Shown in pieces: positions 1 through 47,522 of a stretch of 47,522 nt of DNA (position 1 is its first letter; every line of letters begins with the position of its first letter). The DNA lies in contig JAEMTE010000007.1 in NCBI GenBank assembly GCA_016462445.1, positions 1-47,522 of the forward strand, written 5' to 3'. The notes below the pieces were generated by a model that saw only the letters and a program-made list of their open reading frames with translations, did not search any database and was not told the origin of the DNA. Made by a program: the position numbers and the translations under genes. Source of the DNA: Candidatus Nanopelagicus sp. Its GTDB lineage: Bacteria; Actinomycetota; Actinomycetes; Nanopelagicales; Nanopelagicaceae.

Positions 1-55
1 AACCGGCGACCTGAACCTTGGCAAGGTTCCGCGCTACCAACTGCGCTACGTCCGC
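1..55 (-). tRNA. tRNA-Gly (anticodon GCC), 3' part cut off by the window edge
   Basis: Read on the minus strand, the 5' end GCGGACG lies at 55. It is followed by a D arm (GCGC-AGTTGGTA-GCGC) and an anticodon stem GAACC/GGTTC closing the loop TTGCCAA, so the anticodon is GCC. The variable loop and the start of the T arm follow, and the T loop, acceptor 3' strand and CCA region lie beyond position 1. The gene is divergent from pabB. A possible minus-strand -10 box TAGATT lies at 75-70, about 15 nt before the mature 5' end. The isotype call is firm; the promoter is tentative. Confidence 0.9.
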
Positions 56-129
56 ATATTACGGGGTGAAATCTATCGCATTAGACGCACCTTGGCACAA
101 TTGGTTAATTACAAGTGCTGCGCTAGCGG

Positions 130-144
130 TAGCGTTCAAACATG
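130..144 (+). promoter_or_regulatory. Predicted leaderless promoter of pabB
   Basis: A -10 element TAGCGT (130-135) is followed by exactly six bases and then the ATG at 142. No Shine-Dalgarno sequence is present and all upstream in-frame codons are closed by the stop at 130-132. Transcription would start at or next to the A of the ATG. No convincing -35 box is seen. Confidence 0.5.
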
Positions 145-1128
145 AAGATGGCAGATGCAAGCTTTTGGATGGGCAATCGGCTTGCCAGCGATTGTGTTGA
201 GATCTCAGATAATCCTGCATCACTTAATAAGCCAGGCTTTTGGTCGGTAGTAAATACCTTTGAAGGCAAATGGATCTGCGCAAGATTTGCAACAGTTATA
301 GATTCACCGCTGCCGGTCGGGCAATGGCAGGGTATTACAAACACTTGGCGCAGTTCGCAATCGCAGCACACTTATGAAGATAATGTCAGATTAATTAAAG
401 GCAAGATTGCAGAGGGTGATATCTATCAAGTTAATTTATGCAGAGTATTAACTGCCGATAGTGATCAACCACTTTTAGGGTTAGCAAATCAATTACAAGT
501 GGCAAATCCTGCCCCGTTTGCAAGTTATTTAAAATTACCAGGTATTGAGATCGCATCTGCCTCACCTGAATTATTTTTAGAGAAAAAGGCAGCGGTTATT
601 AAATCAACCCCAATCAAGGGAACAGCAAAGAGTGATAATTTTGGCGAGAAGGATCGAGCTGAGAATGTAATGATTGTGGATCTAATGCGAAATGATTTTG
701 GCAGCATTTGTAAGCCAGGCTCAGTTGATGTACCAAGGTTGCTCGCAAGTGAGGCGCACCCCGGTTTATTTCACCTAGTCTCTGATGTAGTGGGAAGTTT
801 GCGAGAAGATGTTAAATGGGAGCAGATCACCTCAGCTCTGCTGCCAGCGGGATCAATAAGTGGTGCGCCAAAATTATCAGCGATTAAAAGCATTAAAGAG
901 ATTGAAAAAGTGGAGCGTGGACCGTACTGCGGGGTGATTGGATGGGTTGAGGGCGATCAAGCATTACTTTCAGTTGGTATCCGTATTTTTTGGTCAAAAG
1001 AAGATGGCAAAATTAATTTTGGTACTGGTGCTGGAATCACCTGGCAAAGTGATCCAAGAGGTGAATGGGATGAGACTGAGCTTAAGGCAAATAGATTGAT
1101 ATCTATCGCCTCCGGAGTTTTAGTATGA
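142..1128 (+). CDS. pabB: Aminodeoxychorismate synthase component I (PabB-like, chorismate-binding)
   Basis: This cytosolic enzyme converts chorismate and ammonia into 4-amino-4-deoxychorismate for p-aminobenzoate and folate synthesis. The 328-residue protein is essentially the chorismate-binding domain: EGDIYQVNL (91-99), PELFL (142-146), PIKGT (157-161), ENVMIVDLMRND (174-185) and AGSISGAPK (236-244). It is shorter than the roughly 450 residues of E. coli PabB because the N-terminal half is mostly missing. The start at 142 is chosen from the TAGCGT box six bases upstream and the in-frame stop at 130. It overlaps pabC by ATGA, so the two are probably cotranslated. The glutaminase partner PabA/TrpG is not in the window. 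Anthranilate or isochorismate synthase is a less likely alternative given the pabC neighbour. Confidence 0.88.
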   Translation: MKMADASFWMGNRLASDCVEISDNPASLNKPGFWSVVNTFEGKWICARFATVIDSPLPVGQWQGITNTWRSSQSQHTYEDNVRLIKGKIAEGDIYQVNLCRVLTADSDQPLLGLANQLQVANPAPFASYLKLPGIEIASASPELFLEKKAAVIKSTPIKGTAKSDNFGEKDRAENVMIVDLMRNDFGSICKPGSVDVPRLLASEAHPGLFHLVSDVVGSLREDVKWEQITSALLPAGSISGAPKLSAIKSIKEIEKVERGPYCGVIGWVEGDQALLSVGIRIFWSKEDGKINFGTGAGITWQSDPRGEWDETELKANRLISIASGVLV

Positions 1129-1895
1129 AGTTATTAGTTAATGGCAAGCTGCAACCAGATTCATCTGGCTTACCATTTTCTAACTCATTGATCAGGGGAG
1201 ATGGCTTATTTGAGACCATTTTAACTATTGATGATAAGCCAGTTGCTTGGAACAGACATTATGCACGTCTTGAAAAATCAGCTACAAGTTTATTAATCAC
1301 CTTACCAGCCAGAATTGATATTGAGTTAGGAATTAGCCAGATTTTACTTGGCAGCAAAGGCCAATCGCGAATGCGATTAAATGTTTTAGCAGAAGGTGAT
1401 TGGTTTATAACATTAGAGCGAGTAACACCAAGTGATGAAGTTATCTCCTTAATGCGGGCAGATCTACCAAAGATTTCAAATGGGCAATTAAGTGGTATTA
1501 AATCAATCTCATATGGTGAATCTATGTTGGCAGTTAGAAGGGCGCAGGTGAGCGGCTATACCGATTCGATATTTGTAAATGAAAAAGGCTTTGTTGTGGA
1601 GACCGGCATGTCTAATATTTTGATCCTTACCGATGATGGATGGCTAACTCCCACCCTTAATACTGGATGCCTACCTGGGATAACTCGAGAGTTACTAATC
1701 AAATGGTTTGCTATCAAAGAGGGTCTATTTACCTACGAGCAATTACTAGCAGCCAAAGCGGTTTACACCTGCTCATCAATCAGGTTGATACAGCGGGTAG
1801 GTAAGGTTGATGACCGATTATTTGATGAGAGTTCATTGGGGGATGAGTTAATAAGTAAGTTTCGAGAGCAATTATTTAGTAATATTGCACCATGA
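1125..1895 (+). CDS. pabC: Aminodeoxychorismate lyase (class IV PLP enzyme)
   Basis: It is predicted to release pyruvate from aminodeoxychorismate to give p-aminobenzoate, the step after PabB. The 256-residue protein has the fold-type IV pattern: an N-terminal GDGLFET motif (25-31), the probable PLP lysine in GIKSISYGE (Lys126) and the cofactor-phosphate region VVETGMSNIL near residue 160. The start ATG overlaps the pabB stop (ATGA), indicating translational coupling. Branched-chain or D-amino-acid aminotransferases share this fold, so the functional call rests mainly on the pabB pairing. Confidence 0.82.
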   Translation: MKLLVNGKLQPDSSGLPFSNSLIRGDGLFETILTIDDKPVAWNRHYARLEKSATSLLITLPARIDIELGISQILLGSKGQSRMRLNVLAEGDWFITLERVTPSDEVISLMRADLPKISNGQLSGIKSISYGESMLAVRRAQVSGYTDSIFVNEKGFVVETGMSNILILTDDGWLTPTLNTGCLPGITRELLIKWFAIKEGLFTYEQLLAAKAVYTCSSIRLIQRVGKVDDRLFDESSLGDELISKFREQLFSNIAP

Positions 1896-2185
1896 ATCCA
1901 GCAGTAAAGCGTGTATTAGTTGGAGTTGTGGGCGGTGCAATCACATTAATTGGTGTAGTGGCTTTAATTGCACCTGGCCCTGGCTGGTTAATTATTTTTA
2001 CCGGACTTGGAATTTTAGGAACTGAGTTTGCATGGGCAGCGCGGGCGCTGACAACCGCTAAGGATGTAGCGAGTAGAGCAGCTAACGCAGCAAAAATTAA
2101 GAAGAAGCACCAACTGATGATTTTGGCGGCAATTGCATTTATATCACTTGCCTTACTGGTTATTTGGTACGAATACCTCCGCTAA
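1892..2185 (+). CDS. Small PGPGW-family membrane protein
   Basis: This is a 97-residue protein with two predicted membrane segments (about residues 7-45 with a central break, and 73-92). The family signature APGPGW sits in the first hydrophobic stretch near residue 30. A basic, alanine-rich segment (KDVASRAANAAKIKKKH) links the hydrophobic regions and probably faces the cytoplasm. The ATG overlaps the pabC stop, so it is the third gene of the pab transcription unit. The family (PGPGW, TIGR02611-like) is widespread in Actinobacteria and its function is unknown. Confidence 0.75.
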   Translation: MNPAVKRVLVGVVGGAITLIGVVALIAPGPGWLIIFTGLGILGTEFAWAARALTTAKDVASRAANAAKIKKKHQLMILAAIAFISLALLVIWYEYLR

Positions 2186-2212
2186 TTACTCACCTTCTCC
2201 TGCCTGCTTTGC

Positions 2213-2227
2213 TAACCTAGCGGTATG
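2213..2227 (+). promoter_or_regulatory. Predicted leaderless promoter of thrS
   Basis: TAACCT (2213-2218), six bases, then ATG at 2225. No Shine-Dalgarno sequence lies before the ATG. The preceding gene ends at 2185, so this is a plausible independent transcription start. Confidence 0.6.
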
Positions 2228-4219
2228 TCAGGGCAGATCAAGATTTCAGTAGATGGCAAATCTTTGCAGGTGGGCGCTGATCAACGTCCGACCCACTTAT
2301 TTGAAGACAGGGCAGATGTTGTAGTTTGCCGAATAAATGGTGAACTGCGCGATCTGTGGAGTGAGTTGAAAGATGGTGATCTAGTTGAAGCTGTAAATAT
2401 TGATTCACCTGATGGCTTAAATGTTTTGCGCCACTCAACTGCACATGTACTTGCTCAAGCAGTACAAGAGGTATTTGCAGAGACAAAATTAGGCATTGGT
2501 CCACCAATTCGGGATGGTTTTTACTATGACTTTGATCCAAAAAATCCTTTTACGCCCAGTGATCTAGAAAAGCTAGAGGGTGCGATGCGTAAGATTATTA
2601 AATCTGGTCAGCGCTTTCGCCGTCGGGTAACAAGTGAGAAGGATGCATTAGTTGAGTTAAAGAATGAGCCATACAAGTGTGAATTAATTGGTTTAAAATC
2701 TGGCAGTAATGAAGATGGTTCAAATGTTGAAGTCGGTGGTACTGAGCTAACAATTTATGACAACTTAGGCAGGGATGGAGATCCAGTATGGAGTGATCTA
2801 TGCCGTGGTCCTCATCTGCCTTCAACAAAACATATTCCTGCCTTTAAATTAATGAGAGCAGCAGGTGCTTACTGGCGGGGATCTGAAAAAAATCCAATGC
2901 TACAGAGAATTTATGGAACTGCTTGGCAAAACCAAGAGGCCCAAGATGCATATCTGCATTTGCTAGAAGAGGCAGAAAAGCGTGATCACCGTAAGTTGGG
3001 CGCAGAGTTAGATTTATTTTCATTTCCAGAGGAGATCGGTTCAGGTCTTGCAGTCTTTCATCCAAAGGGCGGAATTATTCGCAGAGCAATGGAGGATTAC
3101 TCAAGAAAGCGTCATGAGGAGGAGGATTACCAATTTGTTTACTCACCTCATCTAACTAAAGCAGCATTATTTGAAACCTCAGGGCATTTGCAGTGGTATG
3201 CAGATGGTATGTATCCACCGATGGTGATGGATGAAGAGTTACATGCAGATGGCACAATTAAAAAAGTAGGTCAGAAGTATTACATGAAGCCTATGAACTG
3301 CCCATTTCATAATCTGATTTACCAGTCTTCCCCTAAGTCTTATCGAGATCTACCACTTCGATTATTTGAGTTTGGCACCGTTTACCGTTATGAAAAATCA
3401 GGGGTAGTTCATGGCATAACTAGGGCGCGTGGCTTTACTCAAGATGATGCGCATATCTACTGCACTAAAGAGCAAATGGCAGCGGAGTTAGATTCCTTAC
3501 TTACATTTGTTTTAAATCTACTACGTGATTACGGTTTAACTGATTTTTATTTGGAGTTATCAACTAGAAATCCAGAGAAATCAGTTGGTGAGGAAAAAGA
3601 TTGGGAAGATGCAACTGAGGCGCTGAGAGCAGCTGCTGAGAAACAAAAATTAGAGTTGGTGTTAGATCCACAAGGTGCTGCCTTTTATGGACCAAAGATC
3701 TCAGTGCAGGCACGAGATGCAATTGGTCGCACCTGGCAGATGTCCACAATTCAAGTAGATTTCCAACTACCACAGCGATTTGATTTAGGTTACGCATCCT
3801 CTGATGGCTCTCGTAAACAACCGGTGATGATTCACCGAGCATTATTTGGCTCGATTGAAAGATTTTTTGGCGTACTAACTGAACATTATGCAGGTGCTTT
3901 CCCGCCATGGCTAGCGCCGGTGCAGGTTAGAGGGATTCCAGTTGCAGAATCTTTTGCTCCATATCTAAATGATGTTGTTAAGCAATTTAAAAAAGCTGGA
4001 ATTCGTTGTGATATTGATATCTCAGATGATCGCATGCAGAAGAAGGTTCGCAACGCCCAGCTTGAGAAGATTCCATTTATGATGATTGCTGGTGAAGAGG
4101 ATCAAGTTGCAAATGCTGTCTCATTTAGATATCGAAATGGTGAGCAAAAAAATCAAATACCAATTAAGCAGGCAATTGATGAGGTATTAGCTGTAATTAA
4201 AGATCGCACCCAGATTTAA
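2225..4219 (+). CDS. thrS: Threonine-tRNA ligase
   Basis: This class II aminoacyl-tRNA synthetase charges tRNA-Thr with threonine in the cytosol. The 664 residues give the full architecture: an N-terminal TGS domain (about 1-62), the editing domain with the HxxxH pair (HSTAH, His70 and His74), the catalytic core and a C-terminal anticodon-binding domain (from about 555). The three zinc ligands are recognisable: Cys359 in MNCPFHN, His410 in DDAHIYC and His537 in MIHRALFGS. The gene has its own predicted leaderless promoter and is directly followed, with no gap, by the HIT gene. No T-box or other leader fits in the short upstream space. Confidence 0.98.
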
Positions 4220-4762
4220 ATGTCAGATCAATCAATTGCAGGTGGAGGCGGTATGCCAGATAGTTGGCAGCGGCTTTGGGCGCCACATCGCATGTCATAT
4301 CTTGAGGGTGAAAATCGACCACTTCCGGGAAATGATATTGCTTGCCCATTTTGTCGAATTACAAAATTAAATGATGAAGAGGCTTTGATTGTGGCAAGAG
4401 GTGAGCAGGCTTATGTAGTTATGAATCTTTATCCATATAACGCAGGGCACTTATTAATTTGCACTAATCGCCATGTTGCAGAGCTTCCTGATTTAACCGA
4501 GTCAGAGCGCAATGAGGTGCAAGCACTTACTGCACATGCAATGAAAGTACTGCGCAAGGTAAGTAGGGCAGTTGGCTTTAATGTTGGTTTAAACCAAGGC
4601 TCAGTATCTGGCGCCGGAGTTGCCGATCACTTTCATCAACATGTGGTGCCACGTTGGGCAGGGGATGCAAACTTTATGCCGATTATCGGTAAGACAAAGG
4701 TATTACCACAATTACTACAAGAGAGCCGTGCGCAGTTAGCTGCGGGTTGGAATCAAATCTAA
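4220..4762 (+). CDS. HIT-family nucleotide phosphorylase/hydrolase (Ap4A phosphorylase-like)
   Basis: The 180-residue histidine-triad protein has CPFC (near residues 42-45), the conserved NLYPYNAGHLL segment and the catalytic triad HFHQHVVPRW near residue 138. Its length and its place between thrS and pgsA match the mycobacterial diadenosine tetraphosphate phosphorylase Rv2613c, as I recall that locus, so Ap4A degradation is the best guess. Because synthetases such as ThrRS can make Ap4A, coupling to thrS is sensible. The ATG directly abuts the thrS stop. The last 27 bp overlap the 3' end of the convergent gene at 4736-5326. Confidence 0.85.
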   Translation: MSDQSIAGGGGMPDSWQRLWAPHRMSYLEGENRPLPGNDIACPFCRITKLNDEEALIVARGEQAYVVMNLYPYNAGHLLICTNRHVAELPDLTESERNEVQALTAHAMKVLRKVSRAVGFNVGLNQGSVSGAGVADHFHQHVVPRWAGDANFMPIIGKTKVLPQLLQESRAQLAAGWNQI

Positions 4763-5326
4763 AAATCGCTTTATCTCAGTAATCCCTAATTTATTCTCAA
4801 GCATCAATGGAATTGCTGGAATTATTAATCCCTGCACAAATTGATCCCAACCGCCTTCAGTAAGGGCGGTGTGCAGCTCCTCTTTAAACTCCAAAATTAA
4901 CTCTCGATGCTCAGCATCACTTTGTAGTTTTGCAGATTTTTCACCAGAGTAATCAGTAATCATCTGATCCTCTAGATTAATTACTGCAGTTGGCGCTCCG
5001 TCATCGGCGTGTAAAACTAAGTATGGAGTAAGAACTGGTTCTAACATCTTGCCTACAATTGCGCTCATATCCTCAAAATCCACATCACCATCTGCAAAAT
5101 CAATAACTGCCACAATTGTCGGTATATAAAGTTCGCGAAAGGTGCTCCACTGCGCAACTACCTTAGGATCTATTCCAGTTTTAGCACTTGCAACAATTAC
5201 AACAACATCAGATGTGATCAGGACCGGGTCATCAATCTGCGCAGCAGGTAGTCCTAGCGCGGCACAGATCATCTCTTGACCAGGTGAAATCCCGAGGATA
5301 AATCGCGCGTTAATTAGGTTGTCCAT
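4736..5326 (-). CDS. Degenerate translational-GTPase-like protein (EF-G G-domain remnant)
   Basis: The 196-residue protein aligns by eye with part of the EF-G G domain. DVVVIVASAKTGIDPKVVAQ (40-59) parallels the EF-G segment after the DTPGH motif, AVIDFAD (73-79) occupies the NKMD position, and the C-terminal segment ending TEIKRFLDLIP parallels EF-G LLDAVVDYLP. The P-loop and the DxPG motif are absent and NKxD is lost, so GTP binding is unlikely. The start at 5326 is preferred over an upstream GTG at 5437 because a TAGGCT -10 box lies eight bases upstream and the longer version would run antisense through pgsA. It is convergent with the HIT gene and divergent from pgsA. Function unknown. Confidence 0.65.
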   Translation of the reverse strand: MDNLINARFILGISPGQEMICAALGLPAAQIDDPVLITSDVVVIVASAKTGIDPKVVAQWSTFRELYIPTIVAVIDFADGDVDFEDMSAIVGKMLEPVLTPYLVLHADDGAPTAVINLEDQMITDYSGEKSAKLQSDAEHRELILEFKEELHTALTEGGWDQFVQGLIIPAIPLMLENKLGITEIKRFLDLIPTRS

Positions 5327-5340
5327 CAAAGATAAGCCTA
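5324..5340 (-). promoter_or_regulatory. Predicted leaderless promoter of the EF-G-like gene
   Basis: On the minus strand TAGGCT (5340-5335) is followed by eight bases and the ATG at 5326. Its first TA overlaps the TA of the plus-strand -10 of pgsA, so the two promoters share sequence. No Shine-Dalgarno sequence is seen. Confidence 0.4.
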
Positions 5341-5354
5341 CGATGGGAATTATG
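5339..5354 (+). promoter_or_regulatory. Predicted leaderless promoter of pgsA
   Basis: TACGAT (5339-5344), seven bases, then ATG at 5352. This supports 5352 over the upstream ATG at 5343 or TTG at 5319, and the resulting N-terminus matches the start of mycobacterial PgsA1 as remembered. It overlaps the -10 of the divergent gene. Confidence 0.5.
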
Positions 5355-5948
5355 TTGCAGCGTTCATTACGGGATCCTGTCGCCAAAATAGTCACACCAT
5401 TAGCTAAAGCTTTGGTCAAACTGGGCGTAAGCGCCAATTTGATTTCAGTAATCGGGGGGCTAGGTTCGATTCTTGCCGCTCTTTATTTTTTTCCAAAAGG
5501 TGAGTTTTTTACTGGTGTAATTGTTGTCTCAGCCTTTGTGGCATTTGATTTATTTGATGGAGCGGTTGCGCGTGTTTCAAATCAGGGAGTTAGTAAGTGG
5601 GGAGCATTATTAGATTCAACCTTAGACCGATTAAGTGATGCGGCGATTTTTATTGGTGGCTTACTATTTTTTATTGATCAAAGTGATCGGTTAGTTCCAG
5701 TATTTCTAGTTGCCACCTTCGCTTCATTTATGGTCTCCTACATAAAAGCACGGGCTGAGTCACTTGAGATTAAATGTGATGGTGGCATAGCAGAACGTGG
5801 TGAGCGGATATTAATTGTGCTAACCGCCTATGGATTACATGGTCTATCTGTTAACTATGCAATGGCGATTGGAATGTGGGCCTTAGCATTGCTATCTATC
5901 ATCACAATGCTACAACGGATGTTTATTGTTTACAAGGCGGTTAAGTAG
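5352..5948 (+). CDS. pgsA: Phosphatidylinositol phosphate synthase (CDP-alcohol phosphotransferase)
   Basis: This membrane enzyme joins CDP-diacylglycerol with an inositol phosphate headgroup, giving phosphatidylinositol phosphate, the precursor of PI and PIMs. The 198-residue protein carries the family signature DLFDGAVAR followed by GALLDSTLD, matching DxxDGxxAR(x8-9)GxxxDxxxD. It has about six hydrophobic segments, and the YIKARAE and ERGERILIV blocks are typical of the actinobacterial enzyme. Position upstream of patA and pimA favours the inositol-specific enzyme over phosphatidylglycerophosphate synthase. The next gene starts with a GTG overlapping its stop by one base. Confidence 0.88.
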   Translation: MLQRSLRDPVAKIVTPLAKALVKLGVSANLISVIGGLGSILAALYFFPKGEFFTGVIVVSAFVAFDLFDGAVARVSNQGVSKWGALLDSTLDRLSDAAIFIGGLLFFIDQSDRLVPVFLVATFASFMVSYIKARAESLEIKCDGGIAERGERILIVLTAYGLHGLSVNYAMAIGMWALALLSIITMLQRMFIVYKAVK

Positions 5949-6808
5949 TGTATTTGCTTTATTTATTTGGGTGGAAGTTAGTTGCAGCTTTACCTGAAGT
6001 AGTTGCATATAGATTGGCTAATAAAGTCTCAGACTTAATTTACGCTAGAGATGGCAAAGGTGTGAGCCAACTGCGTAGTAATTACCGCAGGGTAAAACCA
6101 GAGCTTTCTGATACGGAGTTGGCTAAGTTAAGTAAAGAAGGAATGAGATCCTACCTACGTTACTGGTTTGACACATTTCGGCTTAGTAAATGGAGTAAGA
6201 CGAGAGTAATCGAGACTACCTTTGTTATAAATGAGAACCTGCTTAGAGATCCAATTGCTGCAAAACAAGGCTGCATAATTGCACTGCCCCATGCAGGTAA
6301 TTGGGATCATGCCGCTGCTTACTTTTGCTCTACTGGCATTAATTTGACCGCAGTAGTTGAAAAACTAAAGCCAGAGGCAATATTTAATAAGTTTTTAGAT
6401 TATCGCAGAAGTATTGGAATTGAACCAATTAGTCACAAAGAAAAAACTATTCCGATCTTATTGGAGCGGCTGTCGCAGGGTAAGTTAGTCGCACTAGTTG
6501 CAGATCGAGATATGTCCCGTAACGGTATTGAGATTAATTTTTTAGGTGGGATTGCGAAAATGCCAGCAGGACCTGCAATTCTAGCAATTGAATCTGGCTC
6601 ACCTTTAATTACTGCATATATTAGATACTTAAAAAGCGGTATTGAAATTAGGTTTGAAGAGACAATAAAATTGCCAGTATCTGGTAGTAAAGAGGAGCAG
6701 ATAAGGATTATTACTCAATCAATGGCTGATAACTTTGCAAAGCGAATCAAAGAGTCCCTAGTTGATTGGCATATGTTGCAGCGGGTTTGGGTAGATGAAA
6801 AAAATTAG
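5948..6808 (+). CDS. patA: Phosphatidylinositol mannoside acyltransferase (LPLAT superfamily)
   Basis: It is predicted to transfer a fatty acyl group to the mannose of PIM at the cytoplasmic membrane. The 286-residue protein belongs to the LpxL/HtrB-like acyltransferases: the catalytic HxxxxD box is in ALPHAGNWDHAA (near residue 115), and AKMPAGPAILA near residue 200 matches the substrate-binding region. An N-terminal hydrophobic segment (YLLYLFGWKLVAALP) suits membrane association. The start is GTG, overlapping the pgsA TAG by one base. The last 14 bp overlap pimA, so the three genes are an operon. Confidence 0.85.
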   Translation: MYLLYLFGWKLVAALPEVVAYRLANKVSDLIYARDGKGVSQLRSNYRRVKPELSDTELAKLSKEGMRSYLRYWFDTFRLSKWSKTRVIETTFVINENLLRDPIAAKQGCIIALPHAGNWDHAAAYFCSTGINLTAVVEKLKPEAIFNKFLDYRRSIGIEPISHKEKTIPILLERLSQGKLVALVADRDMSRNGIEINFLGGIAKMPAGPAILAIESGSPLITAYIRYLKSGIEIRFEETIKLPVSGSKEEQIRIITQSMADNFAKRIKESLVDWHMLQRVWVDEKN

Positions 6809-7955
6809 AATTGGCATGGTCTGTCCCTATGGTTGGGATACACCAGGAGGAGTGCAAAGCCACATCCGTGATTTAACAGAGCATCTGATATCTGAGGGAC
6901 ATTATGTTTCAGTGCTTACACCAATTACCGATGATTCATTAGCTCATGAGGATTATGTAGTTAATGCTGGTAAGCCGATCTCAATTCCAATTAATGGTTC
7001 AGTGGCTAAAGTTTTATTTGGTCCAGTTGCTAGCTCACGGGCAAAGCAGTGGATAGCAGCAGGGGATTTTGATCTACTACATCTACATGAACCAGCAATT
7101 CCTTCACTTTCACTTTTAGCGTGCTCGGCAGCAGAGGGTCCACTAGTTGGTACATTCCATGTTTCAACGCCAAAGAAGAAAGCAATCTATGCGATAGGTC
7201 CGATCTTGGAGCCAATTGTTGAAAAGTTAACAGCGCGAATTGCAGTTAGTGAGTTAGCCCGCTTTACCTTAAAGGATCATTTTGAGACAGATGCTGTTGT
7301 AATACCAAATGGCATTGACGGCAGTAGGTATGCCAATGCAAAAGTGATTGATAAATACAGTGGTGCTACTACCGTTGGTTTTATTGGCAGATTTGATGAG
7401 CCAAGAAAAGGGTTACAGGTACTAGTAGATTCACTTGCAATTGTTTCTAGATTTATTCCAGATATTAAATTTTTAGTTGCTGGACCTGGCGATAGTTCAG
7501 AATTTTTAAAAAACTTAGATCAACAGTTACATAATCGAATCGTTTTTTTAGGTCGACTAAGTGATGAGGAGAAGGAAAGTTTCTTACGATCTATCCAGAT
7601 TTATGTCGCTCCTAACACTGGAGGTGAGTCGTTCGGCATAGTTTTAGCTGAAGCGCTATCAGCAGGTACGGCGGTAATAGCTAGTGATATCCCAGCCTTT
7701 AAAGCGGTACTTGAAAATGGGCAGGTTGGTGATTTATTTGTTAATGAGGACTCAGCGGATCTAGCTAGAGTATTAGTTGCACTCCTTAAAGATAATGAGC
7801 GGCGAAGTAAATTAGCGATTAAAGGAAAGTTAAGCGCGCAGAAGTATGATTGGCAGGTTGTTGCAGAGCAGGTTGAAAGTGTTTATGAGATGGCAATTGC
7901 TGGTGGGCAACGAGTTAGCCTCTCCTCTGAGAGTAAGTTTTGGAGTAGGAGATGA
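6795..7955 (+). CDS. pimA: Phosphatidylinositol alpha-mannosyltransferase (GT4)
   Basis: It transfers mannose from GDP-mannose to phosphatidylinositol, the first committed PIM step, on the cytoplasmic face of the membrane. The 386-residue GT-B glycosyltransferase matches remembered mycobacterial PimA closely: CPYGWDTPGGVQSH near the N-terminus, DLLHLHEPAIPSLS, the GRFDEPRKGL donor-domain block and the E(x7)E motif in NTGGESFGIVLAEAL. The ATG lies inside the 3' end of patA. Related GT4 enzymes such as PimB share the fold, but the conserved blocks and the pgsA-patA context favour PimA. Confidence 0.92.
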   Translation: MKKIRIGMVCPYGWDTPGGVQSHIRDLTEHLISEGHYVSVLTPITDDSLAHEDYVVNAGKPISIPINGSVAKVLFGPVASSRAKQWIAAGDFDLLHLHEPAIPSLSLLACSAAEGPLVGTFHVSTPKKKAIYAIGPILEPIVEKLTARIAVSELARFTLKDHFETDAVVIPNGIDGSRYANAKVIDKYSGATTVGFIGRFDEPRKGLQVLVDSLAIVSRFIPDIKFLVAGPGDSSEFLKNLDQQLHNRIVFLGRLSDEEKESFLRSIQIYVAPNTGGESFGIVLAEALSAGTAVIASDIPAFKAVLENGQVGDLFVNEDSADLARVLVALLKDNERRSKLAIKGKLSAQKYDWQVVAEQVESVYEMAIAGGQRVSLSSESKFWSRR

Positions 7956-8467
7956 GCCTTAATAATTTATTATTACTTCTTTCTCTGGTTTTAATTGGCT
8001 GGTATCTATCATTCTTAGCATCTAGATTAGATCGGTTACACCATCGGGTTGAAACATCTTGGGCAACCTTGGACTCATTATTACAAAAGCGTGCGGCTCT
8101 AGCACAAGAAATTGTGCAGGAATCAAACCTTGATCCTGCAACCGTTTATCTAATATCAACATCGGCAACCTCTGCAAGATATGCCAACATGTCTGATCGC
8201 TCAGCAGCAGAGAGTGTGCTCTCGGAATCTTTAAAATTAGTATTAGATGCTGCTCGCAGCAACTCACTTCAGCTGCCATCGGAATTACTTGTCGAGCTCT
8301 CCGATATTACATCTAAGATAAAAATAGCTATAAATATCCATCTAGAGGCAGTTGTTGCTACCAAAAATTTACGACAAAAGTTATTTATTAGAGTGTTCAG
8401 ATTAGCTGGTAGAGCGCCACTTCCAATAAAATATGCATTTGAAAACGATGTGTTAGAAAATAATTAA
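7952..8467 (+). CDS. Conserved actinobacterial membrane-anchored protein (no NUDIX domain)
   Basis: The 171-residue protein has one N-terminal membrane segment (NLLLLLSLVLIGWYLSFLA) followed by a helical, probably cytoplasmic domain with SRLDRLHHRVETSWATLDS and KRAALAQEIV. In many Actinobacteria, as I recall, a protein with this N-terminal module sits right after pimA and continues into a C-terminal NUDIX domain (Rv2609c-like). Here the NUDIX box is absent and the gene ends at 171 residues. The ATG overlaps the pimA stop. A loose resemblance to LemA-type helical proteins can be seen. Function unknown. Confidence 0.6.
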   Translation: MSLNNLLLLLSLVLIGWYLSFLASRLDRLHHRVETSWATLDSLLQKRAALAQEIVQESNLDPATVYLISTSATSARYANMSDRSAAESVLSESLKLVLDAARSNSLQLPSELLVELSDITSKIKIAINIHLEAVVATKNLRQKLFIRVFRLAGRAPLPIKYAFENDVLENN

Positions 8468-9511
8468 ATGACATACTCACAATTTGGATCTGAAGAAATT
8501 CAGCCACCTGCTCCCCGAAAAAGTCATAAGAAACGGAACATTTTATTTTTGTTTTTACTTATCATTTTGGTGATCTCAGTTAAAAACACAAATCCAGTAA
8601 CAGATCTTGTAAAAGTTATATCGCCGAATAAGAATCTAATCTCTGGAGTTTCAGGTGAGAATAATCAAATACTTGTTGTCAAGATAGATGATACAAAGGA
8701 TGCCCACCCACAGATTGGCTTAGAGGATGCTGATTTGGTTTATGTGGAACAGGTTGAGGCAGGATTAACCAGGATTGCAGCAATTTACTCCTCAAAATTA
8801 CCAGCAAAAATTGGACCAGTAAGATCAGCACGAATCTCTGATATTGAATTATTAGCACAGTTCGGACGAGTTGGGTTTGCTTATAGTGGCGCGCAAACAA
8901 AGATGCGGCCAGTAATTGCAGCAGCAAACTTAGAAAATCTCTCTGCAGAGCGTAATCCACCAAGTATTTATGCTAAGGACCCAGATCGACTTGGCCCAGT
9001 AGATATGATTTTATATCCAGATAAATTATTAGAGCGGGCTAACGCTAAAGCTGGTACACGAATCGATACTATGAAGATCGCGCCTTGGAGTTTTGGTCAG
9101 GCGCCAAGTGGAGAGACTTTAACAACTGTTGCAAAGGTAAAATGGCCAGGTGCTAGATATGAATTGCGTTGGGATAGCGTGGTTAATAAGTGGCTGATAT
9201 ATTTCAACGGAGAAGCAGATCTAGCAGCGAGTGGTGTGCATTTAAGTGCTGATACTGCAATAATTCAACTTGTTTCAATCACGCCATCTATTTACGGAGA
9301 TAAGTTTGGCGGTGTAACCCCATTTTCAAAGACAACTGGAACTGGTAGTGCGATCATGCTTCGCGATGGAAGAAGTTACAACCTCACCTGGCAAAGAGAT
9401 TTACCTACCGATGTGACCACTTGGCGCAGCGCAGATGGTGGTGTAGCTAACTTTAAGCCGGGCAAAATCTGGATCTTTTTGACCGATATCCCACCCCAGA
9501 TTGCCCCCTAA
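8468..9511 (+). CDS. DUF3048 (YerB-like) secreted or membrane-anchored protein
   Basis: The 347-residue protein has a basic N-terminus (PRKSHKKR) and a hydrophobic segment (ILFLFLLIILVISV, about 25-38), indicating a signal anchor or uncleaved signal; no lipobox cysteine is seen. The rest is the DUF3048 family: VVKIDDTKDAHPQIGLEDAD, VEAGLTRIAAIY, IGPVRSARISDIELLAQF and, near the C-terminus, a YNLTWQRDLPTD segment. Family members are extracytoplasmic with no assigned reaction. The start codon directly abuts the preceding stop, so it ends the pgsA-pimA unit. The 94-bp gap that follows holds the pdxS promoter. Confidence 0.82.
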   Translation: MTYSQFGSEEIQPPAPRKSHKKRNILFLFLLIILVISVKNTNPVTDLVKVISPNKNLISGVSGENNQILVVKIDDTKDAHPQIGLEDADLVYVEQVEAGLTRIAAIYSSKLPAKIGPVRSARISDIELLAQFGRVGFAYSGAQTKMRPVIAAANLENLSAERNPPSIYAKDPDRLGPVDMILYPDKLLERANAKAGTRIDTMKIAPWSFGQAPSGETLTTVAKVKWPGARYELRWDSVVNKWLIYFNGEADLAASGVHLSADTAIIQLVSITPSIYGDKFGGVTPFSKTTGTGSAIMLRDGRSYNLTWQRDLPTDVTTWRSADGGVANFKPGKIWIFLTDIPPQIAP

Positions 9512-9583
9512 GCGCGTGCATGTGTGAGGAATGCTTCATTTAATTGTCTTTGCATTAGCAAAGTAATTAGTACACTTTGAGGC

Positions 9584-9608
9584 TATACATCGCTAGGGAG
9601 AAAAGATG
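9584..9608 (+). promoter_or_regulatory. pdxS promoter -10 and strong Shine-Dalgarno
   Basis: A TATACAT box (9584-9590) is the best -10 candidate in the 94-bp gap, placing the transcript start near 9596. AGGGAG (9595-9600) is a strong Shine-Dalgarno five bases from the ATG at 9606. A likely start point at or just before AGGGAG would give an unusually short leader. A paired -35 box is not clear. Confidence 0.4.
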
Positions 9609-10493
9609 TCAAAGGAAACAGGCACAGCACGAGTAAAGCGCGGCATGGCAGAGATGCTAAAGGGCGGCGTAATTATGGATGTTGTAAATGTTGAGCAAGC
9701 CAAGATCGCTGAAGATGCAGGTGCGGTTGCGGTAATGGCGCTAGAGCGCGTGCCAGCAGATATCCGTGCCCAAGGCGGCGTTGCTCGTATGTCTGATCCA
9801 GACATGATCGAGGCAATTCAAGCTGCAGTTTCAATTCCAGTTATGGCAAAGGCACGTATTGGTCATTTTGTTGAAGCACAAATTTTGCAAACACTTGGCG
9901 TGGATTACATCGATGAGTCTGAGGTTTTAACACCTGCAGATTATGCAAACCATATTGATAAGTGGAACTTCACAATTCCATTTGTTTGTGGTGCAACAAA
10001 TCTTGGTGAGGCACTTCGCCGAATTAATGAGGGTGCTGCAATGATTCGTTCAAAGGGTGAGGCTGGAACTGGTGATGTTTCAAATGCCACCACTCACATG
10101 CGCACTATCTCTGGTGAAATTCGCCGCCTGACCTCAATGAAAGAGGATGAGTTATATGTGGCAGCAAAAGAATTACAAGCACCATTTGATTTAGTTAAAG
10201 AGGTTGCAAGTACTGGCAAACTTCCAGTAGTTCTATTTACCGCAGGTGGCATTGCAACTCCAGCAGATGCTGCGATGATGATGCAGTTAGGTGCTGACGG
10301 CGTATTTGTTGGCTCTGGTATTTTCAAATCAGGAGATCCAGCAAAGCGGGCAGCAGCATGCGTTAAAGCGGTCACTTATTTTACTGACGCAAAAGTAGTT
10401 GCTGATGTATCACGTGGGTTAGGTGAAGCAATGGTCGGGATTAATGTTGCTGATATTCCAGTACCACACCGGCTTGCGGAGCGGGGCTGGTAG
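9606..10493 (+). CDS. pdxS: Pyridoxal 5'-phosphate synthase, lyase subunit
   Basis: PdxS makes PLP from ribose 5-phosphate, glyceraldehyde 3-phosphate and ammonia supplied by PdxT. The 295-residue (beta/alpha)8 protein has the expected length and the key residues: Asp25 in MDVVN, Lys82 in VMAKARIGH (first Schiff-base lysine) and Lys149 in [12 protein letters not shown]. It forms a dodecamer with PdxT. The gene starts a new transcription unit with a strong Shine-Dalgarno, in contrast to the many leaderless genes here, and pdxT follows after two bases. Confidence 0.98.
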
Positions 10494-10495
10494 TT

Positions 10496-11101
10496 GTGAA
10501 GATTGGAGTACTTGCACTCCAAGGAGATGTTGCTGAACACATTAAATCTCTCAGTGATTGTGGAGTTGATGCTTTAGCTGTTAAAACTAAAAGTGAGATC
10601 TCTGCTATCTCAGCCTTAGTAATTCCAGGCGGTGAATCAACTACTATTGCAAAACTTGCCAGATCCTTTGATCTATTTGATCAAATTAAGGATCGAATTA
10701 AATCTGGAATGCCAACCTACGGTTCATGTGCTGGAATGATTTTGTTATCTGATGTGATTGAAGATGCGATTGATGGGCAGGAAAGTTTTGGTGGAATTGA
10801 TATGGTAGTTAGGCGAAATGCTTTTGGCCGCCAAGTAGATTCATTTGAAACAGATTTAAAATTTAAAGGAATAACTGAACCAGCCGTGAGAGCAGTATTT
10901 ATTAGAGCCCCATGGGTTGAATCAGTTGGTGCCGGCGTTGAGATTCTTGCAGAGATAACAAATAGTTCCGGTATTAAGCATCCAGTTGCGGTAAGGCAAG
11001 GTAATTTACTCGCTACCTCATTTCATCCAGAATTAACTGGTGATAATCGAGTACATAGATTTTTTGTTGAAAATATCTGCCGTCAACTAGCAAATATCTA
11101 G
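10496..11101 (+). CDS. pdxT: Pyridoxal 5'-phosphate synthase, glutaminase subunit
   Basis: PdxT hydrolyses glutamine and channels ammonia to PdxS. The 201-residue class I glutamine amidotransferase has [12 protein letters not shown] at the N-terminus, the oxyanion region IPGGESTT (43-50), the nucleophile Cys78 in YGSCAGM, and His177/Glu179 in SFHPELTGD. The start is a GTG two bases after the pdxS stop and gives the canonical [11 protein letters not shown] terminus. Cotranscription with pdxS is near certain. Confidence 0.97.
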
Positions 11102-11115
11102 GATTTTTAAATATG
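11099..11115 (+). promoter_or_regulatory. Possible leaderless promoter of yebC
   Basis: TAGGAT (11099-11104) overlaps the pdxT stop TAG and lies eight bases before the ATG at 11113. There is no Shine-Dalgarno sequence. The eight-base spacing is longer than the usual six here, so this is tentative. Confidence 0.3.
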
Positions 11116-11871
11116 AGCGGTCATTCCAAGTGGGCAACTACCAAACATAAAAAGGCGATTATTGACTCTCGCCGTGCTAAAAACTTCTCTAAATTAATCA
11201 AAGCAATTGAGGTTTCAACCCGCGAGGGTGGAGCAGATATATCTGGAAATCCCACACTCTTCGATGCAATTGCAAAAGCAAAAAAGAATTCGGTACCAGC
11301 TGACAATATTGATCGTGCAATTAAGCGTGGTGCAGGTCTTGAGACCGGCGCTAAGGTTTGGGAAACTATTATGTATGAAGGTTATGCCGCAGGCGGCGTT
11401 GCATTATTAATCGAGTGCTTATCTGATAATAGAAATCGGGCTGCTTCGGAGGTAAGAGTTGCAGTAACTCGCAACGGCGGAAATATGGCTGATCCGGGCT
11501 CTGTCTCTTATTTATTTAATCGTAAAGGTGTTGTTATTGTTTCAAAGCAGGCCGGCAAGATTAGTGAGGATTCACTACTTGAGGTAGTTCTAGATGCAGG
11601 TGCTGAGGAGGTTAATGATTTAGGAGAGTCATTTGAGGTTGTTGCGCAACCAGCTGATTTAGTAGCAGTTCGTACCTCACTACAAACCGCCGGTATTGAT
11701 TATGAATCTGCTGAGTCATCATTTCTGCCAACCATCTCCGTACCAGTAGATACTGAATCTGCTAAAAAGGTTTTTGAATTAATTGAGGCGATAGAGGAGC
11801 TAGATGATGTGCAAAATGTTTACGGTAACTTTGATATTTCAGATGAGGTAATGGCGAGCCTTAGTTCATAA
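11113..11871 (+). CDS. yebC: YebC/TACO1-family protein
   Basis: The 252-residue protein starts [18 protein letters not shown], the family hallmark, followed by [11 protein letters not shown] and [12 protein letters not shown]. The family was long annotated as a transcriptional regulator; recent work links related proteins to translation of difficult sequences such as proline stretches, which would make it functionally close to EF-P encoded at 33109. The length is normal. It lies between pdxT and ruvC, a common order in bacteria, where yebC often precedes ruvCAB. Confidence 0.93.
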
Positions 11872-11886
11872 GTATTTCTCGCTGAT

Positions 11887-11901
11887 TAGGCTTGCCCTAT
11901 G
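11887..11901 (+). promoter_or_regulatory. Predicted leaderless promoter of ruvC
   Basis: TAGGCT (11887-11892), six bases (TGCCCT), then ATG at 11899. No Shine-Dalgarno sequence is present in the 27-bp gap after yebC. Confidence 0.6.
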
Positions 11902-12420
11902 CGTGTGTTAGGTATTGATCCCGGCTTAACTAGATGTGGTATTGGAATTGTTGATTCTACTGGTCCACAAAAATTAGCAATGGCTGGAGTTGGTGTCATT
12001 AATACTGATCCAGATGCCTCATTGGAGTTTAGATTACTTGAATTAGAAAAAGAGATATCAATCTGGATTAATAAGTTTAAACCCGATGTAATTGCAATTG
12101 AGCGAGTATTTTTTCAATTAAATGTTAGAACTGCAATGGCAACTGGCCAGGCTGCTGGCGTTGCATTATTACTTGCGGCTAAAAACGGTATTCCAGTGGC
12201 AATGCATACCCCAAGTGAGGTAAAAGCTGCTGTTACCGGCTCTGGTCGTGCTGATAAGAAGCAGGTAGCACAAATGGTCAAACGGCTACTTAAATTAAAG
12301 GAAATTCCCAAACCGGTAGACAGTACCGATGCTCTAGCCCTTGCGATCTGCCATCATTGGCGAGGTGTAGGTAACGCCAGAGTGGCGGCAGCAAAGAAAA
12401 AGGCGATTAAGAAACGATGA
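11899..12420 (+). CDS. ruvC: Crossover junction endodeoxyribonuclease RuvC
   Basis: RuvC resolves Holliday junctions together with RuvAB. The 173-residue RNase H-fold nuclease shows all four metal-binding acids: Asp7 in [10 protein letters not shown], Glu68 in AIERVFFQ, and Asp141 and Asp144 in DSTDALALA, spaced as in the E. coli enzyme. The C-terminal tail is lysine-rich (AKKKAIKKR). The stop overlaps the ruvA ATG (ATGA). The start is set by the TAGGCT box six bases upstream. Confidence 0.97.
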
Positions 12421-13004
12421 TTAGTTCAATCTCTGGCACAGTTAAATCAACTGCAATTAATTCAATTGTAGTTGAGGTAGGTGGCATTGGAGTTTTATTG
12501 CAGGTACCTGCCAGGGTTGTTTCCCAGATGCAGGTTGGAAAATTAGTTAATTTTCACACCTATTTAATTGTTAGAGAGGATGCTCTTACTCTCTATGGCT
12601 TCACTGAAATTGTTGATCGGGAGTTTTTTGAATTACTTTTATCTGTTACTGGAATTGGGCCAAAGGTTGCCCAATCTATTTTGGCAAGTAGTGAGGCAGC
12701 AACCATCGCAACAGCGATTGTTACTGGAAACTTAAAGAGTTTGGAGTCAACCCCAGGCCTTGGGAAAAAAGGTGCGCAGCGGCTAGTGCTTGAGTTAAAG
12801 GATAAGGCAGCTAACTTTGCTGGGAATGGGACAAATTTAAAGCTTTCGATTACAAATCAAGTAGAGAATGCCTTGCAAGGACTTGGTTACTCAGTAAAAG
12901 AGGCAGCTGCAATGATTTCACAAATTCCAGCAGGTGAAAAGATTGATAATTTAGATGCTGCTCAGATATTAAAGTTAGCCTTAAAATTTGGCGGGAAAAA
13001 ATAA
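12417..13004 (+). CDS. ruvA: Holliday junction DNA helicase subunit RuvA
   Basis: RuvA binds four-way junctions and loads RuvB. The 195-residue protein has the N-terminal OB domain (MISSISGTV start; [15 protein letters not shown] near residue 55), the two helix-hairpin-helix motifs ([16 protein letters not shown] and [16 protein letters not shown]) and a short C-terminal RuvB-binding domain ([12 protein letters not shown]). It overlaps ruvC by four bases and ruvB by one base. Confidence 0.97.
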
Positions 13005-14059
13005 TGAGTGATCGAATTATTGATCAAGGAGCAGATGATGCAGAGCGGGTTGCTGAGTTAGCACTTCGTCCTAAAACATTAGGGGAGTTTGTTGGACAAT
13101 TAAGAGTTAGAGATCAATTAGATCTACTTTTATCAGCTGCTAAGGAGCGTGGAGCCCCAGCAGATCACATTTTATTTTCTGGTCCGCCAGGACTTGGCAA
13201 GACAACTCTTGCGATGATTGTGGCATCTGAAATGGATGCGCCAATTCGAATTACCTCAGGCCCTGCAATTCAACATGCTGGTGATTTAGCATCGATCCTC
13301 TCTTCATTGGTGGAGGGTGAAATTTTATTTCTAGATGAGATTCACCGAATGTCACGTCCGGCTGAGGAGATGTTGTATCTGGCGATGGAGGATTTCAGAG
13401 TTGATGTAATTGTTGGCAAAGGTGCCGGTGCTACCTCAATTCCACTTGATCTGCCGCACTTCACCTTAGTTGGCGCAACTACTAGAGCAGGGTTACTTCC
13501 AAGTCCACTTCGTGATCGCTTTGGTTTTACTGCGCAATTAGATTTTTATGAAGCAGATGAGTTATCGCAAATTATTAAACGCAGCTCTGATTTATTAGAG
13601 ATCCAAATAGATAAGGCTGCAGTTGCTGAGATCGCCTCTCGCTCTCGCGGCACGCCACGAGTCGCAAACCGGCTTCTAAGAAGGGTGCGTGATTATGCAC
13701 AGGTTAATAAAGAGAAGATAGTTCAAATAGAGCATGCAAAATCTGCTCTTAAAATATATGAGGTTGATGAGATTGGATTAGATCGATTAGATAAAGCTGT
13801 GCTTAGCGCGTTAATTAAGAACTTTAATGGTGGACCAGTTGGTGTCTCAACTCTTGCTATGGCTGTGGGGGAGGAGATTGAAACTATTGAATCTTTAGCT
13901 GAACCATTTTTAGTTCGAATGGGGTTTTTAGCGCGCACACCCAGAGGCCGAGTTGCAACTGCATCAGGCTGGACGCATCTTGGGATTAAGCCACCACTTT
14001 CTGCGCAGGTTGGAACTGATGCTTCACTATTTGATCAAGATCCAGATATCGCGCAATAA
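13004..14059 (+). CDS. ruvB: Holliday junction branch-migration ATPase RuvB
   Basis: This AAA+ motor drives branch migration on RuvA-bound junctions. In 351 residues it has the [12 protein letters not shown] entry, Walker [10 protein letters not shown], Walker [10 protein letters not shown], sensor-1 region [11 protein letters not shown], the arginine finger region SPLRDRFG and the C-terminal winged helix with RTPRGRVAT. The ATG shares a base with the ruvA stop (TAATG). In many Actinobacteria yajC follows; here the next gene is secD after 77 bp with no reading frame between. Confidence 0.98.
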
Positions 14060-14122
14060 CGCATAAATATCGATAAATCTGCGGTAATCGCTGGCTGATT
14101 TCTCAATAAACTCTCCTCAGCC

Positions 14123-14139
14123 TAGAATTGGCTCTCATG
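14123..14139 (+). promoter_or_regulatory. Predicted leaderless promoter of secD
   Basis: TAGAAT (14123-14128), eight bases, then ATG at 14137. This ATG is preferred over an in-frame TTG at 14128, which falls on the last base of the box and lacks a Shine-Dalgarno sequence. Confidence 0.45.
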
Positions 14140-15672
14140 TCTGCTAATAAAATTGCTAATACCCAATCAAAGGCGTTACGCACGATCTCAATCCTGCTGC
14201 TAACTATTTTGGCATTTACTGGAGTTGCATTTGTATTAGGAGCTACCTCATTTAAATTAGGTTTGGATCTACAAGGCGGAACTAGCGTTACTTTGCAACC
14301 TCGAATTGAAGCGGGCCAGAACGGTAAGGTAACTGCCGAGGCAATTGATCAAGCGATTGCAATTATTCGTCAGCGAGTTAACTCATTAGGTGTTGCTGAA
14401 TCTGAAGTATCTGCGCAAGGAAGTGGCGTTAATCGGCAGATTGTTATCTCAGTTCCTGGTGAAACCGGCAGGCGAATTGTTGACTTGGTAGGGCAAACAG
14501 CAGAGTTAAGGTTTCGTCCAGTATTAGCCGAGGGCGCAGCAAATGCCACATCAACTAGCACTGATACTAGAACAGCAATCCTGCCTGCTGGTGTGACCCC
14601 AGATTTAAATGCAAAATTTGCCGCCTTAGATTGCACCTTGCCAGAAAATCGCCAAGGTGGCGGTGGGGCAGATGAGGCAGCAGCCGTCGTTAGTTGTGAT
14701 CGCGCAGGGATAAGCAAATTTATCTTGGCACCCGCTGAGGTTTTAGGTCGTCAGGTAACAAAAGCATCCTCCGTAATTGATGCCCAAAGTGCCTCTGGTT
14801 GGTATGTAGTTTTAGATTTTAATGGCGAGGGCACAAATAAATTTGGTGCGATGACATCAAGACTGACAACTCTGCCCTCACCGCAAAATCAGGCAGCAAT
14901 TGTGTTAGATGGTTTGGTCTATTCAGCACCTAGAATTAATGAAGCAATTAGAACTGGAAGTGCGCAGATCACTGGTAATTTCACTCAACTTGAGGCGCAG
15001 GATCTAGCAAATGTTTTAAAATATGGCGCACTACCACTTGCCTTTGATCGTGGTGAGGTTCAGCAAATTTCACCAACCTTAGGAGCAGATCAATTACATG
15101 GCGGTTTATTAGCTGGTGGACTTGGACTATTGCTTGTAGTTATTTATTCAATGCTCTATTACAAAGGTCTTGGCATTGTCTCAGTTGGCTCACTGGGTGT
15201 TGCAGTAATTATTGCAATGCTCTCATTCTTATTGTTAGGTGAGTGGATCGGCTTCACCTTAACCTTGGCGGGTATTGCTGGTGCGATTGTGGCAATTGGA
15301 ATTACTGCCGACTCTTTTATTGTTTACTTTGAACGTATTCGCGATGAGGTTCGAGAGGGCAGATCTCTTAAATCAGCGGTTGAGACTGGCTGGGTACGTG
15401 CTCGTCGCACAGTTATTGTTGCTGATGCAGTTTCAATGATTGCTGCCGTAATGCTTTATTTCTTCGCAGTTGGTGGCGTGCGAGGCTTTGCATTCACCCT
15501 TGGTCTAACTACCTTGATCGACTTAATTGTGGTCTTCTTCTTTACAAAACCACTTGTTACTGTGCTAGCTAAGTTCTCTTTCTATAGCCAAGGCCATAAT
15601 CTTTCTGGTTTCTCCGCTAAATCTTTAGGTGTTGTGCAAAAAAGTGTTGTATCGATGGGGGAGGATAAGTAA
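14137..15672 (+). CDS. secD: Protein translocase subunit SecD
   Basis: SecD works with SecF to pull exported proteins across the membrane using the proton gradient. The 511-residue protein has an N-terminal membrane segment (about 18-38), the conserved LGLDLQGGTSV entry to the large periplasmic domain, and five C-terminal membrane segments with the family block GITADSFIVYFERIRDE. The periplasmic insert is rich in Ala, Thr and Gly. secF follows with a one-base stop/start overlap (TAATG). The start is the ATG at 14137, chosen with its TAGAAT box. Confidence 0.96.
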   Translation: MSANKIANTQSKALRTISILLLTILAFTGVAFVLGATSFKLGLDLQGGTSVTLQPRIEAGQNGKVTAEAIDQAIAIIRQRVNSLGVAESEVSAQGSGVNRQIVISVPGETGRRIVDLVGQTAELRFRPVLAEGAANATSTSTDTRTAILPAGVTPDLNAKFAALDCTLPENRQGGGGADEAAAVVSCDRAGISKFILAPAEVLGRQVTKASSVIDAQSASGWYVVLDFNGEGTNKFGAMTSRLTTLPSPQNQAAIVLDGLVYSAPRINEAIRTGSAQITGNFTQLEAQDLANVLKYGALPLAFDRGEVQQISPTLGADQLHGGLLAGGLGLLLVVIYSMLYYKGLGIVSVGSLGVAVIIAMLSFLLLGEWIGFTLTLAGIAGAIVAIGITADSFIVYFERIRDEVREGRSLKSAVETGWVRARRTVIVADAVSMIAAVMLYFFAVGGVRGFAFTLGLTTLIDLIVVFFFTKPLVTVLAKFSFYSQGHNLSGFSAKSLGVVQKSVVSMGEDK

Positions 15673-16718
15673 TGGCTAAGTTATCTGGTATTGGTGGCCG
15701 GCTTTATCGCGGTGAGACCTCTATTGATTTTGTTGGCAAGCGAAAGATTTGGTACTCCATTTCTGGGCTATTAATTCTCGCCTCTGCTCTTACATTATTT
15801 ACTCAAGGATTGCACCTCGGTATTGAGTTCAAAGGTGGTTCATCTTTTATGGTAACCGCACCAACCGCATCAGTAGCTTCAGCTGAGGCTGCCCTCGCCG
15901 ATGCTGGCATAACTACTCAAAACATTATTCAAAAGATCGGTGATAATAAAGTAAGAGTGCAAACAGAGGCACTGACTCAGGCTGAGCAAGGAGCTGTTGA
16001 AGATAAATTAGCTGCCAAGTTTGGCGTAGGTGTTGACTCGATAGATTCACAGATCATTGGACCATCTTGGGGTAAAGAGATAACCCGTAAGGCACTCTAT
16101 GGTTTGTTTGGATTTATCTTTGTAGTAATGCTCTACCTAGCAATGGCATTTGAATCAAAGATGGCAATTGCTGCAATTATCTCTGTTATTCACGATGTGT
16201 TCATCACAGTTGGTATTTATGCCTTAATCGGTTTTGAAGTTACACCTGCAACTGTGATTGGTTTCTTAACTATTTTGGGCTACTCACTTTATGACACGGT
16301 AGTGGTATTTGATAAGGTTCGTGAGAATACAAAGGGTATTGCTGCAAGTGGTAAGAGCACCTACTCACAAGCTGCAAACCTTGCAGTTAATCAAACCTTA
16401 GTTCGTTCTTTTAATACTTCACTAATTGCATTACTACCAGTTGGCTCAATCCTCTTCGTGGGCGCAGGTCTATTGGGTGCTGGCACATTAAAGGATCTAT
16501 CTCTGGCATTATTTATTGGGTTAGCAACTGGAACTTACTCATCTATCTTTATTGCAACGCCAATTTTAGCTGTACTTCGTGAACGCGAGCCTGCGATGCA
16601 AGCACTTGCAAAACGAGTTGGTAACCGTGGCGATAAAGTTTCTGCCCCAGTTGCAGTTGTGCAAACTCAGGCAGGTCGTGGGCCACGAAATCAACCAAGA
16701 CGCAATCGCCGCCGCTAA
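15672..16718 (+). CDS. secF: Protein translocase subunit SecF
   Basis: SecF is the partner of SecD in proton-driven protein export. The 348-residue protein shows the N-terminal membrane segment (WYSISGLLILASALTLF), GIEFKGGSSFMV, the ISVIHDVFITVGIYAL segment, and the motif GYSLYDTVVVFDKVREN. The last 25 residues are a basic tail (GRGPRNQPRRNRRR) that is probably cytoplasmic. The apt gene that I recall between secF and rel in Streptomyces is absent; rel starts 36 bp downstream. Confidence 0.96.
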   Translation: MAKLSGIGGRLYRGETSIDFVGKRKIWYSISGLLILASALTLFTQGLHLGIEFKGGSSFMVTAPTASVASAEAALADAGITTQNIIQKIGDNKVRVQTEALTQAEQGAVEDKLAAKFGVGVDSIDSQIIGPSWGKEITRKALYGLFGFIFVVMLYLAMAFESKMAIAAIISVIHDVFITVGIYALIGFEVTPATVIGFLTILGYSLYDTVVVFDKVRENTKGIAASGKSTYSQAANLAVNQTLVRSFNTSLIALLPVGSILFVGAGLLGAGTLKDLSLALFIGLATGTYSSIFIATPILAVLREREPAMQALAKRVGNRGDKVSAPVAVVQTQAGRGPRNQPRRNRRR

Positions 16719-16754
16719 TATAATTTTGCATTAAATAAGACAAGCCTGCGTGCT

Positions 16755-18923
16755 ATGACAACCTTAGAATTGTTAAAGCCGTTAGTTGCTGGCCTTTCAC
16801 TATCTCACCCAGGATTTTCAAATAAGGATTTAGAGCGAGCATTTATTGCTGCTGAAAAAGCCCATGCCGGACAACTTCGTAAATCTGGGGATGCGTATAT
16901 AACACATCCAGTAGCGGTGGCTCAGATATTAATTGATCTAGGAATGGATTTGCCAACAGTTATGGCCGCCTTATTACATGACACAGTTGAGGACACCACC
17001 TACTCAATAGATCAAATAAAAAGTGAGTTTGGTGATGAGGTGACATCTTTAGTTGATGGGGTTACCAAGTTAGATAAATTAACCTACGGACCGACTGCTG
17101 AGGCAGAGACTTTGCGCAAGATGGTTGTTGCGATGTCTAGAGATATTAGAGTGCTAGTTATTAAGTTGGCAGATCGGCTGCATAATGCCCGCACTTGGGA
17201 GTTTATTGAGGCAGAGACTGCTAGTCGTAAGGCTAAAGAAACAATTGATATCTATGCTCCACTTGCCCACCGACTAGGAATGAATGCAATTAAGTGGGAG
17301 CTTGAGGATCTCTCATTTAAATTCCTAGAGCCAAAGAAATTTGAAGAGATTGAACGGTTAGTAAGTGAGAGATCACCGGCTCGAGATCAATTAACACAAG
17401 AGGTAATTTCTGCAATTGATCAGGATTTAAAACAAGAGAAGATACAAGCGCAGGTCATTGGCAGACAAAAGCATTTCTATAGCGTCTATCAAAAGATGGT
17501 GGTCAGAGGCCGTGAGTTCAATGATATTTATGATTTAGTAGGAGTGCGGATATTGGTTGATTCAGTTCGTGATTGTTATGGAGTACTTGGCGCAATACAT
17601 GCTAGGTGGAGTCCAGTACCAGGTAGATTTAAAGATTACATTGCAATGCCAAAATTTAATCTCTACCAATCTCTACACACCACAGTGATTGGGCCAAATG
17701 GCAAAGCGGTAGAGATTCAAATCCGCACCTTTGATATGCATGCTCGGGCGGAGTATGGAATTGCTGCGCACTGGAAATATAAATCTAAAAACACTGAAGC
17801 TGGAAAGAGTCCAGAGGAAATTTGGCTTCGCCAGCTGCATGAGTGGCAGCAAGAGAGTGAAGATGTTGGTGATTTCTTAGAGACCTTAAGGTATGACCTT
17901 CGCACACCGGAGGTCTTTGTCTTTACTCCCAAGGGAAGTGTGATCGCACTGCCATCAGGATCTACCCCAGTTGATTTTGCCTATGCAGTTCATACCGAGG
18001 TTGGTAATAAGTGTGTTGGGGCTAAGGTAAATGGAAAATTAGTGCCACTTGAATCTCATTTAGTAAATGGTGATGTTATAGACATTGTTACAAATAAAGG
18101 AATTACTGCAGCACCAAGTCATGATTGGCTTAACTTTGTAACATCATCTAGAGCCAGATCAAAGATAAAGGCTTGGTTTTCTAAGGAGCGTAAGGAGGAG
18201 GCAATTGAGGCTGGGCAAGAGTCAATTGCTCGCCAAATGCGAAAGGCAGGTCTGCCACTACAAAAGATATTAGGTGGACACGCATTGCTTGAGTTAGCAC
18301 ATGATCTTCGATATGAAGATATTGAGAGTTTGTATGAAGCAGTTGGAAATGGTTATGTCTCAGCCCACTCAGTAATTGAAAAACTAATGGTGTTACTTGG
18401 AACATCAGATGCTCATCCAGAGAATGATCTAACTCCGCTGATTAATCCAGTCAAGCGTGAGCGAAAAAGTGTTACAGGTATTGATGTTGAGGGAGCGGCA
18501 GATGTTTTGGTAAAGCTTGCTAGGTGTTGCGCACCTGTTCCAGGGGATAAAATTACTGGTTTTATTACCCGTGGCAGTGGCGTCTCAGTGCATCGCGCAG
18601 ATTGTATAAATATTACCGATCTTAAAATTCATCAAGGCGATCGAATGGTCGCAGTCAAATGGAACCTGTCCGCTAAGAGCACTTTCCTAGTAAATATTCA
18701 GGTAGAGGCGCTTGATCGGGCCCGACTGTTATCTGATGTAACAAAGGCATTATCTGATCAGCAGGTAAATATATTAAGTGCCTCAGTTGTTACTAATAAA
18801 GATCAGACAGCGATTTGTAAATTCTCTTTTGAGATGGCAGATGCCTCCCACTTAGATGCAGTATTAGCGGCGGTTAGAGTGATTGAGGGTGTTTATGATG
18901 TGGATCGAATCTTTAATAATTAG
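16755..18923 (+). CDS. rel: Bifunctional (p)ppGpp synthetase/hydrolase (RSH, Rel)
   Basis: It makes and degrades the alarmone (p)ppGpp in the stringent response. In 722 residues it has an HD hydrolase domain with the intact HDTVED motif (75-80), a synthetase domain carrying RFKD (291-294), the RXKD variant typical of bifunctional long RSH enzymes, a TGS domain (from VFVFTPKGSVIALPSGSTP), a zinc-finger/helical region with RCCAPVPGDKITGF and a C-terminal ACT domain (VNIQVEALDRARLLSDV). Only a weak -10-like AAGCCT is seen seven bases upstream. The stop overlaps the convergent DUF349 gene by four bases. Confidence 0.97.
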   Translation: MTTLELLKPLVAGLSLSHPGFSNKDLERAFIAAEKAHAGQLRKSGDAYITHPVAVAQILIDLGMDLPTVMAALLHDTVEDTTYSIDQIKSEFGDEVTSLVDGVTKLDKLTYGPTAEAETLRKMVVAMSRDIRVLVIKLADRLHNARTWEFIEAETASRKAKETIDIYAPLAHRLGMNAIKWELEDLSFKFLEPKKFEEIERLVSERSPARDQLTQEVISAIDQDLKQEKIQAQVIGRQKHFYSVYQKMVVRGREFNDIYDLVGVRILVDSVRDCYGVLGAIHARWSPVPGRFKDYIAMPKFNLYQSLHTTVIGPNGKAVEIQIRTFDMHARAEYGIAAHWKYKSKNTEAGKSPEEIWLRQLHEWQQESEDVGDFLETLRYDLRTPEVFVFTPKGSVIALPSGSTPVDFAYAVHTEVGNKCVGAKVNGKLVPLESHLVNGDVIDIVTNKGITAAPSHDWLNFVTSSRARSKIKAWFSKERKEEAIEAGQESIARQMRKAGLPLQKILGGHALLELAHDLRYEDIESLYEAVGNGYVSAHSVIEKLMVLLGTSDAHPENDLTPLINPVKRERKSVTGIDVEGAADVLVKLARCCAPVPGDKITGFITRGSGVSVHRADCINITDLKIHQGDRMVAVKWNLSAKSTFLVNIQVEALDRARLLSDVTKALSDQQVNILSASVVTNKDQTAICKFSFEMADASHLDAVLAAVRVIEGVYDVDRIFNN

Positions 18924-20227
18924 CCGGTGAATTCAGTTAAACCCTTTTGTGCTTGCTCAAGCCAATCTCTACGGGCAGCTGCAGCCTCTCTTGCCACCAT
19001 CGCTTTAGCGGTTTGACCAGCAGCCTCAGCCTTTGCTGCTTGTTTTTCATAACTCTCAATTGCCTCAGCCAATCCCTGCACAACTTTATTTGCTTGTGCC
19101 TTTGCAGATGGATCACTTTTACGTTGGTGATTACGCTCTAACTCATTAATCTCATCCTCAACTTTTTTAAGACGAGTGTCAAATGATGCTCTCTTTTTAC
19201 GATCTGTCATTCCAATCTTCTGCCACTTACCCATTAGGTCATAGAACTTCTTTTTAGCTGATTTAAAATCAGATATTGGTAGCAACGCTTCAAACTCAAC
19301 AATCATCGCTTCTCGCTTTGCTAAGTTCTCACTCATTGAGCCCTTACGCTTTGCCATGTCAGCATTCTTTGCGGTGAAGAAGGAATCTTGAGAAGCTTTA
19401 AATCTTTGCCAAAGTGCATCATCAGTTGCCTTCTTGCCCCGGCCTGCTGACTTCCATTGATCCATTAATACTTTAAAGCGCTTAGCAGTATTTAGCCACT
19501 CCTTTGAGTTAGCCAAACTTTCTGCCTCTTTAACAATTACATCTTTAGCAGTGGCAACCTTTTTTTGCTCAGAATCGAGATTAGAAAAGTGAGTGCGACG
19601 GCGCTTATCAAACTTATTACGAGAGGATGAGAACCTCTTCCAAAGCGCAGCATCAACTTTTTTATCAAGTCGTGGAGCTTTTTTCCAATCCTCAAGAAGT
19701 ACTTTTAATCTTGCAGTAGTTACTTTCCAAGCAACTGAGTCAATTAATGTCTCAGCCTCGGCAACTATCTTCTCTTTAACTGAAGCCGCCTCATTTTGTC
19801 GTGCTGCTCGATCTGCTTTTTGTGTTTCTTTGCGGGCTTTATAAGCACCCTCATGTTCAGAAATTAATGCTGGAATTTTCTCTAATGATTGCGAGAGATT
19901 TACTAAATCACCAACACCATTTAACTCAGATATTTGAGTGCGCAGTTTGTTAACTGCTTCTTGGGCATCACTTGGCACCATCGCCCCTGATCTGATTCGA
20001 GCGGCAAGGAGTGCAACCTCAGAGGCTGCCATTTCAAATTTCTTTACAAAATATGCAAGTGCTTCTTCTGCGCTTTTGCCAGGGTATGAACCAACGGCGC
20101 GATCACCCGTTGGGGTAATTACATAAACAGTGCCATCTTCGCCGACTCGGCCAAATTTTGCTGGATCACCAATAAGTGCTGCTGCAGCCCCGGTACTTGA
20201 AAGGATATGTGTTGTTGTGTTCTCCAT
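18920..20227 (-). CDS. DUF349-repeat coiled protein
   Basis: The 435-residue, strongly charged helical protein has three DUF349 repeats, each with a W-x-W/F pattern: TTARLKVLLEDWKKAPRLDK...ALWKRF, TAKRFKVLMDQWKSAGRGKK...ALWQRF and a diverged third copy with LMGKWQKIGMTDRK. The N-terminal 60 residues form a small domain (VYVITPTGDRAVGSYPG) and the C-terminus is a coiled coil rich in Ala, Lys and Glu. The start at 20227 has AAAGG ten bases upstream. It converges on rel, a neighbour also seen in Streptomyces from memory. The biochemical function of the family is unknown. Confidence 0.8.
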   Translation of the reverse strand: MENTTTHILSSTGAAAALIGDPAKFGRVGEDGTVYVITPTGDRAVGSYPGKSAEEALAYFVKKFEMAASEVALLAARIRSGAMVPSDAQEAVNKLRTQISELNGVGDLVNLSQSLEKIPALISEHEGAYKARKETQKADRAARQNEAASVKEKIVAEAETLIDSVAWKVTTARLKVLLEDWKKAPRLDKKVDAALWKRFSSSRNKFDKRRRTHFSNLDSEQKKVATAKDVIVKEAESLANSKEWLNTAKRFKVLMDQWKSAGRGKKATDDALWQRFKASQDSFFTAKNADMAKRKGSMSENLAKREAMIVEFEALLPISDFKSAKKKFYDLMGKWQKIGMTDRKKRASFDTRLKKVEDEINELERNHQRKSDPSAKAQANKVVQGLAEAIESYEKQAAKAEAAGQTAKAMVAREAAAARRDWLEQAQKGLTEFTG

Positions 20228-20249
20228 AGTTGCTTAACCTTTCGTTGCG

Positions 20250-20272
20250 CGATCTCTGCTTTGCAGATCTCG
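20250..20272 (-). repeat. Hairpin in the DUF349 leader or promoter region
   Basis: The core is a perfect inverted repeat TCTGC-TTT-GCAGA (20255-20267), extended after a two-base mismatch by three more pairs (20250-20252 with 20270-20272). It lies 23-45 bp upstream of the minus-strand start at 20227 in the 175-bp divergent gap 20228-20402. It could be a leader hairpin or an operator. I see no clear -10/-35 pair for either gene in this gap. Confidence 0.4.
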
Positions 20273-20402
20273 TTATGGGCTGGCGTAGTAATCAATTACG
20301 CATTTGCGCCTTTGATTACCTGGTTTGGTACAGATAAAAGATAGCCTAAGTACCTGATTTAAGGGAAGTCTGAGCGGAAAAAATGGTGATAAAGGGTGAG
20401 TA

Positions 20403-21095
20403 ATGCTGATTGATCGAGTAATCGCCCCCTACTTTGAAACCAACTGCTGGATCCTAGCTACTGGTGTTGGCCAGGAGTGCATCATTGTTGACCCGGGGAT
20501 GGCAAAGCCAAATTTGGTAAAGAGCATAAAAGAGAAGATTGCCGAACATAACTTAAAACCAGTTGCAGTATTAATTACTCATGGGCATATCGATCATATT
20601 TTCTCAGTGCTGCCATTAACAAAAGAGATTCCAATGCGCACATTTATTACTCCAGCAGACAGATTTTTACTAACCAACCCAATGGCAGCACTAGATAGTG
20701 GGGGAGTAAGTGAGCAATTGATATCTGCATTTGGTGGAAATAATTTTGCAGAGCCTTCTGATCTAATTGAGTTAGATGATTTTGGTAATTTTCAAATAGC
20801 AGGGCTTGAGATTGAATCAATATTTGCACCCGGGCATACCAAAGGTTCGGTGATTTTTACCGTTGATAATCAAGTGCTGATCTCTGGGGATGTGTTATTT
20901 GCTGGCGGCATAGGACGAACCGATCTTCCCACTGGATCAGCTACTGATATGCGCAAAACCTTACGAGAACGAGTTTTGACACTACCTGATGGGCTAAATG
21001 TCCTGCCTGGGCATGGTGGGCAAACTACAATCGCCATTGAGCGGGTGAGAAATCCTTATCTGCAAAGTGATTTTTTAGATCAGAGTGGACGGTGA
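20403..21095 (+). CDS. Metallo-beta-lactamase-fold hydrolase (glyoxalase II-like)
   Basis: The 230-residue protein has the complete binuclear zinc site of the glyoxalase II branch: THGHIDH (His60, His62, Asp64, His65), the third-site His in APGHTKGSV, the bridging Asp in [15 protein letters not shown] and the last His in LPGHGG. The N-terminus [11 protein letters not shown] is typical of this group. Hydroxyacylglutathione hydrolase is the classical activity, but Actinobacteria usually lack glutathione, so the thiol ester is uncertain. It sits upstream of hisS, as in many Actinobacteria. The probable Shine-Dalgarno is GGTGAG before the ATG. Confidence 0.85.
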
Positions 21096-21099
21096 CCTG

Positions 21100-22362
21100 A
21101 TGAGTAAGTTTCAGGCGCCTAAAGGTGTCAGTGAGTACTTTCCACCTAACTCAGATCAGTTTGAGTATGTTCGAGATCATTTGCTTACCGCCGCTAAATT
21201 AGCTGGCTACTCATTAATTGAGCTGCCAGTATTTGAAGATACTGAGGTTTTTACTCGCGGTGTTGGAGAATCAACTGATGTAGTTAGTAAAGAGATGTAT
21301 ACCTTTGAAGATAGAGGTGGCAGATCAATCACACTTAGGCCTGAAGGAACAGCGGGTGTGATGCGGGCAGTAATAGAACATAATTTAGATAGAGGGCAAC
21401 TACCGGTAAAGCTTTTTTATACTGGTCCATTTTTTAGAGCAGAGCGGCCACAAGCAGGGCGCTATCGCCAGTTTTATCAGGTTGGTATTGAGGCTATTGG
21501 TTACAACGATCCAGAGATTGATGTTGAGGTTATCTCAGTTGCCGACACTGCATTTAAAGCTTTAGGACTTAAGCAGTATAAATTAAATATTACCTCACTG
21601 GCAGATGCAAAGAGTCGGGATAATCACCGCAAGGATTTAGTGAAGTTTATTGCTGGTCTAAAGCTAGATGAGGCAACAATTGAGCGGGCAAAATTAAATC
21701 CACTTAGATTATTTGACGATAAGCGAGATGAAATTAAAAATGCAATGAGTAAAGCGCCATTGCTACTTGATTATCTAAGCAGTGAGAGTAAATCCCACTT
21801 TGAAGAGGTTAAGCGCCTGCTCTCTGAGATTAATATTGAATACACAATAAATCCCAGGATGGTGCGCGGCCTTGATTACTACACCGGCACCACATTTGAG
21901 TTTGATCATGCACTCCTTGGCGCTCAATCAGGAATTGGCGGTGGCGGCAGGTATGACGGCTTAATGACCTCACTTGGTGGAGCTGAGGTTAGTGGAATCG
22001 GATTTGGCTTAGGTGTTGATCGAATTCTGATGGCATGTTTGGCAGAGGAGTCTTTGCCCTCAACAATTAATCAGATTCAATTATTTGTAGTGCCGATTAC
22101 TGATTCTGGTAAGAGTGTTGGCTTTAAATTGATTTCACAACTGCGAGATGCTGGTATTAGTTGTGATTTAGCATATGGTGATCGTGGTCTTAAGGGTGGC
22201 ATGAAAGCTGCTGATAAGAGCGGAGCACGTTATTGCCTGGTAATTGGTGATGATGAGATCTCATCTGGAAAGTGCGAATTAAAATTAATGAGCAGTGGTG
22301 AGGTTATCTCTAGTAGCCTTGCGGTTTCAGATTTAATAAGTAGATTAGGAAATTCTAAGTAA
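21100..22362 (+). CDS. hisS: Histidine-tRNA ligase
   Basis: This class II synthetase charges tRNA-His. The 420-residue protein starts [16 protein letters not shown], which favours the ATG at 21100 over an in-frame GTG at 21085 that overlaps the preceding gene. Motif 2 and histidine-specific blocks are clear: [43 protein letters not shown] and GFGLGVDRI, followed by the C-terminal anticodon-binding domain. Its stop shares a base with the aspS start. Confidence 0.97.
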
Positions 22363-24116
22363 TGCTGCGCACTCATGATGCTGGATCCCTTAATGCAAAA
22401 TCAGTTGGTACCAAGGTTGTACTTGCTGGCTGGGTAGCACGTCGGCGTGATCATGGTGGAGTTGCATTTATTGATTTGCGGGATTCAACAGGTGCGGTGC
22501 AGGTTGTTATTAATGATGAGAAAGTAGCTGGTGAACTTCGTGCCGAGTGGTGTGTCTTAATTACCGGCAGCGTGAAGATGCGTCCTGCTGGCAATGAGAA
22601 TAAGGAAATTGCAACTGGTGAGATTGAGGTTGTTTGTGAATTACTTGAAGTTTTAAGTGAGGCAGCTGCTCTGCCATTTCCAGTAGATAGTGGAGATATT
22701 GGAAATATTTCAGAGGAGGTCCGGCTTAAGTATCGATACTTAGATTTGCGAAGGGAAGGACCGGCAAGGAATTTAAGATTGCGCTCTAAGGTAACAACTG
22801 CAATTAGAGATGTAATGGGTGAGGCAGATTTTCTAGAGATTGAAACACCATATCTGACCCGTTCAACTCCAGAAGGGGCAAGAGATTTTCTAGTTCCAGT
22901 CAGATTACAACCTGGCTCTTGGTATGCATTGCCTCAATCACCACAATTATTTAAGCAGTTACTAATGGTTGCCGGCATGGAGCGTTACTACCAAATTGCA
23001 AGATGTTTTAGAGATGAGGATTTTAGGGCGGATCGTCAACCAGAATTTACGCAATTAGATATTGAGATCTCATTTGCTGATCAAGCAGATGTAATTGCGA
23101 TTGCCGAAAAGGTTCTATCGCAAGTATTTCAAAAGGTTGTTAACCACAAGATTTCGCTACCAATTCCACATATGACTTATAAAGATGCGATGCGAGATTA
23201 CGGCTCAGATAAGCCTGATTTAAGATTTGATAATAAGTTAACCGATGTGACTGAGTATTTTAAAGATACATCTTTTAGGGTATTTCAAGCAGAGTATGTG
23301 GGCGCAGTAGTTATGCCAAAAGGTGCCGATGTGCCACGGCGAGAATTAGATGCTTGGCAGGATTGGGCAAAGGCAAGGGGTGCTAAAGGGTTGGCATATA
23401 TATTGCTGCAAGCAGATGGCACATTAGGTGGCCCAGTTGCAAAAAATCTTTCTGAGAAAGAAAGCTCTGGAATCGCTGCAAAGGTAGGAGCAAAAATTGG
23501 AGATGCTATTTTCTTTGCCGCCGGATCTACTGTTTCATCACAAAATTTATTAGGTGCTGTACGAGTAGAGATCGGGGCACGTTGTAATTTAATCGATGAG
23601 AGTTCTTGGAAATTTGTTTGGATTGTTGACGCACCCATGTTTGAGCCAGTAGATAGCCAAAATCCGGCAGCTGGATGGACTGCAGTGCACCACCCATTTA
23701 CTGGACCAAAGCCGGAGTTTGCCGATAATTTTGATAAGCAACCAGCTGCTGCTCTTGCCTATGCATATGACATTGTTTTAAATGGTAATGAGATTGGTGG
23801 CGGATCGATTCGAATCCATCAGCGCGAGGTTCAGCAACGGGTATTTAAAACTATTGGTTTATCCAATGATGAGGCGGAAAGTAAGTTTGGATTTTTGTTA
23901 GAGGCATTTAATTACGGCCCACCACCACATGGTGGAATTGCACTTGGTATTGACCGATTATGCGCATTACTAGCTGGTGCTCAATCAATCCGTGAAGTTA
24001 TTGCCTTTCCTAAGACGGCAAGTGGCGCAGATCCATTAACTGGCGCACCAACACCGATTACGCCAGCACAACGCAAAGAGAGTGGGGTCGATACTCCAGC
24101 CCCTGCCAAGGAGTAA
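22362..24116 (+). CDS. aspS: Aspartate-tRNA ligase (possibly non-discriminating)
   Basis: This class II synthetase charges tRNA-Asp. The 584-residue bacterial-type enzyme has the N-terminal OB anticodon domain ([18 protein letters not shown]), motif 2 ([20 protein letters not shown]), the GAD insertion domain and motif 3 (GIALGIDRL). The His in RRDHGG is the residue I associate with non-discriminating AspRS, which also charges tRNA-Asn where a GatCAB amidotransferase exists; this is an inference. The C-terminus is proline- and alanine-rich. It overlaps the hisS stop by one base. Confidence 0.95.
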
Positions 24117-24129
24117 GCAACTTTTCAGG

Positions 24130-24144
24130 TATTCTTCCCAAATG
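24130..24144 (+). promoter_or_regulatory. Predicted leaderless promoter of the DUF948-like gene and alaS
   Basis: TATTCT (24130-24135), six bases (TCCCAA), then ATG at 24142, lying 26 bp after the aspS stop. It probably starts the transcript that also carries alaS, ruvX and mltG. Confidence 0.6.
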
Positions 24145-24453
24145 GGACCAGGTGGAATTGCAACAATTATCGCAGCCTCATCGCTAGCCATAATTGCATT
24201 AGCCATCTCTTATGCGGTAATTCGCCTTACTAGAACAATTGATGAAATAACCACGACAATTTCAATGGTCAATAGTCCACTCAAAAGCGTGAGCAATGCG
24301 GGAAAATCTTTGGAAAATCTGATTAAGAAATTTACCAAAGGAACTGAATCGTTTTTTGATGAGAACCCGATGGCCATGAAAGCAGCGACAGCTGTAGTTT
24401 CGGCGGCAAAGGGAAAGAAAAAGGTTAAGAAAAAAAGCAAAGCAAAGGAGTAG
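24142..24453 (+). CDS. Small membrane protein, DUF948-like
   Basis: The 103-residue protein has one N-terminal membrane segment ([20 protein letters not shown]), then a helical stretch with heptad-like spacing ([20 protein letters not shown]) and a very basic tail ([14 protein letters not shown]). This resembles the DUF948 family of small membrane proteins found upstream of alaS in Actinobacteria. The start at 24142 is set by the TATTCT box. alaS follows with a strong Shine-Dalgarno located inside the lysine-rich 3' end of this gene, so the two are coupled. Function unknown. Confidence 0.65.
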
Positions 24454-24455
24454 TG

Positions 24456-27137
24456 ATGGACTCCGCAGATATTCGCTCCCGTTGGCTAAATTTTTTTGAA
24501 AGTAAGAACTCATTAAATCTTAAACACACAGTCGTTCCGTCTGCATCGTTAATTGCTGATGATCCCAATCTTTTATTAGTAAATGCGGGCATGGTTCCGT
24601 TTAAACCTTATTTTTTAGGTGAAGTTAAAGCACCATATAAGCGAGCAACCTCAGTACAAAAATGTGTAAGAACCTTAGATATTGATGAGGTTGGCAAAAC
24701 TACTAGGCATGCCTCCTTTTTTCAGATGTGTGGCAACTTCTCATTTGGTGATTACTTTAAGGAGGGTGCGATTGCACTTGCTTGGGAGTTGCTAACTAAA
24801 TCTGTTTCAGATGGCGGTTATGGATTTGCTGAGGAGAAGCTTTGGGTAACTGTGTATCAAGATGATGATGAGGGTGCAGAAATTTGGGAGAAACAAGTAG
24901 GAGTTCCAAAGAATCGTATTCAACGCAGAGGCATGGCAGATAATTTTTGGTCAATGGGAGTTCCCGGTCCTTGTGGGCCATGCTCTGAGATTTACTTTGA
25001 TCGAGGTAGTGCATATGGCAAAGAGGGTGGACCAATTGCAGATGAGGACAGATATTTAGAGATCTGGAACTTAGTTTTTATGCAAAATATTCGTGGCGAT
25101 GGGGGTGATAAGAACTCATTTCCAATTGTGGGTGAATTACCAGCTAAAAATATAGATACTGGATTAGGACTTGAACGAACCGCTGCGCTACTTCAGGGCG
25201 TGGATAACATATATGAAATTGATACCACCAAAATTATTTTAGATAAGGCATCAGCTCTTACCAAGGTTAAGTATGGAAAGGATGAGAGCTCAGATATCTC
25301 ACTTCGAGTAGTTGCAGACCATGCTCGAACTGCGATGATGTTAATTGGCGATGGTGTTACACCTGGCAATGAAGGACGTGGTTATGTACTGCGCCGAATG
25401 ATGCGCCGAACTATCAGAAATATGCGCCTGCTTGGCTCACAAGATCTAGTAATGGGTGAGTTAATCAAGAGTTCTATAAAGGCGATGGGAGCGCAGTATC
25501 CAGAGTTGGTAAGTGGTTCAGATCGAATTTTAGCTATCGCAGAAGCAGAAGAGGATAGTTTTATTCAGACTCTAAAGAGTGGAACTACAATCTTTGATCT
25601 AGCTGCTGATCAGTTAAAGAGTGAGAAAAGTAAATCATTATCAGCTGATACTGCCTTTAAACTTCATGACACATATGGATTCCCATTTGATTTAACCCTT
25701 GAGATGGCGCGCGAGCAAGGTTTAGGTGTTGATGAGGTTGGCTTTAGAAAGTTAATGAATGAACAACGTGACCGGGCTAAAGCTGATGCAAAGGCAAAGA
25801 AGAGTGGGCATACAGATCTAACTGAGTATCGGGGCATTGTTGATAAATCCGGAGCCTCAAAGTTTGTTGGTTATGAAAATATAAGTGCTGAGGCGAAGTT
25901 AACTGGGCTATTAGTTGATGGCAAAAGTGTCAAAGAGGCAAGTGCTGGAGCTGATATTGAAATTACATTAGATCGCACGCCATTTTATGCTGAGGGTGGA
26001 GGCCAGTTAGCTGATGGTGGGAAAATTAAATTAGCAAATGGCGCAGTTATTGAGATTGAGGATGTTCAATCACCAGTGCCTGGTTTAATTGTTCACCGCG
26101 GAAGAATCATTAGCGGTGTAGTTAAAAATGGTGAGCAAGCAGTTGCCGATATTGATTTAGAGAGAAGATTGGCAATCTCTAGAGCCCACACTGCAACACA
26201 TATGGTTCATAAGGCATTTCGGGAGGCACTTGGTGAGACTGCAACTCAAGCAGGTTCTGAGAACGCACCTGGGCGATTTAGATTTGATTTTCCATCAACG
26301 AGTGCAGTGCCAATCTCTGTATTAAATGATGTGGAGAGCAGAGTTAATGAGTTATTGATCTCTGATCTGCAGGTTAATTCAGAGGTTATGTCACAAGATG
26401 CTGCAAAAGCAATTGGAGCGATGGCGTTATTTGGTGAGAAGTATGGTGATCAGGTACGAGTGGTAAGTGTTGGTGATTGGGCTAAGGAGCTGTGTGGTGG
26501 AACCCATGTGACGCGCTCTGGTCAGCTTGGCTTGGTAAAACTATTATCTGAATCCTCAATTGGTGCGGGTGTACGACGCGTTGAGGCATTAGTTGGTTAT
26601 GACGCGTATCAGTATTTAGCTAGAGAACATATGCTACTTAACTCGTTAACTGAGATTATTAAAGGCTCTAGAGCAGAGGAGTTACCACAACGTATCTCTG
26701 AATTAGTTGAGAAGATGAAGGGGATGGAGAAAGAGTTATCAGGTGTTCGTAGTGCAAAGGCGATGGCAGCAGCGGGTGAGTTATTAAAAAAGGTCAAACC
26801 AATTGGAAGTGTTAATTTAATTATTGATCAATTAGCAGATGAGATAGCCGTAGATGATATGAGGTCAATATCTACTGATTTGCGGGGCAAACTTAAGGCT
26901 GGCATTGTTGTATTAGCAACAATTGCCGCGGGTAAGCCATTAATCGTTGCGGCTGTTTCACCTGAGGCAATCAAATTAGGAGTAAAGGCTGGTGAGTTAA
27001 TTAAAACTGGTTCCACAGTTCTAGGCGGTGGCGGTGGCGGTAAGGATGATTTTGCTCAAGGCGGCGGTGTTGATAGCGGCGCAATCGTGAAGGCGTTTGC
27101 TGAGATAACAAAAGTTATCAATGGGAAAATCAATTAA
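24456..27137 (+). CDS. alaS: Alanine-tRNA ligase
   Basis: This synthetase charges tRNA-Ala and edits mischarged products. The 893-residue protein starts [17 protein letters not shown]; the ATG at 24456 has AAAGGAG five bases upstream and is better spaced than the GTG at 24453. The catalytic domain has [15 protein letters not shown] and [13 protein letters not shown]. The editing domain carries the zinc ligands HTATHMVH and [10 protein letters not shown]. The C-Ala domain ends in a glycine-rich [15 protein letters not shown] segment, as is normal for the family. Confidence 0.98.
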
Positions 27138-27151
27138 AGGTTGGCATTTCT

Positions 27152-27604
27152 ATGAGTAAGCCAATTGCTATTGGCCGAAGAGTCGGCTTTGATTTTGGCG
27201 AAAAACGTATTGGGGTAGCGACCTCAGATTCAGAATCTATTCTGGTTTCACCACATGCCACACTACTAAATGATGACAAATTATTAATTAAATTGCAGGA
27301 GATTATTACTGAAGTTAACCCCTTCTACATTGTTGTGGGAAATCCCAAGCATTTATCTGGCGAAAGTAGTACGAGCTCAGAGGCAGCAGCTGCGTTTGGT
27401 AACTTACTCAGAAGCATATTTGCGGGCCCGATATATCTTGTTGATGAGCGCCTTTCAACATCAAATGCTTACTCACAGATGCGCGAGATTGGAAAATCAG
27501 AGCGAGAGAGCAAAGCGGTAATTGATCAGATTGCAGCTATTAATATTTTAGAGAGCGCCTTATTAAATGAGAGATCAGGCAGTGCAGTTGGGCAATTACT
27601 TTGA
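27152..27604 (+). CDS. ruvX: Holliday junction resolvase-like RNase YqgF/RuvX
   Basis: The 150-residue RNase H-fold protein has the N-terminal acid in VGFDFGEKRIGVATSD, the motif VVGNPKHLSG and the C-terminal acid in YLVDERLST. E. coli YqgF acts in 16S rRNA 3' processing, while mycobacterial RuvX has been reported to act on Holliday junctions; which applies here cannot be read from sequence. It lies 14 bp after alaS and overlaps the TTG start of mltG. A weak AAAGG lies 11 bases before its ATG. Confidence 0.9.
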   Translation: MSKPIAIGRRVGFDFGEKRIGVATSDSESILVSPHATLLNDDKLLIKLQEIITEVNPFYIVVGNPKHLSGESSTSSEAAAAFGNLLRSIFAGPIYLVDERLSTSNAYSQMREIGKSERESKAVIDQIAAINILESALLNERSGSAVGQLL

Positions 27605-28596
27605 GACGACTGATAGTTGCTCTCCTTATCTGTGTATTGATTACTGGATCAGCTACCTCTATTCATAACGCTTTTTTACTCAATGATTATCAAGACACAA
27701 CCTCAGCGAGTAAGATTGAAATACTTATTGAAGATGGAGATACCGGCGCAGAGATCTCTCAAAAACTTTATAGTTCCGGGGTAATCAAAGCAACTAAGGT
27801 ATTTTATAAGCTTGCCCTAAACCAAAAACGAGCAACCTCAATCTCACCTGGTATTCATGAGATTGATTTAAAGATTTCAGCACAGGCAGCACTTAACCAG
27901 CTCCTAGATCCAACTCGAAACCGTGGAGTTTTTCGGTTTAACGAAGGATTACGGAAGGTTGAGATATTAGATTTACTAGTTAAATCCAAGTTGGTAACTG
28001 GTCAGTTATCACCTGCAATAAAACCTGCAGATATCTTTAAAACTAATAACCTAGAGGGATTTTTGTTCCCAGCTAATTACTCATTTGCGCCAGGAACTAC
28101 TACTGATCAAGCAATTACGCAGATGCTTACCAGATTTAACTTATCGGCAAAAACTAGCAAGATCGATCAGGGGTATGGAAAGTTTTCACCCTTTGAGTTA
28201 GTAATCATCGCCTCAATTGCTCAAGCAGAGGGTGATGTGCAAGATTTCACCAAGATAGCGCAGGTTATCTATAATCGCTTAAAAATTGGTATGCCACTAC
28301 AAATGAACACCACAATTGAGTATGCAGCAAATCTACGGGGGAAAATAAGACTCCCCTATAAGCAGTTAGAGATAAACTCTAGGTATAACACCTATAAATA
28401 TCAGGGGTTACCGCCAGGACCAATTGGTAATCCTGGGCAGGCAGCACTTGAGGCGGCAGTAAATCCGCAGATGGGTGATTGGCTTTACTTTATTACAGTC
28501 AAGCCACAAGATACAAGATTTACAAGTTCAATAAAAGAGTTTAATACGTGGGCAAATGAGTTTAGAAAAAATGAGGAAGCTGGTTTATTTAAATGA
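27601..28596 (+). CDS. mltG: Endolytic murein transglycosylase MltG
   Basis: MltG cleaves nascent peptidoglycan strands at the outer face of the membrane. The 331-residue protein has an N-terminal membrane anchor (LIVALLICVLITGSA), a LysM-like region and the YceG domain with IASIAQAEG, GMPLQMNTTIEYA, NTYKYQGLPPGPIGNPG and a final WLYFITV block. In IASIAQAEG the first Glu of the E. coli EKE motif is Gln208 while Glu210 is kept, a pattern I remember from other Actinobacteria. The start is TTG, overlapping the ruvX stop (TTGA). Confidence 0.92.
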   Translation: MRRLIVALLICVLITGSATSIHNAFLLNDYQDTTSASKIEILIEDGDTGAEISQKLYSSGVIKATKVFYKLALNQKRATSISPGIHEIDLKISAQAALNQLLDPTRNRGVFRFNEGLRKVEILDLLVKSKLVTGQLSPAIKPADIFKTNNLEGFLFPANYSFAPGTTTDQAITQMLTRFNLSAKTSKIDQGYGKFSPFELVIIASIAQAEGDVQDFTKIAQVIYNRLKIGMPLQMNTTIEYAANLRGKIRLPYKQLEINSRYNTYKYQGLPPGPIGNPGQAALEAAVNPQMGDWLYFITVKPQDTRFTSSIKEFNTWANEFRKNEEAGLFK

Positions 28597-29390
28597 TTAA
28601 GTTAGCAGTGGCTGGTAAACCAATCAGTCATTCCCTCTCACCATTATTACACGCAACCGCTTATGAAATATTGGGTGTAGAAGCACAGTTTTTAGCTAGT
28701 GAGGTAAGTGAAGATAAGTTTGGTGATTTTTACTTTAATGCAAAAAATAATGGTTACCGAGGTTTAGCGATGACGATGCCATTAAAAGAGATATCAATAG
28801 GGTTTGTTGATCGAGTGGATCCAATCGCAAAACAAATTGGCTCAATTAATACAATTATTTTCGAATCAACTGGCAGTATTGGACTATCTACTGACCTACT
28901 TGCATTTAAAAATCTACTTAAACCTTACTTTGGAAAGCAGATTGCAATATTAGGTGCTGGTGGTACCGCACGCGCAGCTATTGGAGCATTAAAAGGAACG
29001 GGAAGTAAGGTCTCAGTTTTAACAAGATCAATCACAAGGCATGACCAACTCCACTCAGCAGCTGTTGACCTTGATATTAATCTCTTAGATTGGCAGCAGT
29101 TTGAGGAGATTCAGGATCGAGATCTAATCATTTCAACTACACCAGCAGGTGCTACCGATGGTTTAACTGTTCTCTCCACAAAAGCTGATTTCTTTGATGT
29201 CACCTACCACCCATGGCCAACAGATCTAGCAAGGCGCTATCAAAATCTTGGTCGGGGTGTAATCGGAGGGTTAGCTCTTCTAGTTGAGCAGGCATTATTT
29301 CAAATAAATTACTTCTCTCAAAAGGAGTTTGATTACGCCAAGATGCGTAGTGAGTTATTGAAAGTTGCTAACGCAGCGATAAAGAAGTAA
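28593..29390 (+). CDS. aroE: Shikimate dehydrogenase
   Basis: It reduces 3-dehydroshikimate to shikimate with NADPH. The 265-residue protein shows the substrate site SHSLSPLLH, the catalytic Lys65 in MTMPLKE, Asp101 in STDLLAF, the dinucleotide-binding GAGGTARAA and the C-terminal GGLALLVEQA with the conserved Gln. The canonical NVT before the catalytic lysine reads AMT and NTD reads STD, both mild changes. The ATG overlaps the mltG stop by four bases. Confidence 0.93.
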   Translation: MIKLAVAGKPISHSLSPLLHATAYEILGVEAQFLASEVSEDKFGDFYFNAKNNGYRGLAMTMPLKEISIGFVDRVDPIAKQIGSINTIIFESTGSIGLSTDLLAFKNLLKPYFGKQIAILGAGGTARAAIGALKGTGSKVSVLTRSITRHDQLHSAAVDLDINLLDWQQFEEIQDRDLIISTTPAGATDGLTVLSTKADFFDVTYHPWPTDLARRYQNLGRGVIGGLALLVEQALFQINYFSQKEFDYAKMRSELLKVANAAIKK

Positions 29391-29424
29391 TCCACAGCAT
29401 TAAATTTACTACCTGCCGACAGTT

Positions 29425-29439
29425 TAATCTGCGGTAGTG
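29425..29439 (+). promoter_or_regulatory. Predicted leaderless promoter with a GTG start (prepilin peptidase)
   Basis: TAATCT (29425-29430), six bases (GCGGTA), then GTG at 29437. This is the only leaderless candidate here with a GTG, and its spacing decides the start. Confidence 0.5.
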
Positions 29440-29814
29440 ATTTTAGAGATTGCCGCCGCTATTTGGTTTATTTGGATTGCGATCTATGATTTTAGGTTTA
29501 AGTTGATTCGCAATATTGACCTGGTAATTGCAATCGTATTTTGTGCTATCTATTTAGATACAAATTGGCGCCTTGGCCTAGCTAATCTAGGAATATATGG
29601 CTTATTAAACCTACTTATAAAAGGCAAGATTGGTAGTGGTGATATAAAGCTTGCACCAATAATTGCTCTACCAATCAGCACATTTTTTGAATTATTAAAT
29701 GCATTATCGATCTCTTGGATTAGTGGCGGGCTCTATGCCTTAATTAGAGGAGGTGGCGCCATTGCCTTTGCGCCATTTATGATTTTCGGAACATATTTAG
29801 CAAAGATTTTATGA
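29437..29814 (+). CDS. Minimal A24 prepilin peptidase
   Basis: The 125-residue, almost entirely hydrophobic protein has about four membrane segments. It keeps both catalytic aspartates of the type IV prepilin peptidase family: Asp18 in AIYDFRFKLI and Asp69 in GSGDIKLAP. The N-terminal methyltransferase domain of PilD is absent, as in TadV/FppA-type enzymes. It would process leader peptides of Flp/Tad or type IV pilins, but no pilin gene is in the window. An A24 gene between aroE and aroC also occurs in Mycobacterium, as I recall. Confidence 0.78.
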   Translation: MILEIAAAIWFIWIAIYDFRFKLIRNIDLVIAIVFCAIYLDTNWRLGLANLGIYGLLNLLIKGKIGSGDIKLAPIIALPISTFFELLNALSISWISGGLYALIRGGGAIAFAPFMIFGTYLAKIL

Positions 29815-29817
29815 GTA

Positions 29818-29870
29818 AGAGGGTTAAATGTGAGGCGAGGTGAACGGTGAATCTGAGAGAATATCCCTCT
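29818..29870 (+). repeat. Inverted repeat in the aroC leader region
   Basis: AGAGGG (29818-29823) and CCCTCT (29865-29870) are perfectly complementary across 41 bases in the 77-bp gap before aroC. A second short pair, AATAT/ATATT, flanks the CCCTCT. It could be a leader fold but could also be chance in AT-rich DNA. Confidence 0.2.
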
Positions 29871-29891
29871 AAATATTGATTTGGAGAAGAT

Positions 29892-31076
29892 GTGCTTCGT
29901 TGGCTGACTGCAGGTGAATCACATGGGCCTGCCTTAACTGCAATAGTTGAGGGAGTGCCAGCGCATGTTTTAATTACTAGCGCAGATATTAATACTGATT
30001 TGGCTCGACGTAGATTAGGTTTTGGACGAGGTGCAAGACAAAATTTTGAAGCCGACAAAATAACTATTACTGGTGGCATCCGACTTGGTCTGACTCAAGG
30101 TGGGCCAATCGCTATTCAGATCGCAAACTCAGAGTGGCCTAAGTGGGAAAAGGTAATGAGTGCTGATCCTGTTCCTGAAAGTGAGATAAAGGATTTAGCA
30201 CGCAACGCTCCATTAACACGGCCACGGCCAGGGCATGCAGATTTAGTGGGCATGCAAAAGTTTAATTTCTCAGATGCCAGGCCAATATTAGAGCGAGCAA
30301 GTGCTAGAGAGACTGCAGCTCGGGTTGCACTTGGCGCTGTTGCTAGAGCGTTTTTAAAGCAGAGTGTTGGAATTGAAATATTAAGTCATGTGATTTCAAT
30401 TGGTGAGGTTGCCGTTAGTGAAGGTTATGAATTACCAACTATTAAAGATCGCGCGCGAATCGATGAGGATCCAGTTCGCTGCGCAGATAAGAAGGTAAGT
30501 GATCTAATTGTTAAAGAGATTGAAGCAGCACATCGTGATGGTGACACACTTGGCGGCGTAGTTGAGGTTCTAGGCTATAACCTGCCACCTGGTCTTGGCT
30601 CTTATACTCATTGGGATAAGCGATTAGATGCCAAGTTAGCTGCTGCCATGATGGGTATTCATGCAATTAAAGGTGTTGAGATTGGTGATGGCTTTACCAC
30701 TGCGAAAAGACGTGGCTCAGTTGCCCACGATGAGATTGAAAAAAATGCCAAGGGTGCGATTGTGCGCAGAACCGATAGAGCAGGTGGTACTGAAGGCGGC
30801 ATAAGTAATGGTGAGATTTTGCGGGTTAAAGTTGCAATGAAGCCAATTTCAACTGTACCAAAAGCGCTAGACACAATTGATGTTGCAACTGGTGAGCCAG
30901 CAAAGGCAATTAATCAACGCTCAGATGTTTGTGCAGTTCCAGCAGCTGGAATTGTGGCGGAGGCAATGGCAGCACTTGTGCTTGCAGATGCTGTTCTTGA
31001 GAAGTTTGGTGGCGATAGTGTGCAGGAAACTAAGCGTAACTTTGAGAATTACATTAAAACCTTAGAAATCAAGTAA
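29892..31076 (+). CDS. aroC: Chorismate synthase
   Basis: This FMN-dependent enzyme makes chorismate from EPSP, supplying pabB in this window and aromatic amino acid synthesis. The 394-residue protein has [56 protein letters not shown] and [12 protein letters not shown]. The start is GTG, giving [12 protein letters not shown], with GGAG five bases upstream. The stop shares a base with aroK. Confidence 0.97.
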
Positions 31077-31591
31077 TGCTTAAGCGGATAGTTTTAATCG
31101 GCCCACCTGGTGCGGGTAAAACTAGTATTGGCAAGGCATTAGCTAAAGAGTTAGCGATCAGTTTTATTGATAGTGATTCTGAGATTGAAAAGATTGCCGG
31201 CAAGAAGATCTCTGAGATATTTGTCGATGATGGTGAGCCAGCCTTTCGAAAGATGGAGGTTGAGGTAGTTAGCAAACTTTTGGCAACCTTCTCAGGAGTG
31301 ATTGCATTAGGTGGGGGTGCGCCAATCAATGAACAAATTCAAAAAGAGTTAGCGCATGCAGATTATCCAGTTGTTTTTATTGATGTATCAATCTCACAAG
31401 CAGCAAACCGAGTTGGATTTAATAAAGATAGACCATTGCTATTAATTAATCCACGCCAGCAATGGTTAAACCTTATGAGCGCGCGCCGGCCAATATATGA
31501 GAAATTATCTAGTGAGATTATTTCCTCCGATAATCGCAAACCAGCTGAGGTAGCAACTATTATCAGTGAGAAATTAAAGAGTAAATTATGA
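31076..31591 (+). CDS. aroK: Shikimate kinase
   Basis: It phosphorylates shikimate at the 3-hydroxyl using ATP. The 171-residue P-loop kinase has GPPGAGKTSIG (Walker A), the shikimate-binding DSDSEIE, EPAFRKMEVEVV, the ALGGGAP motif and the lid arginine in NKDRPLL. The ATG shares a base with the aroC stop, and aroB overlaps its 3' end by four bases, so aroC-aroK-aroB-aroQ forms one unit. Confidence 0.96.
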   Translation: MLKRIVLIGPPGAGKTSIGKALAKELAISFIDSDSEIEKIAGKKISEIFVDDGEPAFRKMEVEVVSKLLATFSGVIALGGGAPINEQIQKELAHADYPVVFIDVSISQAANRVGFNKDRPLLLINPRQQWLNLMSARRPIYEKLSSEIISSDNRKPAEVATIISEKLKSKL

Positions 31592-32613
31592 AATCAATTA
31601 ATATAAAAGCTGAGCGTAATTACGAGGTTGTAGTGGGTGCTGATGGCTTATCTGCCATAAAGCAGATATCCCAAGAGCATAATCGGGTTTTACTTATCGC
31701 ACCTAACTCTTTAATAAAGTTGTTTAAACTTAAGGAATCTAAAAACCTAATTATCTTTGCAACTCCTGAGGGTGAAAACCAAAAGAGTGTTGCAACATTA
31801 GAGCGGATCTGGCGCAAATGTGCTAGCGCATCTATTGCAAGAGGGGATGCAATTATTGGTTTTGGAGGTGGGGCAACTACTGATCTAGCCGGCTTTGCCG
31901 CCGCCACATGGTTACGGGGCATATCTTGGTATGCAATTCCTACCTCACTTGCTGGCATGGTTGATGCTGCTATTGGTGGCAAGAGTGGGGTAAATGCTGC
32001 TACTGGTAAAAACTTAATTGGCTCCTTTTACTCACCAACTAAGGTGTTAATTGATCCAACTTTTTTAAAGAAACTACCGCTACGGGATCTATCAGCTGGA
32101 ATGGCAGAGGTAATTAAGTGTGGCTTTATTTCAGATTATAAAATACTTAATTTAGTACAAGAGGATGAGATAAATTATACCGAAATTATTCAGCGAGCGG
32201 TTAAGGTCAAAGCCGAGGTAGTCTCTAAAGATTTTAGAGAGAGCAGATTACGAGAGATCCTAAATTATGGCCACACACTTGGGCATGCAATTGAAAAAGA
32301 TAGTAAATACAAGTTGCGCCATGGTGAGGCGGTAAGTATTGGAATGGTTTTTGCCGCTGAGCTCAGTAAGGATTTAGCAGGATTAGACTCTGATGCAGTA
32401 GATCTTCACCGTGAGTTATTGAATAGATTTAACCTGCCGATAAAGTATCCAAGAAATAGATGGAGGAGTTTGGCCACCTTGCTACTACAGGATAAGAAGG
32501 TAAAGCAGGATAAGTTGCGCTTTATTGGAATAAGCAGAATTGGTAAACCAGTATGGCTTGAGGATGTTTCATCCAGCCTGTTGGCAATGGTTTATGAGAG
32601 AATAGCCAAATGA
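31588..32613 (+). CDS. aroB: 3-dehydroquinate synthase
   Basis: This NAD+- and zinc-dependent enzyme converts DAHP to 3-dehydroquinate. The 341-residue protein has GFGGGATTDLAGFAAATWLRG, PTSLAGMVDAAIGGKSGVN, and the metal ligands in AGMAEVIKCG (Glu), NYGHTLGHAIE (His) and LRHGEAVSIGM (His). The length is slightly short but normal. It overlaps aroK and aroQ by four bases each. Confidence 0.96.
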   Translation: MKSINIKAERNYEVVVGADGLSAIKQISQEHNRVLLIAPNSLIKLFKLKESKNLIIFATPEGENQKSVATLERIWRKCASASIARGDAIIGFGGGATTDLAGFAAATWLRGISWYAIPTSLAGMVDAAIGGKSGVNAATGKNLIGSFYSPTKVLIDPTFLKKLPLRDLSAGMAEVIKCGFISDYKILNLVQEDEINYTEIIQRAVKVKAEVVSKDFRESRLREILNYGHTLGHAIEKDSKYKLRHGEAVSIGMVFAAELSKDLAGLDSDAVDLHRELLNRFNLPIKYPRNRWRSLATLLLQDKKVKQDKLRFIGISRIGKPVWLEDVSSSLLAMVYERIAK

Positions 32614-33041
32614 AAATTTTAATTCTAAATGGTCCGAATTTGGCGCGGCTAGATCTTCGCGAAAAAAGCCATTATGGGGATTTGGATTATCCGCAACTTA
32701 AAAAGGGAATTGAAGAAAAAGCTAGCTCATTGAAAATTGATGTCGAGGTAAAACAAAGTGATAGTGAGAGTGAGTTAATTACCTGGCTGCATGAGGCTGC
32801 TGATAAGAAACAGCCGGTGATATTTAATCCAGCTGCCTTTACTCACTACTCATATGCGATTAGAGATGCAGTAACTATGCTCAAAGCACCAGTAATTGAG
32901 GTCCATCTTTCCAATCCATTATCTCGCGAAGAGTTTCGCCATACTTCAGTAATTAGTGGGGTAGTAAATGGAACCATCGCTGGTTTTGGCGTTGAAAGCT
33001 ACTACCTAGCGCTAATAGCTATGCAAAAACTACTTGGCTAA
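32610..33041 (+). CDS. aroQ: 3-dehydroquinate dehydratase, type II
   Basis: It dehydrates 3-dehydroquinate to 3-dehydroshikimate as a dodecamer. In 143 residues the type II active site is complete: Asn10 in NGPNL, Arg17 and catalytic Tyr22 in LREKSHYG, Asn73 and His79 in FNPAAFTHYS, His99 in IEVHLSN and the FRHTS block. The first loop reads GPNLARLDLRE instead of the common GPNLNLLGxRE. It overlaps aroB (ATGA) and ends this aro unit. Confidence 0.96.
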   Translation: MKILILNGPNLARLDLREKSHYGDLDYPQLKKGIEEKASSLKIDVEVKQSDSESELITWLHEAADKKQPVIFNPAAFTHYSYAIRDAVTMLKAPVIEVHLSNPLSREEFRHTSVISGVVNGTIAGFGVESYYLALIAMQKLLG

Positions 33042-33066
33042 CAAGGTAGGCTAGCGCAATACTTTT

Positions 33067-33079
33067 TAATACTGTATTA
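33067..33079 (+). repeat. Perfect 13-bp palindrome in the efp promoter region
   Basis: TAATAC-T-GTATTA is a perfect inverted repeat with a one-base centre, 30 bp before the efp ATG in the 67-bp gap after aroQ. It overlaps the most plausible -10 sequences (TACTGT or TATTAC), so it could be an operator. AT-rich composition makes short palindromes fairly common. Confidence 0.3.
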
Positions 33080-33108
33080 CTTTTAATTACTACTGGGATG
33101 GGATAAAG

Positions 33109-33669
33109 ATGGCAACTACAAATGATTTAAAAAACGGCATGACCTTAAATCTTGATGGTCAGCTTTGGAATGTTATTGAGTTCCAACATGTTAAGCCTGG
33201 CAAAGGTGGTGCATTTGTACGCACCAAGATGCGATCAGTTCTATCTGGCAAGGTGGTTGAGAAAACTTTTAATGCTGGCGTTAAGGTTGAGGTGGCATCG
33301 GTTGAAAAACGTAATATGTCTTACCTATATAAAGATGGTGAAGATTTTATGTTTATGGACTCAACTAATTATGACCAAATCTCAGTTAGCAAGCAGACAG
33401 TTGGCGATGCAACTGATTACTTACTTGAGAATGCAGCTGTTGTAGTTGCTATGCATGAAGGCAACCCATTATTTATTGAATTACCAGCCTCTGTTACATT
33501 AAAAATTACTTATACCGAGCCAGGTATTCAAGGTGATCGATCCTCTGGCGGTACAAAGCCAGCGACTGTTGAGACTGGAATTACTATTCAGGTGCCATTA
33601 TTTATTAAGCAGGATGAGATGGTCTTGGTGGATACGCGCACCGGTGAATATCTAGGCCGAGCCAACTAA
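33109..33669 (+). CDS. efp: Translation elongation factor P
   Basis: EF-P relieves ribosome stalling at polyproline. The 186-residue protein has the usual three domains: the N-terminal KOW-like domain with the tip loop [12 protein letters not shown], the middle OB domain and the C-terminal block [16 protein letters not shown]. The tip residue is a lysine. No lysine-modifying gene is near. A Shine-Dalgarno GGGA lies five bases upstream. nusB follows after two bases. Confidence 0.97.
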
Positions 33670-33671
33670 CT

Positions 33672-34079
33672 GTGTCTGCCCGTAGTAAGGCCCGAAAGCG
33701 TGCTTTAGATTTTTTATATGAAGCAGATATTAAAAGTGTTTTAGCAGCAGATCTATTTAAAACTCGAGGATCTGCTGAGTTATCACAGGAGCCTTATGTT
33801 CTAACCCTAATAACTGGGGTAGCAGATCACTTGAGCAAGATTGATGAGTTAATTATTACCTACGCTCAAGGTTGGGATATGGATCGGATGCCACCGATTG
33901 ATCGCAATATTTTAAGACTGGCAATATTTGAAATCCTCTGGGAGGCTGATGTTGATCTTAAGGTTGCTTGTGATGAGGCGGTTGAGTTAGCAAAATCCTT
34001 ATCAACTGATGAGTCCGCCAGCTATATAAACGGAGTATTGGGCCGAATTGTTAAGCTAAAGGACTCAATCGCGATCTAA
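33672..34079 (+). CDS. nusB: Transcription antitermination factor NusB
   Basis: NusB binds boxA RNA with NusE (ribosomal protein S10) during rRNA transcription antitermination. The 135-residue all-helical protein starts MSARSKARKRALDFLYEAD and contains MPPIDRNILRLAIFEILWE and DEAVELAKSLSTDESASYINGVLG in two helical blocks typical of the family. The start is GTG two bases after the efp stop. Its stop overlaps the convergent bldD stop by four bases. Confidence 0.95.
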   Translation: MSARSKARKRALDFLYEADIKSVLAADLFKTRGSAELSQEPYVLTLITGVADHLSKIDELIITYAQGWDMDRMPPIDRNILRLAIFEILWEADVDLKVACDEAVELAKSLSTDESASYINGVLGRIVKLKDSIAI

Positions 34080-34525
34080 GATTTAATTAGGTTCATCTCT
34101 GTTAAATATTCTAAGGTTTTAGACTCACTCTTTTCTAGCAGTAGTGCTAAAAATTGCAGATCATTTGATCTAATTGTCAGCACCTGACCATTCCAATCCT
34201 TTCTCCTATTGCAGATGCTTTTAGCAAGCCTACTTACCTCCTGCCCGCCCTGATCAGGGTTGCTACTTAATCTATTTAGATCAAAGGTAATGCTGCTATT
34301 AATACTCTGAGTTGGTAGATCTGGAAAAAGTTCGGTAACTGGAACTTGGTAGAACTGCATTAGTGCGATTGCTTTTTTAAGGGAGATAGCACGGTCTGAT
34401 CTCTCATAGGAGCCGATTACGACTGCCTTCCACTTGCCGTTTGAGTTTCGCTCTACATCCTGCAAGCTCCACCCTTTTGATTTGCGTATTATTCTTAATC
34501 TATCTGCTGGGTTATTTGTGTTCAT
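34076..34525 (-). CDS. bldD: BldD-like transcriptional regulator with c-di-GMP motif
   Basis: The 149-residue protein aligns end to end with Streptomyces BldD as remembered. The N-terminal helix-turn-helix (about 6-66) contains KWKAVVIGSYERSDRAI and a C-terminal domain (about 78-149) follows. In the latter, RKD (108-110), eight residues, then RSND (119-122) fits RxD-X8-RxxD, the four contact residues for c-di-GMP in BldD. The start at 34525 is chosen over a GTG at 34528 because TACCCT lies six bases upstream of the ATG. The neighbours nusB and pyrR match the Streptomyces locus. Its targets here are unknown. Confidence 0.85.
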   Translation of the reverse strand: MNTNNPADRLRIIRKSKGWSLQDVERNSNGKWKAVVIGSYERSDRAISLKKAIALMQFYQVPVTELFPDLPTQSINSSITFDLNRLSSNPDQGGQEVSRLAKSICNRRKDWNGQVLTIRSNDLQFLALLLEKSESKTLEYLTEMNLIKS

Positions 34526-34537
34526 CACCGCAGGGTA
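34523..34537 (-). promoter_or_regulatory. Predicted leaderless promoter of bldD
   Basis: On the minus strand TACCCT (34537-34532), six bases (GCGGTG), then ATG at 34525. No Shine-Dalgarno sequence is present. Confidence 0.55.
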
Positions 34538-34580
34538 GCCACCCCGCGATTTTGGTGGTTTTAGATATCCACAGATCTTC

Positions 34581-34589
34581 TGCTAATAT
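34581..34589 (+). promoter_or_regulatory. Extended -10 promoter of the pyr operon
   Basis: TGC-TAATAT is an extended -10 element (TGn followed by TAATAT at 34584-34589). Transcription would begin near the A at 34596, directly in front of the PyrR-binding hairpin. A weak -35 candidate TTAGAT (34561-34566) is 17 bp upstream. Confidence 0.5.
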
Positions 34590-34596
34590 ATGGCGA

Positions 34597-34633
34597 TTCC
34601 TTTAACGATCCGTCCAGAGAGGCGGCGAAGGAG
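34597..34633 (+). promoter_or_regulatory. PyrR-binding RNA hairpin that covers the pyrR Shine-Dalgarno
   Basis: The lower stem pairs UUCCUU (34597-34602) with AAGGAG (34628-34633), which is the pyrR Shine-Dalgarno six bases before the ATG at 34640. After an asymmetric internal loop (34603-34609 and 34626-34627) the upper stem CCG/CGG and CC/GG closes the loop. The loop contains CCAGAGAGG (34614-34622), the conserved PyrR recognition sequence. The arrangement predicts that PyrR with UMP stabilises the hairpin and blocks ribosome binding, as described for mycobacterial pyrR. No terminator hairpin follows, so attenuation by termination is unlikely. Confidence 0.8.
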
Positions 34634-34639
34634 AAGTAA

Positions 34640-35161
34640 ATGAGTATTTTGCTATCTAGCAGCGACATCGATCGTGCTATTAAACGTATTTCACATGAGA
34701 TCCTCGAGCACAATCAAGGAATTACTAATTTAGTTTTAATGGGTATTCCCACTCGCGGTGCCTATTTAGCAGATCGAATCAGCGCTTTCATCACAGAGAT
34801 TGAAGGGCCGGTAGCAACCGGTGTTTTAGATATTACTCTGCATAGAGATGACTTAAGACTTCGCCCACCTAAACCACTTCTGCCAACAAAACTCCCACCT
34901 GGCGGTATTGAGGGTAAGGATTTGGTCTTAGTAGATGATGTTCTCTTCTCTGGAAGAACTATTAGAGCTGCCCTTGATGCAATTGGTGAGTTGGGTAGAC
35001 CAAGGAGCGTACAACTTGCCGTCTTAGTTGATCGAGGACACCGGGAGCTGCCAATTAGAGCAGATTATGTTGGCAAAAATATTCCTACCTCAAAGAGTGA
35101 GAGTGTGAAGGTTCACCTATCTGAGTATGACAACGAGGATCTTGTGGAGCTGATCAAATGA
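34640..35161 (+). CDS. pyrR: Bifunctional pyr operon RNA-binding regulator / uracil phosphoribosyltransferase
   Basis: PyrR binds pyr mRNA in response to UMP and can also make UMP from uracil and PRPP. The 173-residue protein has the PRPP-binding motif [19 protein letters not shown] and the PyrR-type [10 protein letters not shown] and [10 protein letters not shown] blocks. It is the first gene of the pyrimidine operon, and the leader hairpin at 34597-34633 indicates autoregulation. It overlaps pyrB by ATGA. Confidence 0.95.
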
Positions 35162-36108
35162 TAACTGGCCACCTACTTTCCGCCGCTGATCTAAGTAAGG
35201 ATGAGGCATTAAATCTGCTCTCGACAGCTAAAGAGTTAGCCGCAATAACTGATGGACCAAATAAGAAGCTACCAACCTTACGTGGCAAGACAGTAGTCAA
35301 TCTGTTTTTTGAGGACTCAACTAGAACTCGAATAAGTTTTGAAACAGCAGCAAAGCGATTATCAGCAGATGTTATTAACTTCTCCGCTAAAGGCTCATCA
35401 GTTAGTAAGGGTGAGAGTCTAAAAGATACAGCGCAGACCCTGCAGGCAATGGGGGCAGATGCGGTGGTAATTAGACATGGCAGCAGTGGCGCAGCAAAGC
35501 GACTTGCAGATACACAATGGATACAAGCAGCGATTATTAATGCTGGCGATGGCACACATGAGCATCCAACTCAGGCATTACTTGATGCATTCACAATTAA
35601 GCAACACCTGCGAAATGATAAATCAGATTTAACTGGAATTAGAGTTCTAATTGTCGGCGATATTCTCCACTCTCGAGTGGCCAGAAGTAATGTGTTACTA
35701 CTAACAAAATTAGGAGCGCAGGTTGTCTTAGTAGCACCACCAACTTTGTTACCAGTTGGAGTAGGTGATTGGCCGGTAGAGATCTCATATGATCTAGATT
35801 CACAGATTGAAAAATGTGATGTAGTGATGATGCTACGAATTCAATTAGAGCGAATGGCAGATTCCTTTTTTCCAACTGAACGAGAGTACTCACGTAGATA
35901 TGGTCTAAACTCTGCCCGTCTTGCCAAACTCTCTAAAAGCGCAATTGTTATGCACCCAGGCCCAATGAATCGCGGCCTTGAGATCTCAGCAGATAGCGCA
36001 GATGACCTTAAATCAGTAATCATTGATCAAGTTAAAAATGGCGTGGCGGTGCGAATGGCAGTGCTTTATGAATTACTTGGTGGAGCGCAAATTGGAGATA
36101 GCAAATGA
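35158..36108 (+). CDS. pyrB: Aspartate carbamoyltransferase catalytic subunit
   Basis: It condenses carbamoyl phosphate and aspartate to carbamoylaspartate. The 316-residue protein has the carbamoyl-phosphate loop [13 protein letters not shown] (STRT at 54-57), the lysine-containing loop [28 protein letters not shown] and [10 protein letters not shown]. No regulatory pyrI is present. The start overlaps pyrR and the stop overlaps pyrC, each by four bases. Confidence 0.97.
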
Positions 36109-37409
36109 TTAAAATTAATAATGCCAAGTTAGTAGATAACAGTTTGGTTGATATAGAAATTGATAATGGCGTGATTACTAAGTTAGGTAAAGCAGCTGGT
36201 GGTAAGGCAAAGGATGGCATTGATGCCAGTGGAAAAATGTTGTTACCAGGTTTAGTTGATCTGCATACCCACTTAAGAGAGCCAGGGCGGGAGGATGCTG
36301 AAACAGTTTTAACTGGATCGGTAGCTGCTGTTGCTGGTGGCTACACATCTATCTCTGCTATGGCAAATACAAATCCAGTCGCCGATACTGCCGGGGTAGT
36401 AGAGCAGATATATAGATTAGGTAAGAGCGCTGGCCTGTGTGATGTGAATCCGATTGGAGCGGTAACTAAAGGATTAAATGGTGAACAGCTTGCAGAGCTT
36501 GGCGCAATGGCCGATTCAATTGCTGGGGTAAGAATCTTCAGCGATGATGGTAAATGTGTAGCAGACCCACTTATTATGCGTAGAGCACTTGAGTATGTAA
36601 AAACATTTAATGGAGTTATTGCTCAACATGCTCAAGAGCCAAGACTTACTATAAATGCTCAGATGAATGAGGGAAGTGTTTCTGCTCGTATTGGTCTACC
36701 TGGCTGGCCAGCGATAGCAGAGGAGGCAATTATTGCAAGAGATATTCTGCTCGCAGAGCATGTGCAATCTCGCCTGCATATTTGCCATGTAACAACCGCT
36801 GGCGGTGTTGAATTAATTCGCTGGGCTAAGCAACGGGGTATCCAAGTAACTGCTGAGGTAACACCTCACCACCTGCTGTTAACTGATGAATTAGTTGAAA
36901 ATTATGATCCTATTTATAAAGTAAATCCGCCGCTTCGAACTGAAAAAGATGTCTGGGCGCTTCGCGAAGGTTTAGCGGAGGGCGTAATAGATATTGTGGC
37001 AACAGATCATGCGCCACATCCAGCTGAGGATAAGGATTGTGAGTGGCAAGCTGCAGCATTTGGCATGGTTGGCCTGGAGACTGCGCTCTCAGTTGTAATT
37101 AAAACTATGATAGAAAGTAAATTAATGGGTTGGAAAGAGTTAGTAGATCGAATGTCGATTAAACCTGCGCAAATTGCAGGCTATAAAACTCAAGGACAAA
37201 GTATTGCGCTCTCAAGTGTGGCAAATCTAATATTGGTTGATCCGATTGCAACTTGGCAGGTTGAACGCAGTAAATTGCATTCAAAGAGTAGAAACACACC
37301 ATTTCATGGCATGGAGCTACCTGGCCTTATCTCAGATGTTATTTATAACGGTGCGCAAAGCATGATTGCTAGTAAAGTTGTAAAGGTGGCGAGCGGTAGT
37401 AATGAGTAA
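36105..37409 (+). CDS. pyrC: Dihydroorotase
   Basis: This zinc amidohydrolase cyclises carbamoylaspartate to dihydroorotate. The 434-residue class I enzyme has HTHLREPG (His54, His56), [10 protein letters not shown], the ligand histidines in IAQHAQEPR and [10 protein letters not shown], and the catalytic Asp in [14 protein letters not shown]. It overlaps pyrB by four bases and carA by eight. No inactive paralogue is present in the operon. Confidence 0.96.
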
Positions 37410-38556
37410 GAAAACACAGGCCTACCTGGTTCTAGCTGATGGCAAAATCTTTGAAGGATTTGCTTGGGCTAAGACGGGAGAAACATTTGGCGAAGCTGTT
37501 TTCTCAACAGGTATGACTGGATATCAAGAGACATTAACTGACCCCTCATATCACAAACAAATTGTGGTGATGACAGCACCACATATTGGTAATACTGGTG
37601 TTAATACAATTGATAACGAGTCGGAGCGAATTTGGGTATCTGGCTTTGTAGTTAGAAATCCATCACCAATTGCTAGTAACTGGCGAAGTGAAAAAACTTT
37701 AGAGAAGCAGTTAATTGACTCTGATGTGGTTGGGATTCAAGGCGTTGATACTCGAGCAATAACTAGGCATCTGCGTGATCAAGGCGCGATGAAGGTTGGC
37801 ATATTTAGCGATACAAAGCTTTCTCGTGAGGAGATGGTGGTAAAGGTTAGAGATATTGCTCCAATGAATGGGGCTTACTTAGCAACGGATGTAACAACTA
37901 AAAAACCTTACATAGTAAATCCTCCAGCAGGTGTGGCTACTAAATTTAAAGTAGCAGCAATTGATTTAGGCATTAAAGCTGCAACGCCAAAGGCTATGGC
38001 AGCTCTTGGCATGCAGGTACATGTACTACCACTCTCCACAAAACTTGATGAAATAAAGGCACTCTCACCAGATGGAATATTTCTCTCTAATGGACCAGGT
38101 GATCCAGCTGCAATGGTTGATGTAGTTGAATTAGTTAGAAATATCTTGCAGGCAGAGATCCCATTTTTTGGTATTTGTTTTGGACATCAAATTTTAGGCA
38201 GAGCACTTGGATTTGAGACTTACAAACTTCCATTTGGTCATCGTGGAATTAATCAACCAGTAATTGATTTAACAACTGGCAAGGTTGAGATTACCTCTCA
38301 TAATCATGGCTTTGCAGTGGCTGCGCCAAAAGAGAATGAGTTTCATACTGTTTACGGAAATGGCCGAGTAACACACATATCTTTAAATGATTCAGTTGTT
38401 GAAGGTCTTGAGATGATTTCAATTCCGGCATTTTCAGTTCAGTACCATCCAGAGTCAGCAGCTGGACCGCATGATGCATCATATTTATTTGAAAGATTTG
38501 CTCAACTTATGAGTTCGCCGCAATTAGGTTTGAAAGACAATGATGCCAAGAGATAA
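37402..38556 (+). CDS. carA: Carbamoyl-phosphate synthase small (glutaminase) subunit
   Basis: It releases ammonia from glutamine for CarB. The 384-residue protein has the N-terminal [17 protein letters not shown] block and a class I glutaminase domain with the nucleophile Cys in [12 protein letters not shown] and the His/Glu pair in [12 protein letters not shown]. The 3' end overlaps the carB start. Confidence 0.97.
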
Positions 38557-41500
38557 TTCTATAACCAGTGTTTTAGTTATTGGCAGTGGGCCAATTGTCA
38601 TTGGCCAAGCATGCGAATTTGATTACTCTGGCACTCAAGCATGTCGAGTATTACGAAGTGAGGGGATTCGAGTTATTTTAATAAACTCAAATCCCGCAAC
38701 AATTATGACCGATCCCGAGTTTGCAGATGCCACCTATATTGAACCGATTACCCCTGAGGTAATTGAGAAGATCTTAGAAAAAGAGAGGCCAAGTGCAGTA
38801 CTAGCAACTCTGGGTGGACAAACTGCGCTCAATGCGGCAATGCAATTACATGAGCGAGGCTCATTTGAAAAGTATGGAACAAAATTAATTGGCGCAGATA
38901 TTGATGCGATCAAACGTGGTGAGGATCGCGAGATATTTAAGAAGATTGTTGAAAGTATTGGCGGGCAATCTGCTAAATCAAAGATCTGTCACTCTATGGA
39001 TGAATGTTTAGCCGCAGCTGTTGAGCTTAACTATCCAGTTGTTGTTAGACCATCTTTTACGATGGGTGGCCTCGGCTCTGGAATTGCATATAACGAGGCA
39101 GATTTACAACAGATTGCCGGTGCAGGACTGCGCCATAGTCCAACAACTGAAGTTTTGCTTGAAGAATCAATTATTGGTTGGAAAGAGTATGAGCTAGAGG
39201 TAATGCGCGATCACAAAGACAATGTTGTGATTGTGTGTAGCATTGAAAATATCGATCCAATGGGTGTGCATACTGGTGATTCAATAACAGTAGCACCGGC
39301 TATGACATTAACCGATGTTGAGTATCAAAAATTGCGGGATCTTTCGATAGATATTATCAGGGCAGTTGGTGTAGCAACCGGGGGCTGCAACATTCAATTT
39401 GCAGTAAACCCACAAGATGGCCGCATTATTGTAATTGAAATGAACCCACGAGTTTCTAGATCTTCAGCTCTTGCATCAAAGGCGACCGGCTTTCCAATTG
39501 CAAAGATTGCAACTAAATTAGCAATTGGTTATACATTAGATGAGATTGATAATGATATTACTAAATCAACACCTGCCTCCTTTGAGCCATCACTTGATTA
39601 TGTGGTTGTTAAGGTTCCAAGATTTGCATTTGAGAAGTTTGCAGAAGCAGATCCGAGATTGACCACCACAATGAAGAGTGTGGGCGAGGCAATGGCAATT
39701 GGGCGAAGTTTTCCAGAAGCGCTACAAAAAGCACTTAGATCACTTGAAAAAGTTGGGGCTAGCTTTACTTGGAGTGGGGGCAATCTAGTAAATCTAATGA
39801 AGCAGATCGGTACTCCGACTGAGTTTCGACTACAACAGGTGCAACTAGCGATGCATTTGGGTGCGACCGTGGCGCAGGTCTATGAAATAACTAAAATTGA
39901 TCCTTGGTTTTTAGAGCAAATTAATCTAATAAATCAAGAGGCAAAAGAATTGATAAATCAACCAGAGTTAAGTAGAGAGGTACTTAGATCTGCAAAACAA
40001 ATGGGTTTTTCTGACTCTCAAATTGCACTTCTACGTAATGTTACTGAAGATCAAATTAGAGAAGAGCGTACTAAACTTGCTTTACATCCTGTTTATAAAA
40101 CTGTAGATACCTGTGCTGGTGAGTTTGCCGCACTTACTCCTTACTATTACTCATCTTATGATGAGCAGAGTGAGGTGTTAACCCGAACTAAAGAAGCGGT
40201 AATCATTCTTGGTAGTGGACCAAATCGAATTGGGCAAGGCATAGAGTTTGATTACTCATGTGTGCATGCATCTTTTGCGCTACAAAAGGCAGGTTATGAA
40301 ACAATTATGATTAACTGTAATCCTGAGACAGTTTCTACAGATTATGACACTTCAGATCGGCTTTATTTTGAGCCACTAACCTTTGAAGATGTACTTGAGG
40401 TAATTGAAGCCGAGAAAGCAGCTGGCCCAGTTCTAGGTGTAATTGCGCAACTTGGTGGTCAAACACCACTTGGCCTAGCCAGGCAGTTAATGCAATCCGG
40501 TGTACAGATTTTAGGAACTTCACCAGATGCTATTGATTTAGCAGAGGAGAGGGGAGCATTTGCACTACTTTTGAAGTCAAATAATTTATTAGCACCAAAG
40601 TTCGGCATGGCTAACTCTTATGAAGAAGCAGCAAAAATTGCAAAGGATATTAGCTACCCAGTACTGGTTCGTCCATCATATGTCTTAGGTGGTCGGGGCA
40701 TGGAGATTGTCTATGATGAACAATCACTACGCGGCTTTATTGATAAAGCAACCGCCATAACACCAAACCATCCAGTTCTAATAGATAAGTTTCTTGATGA
40801 TGCAATTGAAATTGATGTTGATGCCTTATTTGATGGAAATGAACTGTATTTAGCGGGCGTGATGGAGCATATTGAGGAGGCTGGTGTTCACTCAGGTGAT
40901 TCAGCCTGTGTATTACCAAGCATCTCACTATCTAAGGAGCAGCTCAGTGAGATTCGAATAGCAACTGAGAAAATTGCCAAGAGCATAGGTGTGCGTGGCT
41001 TGTTAAATATTCAATTTGCAATCAGCGGAAACCCACCGCAGCTATATGTTTTAGAAGCTAACCCCCGAGCCTCTCGAACTGTGCCATTTGTGGCAAAGGC
41101 AACTGGTATTGCGCTATCTAAGGCAGCTGCTTTAATTGCAACAAATATTAGTATTGGCCAGCTTCGTAGTGATGGAATTTTGCCTAAGCATGGAGATGGA
41201 ATTGCAAATGGTGTATCAGTTAAAGAGGCGGTACTACCATTTAATCGCTTCCGTAGATTAGATGGAACTGGCGTCGACTCAGTTCTTGGGCCGGAGATGA
41301 AATCAACAGGGGAGGTAATGGGGATAGCAAATAACTTTGGCTTAGCCTTTGCTAAAAGCCAGACTGCAGCCTTTGGGCCGTTGCCAAAAGCTGGTTCAGT
41401 ATTTATTTCCCTTTCCCATAGAGATAAAGAGCATGGTTGGCGAGCAGCACGTGATCTGCATGAACTTGGTTTTAAAATTTATAGCACCGCGGGCACAAAC

Positions 41501-41797
41501 GCATTTCTGGCGGAGAAAAGTGTGCCATCAGAGTTAGTAAGAAAGAACTCCGATCCCTCCTCTAATAAATTATCATCAAATGATGTGATTACTAAAGGAC
41601 TGGTGCAATTAGTTATTAATACACCGCTAGGAAGAGGGTCACGTCAGGATGGCTTTTTAATTAGAACTGCATCTATATCCCGATCAGTTCCTTGTATAAC
41701 AACAGTTGCTGGCTTTAAAGCTGCAGTAGCTGGTATTACTGCGCTACAAAAGGATGAGTTTAATATTAAATCACTGCAGGAATGGATGAAGAAATAA
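38543..41797 (+). CDS. carB: Carbamoyl-phosphate synthase large subunit
   Basis: It makes carbamoyl phosphate from bicarbonate, ammonia and two ATP, for pyrimidines and arginine. The 1084-residue protein has two homologous ATP-grasp halves ([20 protein letters not shown] and the second [20 protein letters not shown] near residue 557) and a C-terminal MGS-like allosteric domain. ATG 38543 gives [14 protein letters not shown] and is preferred over the adjacent ATG 38540. It overlaps carA by 14 bp and shares a base with pyrK. Confidence 0.97.
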
Positions 41798-42639
41798 TGA
41801 GTGCAAAGATAAATCAATTTGCTACTCAGATGCTGGCTGAGGTAATTAGTAATAAAAAAGTTGGGCCTTATCACCATATGGTTTTTGCTGTTGGTGAGAT
41901 GGCATCTCATGTTAAACCTGGCAACTTTGTTGCGATATCTGTTGGGGGTGAGCAATCCTCCTTAGTTTTGCGTAGAGCATTTGCAATTTATCGAGCATTA
42001 GATAAAGGCCCAATGGGGGGAAGTATTGAATTGGTAGTAGCTCCACATGGTCAGGGAAGCAGGTGGCTGTGCCAAAGAGCTGTTGGAGATTTAGTTGATT
42101 TTATTGGTCCATTAGGAACTGCATTTGGAATTCCAACTGTAAATGCTAATGCAATGTTGATCGGTGGCGGCTATGGATCAGCACCACTATTTGCCTTAGC
42201 CGAACTCTTAAAAAATAAGGGTTGCCGAGTAGATATGGTGCTAGGTGCAAGTACTGCAACTAAAATTTACGCACCACTTGAAGGAAAACGCAGCGTCTCA
42301 TCTTTAACTCTAACAACTGATGATGGAAGTACTGGCATACACGGCCAAATAAGTGAGGCAATACCAAGATTAATTCGAGAGTTTGGTACCGAGGTTATCT
42401 ACTCATGTGGGCCGATGGGGATGCTTGCTGCTGTGGCTAAAATAGCAGAGGAGTTTAATTTGGTTCATCAATGTGCAGTTGAGGAGTCGATGGCCTGCGG
42501 TATAGGTGTTTGTATGACCTGCGTGATACCGGTAAAGAATGAAGATGGCATAAAAATGATTCGCAGTTGTATCGATGGGCCAGTAATGGATGGCTCACAG
42601 GTTATCTGGGATCGTAAAACTGTTATGGATGCGTTGTAA
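41797..42639 (+). CDS. pyrK: Dihydroorotate dehydrogenase electron-transfer subunit
   Basis: PyrK passes electrons from PyrD to NAD+ through FAD and a 2Fe-2S cluster. The 280-residue protein has a ferredoxin-reductase-like fold: the FAD-binding RRAFAIY block, the nucleotide-binding LIGGGYGSAPLFALAE, and four cluster cysteines in SMACGIGVCMTC and IRSCIDGP. The start at 41797 overlaps the carB TAA by one base; an upstream in-frame ATG at 41782 would extend it into carB. Its presence marks the adjacent PyrD as class 1B. Confidence 0.92.
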   Translation: MSAKINQFATQMLAEVISNKKVGPYHHMVFAVGEMASHVKPGNFVAISVGGEQSSLVLRRAFAIYRALDKGPMGGSIELVVAPHGQGSRWLCQRAVGDLVDFIGPLGTAFGIPTVNANAMLIGGGYGSAPLFALAELLKNKGCRVDMVLGASTATKIYAPLEGKRSVSSLTLTTDDGSTGIHGQISEAIPRLIREFGTEVIYSCGPMGMLAAVAKIAEEFNLVHQCAVEESMACGIGVCMTCVIPVKNEDGIKMIRSCIDGPVMDGSQVIWDRKTVMDAL

Positions 42640-42643
42640 TCAG

Positions 42644-43576
42644 ATGAGCGCCCTAGATTTCTCAACCAAAATCGGTAGTAAAAGATTTTCTAATCCAATA
42701 TTTACCGCTAGTGGCTGTGCTAGTTCCGGGCAGGAGCTTGCTCAGTTCTTCCCATTAACTGAGATTGGCGCAGTTGTCACTAAATCAATAATGGTTAAGG
42801 CTAGAACTGGTAGAGCAACTCCTAGAATGGCAGAGACTCCAAGTGGAATGCTTAATTCAATTGGTCTGCAGGGACCTGGAATTGATACATTTTTAGAAAG
42901 AGATATTCCATGGCTAGTTGAGCAACAGGTTAAGGTAATTGTCTCAATTGCAGGTGAGAGTGTTGATGAGTATGGTGTTTTAGCGCGTAGATTAAGAGCG
43001 GTCTCTGGAATTAGTGCAGTTGAGGTAAATATCTCCTGTCCAAATGTAGAAAACCGTGGCCAAGTATTTGCCTGTCATCCCGATACTTCAATTGCAGTAA
43101 TTGAGGCGGTACGTCGAAATATAGGTGGTGAGCTACCAATAATTGCTAAGTTATCACCTGATGTAACAGATATTGTGGAGATAGCAAGAGCTGTTATTAA
43201 TGCAGGTGTTGATGGACTGGCTCTAATTAATACACTTCTAGGTATGGTAATTGATACAAATACTATGAAACCAAAGCTTGCTGGTAAGACTGGTGGATTA
43301 TCTGGTCCAGCAATTAGGCCAGTTGCAGTTCGAGCAATTTATCAAGTACACCAAGCCTTTCCAGATACGCCAATTGTTGGCATGGGTGGGGTTGCAAGTG
43401 GGCGAGATGCACTGGAATTAATTCTCGCAGGTGCTAGTGCGGTATCGGTTGGTACTGCCAGCTTTGGTAACCCAAAAGCTGCCTTTGATATTAAAAATCA
43501 ATTGGCAGAGTTATTAACTGAAAAAGGGTTTAACGACCTTCGTGATGCAATTGGCTTTGCCCATCGAGGTATTTAA
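42644..43576 (+). CDS. pyrD: Dihydroorotate dehydrogenase, class 1B catalytic subunit
   Basis: This FMN enzyme oxidises dihydroorotate to orotate in the cytosol. The 310-residue protein has ASGCASSG near the start, SIMVKARTGR, the active-site Cys in VNISCPNVENRG, GLALINTLLGM and VGMGGVASGRDALELILAGA. The size and the neighbouring pyrK fit the class 1B heterotetramer that uses NAD+. The start ATG at 42644 (MSALDFSTKIGS) is four bases after the pyrK stop. Confidence 0.94.
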   Translation: MSALDFSTKIGSKRFSNPIFTASGCASSGQELAQFFPLTEIGAVVTKSIMVKARTGRATPRMAETPSGMLNSIGLQGPGIDTFLERDIPWLVEQQVKVIVSIAGESVDEYGVLARRLRAVSGISAVEVNISCPNVENRGQVFACHPDTSIAVIEAVRRNIGGELPIIAKLSPDVTDIVEIARAVINAGVDGLALINTLLGMVIDTNTMKPKLAGKTGGLSGPAIRPVAVRAIYQVHQAFPDTPIVGMGGVASGRDALELILAGASAVSVGTASFGNPKAAFDIKNQLAELLTEKGFNDLRDAIGFAHRGI

Positions 43577-44268
43577 TGACATTACCAATAATTCTCGCAT
43601 TAGATACTAAGGAGATTAAGCAAGCTCTTGCCTGGATTAAGACATCAGGTGATTTAATTGATCACTTTAAGGTTGGACTTGAATTTTATCTTCGGCATGG
43701 CAGCGCTGGTATCGAACAACTGCGCAAGGAGAGTGAGTTTGAATTATTTTTAGATCTAAAACTTTATGATATCCCCAACACAGTTAAGGGCGCAGTTGAA
43801 TCAGTTGCCCAACTATCACCTAAGTTTCTCACCGTTCATGCCAGTGGTGGTAGCAAAATGATTAGAGCAGCTGCTGATTGCCTACCTAATGGCTCAATAA
43901 CTGCAGTTACAGTATTGACCTCTTTTTCCGAATCAGAGTTTGCAGCATTAGGAGCTAAACAAAGTATTGAAGAGACAAGTAAATCTTGGGCAGTTAGCGC
44001 ACTAGCAGCTGGTGCCACCTCACTTGTTTGTTCACCATTTGAGGTAGCAGCTCTTCGTAAATTATCTGCCACAGCAACCTTAATAACACCTGGAGTTCGC
44101 GTGGCAGGAGATGATGCTGGTGATCAGGTAAGGGTTATGACCCCAAAGGATGCTATCGATCAAGGTGCTAATTTTGTAGTGATCGGTCGATCAATAACTC
44201 AGATGTGGGATGGCTCTGGTGTAAAAATGCGTAATAAGATTGAGCAAATAGCTAACTCATTGAGGTAA
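43576..44268 (+). CDS. pyrF: Orotidine 5'-phosphate decarboxylase (short form)
   Basis: It decarboxylates OMP to UMP. The 230-residue protein is the short form, with the catalytic Asp-Lys-Asp network in FLDLKLYDIPNTV, TVHASGG, and VIGRSIT in the phosphate-binding loop. Streptomyces and Mycobacterium, as I recall, carry the longer form of about 275 residues, so the short form is a small departure. It overlaps pyrD by one base and lies two bases before the mIHF-Gmk gene. Confidence 0.95.
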   Translation: MTLPIILALDTKEIKQALAWIKTSGDLIDHFKVGLEFYLRHGSAGIEQLRKESEFELFLDLKLYDIPNTVKGAVESVAQLSPKFLTVHASGGSKMIRAAADCLPNGSITAVTVLTSFSESEFAALGAKQSIEETSKSWAVSALAAGATSLVCSPFEVAALRKLSATATLITPGVRVAGDDAGDQVRVMTPKDAIDQGANFVVIGRSITQMWDGSGVKMRNKIEQIANSLR

Positions 44269-44270
44269 AT

Positions 44271-45137
44271 ATGTTGCCACCAAGATTAAGTAGACGAGAT
44301 CGCAGAAAAGCTGGTGAGAAGGCGGTTGCCGCTAGACAGGAGCGGGCTAAGGTCAAAGAGCAGGTGGCTAATGGGCAATTATTTTTCTTTGACCTATTCA
44401 AAGATGAGCGTAAATCTATTTCTAGAATGAAATTGAGCGATCTACTGCAGGCGGTTCCAGGAGTTGGACAGATCAGGGCCGATATTATTTTTGATAAAAC
44501 TGGCATCTCACCCTCGCGTAGAATTGGTGGTGTCGGCAAGCGACAACTTGAGCTATTGAGGCAGGAATTTCTATTGATTAAGAACTCTCGTAGAAGTGGC
44601 AAACTCCTGGTGGTCTCTGGTCCTAGCGGTGTTGGTAAAAGCACAATCACTAACAGATTGCGCGCCGATAATAGATTTTGGATCTCAGTCTCGGCAACTA
44701 CTAGGCAGATTCGTACAAATGAAGTAGGTGGTGTTGATTACCACTTTGTTTCTGATGAGAGATTTAATGAAATGATTGAAAGCAAAGAGTTTTTAGAGTG
44801 GGCAGATTTTGCTGGGGCAAAGTATGGAACACCAAAGCAGCCAGTTGATGAAGCGTTGGCCGATGGAAAGAATGTGATTTTAGAGATTGAATTAAATGGC
44901 GCCAGGCAGGTAAGGAAGAATTCAAAAGATGCAATTTTGATTTTTATCGAACCACCATCCTGGCAGGAGTTAGAGACTCGTTTAATAAATCGTGGAACTG
45001 AATCTAAACAATCAACTCAGGCTCGGCTAGATAGGGCAAAGGAGGAGCTTTCAGCAGCCTCAGAGTTTGACCATATCGTCATAAATCATCAGGTAGAGGA
45101 GTCGGTTGCCGAACTGGTATCTTTAGCCCTTGCCTAA
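44271..45137 (+). CDS. Fused mycobacterial-type integration host factor and guanylate kinase
   Basis: The single 288-residue frame joins two normally separate genes. Residues 1-100 match actinobacterial mIHF/sIHF, a nucleoid-associated DNA-binding protein: a basic helical N-terminus ([19 protein letters not shown]) and the helix-two-turn-helix block [16 protein letters not shown] with [14 protein letters not shown]. Residues 108-288 are a complete guanylate kinase (GMP to GDP): P-loop [10 protein letters not shown] (116-125), [20 protein letters not shown] and [16 protein letters not shown] at 44574 (residue 102) with AGGCAGGA seven bases upstream could start a separate 187-residue kinase. 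In relatives mihF and gmk are neighbours in the same order. No frameshift is visible. Confidence 0.85.
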
Positions 45138-45166
45138 ATCCCAATAATTTTGAAAGGTTATTTTCA

Positions 45167-45445
45167 ATGAGCAATCAAGCCTTAGATGGAATTACTAATC
45201 CGCCAATCGATGCCTTGTTAGATAAGGCAGGCTCTAAATACAGCCTTGTTCTTTATGCAGCAAAGCGTGCTCGTCAAATTAATGCTTACTACTCACAATT
45301 GGGTGAAGGTTTACTTGAGTATGTTGGCCCACTTGTTGAGACATATGTTCATGAGAAGCCACTATCTATTGCATTGCGTGAAATTAATGATGGCTTGTTA
45401 TCTATTGAAAATTTAGAACCAAAGCCAGCGGACTCAGCTAGCTAA
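45167..45445 (+). CDS. rpoZ: RNA polymerase omega subunit
   Basis: Omega assists assembly and stability of RNA polymerase by clamping the beta' subunit. The 92-residue protein has the signature [20 protein letters not shown] near residue 23 and [16 protein letters not shown] near residue 61. AAAGG lies nine bases upstream of the ATG. The position after gmk is standard, and coaBC follows after 10 bp. Confidence 0.95.
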
Positions 45446-45455
45446 CCGATCTGCC

Positions 45456-46655
45456 ATGTTTCCCCGTGGTCGTAAATTAATACTTGGCGTAGCTGGGGGT
45501 ATTTCAGCTTACAAGTCCTGTGATCTTCTGCGTCGCTTGCAAGATGAGGGATTTATTGTTGATGTCATACCAACAGCTGCAAGTTTAAATTTTGTTGGCA
45601 AAGCTACCTGGCAGGCACTCTCTGGCCGAAAGGTAATTACTGATCTATGGAGTGATGTAGAAACAGTTCCGCATATAAGTATGGCAAAAGAGAGTGATCT
45701 AATAGTTATTGCGCCCACAACCGCTGATCTACTAGCAAAGTTAGCTAGCGGCCTAGCTGATGATCTACTAACAAATATTGTTCTAGCCTCTACTGCGCCA
45801 AAGATTTTAGTTCCCGCGATGCACCCAGAGATGTGGCTTAATCCGGCCACAGTTGCAAATGTGAAGTTATTACAGGAGCGCGGATTTTTCATCATTACAC
45901 CTGATGAGGGACGGATGACTGGGTCAGATATCGGAATTGGTAGATATCCAGAAAGTTCTCGGATTATCTCTGAGATTAATCTGCATGTAATGAGTAGTGC
46001 AGATCTAAAGGGCAAGAAAATTTTAATTACAGCTGGTGGAACTCGGGAACCAATTGATCCAATTAGATTTATCGGAAATAGATCCTCTGGTAAACAAGGT
46101 TTTGCATTGGCGATGGCCGCTGCCAGTAGGGGAGCACAGGTGCACTTAGTAAGTGCTAATACTGATCTGCCAATTATTGAGGGAATCACCACAACCTATG
46201 TTGAGACTGCCGAGCAAATGGCATCGGTTCTGCAAATTGAATTTCCACACTCAGATGCATTAATTATGAGCGCAGCTGTTGCTGATGCACGGGTGGCAAA
46301 TTACTCAGATCAAAAGATTAGAAAAGAATCTCTTAATCAGGTTGATCTAGAAAAGAATCCAGATATTTTAAAAACCTTATCTGGCATTAAGAAAGTCGGG
46401 CAGATTATTGTTGGTTTTGCCGCTGAAACCTCTGCAGATATAACTACCTTAGAACAGAGTGGACATGAAAAATTGCTTAGTAAATCACTTGATCTCATCT
46501 ATGTTAATAATGTCTCAGGTGGTGCAATTTTCGGTAGCGATCAAACTCAAGGCTTAATCATCGATAATCAAAAAAAGGTGATCCAAGTCCCCGAAATTTC
46601 AAAAGACACGCTCTCAGATATATTGTTGGATCAATTGGTTAGTAAGTTAGGTTAA
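45456..46655 (+). CDS. coaBC: Bifunctional phosphopantothenoylcysteine decarboxylase / phosphopantothenate-cysteine ligase
   Basis: It performs two steps of coenzyme A synthesis. The 399-residue protein has an N-terminal FMN-dependent CoaC domain with [11 protein letters not shown], active-site His73 in VPHISMA and PAMHPEMW (119-126), and a C-terminal CoaB domain with [20 protein letters not shown]. Two E. coli CoaC landmarks differ: the Asn of PxMNxxMW is His123, and the position of the Cys158 equivalent is Gly156 in [11 protein letters not shown] remember the same differences in other Actinobacteria. No clear Shine-Dalgarno or TAnnnT box precedes the ATG. Confidence 0.94.
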
Positions 46656-46659
46656 GCAC

Positions 46660-47522
46660 ATGAAAAATCGCCTCTTCACCTCTGAGTCAGTAACCGAAGG
46701 TCATCCAGATAAGATCGCTGATCAAATCTCTGATGCAATTTTAGATTCATTGCTATCACAGGATGCTAAGAGTCGGGTTGCAGTGGAAACCTTAATTACA
46801 ACTGGTCAAGTCCATGTTGCCGGTGAGGTAACAACAAATGGTTATGCCGATGTCATGAATATCGTTAGAGACACCGTACTTGAGATTGGTTATGACTCAT
46901 CTGAAAAAGGATTTGATGGAAATAGTTGCGGAGTTTCAATCTCAATAGGTCAGCAATCACAAGATATTGCTCAAGGTGTTAATGACGCTTTTGAGAGTCG
47001 GGTCTCATCATCTGCTGATCCATTAGATCTACAAGGAGCAGGCGATCAAGGTTTGATGTTTGGTTATGCATGTAAGGACACTCCAGAGTTAATGCCAATT
47101 CCAATTGCACTTGCTCATAAGTTAGCGCAACAGTTAACAAAGGTGCGCAAAGATGGCACGCTGGCATACCTTCGCCCAGATGGTAAAACTCAGGTAACTA
47201 TTGAGTATCAGGGCGATAAGGCGATTGCACTAAATACAATTGTTATCTCATCACAGCACGCTGCTGATATTGATCTTGAGAAGAAGCTTGCACCTGAGGT
47301 AAAAAAGTTTGTAATTGACCCAATAATTAAGGATCTAGATATTGATACTAAAAATGTTAGATTTTTAATTAATCCAACTGGTCGATTTGTGATCGGTGGA
47401 CCAATGGGAGATGCCGGTCTTACTGGGCGCAAGATTATTGTTGATACATATGGTGGCATGGCCCGCCATGGCGGTGGTGCATTCTCTGGAAAAGATCCAT
47501 CAAAGGTTGATCGATCAGCAGC
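46660..47522 (+). CDS. metK: S-adenosylmethionine synthetase, 3' end beyond the window
   Basis: It makes S-adenosylmethionine from methionine and ATP. The 287 codons present start [20 protein letters not shown] and include the [20 protein letters not shown] block, [30 protein letters not shown] and the phosphate-binding [17 protein letters not shown], after which the window ends. About 100 residues of the usual 390-400 are missing. The gene lies four bases after coaBC, so it is cotranscribed and no SAM riboswitch fits in front of it. Confidence 0.97.

Follow-up and report, generated by a model that had tools for sequence, protein, structure and literature searches.

Fusion of mihF and gmk in Nanopelagicaceae: one conserved reading frame with a probable nested guanylate kinase start

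The sole mihF and the sole gmk of a Candidatus Nanopelagicus genome share a single reading frame right behind pyrF. This is a genuine, conserved fusion gene that likely gives two products, full-length mIHF–Gmk and a nested Gmk of 187 residues. Among the nucleoid proteins of Actinobacteria mIHF is a major one, and it is essential in mycobacteria; guanylate kinase (Gmk) is likewise an essential enzyme. The fused frame occupies positions 44271–45137 (+) of the window, the whole stretch of 47,522 nucleotides analysed here, and its translation gives 288 codons without an internal stop.

The N-terminal half matches the mIHF (actinobacterial IHF) profile NF041260 over residues 4–100 (44280–44570, +; 87 bits vs. 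a cut-off of 60, E = 9.6e-25), with the alignment covering model positions 3–101 of 102 and the domain running up to the natural C terminus of mIHF (EF). Pfam H2TH_5 is likewise above its cut-off in this half, and the nearest solved structures are SCO1480/sIHF (4itq, 7.7e-18) and mIHF (6tob). A linker of residues 101–109 (44571–44597, +), equal in length in nearly all members of the genus, leads to the guanylate kinase domain at residues 110–286 (44598–45128, +), which matches TIGR03263 (230 bits vs. a cut-off of 160, E = 1e-68); its nearest solved relative is M. tuberculosis Gmk (1znw/1s4q, 48% identity). The P-loop GPSGVGKST is intact at residues 117–125 (44619–44645, +), and the invariant columns of an alignment of 64 sequences are present. 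Both domain assignments of the first-pass annotation, mIHF in residues 1–100 and a complete guanylate kinase with an intact P-loop behind it, are thereby borne out. An AlphaFold model shows two confident domains (pLDDT 89.5) of uncertain mutual orientation (pTM 0.63), the last mIHF helix (residues 90–104) extending into the linker. The full-length protein is read as an intact mIHF DNA-binding domain, a short linker, and an intact guanylate kinase, and would be expected to bind DNA and phosphorylate GMP.

The genome of the window has one match for mIHF and one for gmk, both being the fused gene; a second, standalone mIHF or gmk was looked for in this genome and not found. The standalone small-protein state of mIHF/sIHF is absent here, as the frame is fused and there is no second copy; this state is typical rather than defining, because NCBI models mIHF as an equivalog_domain. 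All 13 residues that are invariant among 35 standalone mIHFs are retained in the fused mIHF half, and certain near-invariant ones, e.g., K33 and V55, are altered relative to the same 35 sequences. The dN/dS ratios for seven species pairs (0.00–0.15 for the mIHF half and 0.03–0.09 for the Gmk half) show strong purifying selection on both halves. In most comparisons between species of the genus, synonymous sites are close to saturated or past it, dS exceeding 1 in four of the seven pairs tested.

Below, g1 denotes the genus and f1 the family (Nanopelagicaceae) of the window, the other g and f labels standing for sampled genera and families. The frame is fused in all 21 g1 genomes with a match, a degree of conservation that excludes chance. 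One of these genomes (G020) is cut off where its contig stops, and three consist of a single contig and are 99–100% complete; the four g1 genomes without a match are 62–71% complete. Conservation of the fused frame among relatives, proposed as a check by the first-pass annotation, is what we observe, and in the g1 relatives examined the frame runs through residues 98–110 with no stop and no frameshift. Within Nanopelagicaceae, 11 of the 17 sampled genera are fused (g1, g2, g3, g4, g6, g7, g8, g11, g13, g37, and g38), and g5, g9, g10, g12, g39, and g146 are split. Outside it, family f36 (perhaps Microbacteriaceae), with genome sizes of 2.8–4.3 Mb, has the fusion in all but one of the 20 genomes sampled (19 of 20), and it is seen in two genomes of a single genus, g102, of family f34. 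In most other sampled families of the class mihF and gmk are adjacent yet split, with spacing in split relatives that ranges from overlap to about 130 nt. This agrees with the earlier statement that the two are normally separate neighbours; the order in M. tuberculosis is mihF-gmk-rpoZ, and polar effects involving the neighbouring genes are described for Mycobacterium (PMC6155035).

The fusion arose about three times at the class level (f1, f36, and f34-g102). A carB tree favours three changes within Nanopelagicaceae; since the AU test leaves room for one fused clade there (p-AU 0.18), three separate fusions inside the family are not claimed, and the count is kept to the class-level events. 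In some genomes of f34, f5, and f39 and in a Rhodoluna, gmk comes directly after pyrF and no mIHF match was found there. L095, L096, L097, L117, and L046 (Rhodoluna) have this arrangement, and mIHF may have been lost in these lineages. In the Gmk tree, named Rhodoluna do not group with f36. L039 (CAMCVO010000002.1), titled Bifidobacterium breve and probably a mislabelled metagenome bin, has a fused gene of the Nanopelagicaceae type as well, with 79% identity to that of the window.

The evidence for the second product comes from the linker region. Here, a Shine-Dalgarno-like element, AGGCAGGA (44559–44566, +; duplex energy −7.7 kcal/mol; g1 consensus (A/G)AGGAG), is followed by TTG at position 44574, codon 102, from which a nested Gmk frame of 187 residues would run (44574–45137, +); the pairing is at least as strong as that of annotated starts nearby. 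When the linker is read codon by codon, codon 103 is ATG in eleven g1 species; the ten g1 species that lack this ATG all have TTG at codon 102, while TTG102 is found in just one species with ATG103. Codons 98–100 read AGGAGTTT in g1 and are nearly free of synonymous change. An unsupervised search along the frame places the peaks of synonymous conservation at codons 281–287, 83–85, and 98–100; with column shuffling within amino-acid classes, the 3′ end being left out, the block at codons 98–100 is significant locally (p = 0.0002) and does not reach significance gene-wide (p = 0.17). No comparable peak was found in pyrF, used as the control gene. The switch between ATG and TTG in g1 gives a sign test of 3 to 0 (p = 0.25), the number of independent events being too small. 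Further species of g7, g38, and g37 were therefore added.

In a whole-frame scan, each codon was checked for ATG, GTG, or TTG with anti-Shine-Dalgarno pairing. The linker ranks first in g1 (21 of 21 species, the next best separate site reaching 33%), in g7 (81%, the next 30%), and in g38 (73% with a Shine-Dalgarno element, and 15 of 15 for the start codon alone); 5 of the 27 g7 species have no start codon at the scored site. In g37 and g3, two Planktophila-like genera, and in f36 the linker site is not among the best in the same scan; in f36 the first rank goes to the probable real start of the fused frame. Since the linker start codon is absent in g37 and g3, it is not demanded by the protein itself. 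Taken at the level of sequence, these patterns show nucleotide-level constraint at an internal start, i.e., a conserved ribosome-binding site with ATG, GTG, or TTG, in the linker of g1, g7, and g38. Because this start, which the first-pass annotation had not noted, is conserved, at least part of the Gmk of g1 is probably not tethered.

We propose that in the Nanopelagicaceae branch to which g1 belongs, the ribosome-binding site and start codon of the ancestral gmk were retained within the fused frame. The joined gene would then be read in two ways, giving a full-length product with the mIHF DNA-binding domain linked to guanylate kinase and, by internal initiation, free Gmk (187 residues in the window), the latter possibly also from an internal promoter. 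The fusion alone would peg Gmk to the level of mIHF; the internal start would uncouple the two supplies, letting Gmk exceed mIHF and supplying untethered enzyme. We infer that both products, mIHF–Gmk and free Gmk, exist; as one gene would give the two, all mIHF would be tied to a kinase and free Gmk would be made separately.

The possible internal gmk promoter is marked by TAGAAT, a −10-like hexamer within mIHF codons 83–85 (44519–44524, +). Synonymous conservation of these codons is extreme (gene-wide p = 0.0004, column shuffle); TAGAAT is kept in 19 of 21 g1 members and the looser TANNNT in all 21, and at the same site all 15 g38 species carry the codons CGT-AGA. A consensus scan found no −35 element for TAGAAT, and in g7 the element at codons 83–85 is not kept consistently; for these two reasons the internal promoter stays a suggestion, and TAGAAT may be its −10 box or some other nucleotide-level element. 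A promoter for mIHF inside pyrF was also considered, and was rejected as there is no synonymous-site peak. At the 3′ end, AACTGGTATCTTTAGCCCTT (45112–45131, +), which lies in the last gmk codons, is near-invariant in g1 at synonymous sites. Its TGnTANNNT form is kept across Nanopelagicaceae, split genomes included; we read this element as probably the rpoZ promoter (extended −10).

The gene order in the window is pyrF (43576–44268, +; named from sequence and operon context), the fused gene, rpoZ for the omega subunit (45167–45445, +; named from sequence and gene order), and coaBC. The gap between pyrF and the fused gene is 2 nt, the mIHF start lying immediately past the pyrF stop (44268–44271); spacing and Shine-Dalgarno element differ among species. 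Translation of this nucleoid protein probably trails that of a pyrimidine operon. At 17460–17792 the window also encodes a RelA/SpoT homologue.

Other explanations bear either on the frame itself or on its products. An assembly or sequencing artefact, i.e., a missed stop or indel, could be suspected, since the window comes from a 60-contig draft of 86% completeness, but the same frame is present in more than 100 other genomes, among them single-contig ones that are 99–100% complete; with three such genomes in g1 itself, we reject this explanation as having a negligible chance. It is also conceivable that the gene makes a single bifunctional mIHF–Gmk only, the start-like codons inside it being a relic of the gmk start or due to chance. 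The frame is indeed continuous everywhere, and g37, g3, and f36 carry the fusion without a conserved internal start; however, g1, g7, and g38 keep a start codon and a Shine-Dalgarno element at synonymous or variable positions despite near-saturated synonymous sites, and no second site in the frame behaves like the linker start, so that we consider an obligate fusion unlikely.

Why the genes fused is a separate question, and here a neutral origin is a serious rival, independent of the finding of a nested start. A single stop would have been lost between near-touching mihF and gmk, and the resulting fusion would be functionless and merely tolerated; in split relatives the two genes overlap or lie up to about 130 nt apart, and fluorescent proteins placed C-terminally on mIHF are functional in M. 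smegmatis, where such fusions replace the essential protein, so that a C-terminal partner is tolerated and an extension at this end appears harmless (PMC10028186). Against this, a single change would turn many linker codons into a stop, yet none was regained in the 21 g1 members or in those other fused genera whose codons were read one by one, and the origins in f1, f36, and f34-g102 are separate. We regard neutral read-through as quite possible, if somewhat short of an even chance. The first-pass annotation had also raised, as a possibility, simple loss of a stop codon in a streamlined genome; streamlining alone does not explain a fusion that is also found in the 2.8–4.3 Mb genomes of f36, and plain stop loss is too weak an account, because the frame is kept across whole genera and arose more than once. 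At the other extreme, tethering might itself be functional, with GMP phosphorylated on the nucleoid, or with binding of guanine nucleotides or (p)ppGpp by Gmk modulating the binding of mIHF to DNA. The first-pass annotation had proposed tethering of the kinase to DNA or guanine-nucleotide control of DNA binding, and the present results speak neither for nor against these two ideas. In favour are the recurrence and retention of the fusion with both halves intact, the presence of the RelA/SpoT homologue in the window, and the rank of mIHF among the most abundant M. tuberculosis proteins (PMC6155035), owing to which a large amount of Gmk would be carried to DNA by a fusion. The conserved internal start, however, argues for a need of untethered Gmk in g1, and the relative domain orientation, at the pTM given above, is not confidently predicted; we consider functional tethering quite improbable. 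The same low expectation applies to its extension into a selected device, in which DNA-bound mIHF–Gmk would respond to guanine nucleotides or (p)ppGpp and the nested start would tune how much of the kinase is tethered and how much is free; we mention it as a doubtful idea.

Compared with mIHF of Mycobacterium and sIHF (SCO1480) of Streptomyces, the fused protein shares the full-length match to NF041260, the conserved Arg/Gly/Gln core, and the gene neighbourhood of pyrF, gmk, and rpoZ; however, the studied members stand alone, with a length of about 105 residues, and here the domain forms the N-terminal part of a 288-residue protein. Similarly, the complete domain and the intact P-loop are shared with bacterial Gmk (TIGR03263; M. 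tuberculosis Rv1389), while the predicted N-terminal DNA-binding domain is an addition, and the start codon is apparently nested in the fused frame. Genes nested in frame within longer ones, and translated from an internal start, are a general phenomenon in bacteria. The present case resembles them in having an internal Shine-Dalgarno element and start codon from which a C-terminal product of the longer frame is expected, as judged from the DNA; it differs in that the nesting results from gene fusion and, if the predicted products are made, would let a metabolic enzyme be made apart from the nucleoid protein to which it is fused. A literature search, with subscription papers mostly outside its reach, found no paper linking mihF with guanylate kinase, and the single paper found that mentions mIHF with gmk treats both as separate genes; this is weak evidence of absence. 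Both domains belong to known families, and mIHF is already modelled as a domain by NCBI; what appears to be new is that the two are fused and that a nested start is conserved in the fused frame.

In the very abundant freshwater Nanopelagicaceae with this gene, mIHF would be encoded solely in linkage with a kinase, which bears on how DNA packing tolerates or exploits the fusion. With its conserved internal start, the gene would be a clear example of a fusion in which one partner can still be supplied independently.
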